Part shown: positions 1 to 23,611 of the stretch, piece by piece
Numbering within the stretch: the stretch's first letter is position 1
Layout: each line of letters opens with the position of its first letter
Virus record (IMG/VR): IMGVR_UViG_3300030110_001377
Coordinates: 1-23,611 of that record
Source: a virus
Length of the DNA stretch: 23,611 nt
Direction: 5' to 3' (one strand)
Translations under genes and position numbers: made by a program
The notes under the pieces: generated by a model
The model's database searches: none
The model's input: only the letters and a program-made list of their open reading frames with translations
What the model was told of the DNA's origin: nothing

Positions 1-63
1 ATAGATTATAAAGCTGTTGTTAAAAGAAAAATGCAGAAGTATAAGAAAAGACAAAACGTATGA
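1..63 (+). CDS. 3' end of an upstream gene (partial)
   Basis: Frame 1 is open from the window edge to a TGA at 61-63 and encodes a very basic C-terminal tail of 20 residues (KRKMQKYKKRQ core). The TGA overlaps the ATG of the next gene as ATGA, the usual sign of translational coupling, so this is probably the last part of a real late gene. Too little is visible to assign a function. Confidence 0.6.
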   Translation: MDYKAVVKRKMQKYKKRQNV

Positions 64-419
64 GATATCTAATTGCTATATTACTCCTTATGAGTTGTGA
101 AGATACTTTAATAGTAGAGGATAATAAACAAGAATATTCTTATGAGACTGTGTGTGATTGTTATAGTAGTTCCACTAATATACTTGGTTCTGTTATAGAT
201 ATAAGGCTTAAGTATCAAACATATGAAGATTATATATCAAGCTCTGAAGATGTTGAGAGAGTTAATATTCTCAGGGAAGATTTTAATGAGTTAAGAATGA
301 ATTGCTTATATTCTTTTGGTGCTCACTTGTTTATATCTAGTGATTGTAACTATCCTTGTGATTTAGAAATAATGGTTCATAATTTATTTAACTTAGGTAT
401 AGATATAAATGCCATCTAG
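60..419 (+). CDS. Small predicted lipoprotein, unknown function
   Basis: A 119-residue protein. Residues 1-13 form a short signal peptide: Arg2, a hydrophobic run (IAILLL), then LMSC, which fits a lipobox with Cys13 as the lipidated residue and an acidic Glu-Asp after it. The mature part is acidic and has further cysteines (the CDC pair near 32-34, C81, C95, C99) that could form disulfides outside the cytoplasm. The start overlaps the upstream stop (ATGA), and the stop lies inside the start of the next gene. No obvious SD precedes it. Its place at the end of the late region would suit a lysis (spanin-like) or superinfection-exclusion lipoprotein, but nothing in the sequence decides between these. 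Confidence 0.7.
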   Translation: MRYLIAILLLMSCEDTLIVEDNKQEYSYETVCDCYSSSTNILGSVIDIRLKYQTYEDYISSSEDVERVNILREDFNELRMNCLYSFGAHLFISSDCNYPCDLEIMVHNLFNLGIDINAI

Positions 420-1494
420 AACACTAAAAGACTATATTGGATACCAGAATGGTGGAATGGCACAACCTTCATCTACTGGAGTACATAATAATATAGACAA
501 CTTAATACTGCAAGCTGAGTTAGATAAACTTGCACAAACTGGCTCTATGCGTGTAGATAGAACACCAGAATACATAGGTGGTGTAGACCCTGTAGTAGAA
601 AATGTAGCACTATCTCCTATTATGACATTAAAAAGTCTTGGTAGTGTAGGTAGAAAAATTCTAGAAAAAACTGGTTTACGTAATCCAGTATCTCATTATA
701 CAACTGGGAAACGTGCGTCTAGTATATTAGAAGAGGGTAGAATAGAGGGTCGAGGAGAGTTTCCCGGAAAACCTTTTTATGGAGACTCTAGGAAGTATCT
801 CGAAAAGCAATTAGCCAAAGACAAAACTGGTTGGCTTTCCGAAACAGATATAAAATTTCAAGAGCAATTCCCCAAGTCTCCATCTGTTTCTATTACTAGA
901 GACCCTATGTTCTTACGTAGACCCCACGTTCATGTAGGTTCAGACATTGGTCTTATTATGGATAGGGATAACATGATTAAGAAAGGTTTGAAAATACAAC
1001 CTTTTGCAGAAGCAAATTATGGAAAGGTGATTAATGATGGTAGTAATATATTTTTTAAAGGCAAGCCTAAAAGCAATGCTTGGTGGCAAAGACAAAAAGA
1101 CCTTTGGGGAAAAGATGTTATTGAAGAATTGACACCATATGGGCTAGAGATAAAGCCTACTAGGATAAATCCAAGGTTTGAGTTTGAAGAAAGGGTAAGA
1201 GGTAATATACCTACTGAAAATATTAAACTTATAAATGCATTGAAATTTCCTAAGGGTGAATCTGTTCTATCACCAAATATATTAAAAATTATAAAAGAAC
1301 TTGGAACAACAGATATACCTATTGTAAAAAGTGATAGGTTTTCAAAAGATATTAAACGTATTATGGAAATTTTAAAATCAAATTGGAATCACCCATATCA
1401 TAAAGAGTTTTTAAAAAAGAATCCAAATATAATGGACTACGTAAAAAGAATAAGAGAGTTTCCAACATATAAGTTCGACCCCTTTAAGCGTTAG
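409..1494 (+). CDS. Late protein with ADP-ribosyltransferase-like motifs (tentative)
   Basis: A 361-residue protein of unknown family. Residues 1-60 are Gly/Asn-rich and look disordered. From about residue 93 the spacing recalls ADP-ribosyltransferase (ART) folds of the DarT/polyvalent-protein type: HYTT with His96 followed by a helix ending in LEEG (107-110); a strand SVSITRD (159-165); a strand GLIMDRD (181-187); and FEFEERVRG (257-265), where a glutamate would be catalytic. This is motif resemblance only; a bond-forming enzyme or a purely structural protein is possible. The ATG overlaps the lipoprotein stop by 11 nt. The TAG stop (1492-1494) interlocks with the TAA of the convergent helicase gene. 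Proteins of this kind may be packaged in the virion and injected, which would fit the late position. Confidence 0.55.
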   Translation: MPSRTLKDYIGYQNGGMAQPSSTGVHNNIDNLILQAELDKLAQTGSMRVDRTPEYIGGVDPVVENVALSPIMTLKSLGSVGRKILEKTGLRNPVSHYTTGKRASSILEEGRIEGRGEFPGKPFYGDSRKYLEKQLAKDKTGWLSETDIKFQEQFPKSPSVSITRDPMFLRRPHVHVGSDIGLIMDRDNMIKKGLKIQPFAEANYGKVINDGSNIFFKGKPKSNAWWQRQKDLWGKDVIEELTPYGLEIKPTRINPRFEFEERVRGNIPTENIKLINALKFPKGESVLSPNILKIIKELGTTDIPIVKSDRFSKDIKRIMEILKSNWNHPYHKEFLKKNPNIMDYVKRIREFPTYKFDPFKR

Positions 1495-2825
1495 AAAGGC
1501 TTAGGACTTCCACCTACTTTATCACCTCTACCATTTGCTATTTCTACTGCTTCAGCTTCTGTATTAGTAACTAAACAACTGTTACCATAGTATCCAACCT
1601 CGCAAGAATTAGTACTACCATACCTATTCTTAGCTACAATCAACTCTAGAAAACAATCACTATTACCATCGTCACCATATCTTGATACCCAAGGATAGTG
1701 TGTAAATACTACTATCTCTGCATCTTGTTCTAGGTTACCAGACTCTGCTAGGTCAGACAACCTAGGAACTCTATCATTTCTATGTTCCATATTCCTATTC
1801 ATCTGCGATACTAATATAACTGACATATCCTGTGCCTTAGCTAACCATTTATAACTACGACTAACATCACCTATCTTAAGACGTAAGTCTCTCCTATCGT
1901 GGGTTGGATGCTCTATTAATCCTATATGGTCATCAATAACTACGTCTGGATTTATAGCTTTTATCTCACGAAACGTACCTTCAATATCTCTTACATCATC
2001 AAACATAAATAACTTATCGCTGTACATCTCAGATATTAATGCAGATACATCACCAAGTTCTAATTGGTTTATTCCTATGTTGTTTCTTAAGTTCCTGTAT
2101 TGTAAGGACTTAGACTCCATAGCTATAAACTTCTTCATCATCTCTGTGTTAGGCATTTCTCTATTAAACATAGCAACCTTAAGTCCTCTATGTACTAGAT
2201 TCCTAGCTATGTTCGCAGATACAGTTGTCTTAGCATTGCCGGGTCTACCTGCTATAATAGTTATCTCACCTCTTGTCATACCAGTTATAACCCTATCCAA
2301 AGTTCCTATACCAGTTTGTATCTGAGTTGTTGAATTAAGTATAGAGTCTTTTGTATCCTCAAGCAATGAGTTTATATCAAATGTATTATTAGGTTGTAAC
2401 TTTATTATATTACCAATAGTGGTATGTGCTTCCTCTAGTAAATTACTAGTCTCTAAAGAAGTGTCATTTAAACCTTTAGCTATACCGTGCATCTGCGTGT
2501 GTAGTATTCTTCTTAGATAGTAAGAGTGTAATCTCTTAGCATACCCTACTGCACTAGACGGTGATACAACAGAGTCTAGAAAACCTGTTATCTCGTAATT
2601 AGTACTATACCCATCAGATGTATTACCAACCTCTTCACATACAGTTATTATATCTATGTTGCTACCTTTAGTATTTAAATTATCAATAGCATTCCAAACT
2701 TTCTGATTGAAAGATGAGTAGAAAAAAGATTCATCTGGTATATATTGCTTTACAGAATCTATGTATTCACTATCAGATATTAAACATCCTAGCAATGCTT
2801 GTTCTAGTTCAATACTCTTCATCAT
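1491..2825 (-). CDS. dnaB: Replicative DNA helicase, DnaB family
   Basis: A 444-residue hexameric 5'-3' helicase that unwinds the fork ahead of the replisome. Residues 5-110 match the DnaB N-terminal domain (LEQALLGCLISD, then DESFF and VW.AI). The RecA-like C-terminal domain has Walker A GRPGNAKTT (193-201), Walker B VVIDDH (295-300), the H3 strand VILVSQMNR (336-344), a SDLAESGNLEQDAE motif H4 (357-370) and KNRYG (399-403), which carries the arginine finger. The Walker A has Ala where most DnaB proteins have Gly. AGGAGA lies just before the ATG pair. The start overlaps the putative loader gene by 17 nt. No primase domain is fused and none is nearby, so host DnaG is presumably used. It is the last gene of the early transcript. 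Confidence 0.96.
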   Translation of the reverse strand: MMKSIELEQALLGCLISDSEYIDSVKQYIPDESFFYSSFNQKVWNAIDNLNTKGSNIDIITVCEEVGNTSDGYSTNYEITGFLDSVVSPSSAVGYAKRLHSYYLRRILHTQMHGIAKGLNDTSLETSNLLEEAHTTIGNIIKLQPNNTFDINSLLEDTKDSILNSTTQIQTGIGTLDRVITGMTRGEITIIAGRPGNAKTTVSANIARNLVHRGLKVAMFNREMPNTEMMKKFIAMESKSLQYRNLRNNIGINQLELGDVSALISEMYSDKLFMFDDVRDIEGTFREIKAINPDVVIDDHIGLIEHPTHDRRDLRLKIGDVSRSYKWLAKAQDMSVILVSQMNRNMEHRNDRVPRLSDLAESGNLEQDAEIVVFTHYPWVSRYGDDGNSDCFLELIVAKNRYGSTNSCEVGYYGNSCLVTNTEAEAVEIANGRGDKVGGSPKPF

Positions 2826-3189
2826 TCTCCTTTAACTTAGGTGGTATTCTATCAAGTGCTCTTCTCTCATAATCTTGCCTTAATCTATATCTCTTACTCT
2901 CGTTCTTTATTATACCTGCAAGATACTTTATATTGAATCCTTGCTCAACTCCACCTTTTTTCTTAAACTTATAGATAGATTCTATTACTATATCATCATC
3001 TATGTTCTCTATATCAGCTAAGAAACCTGCTACATCTACATCATGTATAGTCCAGTGTTTAGATAAGGCTGACATAACATCATCTATTAAACCTAGAACT
3101 CTTTTAGACCTTGCTAGTCTTAAAGATTTAAGTCTAATAGATACATCTTTCTTGGCTATAGACCCCTTACATAGTGGACACTTAGCCAC
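2809..3189 (-). CDS. Putative helicase loader / replication initiation protein (DnaD-like)
   Basis: A 126-residue protein starting at GTG. It opens with a CxxC knuckle (CPLC, residues 4-7) and continues as an all-helical protein. The C-terminal part (GFNIKYLAGIIKNE, about 84-97) resembles the end of DnaD/phage replication proteins, where a similar YL..II segment contacts DNA. It directly precedes and overlaps dnaB, where phages commonly encode the loader. Only one CxxC pair is present, so any zinc site would need another protein or a dimer. Family assignment rests on position and this short similarity. It overlaps the upstream gene by 8 nt. Confidence 0.6.
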   Translation of the reverse strand: MAKCPLCKGSIAKKDVSIRLKSLRLARSKRVLGLIDDVMSALSKHWTIHDVDVAGFLADIENIDDDIVIESIYKFKKKGGVEQGFNIKYLAGIIKNESKRYRLRQDYERRALDRIPPKLKENDEEY

Positions 3190-3598
3190 AGAAACCGCAA
3201 TCTCCTTTATCTAGTGGTATGTTCTTAAACATAGTACTACTCAATATAGAGTTTATAGACCTTGAGCCAGTTGGTTTTGAAACTTTATCTTGATAAGGTC
3301 TAGAACATTTAGTACATCTATATACAGAACTAACTGCTCTGGACTTTGCACCTTTCTTAGATGATTTATCATTTACTGAGTAATTAACACAATCCCAATC
3401 TATCCAATCAGAACCTAAGTAATGCTCTATGTCTAATACTCTTGTTTTACTTATTGCTTCGAATCTTTTTGTAGAGTCTTGAGTTGTACCATAATCCCTA
3501 GTAAATCCGTCATTGATATTATAGCGTACATCTGACCCCTTGATTCCTTTACGCATTGGAGGTGTAACCCCTCTATTTGCTCCGAAGGCTTCAACCAT
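3182..3598 (-). CDS. Small zinc-ribbon protein, unknown; start uncertain
   Basis: The reading frame gives 138 residues from an ATG at 3598, which has an SD (AAAAGGAT, 6 nt away) but lies 148 nt inside the resolvase gene. The convincing part begins about residue 49. There an ATA codon (3454-3452) overlaps the resolvase stop as ATAA, just as ATGA overlaps do elsewhere here, and the protein would read MSKTRVLDIEHYLG. This shorter form has 90 residues. The C-terminal half has two CxxC pairs, C95-x2-C98 and C134-x2-C137 (138-residue numbering), a likely zinc ribbon. It sits between a resolvase and a replication protein, which suggests nucleic-acid binding, but I do not recognise the family. Confidence 0.6.
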   Translation of the reverse strand: MVEAFGANRGVTPPMRKGIKGSDVRYNINDGFTRDYGTTQDSTKRFEAISKTRVLDIEHYLGSDWIDWDCVNYSVNDKSSKKGAKSRAVSSVYRCTKCSRPYQDKVSKPTGSRSINSILSSTMFKNIPLDKGDCGFCG

Positions 3599-3786
3599 TC
3601 TGCTATCCTTTTCCGTACCTTACATTGTACAGTGTATTCTTCTATTGTTAAATCCACTTCAGGGTGGAGTCCTAATGACCTTCCATCAGAACCCCACGCT
3701 CTCTTAGAGTTTAAGCCGTACTCTTTGGCTAGGTTTACTACTTCTCTTTCAAACCTATTTCCTTTTGCTTTGCTTTTTGACGGCAC
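3451..3786 (-). CDS. PD-(D/E)XK endonuclease, Hjc-like Holliday junction resolvase
   Basis: A 111-residue protein with the order of motifs of archaeal-type Hjc and related phage nucleases: KGNRFEREVV (8-17, catalytic Glu13 or Glu15), RAWGSDG (29-35), PEVDL (42-46, metal-binding Asp45) and VQCK (53-56, the E/QxK motif with Lys56). Its length is near that of Hjc. It would cut four-way junctions or branched DNA before packaging, and it complements the recombination genes upstream. It starts at GTG (3786) with GAGGAG before it, 5 nt after the upstream stop. A simpler VRR-NUC-like nuclease role cannot be excluded. Confidence 0.8.
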   Translation of the reverse strand: MPSKSKAKGNRFEREVVNLAKEYGLNSKRAWGSDGRSLGLHPEVDLTIEEYTVQCKVRKRIAEWLKPSEQIEGLHLQCVKESRGQMYAIISMTDLLGIMVQLKTLQKDSKQ

Positions 3787-3791
3787 GCCTT

Positions 3792-4088
3792 CTACTCCTC
3801 TTCTTTTTCTTCTTGAATGGGCTCTCTAGGAACTTCTCCATTCCCTTCACCACTTTCTTGAATAAATCCATCTATTTTTTCCTCCATGAATTTAGTATAT
3901 AGTTCAGTTTCTCCCTTCATATCTAGGTAATTGTAAAGGAAGTCACCGATTACATCTATTGCTGACTTATTAGCTAGGACTAACCTAGACAGAGTATTTA
4001 TATCCCTCTGTATAGTCCTCTTTGTTATTCTTTTATTCTTCATATTTAATATAGATAAGTGGGAAGTAATGAAAGTGCCAACCATCAT
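3792..4088 (-). CDS. Hypothetical early protein
   Basis: The frame gives 98 residues from an ATG at 4088. The segment from Met16 (start 4043), MKNKRITKRTI, reads more like a true N-terminus, but neither start has a clear SD. The body is helical and charged, and the C-terminus is a long acidic tail (EEKEEE), as found in some DNA mimics and SSB-interacting proteins. It has no recognised family. It ends 5 nt before the resolvase GTG and is probably co-translated with it. Confidence 0.65.
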   Translation of the reverse strand: MMVGTFITSHLSILNMKNKRITKRTIQRDINTLSRLVLANKSAIDVIGDFLYNYLDMKGETELYTKFMEEKIDGFIQESGEGNGEVPREPIQEEKEEE

Positions 4089-4101
4089 CTTTTTTGTACA
4101 A

Positions 4102-4194
4102 TTACGAATTTAAGCGAACTGTATTCAGTCGTACTATCAATTTCCTACCGCTTATTTTTTCTGCTAAGTAGGTTTCGTTATGAGTAAGTTTTAT
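4102..4194 (-). CDS. Possible tiny protein with an ATA start
   Basis: A 30-codon frame between two genes of the same strand. It begins ATA-AAA-CTT-ACT and would read MKLTHNETYLAEK if ATA starts it; a purine-rich GGGAAG stands just upstream. No ATG, GTG or TTG is in frame before the upstream TAG, so by normal rules this is not a gene. The amino-acid content looks protein-like, and the spacing fits the tightly packed operon. Included with low confidence because other genes in this window show the same pattern. Confidence 0.25.
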   Translation of the reverse strand: MKLTHNETYLAEKISGRKLIVRLNTVRLNS

Positions 4195-4213
4195 ATCTTC
4201 CCACTATACCTAA

Positions 4214-4348
4214 TCACTTATCTAGTTTTCTTTCTATTCTATGAAGTCTCCATAGCTGACTTAACTGTAGACACAGCATCATCAGCATAGTAAATTCCCA
4301 ATAGGGAAAATACTCTGTGCTAAATAAAACTTCCCAATAGTATCTCAT
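4214..4348 (-). CDS. Tiny protein, 44 aa, unknown
   Basis: A short gene whose ATG overlaps the TGA of the upstream 36-aa gene as ATGA. It is rich in aromatic residues (MRYYWEVLF, then YFPYWEF) followed by a Met/Leu-rich helix (MLMMLCLQLSQLW) and a basic end (RIERK). The pattern could be a small amphipathic or membrane-associated helix. The supporting evidence is the coupled start and protein-like codon use; there is no homology call. Confidence 0.55.
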   Translation of the reverse strand: MRYYWEVLFSTEYFPYWEFTMLMMLCLQLSQLWRLHRIERKLDK

Positions 4349-4455
4349 CTACTACTCCTCTTCTTTTCATTTTCTTTTTTAACGCAATCATCACAGACTC
4401 CGCTTCTATTCATTGTCGGTTTATCACAACCGTGACACATAAATGGTGTAGGCAT
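4345..4455 (-). CDS. Tiny zinc-finger protein, 36 aa
   Basis: A gene of only 36 codons with a strong SD (GGAGGA, 5 nt before the ATG). It contains two cysteine pairs, C7-x2-C10 and C21-x2-C24, in the spacing of a single zinc ribbon (MCHGC, then VCDDC), followed by a Lys/Arg-rich tail. The family is common in phages as standalone ribbons with unknown roles. It is the first gene after a GC-rich hairpin and overlaps the next small gene by 4 nt. Confidence 0.75.
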   Translation of the reverse strand: MPTPFMCHGCDKPTMNRSGVCDDCVKKENEKKRSSR

Positions 4456-4541
4456 ATATTCCTCCGAGCGTTTTATGGGAAACAAACCAAACCATAGGTA
4501 CGCCCTAACCTTTTAACCAATAGGAGAATCATTAAATTTTT

Positions 4542-4562
4542 GGGGCGTTTTAGGCACGCCCC
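4542..4562 (-). other. GC-rich hairpin after the HTH gene
   Basis: A 7-bp stem, GGGGCGT/ACGCCCC, with a 7-nt loop, 9 nt beyond the stop of the upstream - strand gene. On the - strand it is followed by A residues, not U, so it is not a standard intrinsic terminator. An RNA-processing or stability hairpin separating two parts of the operon is more likely. Confidence 0.5.
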
Positions 4563-4570
4563 TAGCCATA

Positions 4571-4774
4571 TTAGCTACTAGTTAAATAGTAAGTAGCATA
4601 TCCTTTACTGTTGTCTGTATCTATATGCATATTAAATGTATGCCTAAGTGTCCAGATAACAGATGCTAGTCTATAGATTCCAAATCTATTAACTGCTGTT
4701 CTAGATGTAAGTTTTTTACCTGTAAACAGGAAGTCTCTTACTTTCTCTACTTGTGTTTTTCTTTTCCGTGCCAT
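4571..4774 (-). CDS. Small helix-turn-helix protein
   Basis: A 67-residue basic protein. The body fits a winged helix-turn-helix: a first helix (QVEKVRDFLFTGKKL), a turn, a second pair of helices with AVNRFGIYRLASVIW, and a wing with hydrophobic strands near the end (GYATYYL). Such small proteins bind DNA in many marine phages. It overlaps the upstream gene by 28 nt, and GGAGCC precedes the ATG. It may be an early regulator, but no target is known. Confidence 0.65.
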   Translation of the reverse strand: MARKRKTQVEKVRDFLFTGKKLTSRTAVNRFGIYRLASVIWTLRHTFNMHIDTDNSKGYATYYLTSS

Positions 4775-4965
4775 GTTGGCTCCTTTTTGTATATTGCTCT
4801 TAGCTTTTTAATTAAGAGGTAATCCTCTTGAACAGTTAACTCATAGACGTGTCTCTTACCTTTTGTTATGTCTTTAATAGTATTAGACATATGTCTAAGT
4901 CCATCATACCACCCGAACTTAGAAGTAAAAGAATGCTCTATCTCATTCCACTTTTTTACCTCCAT
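4747..4965 (-). CDS. Hypothetical early protein, 72 aa
   Basis: A charged, helical protein (MEVKKWNEIEHSF) with no known motif. A strong GGAGGT precedes the ATG, which lies within the end of the upstream gene (23-nt overlap). It ends inside the HTH gene. Its place between the SSB-like gene and the HTH gene suggests an early role. Confidence 0.7.
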   Translation of the reverse strand: MEVKKWNEIEHSFTSKFGWYDGLRHMSNTIKDITKGKRHVYELTVQEDYLLIKKLRAIYKKEPTWHGKEKHK

Positions 4966-5209
4966 CTGGACTACCTCCGTACTCTGTGTGTAATCTACTA
5001 GGGTATATCTCTTCTTCGTCTGCTGTCATTCCTTCGGATATATTACGCTCTGCTATCTCGTCGTATTCCTTCTTCAGCTTTACCTTAAGTGTATCAGCTT
5101 CATCTTTCTTACTCCAATGGTCTTCACTACTAGCACCATATTTCATAATGTCAGAATAAGCACCTAGAGCCCTAATGATTGTATTGTATTCGCTGTTAGT
5201 TATCTTCAT
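4943..5209 (-). CDS. Hypothetical early protein, 88 aa
   Basis: Starts at the base after the stop codon of the SSB-like gene. It is helical, with many Glu and Lys residues, and the N-terminal MKITNSEYNTIIRAL reads as a normal start. The C-terminus is Gly-rich (YGGSPDGGKK) and overlaps the next gene. No family is recognised. Confidence 0.7.
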   Translation of the reverse strand: MKITNSEYNTIIRALGAYSDIMKYGASSEDHWSKKDEADTLKVKLKKEYDEIAERNISEGMTADEEEIYPSRLHTEYGGSPDGGKKVE

Positions 5210-5800
5210 CTAGAATGGTACGTCAGACAAGTCCTTCTTTCCATTACTCCATGAATAGACAGCTACAGCTTTAGGAGAAGTAACCTCCTCTCCGTCTCTA
5301 TTAGTCCATGTATCATGTTTTATCTTAACTATTGCGGGCATACCTTCACAGTTGGATGGAGTTAATGTAGGTAAGGCATACATAACCTTTCCATCTATCT
5401 CTTTCTCTTCTGGTTTTATACCTAGTACTTCACACAAGTCCTTAAACTCTCTATTACCACCAGAGTTAGGCTGTAGTTTATTATCACTAGGATTCTTAAA
5501 CCTGAAGAAACCCTTTGAACGTATAGTTTTATCTACAAATAGATTACCACTATGCTCTCCGAATGTCTTATCAGAGTTTTCACTAGCTAACTTAAATACT
5601 AGATTGTATATATCAGCTAAGTGCCTACCTCTTATAACAACATCTTCTTTCATGGTGAACTCTTTTACGTGAGCGTAATAGTCTCCTTCTGGAACTATAA
5701 CACTAGGCTTGTCCTCTGATGGGTCGTAATAGGATTCTCCTCCCATTACCTCATCTAGAACATTGCTTACAGAGCCCTTGCCATCATTGAATATACTCAT
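5210..5800 (-). CDS. ssb: Single-stranded DNA-binding protein, DUF669-like
   Basis: A 196-residue protein that probably coats single-stranded DNA during replication and annealing. After a flexible N-terminus, residues 37-70 (VPEGDYYAHVKEF) begin a strand-rich OB-like domain. FFRFKNP (98-104) and REFKDLCEVLGI (117-128) are the pattern of the phage DUF669/SSB group. It ends in an acidic tip closing in DVPF, as in bacterial SSB tails that recruit partner proteins. The ATG overlaps the stop of the Rad52-like gene (ATGA), supporting a joint role. The assignment to the SSB role is firm from context and tail; the exact family is less sure. Confidence 0.8.
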   Translation of the reverse strand: MSIFNDGKGSVSNVLDEVMGGESYYDPSEDKPSVIVPEGDYYAHVKEFTMKEDVVIRGRHLADIYNLVFKLASENSDKTFGEHSGNLFVDKTIRSKGFFRFKNPSDNKLQPNSGGNREFKDLCEVLGIKPEEKEIDGKVMYALPTLTPSNCEGMPAIVKIKHDTWTNRDGEEVTSPKAVAVYSWSNGKKDLSDVPF

Positions 5801-6420
5801 TCGCTTTCCTTTATTTGATTTATTCTACTTACTACTTTGTCTATATCGCCCTTTTCAATGTCTCCACTTTCTACAGACAGCGATATCTTTTCTTTCCATT
5901 CATCATCTAAGCCTTCCATCTGTTCGTAAAGATAGTCTATATCTTCCTGACTTAGAGATGTATCTTCTACTCTATTCCTATACACATCATCAGCAATATT
6001 GAGATACATATTAAATGCTTTCTTAATACAATCTGTATTAGCAGACTTAATATCATTACCAACATCTACAAAACCACCACCATCTCTTTTTTGCTGAATC
6101 CTATGTGCCGCAGTACAATCTCCTTGTCTCCATATACCACCTTCGAACCATCGCAATCTACCATGAACCATAAACGCTTCACTACCCATAGCCTCAGCTT
6201 TTATTATAGTCCAAGACCATCCCGGATAATGTTTATCTGCTACACTTCTCATATAGGAATACTCTACGTAATCTATACCCATCTTCTTCTTTATAAAAGA
6301 CCTAGGAGTATCTTCCATAGATACTTTATCGTGTAGGTCTCTTATGATATCGAATGTATCTTCTGCTATCATAACCCCATTAGGTTGAGTATTTTCTACT
6401 AGTGATACCTCATCACTCAT
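5797..6420 (-). CDS. Single-strand annealing protein, Rad52/22-like
   Basis: A 207-residue recombinase that anneals complementary single strands. The core is residues 50-145: DYVEYSYMRSVADKHYPGWSW (a motif like the Y..V..RLNEVFG.W of Rad52), a strand pair around EAFMVHGRLRWF, and NDIKSANTDCIKKAFNMYLNI (122-142), which matches the S.....A.KRA....G segment of Rad52/Sak/ERF proteins. The C-terminal 55 residues are acidic and helical, perhaps for binding SSB. It lies with an exonuclease upstream and an SSB downstream, the usual phage recombination triplet. ERF or Sak3 classification would need a profile search. Confidence 0.8.
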   Translation of the reverse strand: MSDEVSLVENTQPNGVMIAEDTFDIIRDLHDKVSMEDTPRSFIKKKMGIDYVEYSYMRSVADKHYPGWSWTIIKAEAMGSEAFMVHGRLRWFEGGIWRQGDCTAAHRIQQKRDGGGFVDVGNDIKSANTDCIKKAFNMYLNIADDVYRNRVEDTSLSQEDIDYLYEQMEGLDDEWKEKISLSVESGDIEKGDIDKVVSRINQIKESE

Positions 6421-6610
6421 TCATACCTCCTTGTTCTCTCATTTTTAATATCTCTGCTGATAGGTAGACACAAGCATCTAACACCTCTTCGAGTGCTTCT
6501 GTTAACCATTCTCTACCATCTAATATATCAACCTCTTGGTTATACTCTCGCTTACCTTTCTCTAACCTATCTTCTATTAGAGATATTATCTCTTTATTAT
6601 ACCCTTTCAT
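6413..6610 (-). CDS. MazG-like nucleotide pyrophosphohydrolase
   Basis: A 65-residue all-alpha protein with RLEKGKREYNQEVDIL, then EWLTEALEEVLDACVYL, the E-x2-E...E-x2-D metal-binding pattern of the MazG/dUTPase-like superfamily in its short phage form. It would hydrolyse (d)NTPs to (d)NMPs and pyrophosphate, or clear alarmones. I chose the ATG at 6610, which follows the upstream TGA directly (TGATATG), over a GTG at 6634 that lies within the upstream gene. It overlaps the Rad52-like gene by 8 nt. Confidence 0.75.
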   Translation of the reverse strand: MKGYNKEIISLIEDRLEKGKREYNQEVDILDGREWLTEALEEVLDACVYLSAEILKMREQGGMNE

Positions 6611-6611
6611 A

Positions 6612-6830
6612 TCAAGCTTCTGCCTTTGACTCACCAGTTATAAGAGATAGTATATCATTAGATTCATTAGCTAGTCTTTCTGCTCTAGCTATACTCTTCT
6701 TAAAGTCTGGTAACTCCTTTTCTTGGTTAGCCACCACAAACATTAAGTTCATCAAGGCAATTTCTAACTGCTCTAATCTAAACTCAATATTATCTATTCT
6801 TCGTGTTGGTCTCTTAATATTCTTTGGCAT
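6612..6830 (-). CDS. Hypothetical coiled-coil protein, 72 aa
   Basis: Basic N-terminus (KNIKRPTRR) followed by a long heptad-like helix (IEFRLEQLEIALMNLMFVV) and a second helix rich in Lys, Arg and Glu. It may oligomerise. The start overlaps the upstream gene by 17 nt and its stop is coupled to the MazG-like gene. No family is recognised. Confidence 0.65.
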   Translation of the reverse strand: MPKNIKRPTRRIDNIEFRLEQLEIALMNLMFVVANQEKELPDFKKSIARAERLANESNDILSLITGESKAEA

Positions 6831-7026
6831 CTTTGTATTCTATTTTAACTACTTTTGTGTTCCTACCTGAACGTCTATTAAGATTATTAGAGTACATCTC
6901 AGCATCCTCTTTCTCTTCGAATAGTCTATTAGGATAGTCTTTGTTTATCACATTAGAAAATGCACCACCTCTTATCATCCACCAAGTAGTATCATCTCTC
7001 TTTTCTTTTATTGTCCATCTACTCAT
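6814..7026 (-). CDS. Hypothetical small protein, 70 aa
   Basis: The frame is open up to an ATG at 7107, but the start at 7026 is better: it has a strong SD (GGAGAAGG) and a short 8-nt overlap with the nuclease gene. The protein (MSRWTIKEKRDDTTWWMIRG) looks like a small alpha/beta fold with a FEEKEDAEMY helix, similar in style to short phage proteins with a two-stranded sheet and one helix. Function unknown. Confidence 0.65.
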   Translation of the reverse strand: MSRWTIKEKRDDTTWWMIRGGAFSNVINKDYPNRLFEEKEDAEMYSNNLNRRSGRNTKVVKIEYKDAKEY

Positions 7027-7915
7027 TACCTTCTCCTTTGTTATATGGACAGATGTCTCGAACTGCACAATAAGACTTACACTTAACACCTGACCAAGTT
7101 TCTTCATCAGTACACTTATCTGGTAACTCGTTATGTTCTAAAGACCAGATAAGAGCGTCTCTTTTTAATTCAAATCTATCTAGTAGATGTTCGTTATTTA
7201 TAAAGGGAACTTTCATCATATAAATCTTTTTATCTATACCCCTTTCTCTTGCAATTTGTAGACCTGCATCTCTAACTGTGGCTTGTATATACATCTTATC
7301 CACCTCGTAACCATTGCTTTCTAGTAAGTATCTATAGAAGTTTACTTGCCATCCCCAATCTTCCATATCTACTTTATTATCATCTACATAAAACTCCTTA
7401 ATTCTCTTAGGTGTACCAGCCTTACCCCACCTACCACTTCTCTTATATACTTCTGTTGGGTGATGTACATATTTATGTTGTATACCTAAACACTTTGCTA
7501 TTTTGTAAGAACCAGAAAACTTGTAATCTACAAGTGTTTTTGTATCCTTATCAAATAGGTCTACAATTCCTGTTATACCTAGGGATTCTAGGGGAATCTC
7601 TGAGCCTAGTCTATTAGATAGATAGTGGTGTTGATGAGATGATTCTTCTAGTTTTAAATGGTGTAGAGTACCTGCCAAAGAGAATGCATTATCTTCTGGC
7701 TCTGTATAGTAATCTTCTTTTCTCTGTAGATACGATTGACAAGTACCTTGTAATAACTCTGTAGTAGATGGTTTTCTATTTGGTTCTCTATCTGATGACA
7801 TATGTAGTAACGTAGGTAGTGATACACCCATTCTTTCTACATCCACCTTTCCTCTGCTCACATCTTCAAGAGATACAACTTCACCATCTGGATATTTAAA
7901 CCCTTTCAACGGCAT
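7019..7915 (-). CDS. Cas4/RecB-like PD-(D/E)XK exonuclease with Fe-S cysteines
   Basis: A 298-residue nuclease, probably resecting DNA ends to make single strands for the Rad52-like partner. Motifs: GTLHHLKLE (82-90, motif I with His85/His86), GIVDLFD (116-122, catalytic Asp119), LVDYKFSG (128-135, D130-x-K132) and WQVNFYRYLL (189-198, the QxxxY motif). One cysteine before the core (C59) and C279, C283, C289 after it have the spacing of the 4Fe-4S cluster in Cas4 and AddB; C268 is extra. GAGGT precedes the ATG. No cas1, cas2 or CRISPR array lies nearby, so this is a phage recombination exonuclease rather than a CRISPR gene. Confidence 0.87.
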   Translation of the reverse strand: MPLKGFKYPDGEVVSLEDVSRGKVDVERMGVSLPTLLHMSSDREPNRKPSTTELLQGTCQSYLQRKEDYYTEPEDNAFSLAGTLHHLKLEESSHQHHYLSNRLGSEIPLESLGITGIVDLFDKDTKTLVDYKFSGSYKIAKCLGIQHKYVHHPTEVYKRSGRWGKAGTPKRIKEFYVDDNKVDMEDWGWQVNFYRYLLESNGYEVDKMYIQATVRDAGLQIARERGIDKKIYMMKVPFINNEHLLDRFELKRDALIWSLEHNELPDKCTDEETWSGVKCKSYCAVRDICPYNKGEGNE

Positions 7916-7978
7916 AATTTTACCTCATTTTCTCGTTTAGAATTTACCAACCTGTCCATAATTGAAGCAAGTTTTATT

Positions 7979-8167
7979 TTATTTTTCTTCATCATAATCA
8001 ATTATTTCATCATCAGATATAAATCTTTCTATATATATTCCTGAGTCAGACTCTATTATTTCTAGTTCTTTTTCTACAATCTCCTTAATAGACTTACCTC
8101 TATGTATGTAATCATCTTTATCTACATATACTGCTAGTTCTACTATTACTGTTTTATAACTTCCCAT
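7979..8167 (-). CDS. Small acidic protein, 62 aa
   Basis: Two strands and a helix (YKTVIVELAVYV, then SIKEIVEKELE) and a C-terminus very rich in Asp and Glu (SDDEIIDYDEEK). Its ATG shares one base with the stop of the upstream gene. It lies downstream of the amidoligase cassette on the same strand. A carboxylate-rich tail would be a possible substrate for a ligase, but this is speculation. Unknown family. Confidence 0.65.
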   Translation of the reverse strand: MGSYKTVIVELAVYVDKDDYIHRGKSIKEIVEKELEIIESDSGIYIERFISDDEIIDYDEEK

Positions 8168-8382
8168 TACTCTGTTTCCTTTTTAACTATTTCCCAACTC
8201 AACCAATTTTTAAACATTCTTTCAACTTGTATTGTAGACCTACTTATTAGGTCAAATTCAAGAGTGTCTGTTTTATTTACGCTAGGATTATGTATCATAG
8301 TCATCTTCATATCTCTACTTAACGCTCTCCACCAAAAGAGTGCTTTTTTTCTTACACTATTTACTACTATCTCTTTTGTCAT
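8167..8382 (-). CDS. Hypothetical protein, 71 aa
   Basis: A basic N-terminal half (SVRKKALFWWRAL) and a helical C-terminus. It starts 3 nt after the stop of the amidoligase gene, using the GAGGAGGAA at the end of that gene as its SD, so the two are translationally linked. No known motif. Confidence 0.65.
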   Translation of the reverse strand: MTKEIVVNSVRKKALFWWRALSRDMKMTMIHNPSVNKTDTLEFDLISRSTIQVERMFKNWLSWEIVKKETE

Positions 8383-8385
8383 TTG

Positions 8386-9543
8386 TTATTCCTCCTCTTT
8401 AAACTTAGTTGTTCTTTTGTGCATATACTCTAATAGATATAGTCCAAACATCTCAAGAATATCTTCAGTAGGTTTATTAAACCAATTATTTACATCTTCC
8501 TTGCTACATTTAGATAGCTCTATTCCCTTATTTATTATTATGTTTAATATGCTTATCCAATTAAGTATCTTCTCTTTATTTATTGTGCCAGAGTGTAGCC
8601 TAAATTCTATTGTACCGTGATAATATCTAGAGTGTATATTAAGAGCTGAGTATCTAGCGTCATTATACTTATCTGAACTAGGCTCACTACCCATATAATC
8701 ATAGTACGTATCTATTAAGTCTGACTCACTATCTATTCGAAGAAGAGTGTCCTTACTTATGTCGAAATCCTTACACCAATTAGAATCTTGCCTAGACTTA
8801 GGCATCATTGATTTTATCTGTTTTTGTAGACGTCTATATACTATACCTACGTGTGCTACTTCTCTTGCAGACATATCTGTAGAGTTAAAGTGTACGTGTA
8901 AACCACAACTTCTATTAACAGTTACGTCATTATTCCTCTTCCACCTCATTAATTTAGATAGACTATCTGCTAGTAGGTCTCCATCTGCAGGGTAAGATAC
9001 CATTTCTACACCTACATATTCTTCTGGTGGACTTATAGAACCATCACTATGTCTCTGCCAGAACTCAGGAGATTCACATTCGTAATTATATTCTGGAATT
9101 ACACACTCAACTTCTACACCTACTAATCTCTTAATAGGATATGTGAATGTACTAGAAGTCCTAGAGTAATTAGGTGGACAGCTATTAGTGAAGCTACTAA
9201 TCATACTACCAGATTCATCTGGTTCACAGCCTACACAGTACATACTATCATTTAAGTAGATAGAGTTGTCATTTTCTACTGGCTCTGAACAATGCTCACA
9301 GTAGCTATAATAATCATAGAAACAACTATCACAGTAAGTATCACCGCTACTATTTGAGTACCAGTCATCTATATGTATAGCATCAGAGCAACAAACACAC
9401 TCTGAGTAGCTATCATCAAAGCAAGGCTCACAAACCATAGCTTGTTCATTGTAGATTTCTATTGTCTCTGAACATTCAGAGCAACTAGGTGGAGGCTCTA
9501 CTCTCTGTGTTTGTGTAGGGTGCTGACTTTGTTGATAAGGCAT
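8386..9543 (-). CDS. Amidoligase (COOH-NH2 ligase) with N-terminal zinc ribbons, copy 1
   Basis: A 385-residue protein of two parts. Residues 21-106 contain six CxxC pairs (21/24, 38/41, 49/52, 71/74, 82/85, 103/106), which would make three zinc ribbons. From residue 140 it has the signature of the amidoligase branch of the glutamine-synthetase fold (Amidoligase_2): VGVEVE (141-146, metal-binding Glu144/Glu146), HSDGSI (165-170), VGVEMVS (177-183), CGLHVHF (213-219) and TIEFRLHSG (311-319). Such enzymes use ATP to join an amine or ammonia to a carboxylate. A good SD (AGGAG) lies 6 nt before the ATG. Two genes upstream is a glutamine amidotransferase, and beyond that a longer paralogue. Substrate unknown. 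It acts in the cytoplasm, as no signal peptide is present. Confidence 0.88.
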   Translation of the reverse strand: MPYQQSQHPTQTQRVEPPPSCSECSETIEIYNEQAMVCEPCFDDSYSECVCCSDAIHIDDWYSNSSGDTYCDSCFYDYYSYCEHCSEPVENDNSIYLNDSMYCVGCEPDESGSMISSFTNSCPPNYSRTSSTFTYPIKRLVGVEVECVIPEYNYECESPEFWQRHSDGSISPPEEYVGVEMVSYPADGDLLADSLSKLMRWKRNNDVTVNRSCGLHVHFNSTDMSAREVAHVGIVYRRLQKQIKSMMPKSRQDSNWCKDFDISKDTLLRIDSESDLIDTYYDYMGSEPSSDKYNDARYSALNIHSRYYHGTIEFRLHSGTINKEKILNWISILNIIINKGIELSKCSKEDVNNWFNKPTEDILEMFGLYLLEYMHKRTTKFKEEE

Positions 9544-9544
9544 A

Positions 9545-9868
9545 TCATACTCCTATATTACTTATTTCTATAATACCAACTACAAAAGCATTTACTACCT
9601 TCAGCCATTTCATATTCTTAAGTGCATCATACAAGCTAACTTCTACACAATCAGAGTCCATATCTATATCTACAGAACCAAGTTCCTTTATTTGTTTTTG
9701 TAGAAAATGCAGATACTCTTCGTAGCTACTATCGGCTAAGAATGGATTCCTCTTAGACTTCTCGTATATTTTTCTAATAACATACTCTTTAGACTTTAGC
9801 TTTATAGGATTAGGAAAACCTACAAGTATTACCTTCTTACTAGAAGAGTGATTCGTTTTTGTTTTCAT
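9545..9868 (-). CDS. Hypothetical protein inside the amidoligase cassette, 107 aa
   Basis: Starts 29 nt inside the amidotransferase gene with a GGGGGT SD and ends just before the copy 1 amidoligase. The sequence has a basic N-terminus (MKTKTNHSSSKK), a strand VILVGFPNPI, a helical middle, and a hydrophobic end (VVNAFVVGIIEISNIG). I do not recognise the family. Its fixed place between the two enzymes makes it a candidate partner, carrier or substrate of the system. Confidence 0.7.
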   Translation of the reverse strand: MKTKTNHSSSKKVILVGFPNPIKLKSKEYVIRKIYEKSKRNPFLADSSYEEYLHFLQKQIKELGSVDIDMDSDCVEVSLYDALKNMKWLKVVNAFVVGIIEISNIGV

Positions 9869-10877
9869 CTACACTACCCCCTTCGCTATTTTTTTCTCTA
9901 TAGGCATCTCCATAGTACTCACAATCAAAGCATACATTACTACCAGTAGCATCATTCCATATCTCATCTACTGGTGTATACTCATAGCAATAAGTACATA
10001 TCTCTCTTCTACCACTATCTGTAGAGCCAGATGTTATAAGATGACTACTAGCAGGGCTAGGGTTACTATCCTTAGAATAGTAGTTGTAATTTCTACCAGA
10101 CCAAGAACTACCACCATAAACACTATTTCTATAGCTATACTGACTAATAGTATCAAATGGTACTTGCTCTTGATTAGGTCTACTATCGAAGTTGTCAGTA
10201 TCATATGTGAAGATATAATCTTCTGGTACTGATTTAATAGGTAGGTTTAACCCAGCTCTAATCATAGCATCTTGCATTATAGCTTTAGTAGATGCCCAGA
10301 GTAATACTCTAGCCTTCTTCCAGTAAGCTACTACTATAGGTCTACCTGACTCTCTAGCTAGGTGTACCTTTCTATTGCTATCCTTAACCCAAGTAATAGC
10401 AAAGTCTCCATCTATTGACTCGAAGGCTTTATCCATCTGTATTCTATTCAATGATTGGAATAGAACTTGTGAGTCTACCTCTGGTACAGACTTACCTAGC
10501 TTTTTTGCTACTTGATTGTAATTATAGATAATACCATTGTGTACACCAGTAACATCACCTACATTAAATGGGTGAGCGTTATGCACTTTTACAGAGCCGT
10601 GAGTAGCAAGTCTCACGTGTCCCATAACAATAGTAGTATCTCTTGTTATTCTACTAAGAATATCAGTATCCCAGACATCTTTAGACACTAAAGATGAAGA
10701 GTCTAGTAGAGTCTTGTAGGTAAATCTATGTTCTGAATCCATTATAGAAAATCCAGTACTATCTTCACCTCTAACAGATGACTCATCTGTTAACTCTTCA
10801 AACACTCTCTTAAGTATGTCTAGTTGATTATCTGATTGTCTACCGCTAGTCTTAGCGAAACCAAATATACCACACAT
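9840..10877 (-). CDS. Class II glutamine amidotransferase with C-terminal zinc ribbon
   Basis: A 345-residue Ntn hydrolase that would release ammonia from glutamine. It starts MCGIFGF, so Cys2 becomes the N-terminal nucleophile after Met removal. Other class II residues are present: RGEDSTG (36-42), GHVRLATHG (86-94), NAHPF (100-104), VHNGIIYN (112-119), DSQVLF (135-140) and IDGDFA (155-160). After residue 225 comes a Ser/Tyr/Asn-rich linker and then a zinc ribbon (C294/C297, C316/C319). No synthetase domain is fused, so the ammonia must go to another protein, most likely one of the flanking amidoligases, which also carry zinc ribbons. AGGAG precedes the ATG, 17 nt after the copy 2 amidoligase stop. 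Confidence 0.93.
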   Translation of the reverse strand: MCGIFGFAKTSGRQSDNQLDILKRVFEELTDESSVRGEDSTGFSIMDSEHRFTYKTLLDSSSLVSKDVWDTDILSRITRDTTIVMGHVRLATHGSVKVHNAHPFNVGDVTGVHNGIIYNYNQVAKKLGKSVPEVDSQVLFQSLNRIQMDKAFESIDGDFAITWVKDSNRKVHLARESGRPIVVAYWKKARVLLWASTKAIMQDAMIRAGLNLPIKSVPEDYIFTYDTDNFDSRPNQEQVPFDTISQYSYRNSVYGGSSWSGRNYNYYSKDSNPSPASSHLITSGSTDSGRREICTYCYEYTPVDEIWNDATGSNVCFDCEYYGDAYREKNSEGGSVDENKNESLF

Positions 10878-10894
10878 TTAGTTTTCTCCTTTGT

Positions 10895-12703
10895 TTATTT
10901 GTTATCTATTCTACTTTCTATATACTCAGCACCCCACATACCCGTAACATCTCTAAGGATATCTAGAGCGTGAGTCTTTTTAGAAATTATTTTACTATAT
11001 AATCTAGGCTTATTACTTAATTCAGTAGAAGCATCCATTATCTTATTTAAAAATCTTATCCAATGTTTTATAGGTCTAGATTTAATAGAGCCTTCGTGAT
11101 ATCTGAACTCTATTGTACCCATATAGAATCTAGCGTGTATATTAGTACCTAGATATCTAGCCTCATTATATTTATTATCATTAATAGATGAATCAGCTAG
11201 GTCATAATATCTAGTTACTAGTTCTGGTAGTGTTTTTATACTAGCTATTTCTGTAGCTGACATATCTATATGCCTACAGTATCTATTTGAGTCGCTTCTA
11301 TATTCAGGTAGACTTTCATAAATTGCATTCTGTATTCTACTCATAATCATTAGTAGTGACTTTATTTCTATAAAATTAAAATCTACTGCATTTAAGTGTA
11401 TGTGTATACCACAAGATTCATCTACTGAATTATATTCATCTAGATTAACTTTTTCTAGTGATGTTAAGGCTGTATCTACTTCATCTCCTATTATTGGTCT
11501 ACTTGTAACAAACTCTACACCACCACTATTTAGAGAACCATCATCTACTACACTAAAATACTTCGGTATATATCCATTGTTCTCGTAATCATCTGCATCA
11601 TCATACTCAGAGATAACTTCGCTCTCTATACCTATAAACCTATTAAATTCACTTTTACTACCATACTTTCTAGGTAGGTCTCTACCTCTAAATGGGTTAA
11701 GTAGATATTGTTGTAGTAACAATGTTGCACAGCTATGACAATATGTTCTACTAAAAATATGCGAGTATTTACTTCCATTGTCTTTAAATCTTTGATACAC
11801 TAACCTTAGTTCTACGTTATTATCTAGACCTCTAACCTTATCCAAATCTATGTAATCTATACATTTACATCTAGTACAAGACTTGTAGAAATTATCCCAA
11901 CAGGTATTACAGCATATACTAACTTCAGCATCTTCACATATGCTTCTACTAGCCGAGTTACTGTCTATAGTAGCATCTACTACTCTACTTATTATATCTG
12001 TTTGTTGGCATACGTCACAATCTACATACTTAGTAAGGTAACACTTATCACAAACGTAGTCATCTACAAACTTTCTTATATCGCTTGTAGTTATACAATC
12101 ACAATACTTACAATTCTGGTACTCGTGAGAAACATTAGGAGATTCACTTATAATTCTCTTATATGTGCGTGTGTACTCTGTACGCAGATATCTTCTATTG
12201 GATTTAATTCTAGAATCATCTTTATCTACAAAATCTAAAGTCTGTATGTATTTATGTAGACCACTATCTAGTACATCAGAACTCGTTTGTATAAAATGAG
12301 ATAATTCGTAGATATCATCTTGTCTATACTTCATACCCATTATATAGATATAGTAGTTAAACCAAACATCCGTTTCATCTTCTTGACGTTCAAGAACTGT
12401 AGTAAATATATTTCTACTCATATACATTAGGTCTATAGCTCTACATAATATTCTATCACCATTTCTAGTTTCTATTAATACACCTAATGGATTTTTATCT
12501 ATTTCTAGATAATTGCTATCTACATTTGCAATATCTATTATTTTAGATATTCTACTCGATAGAGTTTGGTAGTCTTGCTTATGTACCCCACTACTTCTAT
12601 TGTATAAATCTAAGTCTTGTAGGTCTAAACAAAAACAATCATTAATATCTACATATCTAGCGTATCTAGTATTACATAGTATTACTTCATTTGAATAGAC
12701 CAT
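10895..12703 (-). CDS. Amidoligase with long N-terminal region and zinc ribbons, copy 2
   Basis: A 602-residue paralogue of the copy 1 amidoligase. Residues 1-190 are unique to it and have no recognised domain. Residues 198-325 hold many cysteine pairs (198/201, 218/221, 229/232, 265/268, 276/279, 322/325). The catalytic part follows: FIGIESE (356-362), VDDGSLN (386-392), GGVEFVTS (394-401), CGIHIHL (431-437) and TIEFRYHEG (530-538), matching copy 1 motif by motif. A shared KYN.ARY...NIH.R.Y segment just before the last motif shows descent by duplication. Both copies keep the metal-binding glutamates, so both look active. The different lengths suggest different substrates or the two halves of a complex. 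GAGAGG precedes the ATG, which lies within the end of a tiny membrane-protein gene. Confidence 0.85.
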   Translation of the reverse strand: MVYSNEVILCNTRYARYVDINDCFCLDLQDLDLYNRSSGVHKQDYQTLSSRISKIIDIANVDSNYLEIDKNPLGVLIETRNGDRILCRAIDLMYMSRNIFTTVLERQEDETDVWFNYYIYIMGMKYRQDDIYELSHFIQTSSDVLDSGLHKYIQTLDFVDKDDSRIKSNRRYLRTEYTRTYKRIISESPNVSHEYQNCKYCDCITTSDIRKFVDDYVCDKCYLTKYVDCDVCQQTDIISRVVDATIDSNSASRSICEDAEVSICCNTCWDNFYKSCTRCKCIDYIDLDKVRGLDNNVELRLVYQRFKDNGSKYSHIFSRTYCHSCATLLLQQYLLNPFRGRDLPRKYGSKSEFNRFIGIESEVISEYDDADDYENNGYIPKYFSVVDDGSLNSGGVEFVTSRPIIGDEVDTALTSLEKVNLDEYNSVDESCGIHIHLNAVDFNFIEIKSLLMIMSRIQNAIYESLPEYRSDSNRYCRHIDMSATEIASIKTLPELVTRYYDLADSSINDNKYNEARYLGTNIHARFYMGTIEFRYHEGSIKSRPIKHWIRFLNKIMDASTELSNKPRLYSKIISKKTHALDILRDVTGMWGAEYIESRIDNK

Positions 12704-12833
12704 CTCTTACCTCTCTTATTATTGCTACTATATAATCCTTATATACAAAAGCAACACCAGTAGAGAAAATCGTCAATACACTAATATGACTTTCTCCACA
12801 AGAGCCTAGTAGATGGTAAAGTATGTCTTTCAT
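12687..12833 (-). CDS. Tiny membrane protein, 48 aa
   Basis: Starts at an ATG with GGAGAT just upstream. Residues 17-40 are mostly hydrophobic (ISVLTIFSTGVAFVYKDY, then IVAII), consistent with one membrane helix, and the end is charged. The stop overlaps the copy 2 amidoligase start by 17 nt, so the two are coupled. Function unknown. It would be the first gene of the amidoligase cassette. Confidence 0.6.
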   Translation of the reverse strand: MKDILYHLLGSCGESHISVLTIFSTGVAFVYKDYIVAIIREVRDGLFK

Positions 12834-12855
12834 ACTATCTCCTATGTTGTTGTTA

Positions 12856-13287
12856 TTACTTACTTTGTTCTACAGCCCAGTAGTAATCTAAATCTGGACT
12901 CTCTTCCCACTTGTACTTAGAGTAAAACTTGAAGTCTTTTCTAAGTAGGTTACTTCTATGAGAAGCGTGTACTCTACTATCACCCAACCAAGTGGGCATC
13001 TCTATAGAATCTGGCAGACCTACTAAGTCCATAGTATTATTATATCCTCGTAGTATCCATTCTTCTATCATTTTGTTTTTGTAGAGTAACAACGCTTCTA
13101 CATAGCCATCCCACATTAGAACGGCAGGATGATTTAACCAACCCTTATAGCTTCTGCCCTGTAGAGTTGGATTATCTACTAATACATTGTAGATTTGTAA
13201 TGCTTCTACTCTTTGTTTACCTAGTCTACGATAATCTAGTACTTGTGCAGATAGAGTAAAATCTTCATATGGTAAAAATGTTTGCAT
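12856..13287 (-). CDS. MSMEG_6728 / pyrimidine-dimer glycosylase-like protein
   Basis: A 143-residue protein with the hallmarks of the family annotated as MSMEG_6728 or pyrimidine-dimer DNA glycosylase (endonuclease V-like): MQTFLPY at the start, LDYRRLGKQRVEALQI (17-32), LNHPAVLMWDG (51-61) and HASHRSNLLRKD (107-118). Its length is normal for the group. The proposed role is removal of UV-damaged pyrimidine dimers, but few members have been tested. The ATG immediately follows the TAG of the small gene upstream. A weak SD (GGAT) is present. Confidence 0.85.
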   Translation of the reverse strand: MQTFLPYEDFTLSAQVLDYRRLGKQRVEALQIYNVLVDNPTLQGRSYKGWLNHPAVLMWDGYVEALLLYKNKMIEEWILRGYNNTMDLVGLPDSIEMPTWLGDSRVHASHRSNLLRKDFKFYSKYKWEESPDLDYYWAVEQSK

Positions 13288-13413
13288 CTACAATATCCAT
13301 AACCTAAGTAGAACTATTAGTACATACATATAACCTAGCATTAGCAGATGTACTTCATAACCATCTACTATTTCACAAATAGCATCTACTATTTCTATTA
13401 TAATATCTATCAT
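13288..13413 (-). CDS. Tiny membrane protein, 41 aa
   Basis: An Ile/Val-rich N-terminus (MIDIIIEIVDAI) is followed by a hydrophobic helix (HLLMLGYMYVLIVLLRLWIL) reaching the C-terminus. AGGTG stands 6 nt before the ATG. Its stop directly abuts the ATG of the glycosylase-like gene. Probably one or two membrane segments; function unknown. Confidence 0.6.
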   Translation of the reverse strand: MIDIIIEIVDAICEIVDGYEVHLLMLGYMYVLIVLLRLWIL

Positions 13414-13422
13414 CTTAAGCAC

Positions 13423-13569
13423 CTATTGAGGTTTATATATATATTCTTTTATTCTACTTTTATTTTCTTTACGCTTTATTCTAGCTATCTGTGCAGGTGT
13501 TCTACCATTTGCTTTTAGTAGAGCATTTTGCTTTCTCTTAGCTACTTTTACTAGCTTTGAACGTCTCAT
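13423..13569 (-). CDS. Tiny basic protein, 48 aa
   Basis: Preceded by a perfect AGGAGG and coupled to the upstream gene by an ATGA overlap. About one third of the residues are Lys or Arg (MRRSKLVKVAKRKQNAL), with NGRTPAQIARIKRKEN resembling a short DNA-binding helix-turn-helix segment. Likely binds nucleic acid. No homologue recognised. Confidence 0.7.
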   Translation of the reverse strand: MRRSKLVKVAKRKQNALLKANGRTPAQIARIKRKENKSRIKEYIYKPQ

Positions 13570-13739
13570 TCTATTACCTCCTTTGTAGGTATTTTTATTT
13601 TGTCTAAAACTTTTTCAAATCTATTAGCCAAGATTCTATCATCTATGTTTCTATAATCTTGACCTCTTCTATCAAATTTGTACATACAGAGCCTTAATGC
13701 TTTTTTAACTAATAGTATATCTTCTTTATCTAGTTTCAT
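13566..13739 (-). CDS. Small hypothetical protein, 57 aa
   Basis: A helical, charged protein (MKLDKEDILLVKKALRL) with a repeated Asp-Arg pattern (FDRRGQDYRNIDDRIL). The start is 5 nt after the upstream stop, with a weak GGTAG as SD. The stop overlaps the next start (ATGA). Codon use is as in its neighbours. Function unknown. Confidence 0.65.
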   Translation of the reverse strand: MKLDKEDILLVKKALRLCMYKFDRRGQDYRNIDDRILANRFEKVLDKIKIPTKEVIE

Positions 13740-13743
13740 ATTA

Positions 13744-14259
13744 CTACCAAGTTTTCTCTTCTCTTAGTATTGGTCGTATTAATCTACTATCTATCTTCTT
13801 ACGCTTTCTACTATGGTAAGGTGTACCTACTACCATTCGTCTACGAACACTAACTGTTCTCTTAGCTTGTCTTTCTACTGCTTCTTGCTTCTCTTCTTCT
13901 AATAGAGTATTAGCAAGAGATAGCTTTTTGTAGGTAGCTTTACTATCTCTATCGAGTACATTTACTATCTTGTTATCTACATAAGCCTTCTTCCTAAGAA
14001 TTTCTATAACTTTCCAAGTCTTAAGCATAGAACTACTACAATTTTCTAGGACTAAGGGTTTATCTGTAGAACTGTCGTGTATCTCTAAAGAATAGCTACT
14101 ACCACTTTTATAGTACACAATATCTACTACACCTTTACTCTTAAACCTATAGAGGTCTATTGGTGTAGGTGATTGCATATCTACAATCATATCATCTCTA
14201 TTCATATTAGTACCTACTATTTTATTATCTACAAAATTCGTGTCTACAACTTTAAGCAT
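13744..14259 (-). CDS. Hypothetical early protein, basic C-terminus
   Basis: The frame gives 171 residues from an ATG without SD at 14259; an alternative Met19 (start 14205) has AGGT at a good distance. The first half is strand-rich (VVDIVYYKSG, SYSLEIHD), then a helical section (ANTLLEEEKQEAVERQAKR), and the last 40 residues are very basic (RTVSVRRRMVVG, SRKRKKIDSRL). Nucleic-acid or ribosome binding would fit. No family recognised. Confidence 0.65.
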   Translation of the reverse strand: MLKVVDTNFVDNKIVGTNMNRDDMIVDMQSPTPIDLYRFKSKGVVDIVYYKSGSSYSLEIHDSSTDKPLVLENCSSSMLKTWKVIEILRKKAYVDNKIVNVLDRDSKATYKKLSLANTLLEEEKQEAVERQAKRTVSVRRRMVVGTPYHSRKRKKIDSRLIRPILREEKTW

Positions 14260-14295
14260 ATAGATACGAAGTTAATAGATAAGTTTAAGTAGAGA

Positions 14296-14315
14296 GGCGG
14301 AAATTTCTCTCCGCC
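14296..14315 (-). other. Intercistronic hairpin
   Basis: A 6-bp GC-rich stem, GGCGGA/TCCGCC, with an 8-nt loop, about 20 nt after the stop of the upstream - strand gene. No U-tract follows on either strand, so it is probably an RNA-stability or attenuating hairpin, not a full terminator. Confidence 0.45.
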
Positions 14316-14335
14316 CCGTTCTACTATCAGCCGTT

Positions 14336-14590
14336 CTACTTCTTGATGTTTAGGTCTACTTTCTTTATTGTAGCTACCCCTTCAGGTAGGTTGTTGTTCC
14401 ATTCTTCAAGATATACATCTACAACAGCTTGGAAGTCGTTCCAAGAGTTTTGTACTTCAGTTGGAGCAAAGCTAAGTTTACCTATTCTCGCTTGGGCTAC
14501 ACCTAATGTACTCGCCATCATATCGGCCACATCCTTGCCCTGTAGTTCGGCAATCATTCTATACTGTTCGCCTGTTAGTTTTTTACCCAT
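14336..14590 (-). CDS. Hypothetical early protein, 84 aa
   Basis: A well-formed gene with AGGAGA 8 nt before the ATG. The N-terminal half is helical (LTGEQYRMIAELQGKDVADM), the middle includes W49NDF, and the end is basic. It is the first gene downstream of the repeat-rich non-coding region, so it may be controlled by those sites. No family recognised. Confidence 0.7.
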   Translation of the reverse strand: MGKKLTGEQYRMIAELQGKDVADMMASTLGVAQARIGKLSFAPTEVQNSWNDFQAVVDVYLEEWNNNLPEGVATIKKVDLNIKK

Positions 14591-14646
14591 TCTATTATTC
14601 TCCTTTATAGGTTGTTTGCTCTCTACTACTCATGTTATCTACTAAA

Positions 14647-14664
14647 TGAGCGTTTTGAGCGTTT
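14647..14664. repeat. Tandem 9-bp direct repeat TGAGCGTTT
   Basis: Two exact head-to-tail copies of TGAGCGTTT, followed by a T/G run. The word GAGCGTTT also occurs at 4466-4473, just upstream of the start of the tiny zinc-finger gene. Both lie in the leaders of - strand genes. Confidence 0.6.
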
Positions 14665-14771
14665 GTTTGTTTTTTTGATATTTTCACGCCACAACGTACA
14701 ACAAAAATAGTCAATAAAAAATATTGTTTATTAACTTTATTCTTCGTAACTTCAGGCTTTTTGGGTGATAA

Positions 14772-14905
14772 TGAGACTCATTCTCATTAGTGGAGTGTTA
14801 GATGATATTGAGACGCAATCTCAATAAGGTGGTATGGTGGCTTGTTGCTACTGAGACTCAATCTCATTAAGCTAGTAGACTAGATGATACTGAGACTCAA
14901 TCTCA
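14772..14905. repeat. Four spaced 15-bp dyads, consensus TGAGACTCAATCTCA
   Basis: Copies begin at 14772, 14809, 14852 and 14891 (spacing 37, 43 and 39 bp). Copies 3 and 4 match the consensus exactly; copies 1 and 2 each have one change (ATT for AAT; CGC for CTC). Each is an inverted repeat TGAGA/TCTCA around 5 bp. Copy 1 extends to a 19-bp dyad AATGAGACTCATTCTCATT that closely resembles Fur boxes of some Gammaproteobacteria. The regular spacing, about 3.5-4 helix turns, suggests cooperative binding of dimers. Confidence 0.85.
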
Positions 14906-14912
14906 ATAGTTA

Positions 14913-14958
14913 TCGAACTAGGATTTCACTTTTCGAACGGGAAGTCGAAATTTCGAAC
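14913..14958. repeat. Three TCGAAC elements at 20-bp spacing
   Basis: TCGAAC occurs at 14913, 14933 and 14953, exactly 20 bp (two helix turns) apart. The last two extend to TTTCGAACGG. The third is part of a palindrome CGAAATTTCG (14946-14955). TTTCGAAC recurs at 15809-15816, at the predicted start point of the main early promoter, so this is a plausible repressor-binding motif. Confidence 0.7.
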
Positions 14959-15017
14959 GGATAAGGGGGGCGGGGCTATAGCGCAAATAAGGCTTACACA
15001 CAATCTCCGGCTATTTT

Positions 15018-15251
15018 TTAAGAATAGGAGTGTAGTTTACTGCTAAATAGCTCTATATCAACAGTTTCCAGAGAATCTGCGTTTTGCAGTCTGCTAATTA
15101 TTTCTGCTACTTCACCTATAGTTTTACTAGTTGGCTCTAAAATATCTATTATTTGCATATTATTAGCTAATTCTATAGATTTATTTATATTTTGTATTGT
15201 GCTACTCTCACTGTAGACGTTGTTTAGTGCTTTATCAAACCTAGTTTTCAT
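15018..15251 (-). CDS. Hypothetical early protein, 77 aa
   Basis: A helical protein (KSIELANNMQIIDIL, then TIGEVAEIISRLQ) without known motif. AAAAGG lies 8 nt before the ATG, and a promoter of the shared family is centred about 40 nt upstream. With its own promoter and position next to the repeats it could be an early regulator, although no DNA-binding motif is visible. Confidence 0.65.
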   Translation of the reverse strand: MKTRFDKALNNVYSESSTIQNINKSIELANNMQIIDILEPTSKTIGEVAEIISRLQNADSLETVDIELFSSKLHSYS

Positions 15252-15274
15252 TTTCTCAACCTTTTTGTTACCTT

Positions 15275-15313
15275 AATTTACTAATGAAAAGTACATTGAA
15301 TCAAGTGTTTTTT
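15275..15313 (-). promoter_or_regulatory. Predicted promoter P3 (early, leftward)
   Basis: On the - strand: AAAACAC directly followed by -35 TTGATT (15304-15299), an 18-bp spacer and -10 TAAATT (15280-15275). Transcription would start near 15268, giving a leader of about 17 nt with an SD for the 77-aa gene. The AAAACACTTG stretch and the spacer length match the other two promoters of this family. Confidence 0.6.
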
Positions 15314-15434
15314 AAATATATTGTAAAATAATATCTAAGGTATGGGTGTCTATTAGTTCAGAATACCTTTATTTGGCGATATTTGGTGTGTTTAACGAAT
15401 CAAAGTAAAAAGTACGGGTATATTGTTGACTTTG

Positions 15435-15734
15435 CTAGTTTGAGTCTATTTTGAGCGAATTTTCCCCTGTTCTTGTATCTTTTAAATAGAATAGGTATTT
15501 TAATATCTCGTGTTCTGCTTCATTTCCACGTACACCAGCTACTTTTGTCACATATTCTACTTCGTAACCTTTATCCTGTACGTCTTGTATCTCTTCCCAC
15601 TTGACGTTCTTGAACAGGTTCTTCATATCTAGTTCTTCTTCTTGTGGTAGAAGTGGTACTAGTACGAAAAATCTTTTCATAATTATCTTGATAACGTTTA
15701 ATATTGGATGTTCTATCCTTATCGCCTTTGCCAT
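15435..15734 (-). CDS. Hypothetical early protein, first gene after promoter P1
   Basis: The frame gives 99 residues from an ATG at 15734; an internal ATG (15680) would give 81 residues starting MKRFFVLVPLLPQ. Neither has a clear SD. The core (NVKWEEIQDVQDKGYEVEYV) and EHEILKYLFYL suggest an alpha/beta fold. It is the first gene transcribed from the strong early promoter, a place often taken by host-takeover proteins. No family recognised. Confidence 0.6.
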   Translation of the reverse strand: MAKAIRIEHPILNVIKIIMKRFFVLVPLLPQEEELDMKNLFKNVKWEEIQDVQDKGYEVEYVTKVAGVRGNEAEHEILKYLFYLKDTRTGENSLKIDSN

Positions 15735-15752
15735 TCATCTTTCTTTCTTTTA

Positions 15753-15770
15753 ATATTACGTTAGTAATAT
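15753..15770 (-). other. Hairpin in the P1 leader
   Basis: A perfect 7-bp inverted repeat, ATATTAC/GTAATAT, with a 4-nt loop, lying in the roughly 80-nt leader between the P1 start point and the first gene. It may be an RNA stem that affects translation or an operator. Confidence 0.4.
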
Positions 15771-15805
15771 ATTTTCTTTCTTTACTAAGTAAACTAAGTA
15801 GTTCC

Positions 15806-15818
15806 GGGTTTCGAACCC
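15806..15818. promoter_or_regulatory. Putative operator GGGTTTCGAACCC at the P1 start point
   Basis: A 13-bp dyad (GGGTT/AACCC around TCG) that overlaps the expected +1 of P1 (near 15816). It contains TTTCGAAC, which is repeated in the 14.9-kb region. A protein bound here would block early transcription. Confidence 0.5.
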
Positions 15819-15822
15819 TTAC

Positions 15823-15859
15823 AATATAATAACAAAACCTATATAAAGGCAAGTGTTTT
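15823..15859 (-). promoter_or_regulatory. Predicted main early promoter P1 (leftward)
   Basis: On the - strand: AAAACAC, -35 TTGCCT (15852-15847), 18-bp spacer, -10 TATATT (15828-15823). It matches P2 at nearly every position from AAAACACTTGCCTT through TTATTATATT. It lies upstream of all early genes and drives the leftward operon. Confidence 0.75.
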
Positions 15860-15887
15860 ATTAAAAAAGATAAAAATAAAATAACTC

Positions 15888-15917
15888 TTGCTTCATTTAT
15901 GTATTGTTTTCTAACTT
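15888..15917 (+). promoter_or_regulatory. Weak candidate late promoter P4 (rightward)
   Basis: CTCTTGCTT with -35 TTGCTT (15888-15893), 18-bp spacer and TAACTT (15912-15917), a poorer match to the family. Start would be near 15924, only about 6 nt before the ATG at 15930, so the mRNA would be nearly leaderless. It is divergent from P1, with 35 bp between the two -35 boxes. Confidence 0.4.
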
Positions 15918-15929
15918 AATACCGTTAAT

Positions 15930-16163
15930 ATGACCAAGATATTAAATATTGCTAGGCAACAATGTGCGAATTGGGACGTAGGTAGATGTATTGGCTGTGT
16001 GTTCAATCGCAACAATGATAAGCTTTCTATATCAATCAGTTCAAAACTGAGTGGTAAACAATGCATCGTTGAAGAAGGATGCGATTATTTCGAATCTGTG
16101 GTCATTCCGGGAATTGCTGACAATAATATGAGAGAGTCAGCTAAACTATCAAGAAAGTTATAG
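15930..16163 (+). CDS. Small cysteine-rich protein, 77 aa
   Basis: First gene of the rightward operon. The cysteine pattern C12, C19, C22, C45, C51 (CANWDVGRCIGC, then KQCIVEEGCDYF) resembles small phage zinc-binding proteins. There is no SD, and the predicted promoter leaves almost no leader, so initiation may be leaderless. Function unknown. Confidence 0.7.
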   Translation: MTKILNIARQQCANWDVGRCIGCVFNRNNDKLSISISSKLSGKQCIVEEGCDYFESVVIPGIADNNMRESAKLSRKL

Positions 16164-16171
16164 GAGTAACA

Positions 16172-16459
16172 ATGATTATAGGTGGACATCAATATAGAAT
16201 AAACTTAGTTGAAGAGATGAAAGTGGATGGAGGTATCGTATTGGGTATGCATAATGCAAAGAATTGTAGCATAGACATAGATAAATACATTACACTATCA
16301 AGAAAGAAAGAAACTCTGATACACGAGATACTTCACGTTATATTGACAAATGCAGGATTTCAAGAGCAAGATGAGCATTATATAGACACAATAGCCAACG
16401 GTTTGTTACAATTAGGTGTTGGAGACCTATTGTGGGAAAAAATGGAGATGAGTAAATGA
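16172..16459 (+). CDS. Small HExxH zinc metallopeptidase-like protein
   Basis: A 95-residue protein with the zinc-binding motif LIHEILHVIL (His51, Glu52, His55). A third ligand could be Glu68, His69 or Asp72 in the following helix (EQDEHYIDTIANGL). It resembles minimal phage metallopeptidases of the SprT/ImmA-like kind. Strand segments precede the helix. The target is unknown. AGGAG stands before the ATG and the stop overlaps the next gene as ATGA. Confidence 0.8.
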   Translation: MIIGGHQYRINLVEEMKVDGGIVLGMHNAKNCSIDIDKYITLSRKKETLIHEILHVILTNAGFQEQDEHYIDTIANGLLQLGVGDLLWEKMEMSK

Positions 16460-16566
16460 AAACAGCCATAGTCATAGTCACAATGATTTCTGGTAAGCTT
16501 TATTTCTTTATGGAAGCAATGTTTATTATTTGCCTAGTAAAAGTGCTTAAAGGGGTGATTAAGTGA
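16456..16566 (+). CDS. Tiny membrane protein, 36 aa
   Basis: Coupled at both ends: its ATG overlaps the upstream TGA and its own TGA overlaps the GTG of the phosphoesterase gene. GGAGATGAG acts as SD. Two hydrophobic stretches (AIVIVTMI and MFIICLVKVL) allow one membrane helix. Function unknown; far from any recognised lysis gene. Confidence 0.6.
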   Translation: MKTAIVIVTMISGKLYFFMEAMFIICLVKVLKGVIK

Positions 16567-17336
16567 AAAGAGCAATAGTTACCCCTGACAAGCACTTCCC
16601 ACTTGAAGATAAGAAGGCTATAAACATAGTATGTCAAGCTATTGAGCTTGTAAAGCCAGATATCTACATAGACCTAGGTGATACTGGGGAGTGGCAATCT
16701 GTATCACATTGGCAATGGAAAAAGAAAAAGAGACCTCCTCTTGAATATCAATTGCCATTTGTATACAAAGAAATAGAAGCTGTCAATAAAGGGATGGATA
16801 TAATAGATGCATCTCTAGATAAGGCAGGAACCAAAGAACGTCATTTTATAGAGGGAAATCATGAAGACTGGCTTAACAGGTTTGTTGAAGAAAATCCATA
16901 CTTGGCTGAAAACATACTCGTCAAGAATGCACTCCGTCTTGATGAGCGTGGATACAAGTATCATAAAATCGGAAAGATGCTCAAAATTGGTAAGATTCAT
17001 TTCTATCACGGTCATCATTTTGCAGGAATTAACCACACTCGTAATCATCTTCTTAGGCTCGGTGGTAATGTTATGTATGGTCACCATCATGATATTCAGC
17101 AAAGCTCTGCTACGCACATTGATGGGGTCAAATCAGCGTGGTCAATCGGATGTCTAAAAGATATGAGTGCTAACGCAAATGAATGGCTTGGTAATAGACA
17201 GCATAATTGGCAACACGCTTTTGCTATTGTAGACTTTCATAAGAATGGAAACTTCAATGTCACAGTTCATCAGATAGTGAATGGAGTAAGTACTGTAGAT
17301 GGAAAGATTTTAAATGCAAACAAGAAAAGTAAATAA
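16563..17336 (+). CDS. Calcineurin-like metallophosphoesterase
   Basis: A 257-residue two-metal phosphoesterase. It has the full set of motifs: DKH (9-11), DLGDTGEW (37-44, Asp40), EGNHED (97-102, Asn99/His100), FYHGHH (147-152) and YGHHHD (172-177). Such phage enzymes range from DNA end-processing nucleases to phosphatases on nucleotides; the short length and absence of a capping domain argue for a stand-alone phosphodiesterase or phosphatase. The start is GTG. It overlaps the TerS gene by 23 nt. Its place just before the terminase genes suggests late expression. Confidence 0.88.
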   Translation: MKRAIVTPDKHFPLEDKKAINIVCQAIELVKPDIYIDLGDTGEWQSVSHWQWKKKKRPPLEYQLPFVYKEIEAVNKGMDIIDASLDKAGTKERHFIEGNHEDWLNRFVEENPYLAENILVKNALRLDERGYKYHKIGKMLKIGKIHFYHGHHFAGINHTRNHLLRLGGNVMYGHHHDIQQSSATHIDGVKSAWSIGCLKDMSANANEWLGNRQHNWQHAFAIVDFHKNGNFNVTVHQIVNGVSTVDGKILNANKKSK

Positions 17337-18072
17337 AGTACAACATATAATATTTGATAACGAAGATGAGTTCGTTGATAATATGCCCAATACATCAATT
17401 GTAACAGATTGGAGAAAAGGTAAAGAAAAAGATTGGGTTCTGACAGATGATGGTCAAGTTTGTATGATATTGAAAAGAGGTCAGTTAAAAGATAATGGAG
17501 TTTTAAAAAGCGACTATATAAGAACCGTTATTGGTACATTTGTATGTAAGAAAAATATAAAGATGGAAGGTGATATGAGAAAGAACATATATACCTTTAG
17601 TTCTAAGTTTGAAACATCATATAAGTCTAGAAAAGAAAGAGTAAAGCCAACTAGGAACGAGTTCTTATTTGCTAAGTATGTAGCAAAGGGAGAAGATATA
17701 GTTGATGCGTTCATGGATGTATATCCTGCAAAAAGTAAAAAGTATGCAGAACGTGAAGCTAAACTCTTAATGAGCACAAAAAGGATAAAGAATTTGGTAC
17801 GAGAAGAAATAGAAAAGATTATGAATGAGGCGGATATAACGCCTTTATACATATTAGAAAAGATGAAGGATATCATTGAGTCAACAACATCTAGGGATAG
17901 TGATAAAGTATCTTTATTAAAAGAACTTGTTGCTATTGCTGGTATGCGTGATACAGATACTAAGTCTGAGTCTGTTACTGTGTTTCAGGGGTTTTCTCCT
18001 GAACAACTTGATGCTATCGGTGGTAACAACACAAAAAAGCTAGCAAGTGCTAAAAGGGAAATAAAAAGCTGA
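17314..18072 (+). CDS. terS: Terminase small subunit (probable)
   Basis: A 252-residue protein whose C-terminal part (about 110-210) matches small-terminase helices: RNEFLFAKYVAKGEDIVDAF, then AEREAKLLMSTKRIKNLV, and DITPLYILEKMKDII, the typical order of a DNA-binding helix-turn-helix followed by a coiled coil. The N-terminal 100 residues are extra and of unknown role. TerS recognises viral DNA and loads it on the large subunit encoded two genes downstream. Its C-terminus (FSPEQLDAIGG) is a usual tail that docks TerL or the portal. Confidence 0.83.
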   Translation: MQTRKVNKVQHIIFDNEDEFVDNMPNTSIVTDWRKGKEKDWVLTDDGQVCMILKRGQLKDNGVLKSDYIRTVIGTFVCKKNIKMEGDMRKNIYTFSSKFETSYKSRKERVKPTRNEFLFAKYVAKGEDIVDAFMDVYPAKSKKYAEREAKLLMSTKRIKNLVREEIEKIMNEADITPLYILEKMKDIIESTTSRDSDKVSLLKELVAIAGMRDTDTKSESVTVFQGFSPEQLDAIGGNNTKKLASAKREIKS

Positions 18073-18284
18073 TGAATCTATATGAGATAGTCATAGAAGT
18101 ACTGGAGTATGCCAATGAGGGCAAGATGAATCTTGATGATGAAATGTCAAGACAAAGCATAGCCACTGAGGTGTATGACCTATTCTATGAAAATCAAGTA
18201 TATTCTCCATATGTTGATAGTGGTTATATAGAAGACCTGAAAGAATATTGGCATTTTAGAGAAGACTTGAATGAAGACGAATAA
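18072..18284 (+). CDS. Hypothetical acidic protein, 70 aa
   Basis: Start shares a base with the TerS stop. Strongly acidic, helical at the N-terminus (YEIVIEVLEYANEGKMNLDD), with an aromatic end (EYWHFREDLNEDE). The stop overlaps the cyclotransferase start by 14 nt. No family recognised. Confidence 0.65.
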   Translation: MNLYEIVIEVLEYANEGKMNLDDEMSRQSIATEVYDLFYENQVYSPYVDSGYIEDLKEYWHFREDLNEDE

Positions 18285-18642
18285 GTTAGCAGTATACGGA
18301 ACACTTAGGAACGGTAAGCGAGACACTTGGAATGTGGATGGCTACCTAATGCTGTTTCCCGGTCATAGAAATTTTCCTGTTGCTATGGTTGACGATAGTC
18401 AAAAAGAATTAGTTGTAGAAATAATTGATGTTAACGAGTCTGATATACATAACTATGATGTATATGAGGGTGTTGACGCTGGTTTATATGAGAGAAGAAT
18501 AGTAAAAGCATATAACGACGATGAAGAGATAGACGCTTGGATGTATACAATGGGTACATTACTAATGCAACATAAAAATGTTTTTGAGATGGTTCCTAAG
18601 AAAGATTGGATGTGTGAAGAGTGTCTAAACCTAAGAAAGTAA
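18271..18642 (+). CDS. Gamma-glutamylcyclotransferase-like (AIG2/GGCT) protein
   Basis: A 123-residue protein with the GGCT fold signature: LAVYGTLRNG (6-15), where YGTL is the substrate-binding loop, then DVYEGVDAGLYERRIV (63-78), where Glu66 is the expected catalytic acid/base. These enzymes release 5-oxoproline from gamma-glutamyl amines or peptides. Length is near normal. It sits between the terminase genes, overlapping both neighbours. No GGCT role in packaging is known, so its link is more likely to the amidoligase/amidotransferase cassette on the other strand. Confidence 0.83.
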   Translation: MKTNKLAVYGTLRNGKRDTWNVDGYLMLFPGHRNFPVAMVDDSQKELVVEIIDVNESDIHNYDVYEGVDAGLYERRIVKAYNDDEEIDAWMYTMGTLLMQHKNVFEMVPKKDWMCEECLNLRK

Positions 18643-20204
18643 ATATAAATAAGAATAACGTATCTGAGAAAGAACGTGTTCTAGAACTGGCTAAGCGTGA
18701 TATAGTATCATTTGGTCAGTTGTTTTTACCAGAAGACTTTATGAAGTCTACCCCAGCCGCATATCATTATGAATTAAATGACCTACTATTAGATTCTAAT
18801 AAAAAAAGGAATTGTATAATACTACCTAGGGGTCATAGTAAATCAACATTAGCTAAAACAGCATTATTATACCATTTATACTTTAATCCAGAAGGTAAGA
18901 AAGAATTTATAGCTTGGGTAGCTGAAGAACAATCTCAGGCAATAGACCATATAAAGTATATGCAAAACCATATAGAGGTTAACCCTGCATTGAATTATTA
19001 CTTTGGTGATATACGTGGAAGTAAATGGACAGAGAAAGAATTTACCACAAGTAAGGGAGATAGGGTAATAGCAAAGGGAACATCGCAAAGATTACGTGGT
19101 CGTTCTCAATTAGGATTAAGATACACAAAGATTGTTCTTGATGACTTTGAATCAGAATTGAATACAAAGACTCCAGACAGAAGAAGAGAAATCAAAGAAT
19201 GGGTTATGTCAACTGTTGAACCAGCTCTAGAGAACTCTGCTGGTAATGAAGGTTCTATATGGTTAATTGGAACAATAGTTCATTATGATTCATTCTTACA
19301 GAGTATATACGACGGATATGTGGAAGCTAAGAGGGATAATAGAAGTTATGCTTGGGATGTTATGTATCACAAGGCAATTAATGAGGATGGCAATGTTTTA
19401 TGGAGTAGTTACTTTAGTAAAGAAAAACTAGCTGATATACGTAGAAGGTTTGAGGATGTTGGTTTAGCACATAAATTTGCACAAGAATATCTTAATGAAG
19501 CTAGAGACTTAGAGAATGCTAAGTTTAAAACAGAAAGGTTAGAGTATTATGACCACGAATTTGAAAGTAGAGATGGTTATGCTTATCTTGTTAATAGTAA
19601 AGATGCTATTCCTGTTAATGTATACATAGGTGTTGATTTAGCTTATGAGTCTAGCCATTCAAGCGATTATCAGATAATAATGGTTATTGGAATAGATAGT
19701 GATAGGAATATATACGTTATTGACTATATGAGAGAACATATACCATTATATGATATGCCAGAGCAAATATTAGAATATGCAAGAGAGTTCTCCCCAGTAA
19801 AGCGTGTTAATGTAGAGCACGTTGGTGCACAGGGAATAATAAAGGATGCTGTTAATACATTATCCAATACTGAAAGAAAGGTGGCTCCGGGAATAGCACT
19901 TGGAGTTAGACCTCCAAATGGAATAAAGAAAGAAGATAGATTAGAATCTTTGTTAGCCCCTATAGTAAATAGAAGAAAAATGTTTATAAAAAGAATCCAT
20001 ACGTCCTTAGTGGATGAGATGTTTCAATTTCCTAAAGGAAAGAACGATGATATCTTAGATGGGCTATGGTATGCAGTAAATAAAGCTAGACCACCTGTTA
20101 GTAAAAGGTTTGAAGCTATTGATTTCATAGAGAATAATGCAGTAAAACCAGTTAAAAAAGCAACAAAGAGAGTAATTTCTTGGGTAACAGGTCAAAAAAT
20201 ATGA
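18621..20204 (+). CDS. terL: Terminase large subunit
   Basis: A 527-residue packaging motor. N-terminal ATPase: LPRGHSKSTLAK (68-79, Walker A variant) and IVLDDFE (171-177, Walker B with catalytic acid). C-terminal RNase H-like nuclease: YIGVDLAYES (335-344, Asp339), IYVIDYMREH (364-373) and KNDDILDGLWYA (474-485, last acidic residues). The C-terminal tail is basic. GTG start at 18621, within the end of the cyclotransferase gene. It cuts concatemers and pumps DNA into the prohead through the portal encoded next. Confidence 0.95.
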   Translation: MSKPKKVNINKNNVSEKERVLELAKRDIVSFGQLFLPEDFMKSTPAAYHYELNDLLLDSNKKRNCIILPRGHSKSTLAKTALLYHLYFNPEGKKEFIAWVAEEQSQAIDHIKYMQNHIEVNPALNYYFGDIRGSKWTEKEFTTSKGDRVIAKGTSQRLRGRSQLGLRYTKIVLDDFESELNTKTPDRRREIKEWVMSTVEPALENSAGNEGSIWLIGTIVHYDSFLQSIYDGYVEAKRDNRSYAWDVMYHKAINEDGNVLWSSYFSKEKLADIRRRFEDVGLAHKFAQEYLNEARDLENAKFKTERLEYYDHEFESRDGYAYLVNSKDAIPVNVYIGVDLAYESSHSSDYQIIMVIGIDSDRNIYVIDYMREHIPLYDMPEQILEYAREFSPVKRVNVEHVGAQGIIKDAVNTLSNTERKVAPGIALGVRPPNGIKKEDRLESLLAPIVNRRKMFIKRIHTSLVDEMFQFPKGKNDDILDGLWYAVNKARPPVSKRFEAIDFIENNAVKPVKKATKRVISWVTGQKI

Positions 20205-20205
20205 G

Positions 20206-20242
20206 AAAACACTTGCCTTATATAACATTTCTTTATTATATT
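20206..20242 (+). promoter_or_regulatory. Predicted promoter P2 upstream of the portal gene
   Basis: AAAACAC, -35 TTGCCT (20213-20218), 18-bp spacer, -10 TATATT (20237-20242). Nearly identical to P1 including the TTATATA inside the spacer. Start near 20249, directly before an AAAAGGTAGG SD (20251-20260). It would give the head genes their own transcript. Confidence 0.72.
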
Positions 20243-20300
20243 ACACATCAAAAAGGTAGGTGTACCCATTTCTAGTATAAGAGAATTAGAAAAGAATGAA

Positions 20301-22238
20301 GTGCAACACTCCGAGGTTAATAGACAGCTTTGGAGAATGTGGCGAGATGCAAGAGCTGAGTGGGATACGGAAGCTAGAGACTCTATAGACTTTTTTCTAG
20401 GTAATCATTACTCACAAGAAGAGTCTGACGCTCTAAGAGCCGTTGGGCAAGGTGACTTTGTAATTGACCGTGTATATGCGGCTATTGAAAAACTAAAGTC
20501 TCTTTTAACTTCACGCTCTCCAAAATATAGTGCAGTAGGTAGAGAAGACTCAGACAGTAGAATATCTAATGTTTGGAGAACTATACTTGAGTATGTCTGG
20601 GATATATCAGATGGGGATACTCAATTCAAGCAAGCAGTTCATGATTACGCTACAGCAGGTATGGGTTATCTATATGCTTATATAGACCCAGAATCAGATT
20701 ATGGAAGAGGTGAGGTAAAGTATACATACCTAGACCCATTTCGTGTTTATGTAGACCCAGCATCTAGGCATAGATACGCTGACGATGCCTCTGGTATTAT
20801 ATTATCTACTATATTAACTGAAGACCAGTTATTGAATATGTATCCACAGGTAGAGCCTTATGTTGAGGAACTTGAAACATATTACGATGAAGAGGACTAC
20901 CCAGAGTCAGGAAGAAAAAACTCATCACAGTCATTCACTCCAGACGTAACATATGAGTCTGAGTACAATCGTGTAAACAAATATAGAATTTTAGAAAGAT
21001 TCACAAAGATAAAAGTTCCATTTTATAGAATATTCAATAAACAAGATGGCTCAGAAGTCATACTAGACATACAGAAGTATGAGGACTTTTTAGCTTCTGA
21101 AGATGCTCAACTATTAATAAAAGCTGAGATGATAGAAATTATTGAAGTTATGCAAACAAGAATTAAAGTCTCAGCAACAGCAGGTGATTTGTTGTTGTAT
21201 GAGCAAGTTTTAAATACAGACATATATCCGATAATACCAGTTCCTAATATATGGACAGGAACTCCTTATCCAAAGTCTGATATATCAAAGGTCAAAGATT
21301 CTCAGAGACTTTTGAATAAGCTTTTCTCTCTCACTCTCTCCCACGCACAGGCTTCTGCTGGACTTAAGTTAATGGTTCCAGAAGGCAGTGTGGATGATTT
21401 GGGGCAGTTGGAACAGGATTGGGCTAAGCCTAATGCTGTAATACCTTATAACCCAGAGTTCGGTGCACCTCATTTCCCTGCCCCACAATCACTTTCAGGA
21501 GAGTTTTACAATTTAATGAGCAGAATAGAGCACTACATAGATTTAAGTTTCGGTATCCCCGAACTAATGCAGGGTTTCAAAGAAGGAGCACCTGAAACAG
21601 TTCGTGGTACTGCGATGCTTGCCGAAATGGGTGAGACTCGTGGAAAATCAAAGTTAAGAGATATCGAAGGAAGTTTGACCAGACTAGGTAAGAGTTTATA
21701 CAACCTAGCAAAAGGTCATTATACTTACGCAAAGACATTTAGAATTGTACAACCTAATAACGACATTACGGAGTTTACGGTTAATAATATGTATGATGAT
21801 AGAAGTCAGGAAATTAATGCCATTACAAATGACATCACCGTCGGGCATTATGACGTGAGAATTATATCCGGTTCTACTTTACCTTCAAACAGGGTAGCTG
21901 AATACAATATGTACCTTGAAGCGTATAAGATGAATCTGGTAGATGATGTCGAGGTTCTGAAGAAAACAGAAATCTTTGACAAACAAGGTGTCTTACAGCG
22001 AAAGGGTCAAATGGCTCAAATGCAGTCTTACATTCAACAGTTAGAAGAGCAAGTTAAGAAACTTAGTGGAGATTTACAAACCGCAGAACGTGAAACAATG
22101 AGTTCTCGTAAGCGGGCAGAAACTGAGAAATTCAAAAGCAGGCTTAATGAAATTCAAAATGATACCAAGTTTAAAACTAAGGTTCAGGTTGATAATCTAA
22201 AACGAATTGTTGATTCAGAGACTCAGGCTGTAAGCTAA
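20301..22238 (+). CDS. Portal protein, P22-like
   Basis: A 645-residue dodecameric portal through which DNA enters and leaves the head. The N-terminal helices (VNRQLWRMWRDARAEWD), the FVIDRVYAAIEKLKSLL segment, the YLDPFRVYVDPASRHR stretch (about 142-157) and a Gln-rich coiled coil at the C-terminus (QSYIQQLEEQVKKL) fit the P22-type portal family. Position after TerL supports this. The GTG at 20301 is the first conventional start. An in-frame ATT at 20268 is 7 nt after a strong SD (AAGGTAGG) and gives MSSIRELEKNE before it; I think this earlier start is likely. Confidence 0.88.
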   Translation: MQHSEVNRQLWRMWRDARAEWDTEARDSIDFFLGNHYSQEESDALRAVGQGDFVIDRVYAAIEKLKSLLTSRSPKYSAVGREDSDSRISNVWRTILEYVWDISDGDTQFKQAVHDYATAGMGYLYAYIDPESDYGRGEVKYTYLDPFRVYVDPASRHRYADDASGIILSTILTEDQLLNMYPQVEPYVEELETYYDEEDYPESGRKNSSQSFTPDVTYESEYNRVNKYRILERFTKIKVPFYRIFNKQDGSEVILDIQKYEDFLASEDAQLLIKAEMIEIIEVMQTRIKVSATAGDLLLYEQVLNTDIYPIIPVPNIWTGTPYPKSDISKVKDSQRLLNKLFSLTLSHAQASAGLKLMVPEGSVDDLGQLEQDWAKPNAVIPYNPEFGAPHFPAPQSLSGEFYNLMSRIEHYIDLSFGIPELMQGFKEGAPETVRGTAMLAEMGETRGKSKLRDIEGSLTRLGKSLYNLAKGHYTYAKTFRIVQPNNDITEFTVNNMYDDRSQEINAITNDITVGHYDVRIISGSTLPSNRVAEYNMYLEAYKMNLVDDVEVLKKTEIFDKQGVLQRKGQMAQMQSYIQQLEEQVKKLSGDLQTAERETMSSRKRAETEKFKSRLNEIQNDTKFKTKVQVDNLKRIVDSETQAVS

Positions 22239-22329
22239 TGAAAACAGACATAGTGGGGACATTTCCCGGTTCTGCTTTTATAGACATCTGTAAAAGGTGA
22301 TGCTAAACTAAAAGAAATCGGAGAAAAAA

Positions 22330-23085
22330 ATGGAAGACACTATACACGATAATACTACAATAGAAGGTGTAGAAGGCGAAGTTTTAGAGACTGTTGTTGA
22401 GCCTGAGCAAGTGGGTGCTTCACCACAGGAAAATGTGGAAGAGCAGGTCGTAGATGATGCTAAAAAGTTTCAATCAATGTACGACAAAAAAGCCGCTGAT
22501 TATGACAAGCTTAATAATGAACTCGAGGAACTTCGTAAGTATGAACAACTAGGAAGGGTATTGCAAGATAGACCAGATGTTGTTGATGCTATGAGAAACA
22601 CTTTGAGTGGTAATACGGCTAGTAAAGAAGAAGCTCCAAAGGTGACAGAAGATTCTTTTGACCCTTGGGAAGCTTATTACAAACCGGGTTCTCCTTCATA
22701 TGAAATGAGGGTAGAACAAGAAAAGTCTGTAGCTCAGCAAGCTGTTCAAGAACAGATGGCTGGGTTCCAGCAACAGATGGCGATTAACAACCTTAAGCAA
22801 GATTTGGCTACTAAACACGGTATATCAGACCCGAATATGGCAGATGACTTCATACAGTTTGCAACTACACCTAGGGAGGAACTCCCTTTAGATATGTTAG
22901 TTGACGTATATAGAAGATATAAAGGTGGAGAAGAAAAGGTATCACCGAATTTAGAGGCTGTTCAGAAGACTCAAACAATTCCAACTACGGCTGGAGTGGT
23001 TCAAGGGTCTGCACCTGAGCAACCAAGTGAGTTAGATGATGTGTGGAAGGGTGTTATGAATATGTCACATAAAAGTAAAATATAA
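22330..23085 (+). CDS. Capsid scaffolding / assembly protein (probable)
   Basis: A 251-residue acidic, Gln/Glu-rich protein between portal and major capsid, the standard place for a scaffold. Residues 1-43 are disordered and acidic; 44-75 form a coiled coil (KKAADYDKLNNELEELRKY); a second helical part follows (VAQQAVQEQMAGFQQQM). A Pro/Ser-rich linker precedes the C-terminus (DVWKGVMNMSHKSKI), whose basic end would bind the capsid protein. GGAG stands before the ATG. The function is inferred from context and composition. Confidence 0.75.
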   Translation: MEDTIHDNTTIEGVEGEVLETVVEPEQVGASPQENVEEQVVDDAKKFQSMYDKKAADYDKLNNELEELRKYEQLGRVLQDRPDVVDAMRNTLSGNTASKEEAPKVTEDSFDPWEAYYKPGSPSYEMRVEQEKSVAQQAVQEQMAGFQQQMAINNLKQDLATKHGISDPNMADDFIQFATTPREELPLDMLVDVYRRYKGGEEKVSPNLEAVQKTQTIPTTAGVVQGSAPEQPSELDDVWKGVMNMSHKSKI

Positions 23086-23099
23086 ACAAGGAGTCCTAA

Positions 23100-23611
23100 A
23101 TGGCAACTTACAATCAAGGGATTGTGAATGTTGGTGACCCGGGTTCAGCCGCTTCTGGCTATCATACTCGTAGGTTATTTAACTTCTCAGACCGTGTAGC
23201 GGACTTGGCTCCAGAAGAATCACCATTTTTCGTGTATCTTTCAAAAGTAGCTAAAGTTCCCACAGATGACCCACAATTCAGATTTTTAGAGGATAGAACA
23301 AAAGTCTCAATGACTGACCGTTCTTTCGACATTAAAGGGGATGTAGCAATCCCAGCAGTAGGAAGTACAGCAACATATACAGTAGATACTGGCTCAGCTA
23401 ATTCAGTAGACTGGTTGATACCCGGAATGGTAATATCTGTAGGAAAAACAGTCGCAACATCTGGAAACTTAACACCAGCTCATGTTATAATTAGAGTAGA
23501 GGGAAGCATTTCAATTAATAGTGGAGATACTTCTTTTCTAGGTAAAACAATATCTGGTGCAGATGGGGTTAGTATTGATAACGACCCTTGTACTGTAATA
23601 GGTACATCTTT
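23100..23611 (+). CDS. Major capsid protein (N-terminal part, cut by window edge)
   Basis: Starts at ATG 23100 after AAGGAG and stays open to the window end (170 codons). The start (MATYNQGIVNVGDPG) and the segment DRVADLAPEESPFFVYLSK (38-56) look like the N-terminal arm of HK97-fold capsid proteins of the SU10/DUF5309 group, in which an EESPF segment precedes the E-loop. After residue 85 come Gly/Thr/Val-rich strands, possibly an inserted domain. Position after the scaffold gene supports the call. Confidence 0.82.
   Translation, partial: MATYNQGIVNVGDPGSAASGYHTRRLFNFSDRVADLAPEESPFFVYLSKVAKVPTDDPQFRFLEDRTKVSMTDRSFDIKGDVAIPAVGSTATYTVDTGSANSVDWLIPGMVISVGKTVATSGNLTPAHVIIRVEGSISINSGDTSFLGKTISGADGVSIDNDPCTVIGTS

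Follow-up and report, generated by a model that had tools for sequence, protein, structure and literature searches.

The window, i.e., the whole 23,611-nucleotide stretch of viral DNA analysed here (positions 1 to 23,611 of IMG/VR record IMGVR_UViG_3300030110_001377), carries a single tight block of four minus-strand genes, whose open reading frames lie exactly where an earlier note on this DNA had placed them. The block encodes the amidoligase AmdL (10895..12703, 602 aa), a class II (Ntn) glutamine amidotransferase (GATase; 9840..10877, 345 aa), a 107-aa protein with a hydrophobic C-terminal tail, here termed m (9545..9868), and a second amidoligase, AmdS (8386..9543, 385 aa). AmdL and the GATase are separated by 17 nt, the GATase and m overlap by 29 nt, and m and AmdS are separated by 1 nt. 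Further, the AmdS Shine-Dalgarno sequence AGGAG (9550..9554, minus strand), recognized from the sequence and by comparison over 20 loci, is positioned within the final codons of m (I-G-V), 6 nt ahead of the AmdS ATG. This placement suggests translational coupling of m and AmdS and, taken with the spacing and overlaps, points to the cassette being a putative operon.

Both GC skew and gene direction flip at around 15750-15930, with the early/replication genes on the minus strand and those for packaging and virion structure on the plus strand. Immediately upstream of AmdL, in a position shared by many related phages, is a pyrimidine dimer DNA glycosylase (Pyr_excise, T4 endonuclease V-like, E 1.6e-22; 12856-13287, minus strand). 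On the plus strand, a 361-aa protein (409-1494) contains a stretch, HYTTGKRASSILEEGRI...VSITRDP, which by eye is like ADP-ribosyltransferase-like sequences, and gave no confident match to Pfam, NCBIfam or PADLOC models; a 257-aa protein (16563-17336) without a Pfam match has the look of a calcineurin-type metallophosphoesterase, with VTPDKHFP...DLGDTGEW...GNHEDW motifs. A search against Rfam gave no matches, and a promoter scan, which was left unused, returned counts barely higher than in shuffled sequences (50 versus 40.7 +/- 6.0). None of the cassette proteins matched the PADLOC models of known anti-phage defence systems.

Both ligases are significant matches to Amidoligase_2 (Pfam PF12224), with AmdS at E 5e-26 (92.5 bits) and AmdL at E 5.5e-23 (82.5 bits), i.e., about four times the curated cut-off of 22 bits, and PHROGs labels both as "amidoligase enzyme". 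AmdS combines a zinc-ribbon array (about 9226-9486) with the Amidoligase_2 domain, and AmdL displays an N-terminal part of about 190 residues, a zinc-ribbon array (about 11729-12112) and a C-terminal Amidoligase_2 domain of the GS/gamma-GCS fold. Its N-terminal part differs by lineage and is missing from the approximately 458-aa AmdL proteins of loci L041-L043. The AF2 model of AmdL (pLDDT 90) matches the YbdK, glutamate-cysteine ligase (GCL) and glutamine synthetase (GS) folds, with a best E of 1e-4. The motifs to which the earlier note had drawn attention, GVEVE/GIESE, CGLHVHF/CGIHIHL and EFR, are intact, and the underlying ExE, CGxHxH and ExR residues are unchanged throughout the alignments: E360, E362, C431, G432, H434, H436, E532 and R534 in 34 AmdL sequences, and E144, E146, C213, G214, H216, H218, E313, F314 and R315 in 35 AmdS sequences. 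In the same alignments the zinc-ribbon cysteines are invariant or close to it. Hence, both ligases are apparently active. Additionally, an alignment of the AmdL profile with that of AmdS spans 365 columns that include the zinc ribbons (hhalign E 1e-72), which identifies the two ligases as true paralogues, as had been claimed.

The protein encoded between the ligases is likewise the class II amidotransferase that had been proposed, with matches to GATase_6 (7e-19), GATase_7 and GATase_4, a profile match to GlmS in the PDB (3e-12) and the PHROGs labels "glutamine amidotransferase" and "aminotransferase". Across 36 sequences it conserves Cys2, which follows Met1, R89, the NAHP and HNG motifs and D135, so that the nucleophile and the glutamine-binding residues are present, and it terminates in a zinc ribbon (about 9921-9998) with conserved C294, C297, C316 and C319. 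On account of these family assignments and the intact active sites, it is highly probable that the cassette uses glutamine as the source of ammonia for ATP-dependent amide formation on carboxylates. The GATase would hydrolyse glutamine via Cys2, the ammonia would be passed to the GS-fold ligase AmdS, and AmdS would use ATP to activate a carboxylate, the resulting acyl phosphate then being converted to the amide.

The zinc-ribbon arrays would also suit a nucleic-acid or a protein target, and their presence in AmdL, AmdS and the GATase raises the question of a role in phage nucleic-acid modification or in a tRNA amidation resembling that of GatCAB, in which the ribbons would bind nucleic acid and the ligases would amidate a carboxylate on a base or an aminoacyl-tRNA. 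GatB shares a GS-like fold, and GatC is a linker of about 100 residues. The parallel extends only to an ammonia source, a kinase or ligase with a GS-like fold and a linker protein of about 100 aa; GatA is an amidase rather than an Ntn GATase, and no sequence relationship of GatCAB to the cassette is claimed. The genomic context argues against such a target: the window contains no tRNA genes, a base-modification gene set is not obvious in two relatives read ORF by ORF, and thymidylate synthase (PF00303) was found in 0/24 genomes of the clade. The last observation also led to rejection of a thymine hypermodification cluster, for which a thymidylate-synthase-like hydroxymethylase would be needed. 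Accordingly, a nucleic-acid target is regarded as very improbable.

The fourth protein, m, is the best conserved of the cassette (54% mean column identity), with K11, G17, K27, Y35, N41-P42-F43, L83 and W88 invariant. In line with the earlier note, which lists it as unknown, it could be assigned to no described family: no Pfam model matches it, and no relatives were recovered from bacterial genomes, annotated phages or the PDB at the sensitivities used. Its AF2 model combines a confident alpha/beta core with a hydrophobic C-terminal tail that is of low confidence and left disordered; a fold search with the model found no counterpart in the PDB, and its viral matches were uninformative. In 37/37 members, the 15-residue stretch of highest hydrophobicity is close to the C-terminus. 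The family was found at 61 viral loci, exclusively in phages with a GATase and an AmdS as well, and wherever the flank is available m adjoins the GATase and/or AmdS, its position being between the two. A relationship to the helper of about 190 aa from LUZ24-type modules was considered and rejected (hhalign probability 0.1%).

These features bear on the possibility that the modified target is not the cell wall but a protein or peptide, with m itself as the substrate or carrier that is amidated or linked by both ligases, much like Pup or the amino-group carrier proteins. The small size of m, its exceptional conservation, its conserved yet disordered tail and its location between the GATase and AmdS genes would all accord with this. 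However, its NIGV terminus in the window's clade coincides with the AmdS Shine-Dalgarno sequence and is thus conserved at least partly because that signal is encoded there, which weakens the candidacy of this tail as a Pup-like C-terminus. In other clades m ends in NYGI(A/S/T), with the Shine-Dalgarno sequence at or after the stop codon. The final position of m is variable (V, S, A, T or G), and no C-terminal glutamate or glutamine is invariant. Further, AmdS-GATase pairs without m exist (see below), which indicates that m is dispensable for the basic chemistry. A role as substrate is therefore considered unlikely. With roughly even chances, m is instead a structural subunit of the GATase-AmdS unit; as a fixed part of that predicted complex it could serve as a scaffold, a component of an ammonia channel, a membrane adaptor or, with less likelihood, an acceptor.

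Related cassettes define a clade, i.e., a group of uncultured bacterial viruses in which the gene order AmdL-GATase-m-AmdS is conserved. Queries with single AmdL or AmdS sequences produced almost no matches in viral contigs, and it was a scan with the GATase, which yielded 58 loci, followed by queries with alignments, that succeeded. Among 50 whole contigs, exactly two Amidoligase_2 genes are present in 45 and four in one contig of 63.9 kb; the contigs other than these 46 are fragments or unrelated phages. The 63.9-kb contig (IMGVR_UViG_3300030101_002855) has two cassettes and two gamma-glutamyl cyclotransferase genes and has the appearance of a fusion of two related phage genomes or of an assembly error. 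When loci were instead picked by their terminase, which makes the selection independent of the cassette, the GATase, m and AmdL were carried by 22/22 of those whose upstream sequence extends for 9 kb or more, and AmdS by 20, the gene being undetected within the available stretch of the other two; the co-occurrence expected from the earlier note is thus borne out. Across 34-36 diverse members, no substitution affects the catalytic residues of the two ligases or of the GATase.

A further associate of the cassette lies outside the region covered by the earlier note, namely a gamma-glutamyl cyclotransferase (GGCT; GGACT/AIG2 family, 18271..18642, plus strand), which is unlinked to the cassette yet co-occurs with it. 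It matches Pfam GGACT (PF06094) at 1.1e-10, with 42.6 bits against a cut-off of 22.8, and has the YGTL and YEG...YxRR motifs as well as the catalytic Glu region. The gene is found in 39/50 contigs, including all 23 cassette contigs of at least 35 kb, and in 66/66 terminase-selected loci with an upstream stretch of 1 kb or more. The GGCT would remove or recycle gamma-glutamyl units, although it is unlinked and may act on ordinary gamma-glutamyl compounds. In phage ZRK32, a GATase, an amidoligase, a glutathione synthase and a GGCT have been proposed to be auxiliary metabolic genes (PMC10945688), and by extension the cassette could be part of a general nitrogen or glutamine/glutathione gene set supplying the infected cell. 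Bulk metabolism would hardly call for a pair of divergent ligases plus a dedicated m subunit in a genome of about 45 kb, and neither the window nor the two relatives showed any further nitrogen genes; hence, this too appears improbable.

The clade also includes lineages without AmdL. At loci L133, L134, L172, L176/L184, L178, L179 and L128, all on incomplete contigs, AmdL is absent and GATase-m-AmdS is kept; at L133, L172, L176 and L178 the GATase gene is directly adjoined by the glycosylase gene, whose usual place is ahead of AmdL, and each of these incomplete contigs has one Amidoligase_2 gene. In the ligase tree, the cassette ligases form one clade (97/97), as does AmdL (96/93), and AmdS proteins of the AmdL-less lineages are nested within AmdS. 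The simplest reading of this topology would be a single ancient duplication, after which AmdL was lost at least twice. The core of the cassette is GATase-m-AmdS, and AmdL would be a second ligase derived by duplication of AmdS or of a common ancestor, providing an extra linkage or substrate and capable of being lost. The earlier note had put forward two substrates or a hetero-complex; as AmdL is missing from some lineages, neither a fixed pair of substrates nor an obligate complex of AmdL with AmdS is required.

The prediction of a peptidoglycan-modifying module on which later phage papers rest reportedly goes back to Iyer et al. 2009. A putative "peptidoglycan modification module" has been described in LUZ24-like, phiEco32-like, RIO-1-like and Zobellviridae podoviruses (PMC5498523, PMC11945000, PMC3890496) and is thought to alter the host surface against superinfection (PMC5498523, PMC11945000, PMC10580990); in phage HP1, the module genes are expressed immediately upon infection (PMC7082346). 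The gene set of these phages comprises COOH-NH2_lig, a helper of about 190 aa, Amidoligase_2, a class II GATase and an ATP-grasp protein, with a GGCT in several. The window's clade shares with it the combination of Amidoligase_2, class II GATase and GGCT in one phage, the presence of a pair of GS-fold ligases on either side of the GATase or close to it, and the location in the early/replication region. The doubling of the ligase around the GATase is therefore not unusual in itself, contrary to the earlier note, since LUZ24/phiEco32/RIO-1-type phages have two GS-fold ligases and an ATP-grasp protein beside the GATase. The unusual features are that the two ligases are zinc-ribbon paralogues belonging to a single family, PF12224, unlike those of the LUZ24/phiEco32-type module, that the COOH-NH2 ligase and the ATP-grasp are missing, and that m, a new protein, is obligate. 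COOH-NH2_lig (PF14395) and RimK-type ATP-grasp (E<=1e-3) were each detected in 0/24 clade genomes as against 6/6 control phages. By gene list, the clade is consequently not a member of the LUZ24/phiEco32 module, nor can the three-linkage peptidoglycan scheme be transferred to it; by analogy, its cassette may be viewed as a new version of that module, comparable to it in the predicted chemistry.

Simpler versions occur elsewhere. Arthrobacter phage Salgado, an actinobacteriophage, carries GGCT, amidoligase and GATase genes together, i.e., the same three kinds of enzyme, with a single ligase and neither a second copy nor m. AmdS-GATase pairs without m or AmdL, in the order AmdS-GATase and with the AmdS domain architecture retained, are found in other phages, Omnitrophica and Clostridia (L193, L195, L196, L211-L213, L255, L278). 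Zinc-ribbon pairs in Omnitrophica MAGs lie at L211 7968-10254, L212 5189-7560 and L213 254-2732, the first of them in a T4SS-bearing conjugative element (TraG, TraC, RadC), and one Clostridia genome has two amidoligase-GATase pairs in tandem (L256 4070-10153). The bacterial pairs are flanked by T4SS genes (TraG/TraC) or by resolvase and DUF960 genes, as would be expected of a function in competition between mobile elements.

The best overall explanation, to which we assign a probability of roughly 0.5, is that the cassette is an early-region set of carboxylate-amidating enzymes, probably serving to remodel the infected cell, with m as a subunit, AmdL as an add-on and the host envelope as the target. 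It would act in the early region in the place filled by the peptidoglycan module of the LUZ24/phiEco32/RIO-1 phages, altering a host envelope peptide against superinfection. The target is the more tentative part: an envelope peptide is favoured by the analogy to that module, by the GGCT and by the recurrence of the genes in both phages and conjugative elements, and it carries more weight than the protein or peptide, nucleic-acid and metabolic readings, but we place it at clearly less than even odds. A bolder formulation, which we consider rather unlikely as a whole, would have GATase-m-AmdS as an obligate three-subunit ammonia-channelling amidotransferase, with m as an undescribed linker and AmdL as a second specificity, constituting a tool of mobile elements that exists in simpler form in phages and conjugative elements.

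Phage amidoligase-GATase modules are widespread, and for more than a decade their cell-wall role has been assigned by prediction alone; the literature consulted yielded no biochemistry of a phage Amidoligase_2-GATase pair. The present clade reduces the module to a GATase-m-AmdS core that is small enough for expression and assay, adds m as a newly named obligate component, and offers in its AmdL-minus lineages a natural genetic comparison. It also ties the phage module to the simpler pairs in conjugative elements, and together these features make the question of the substrate directly testable.
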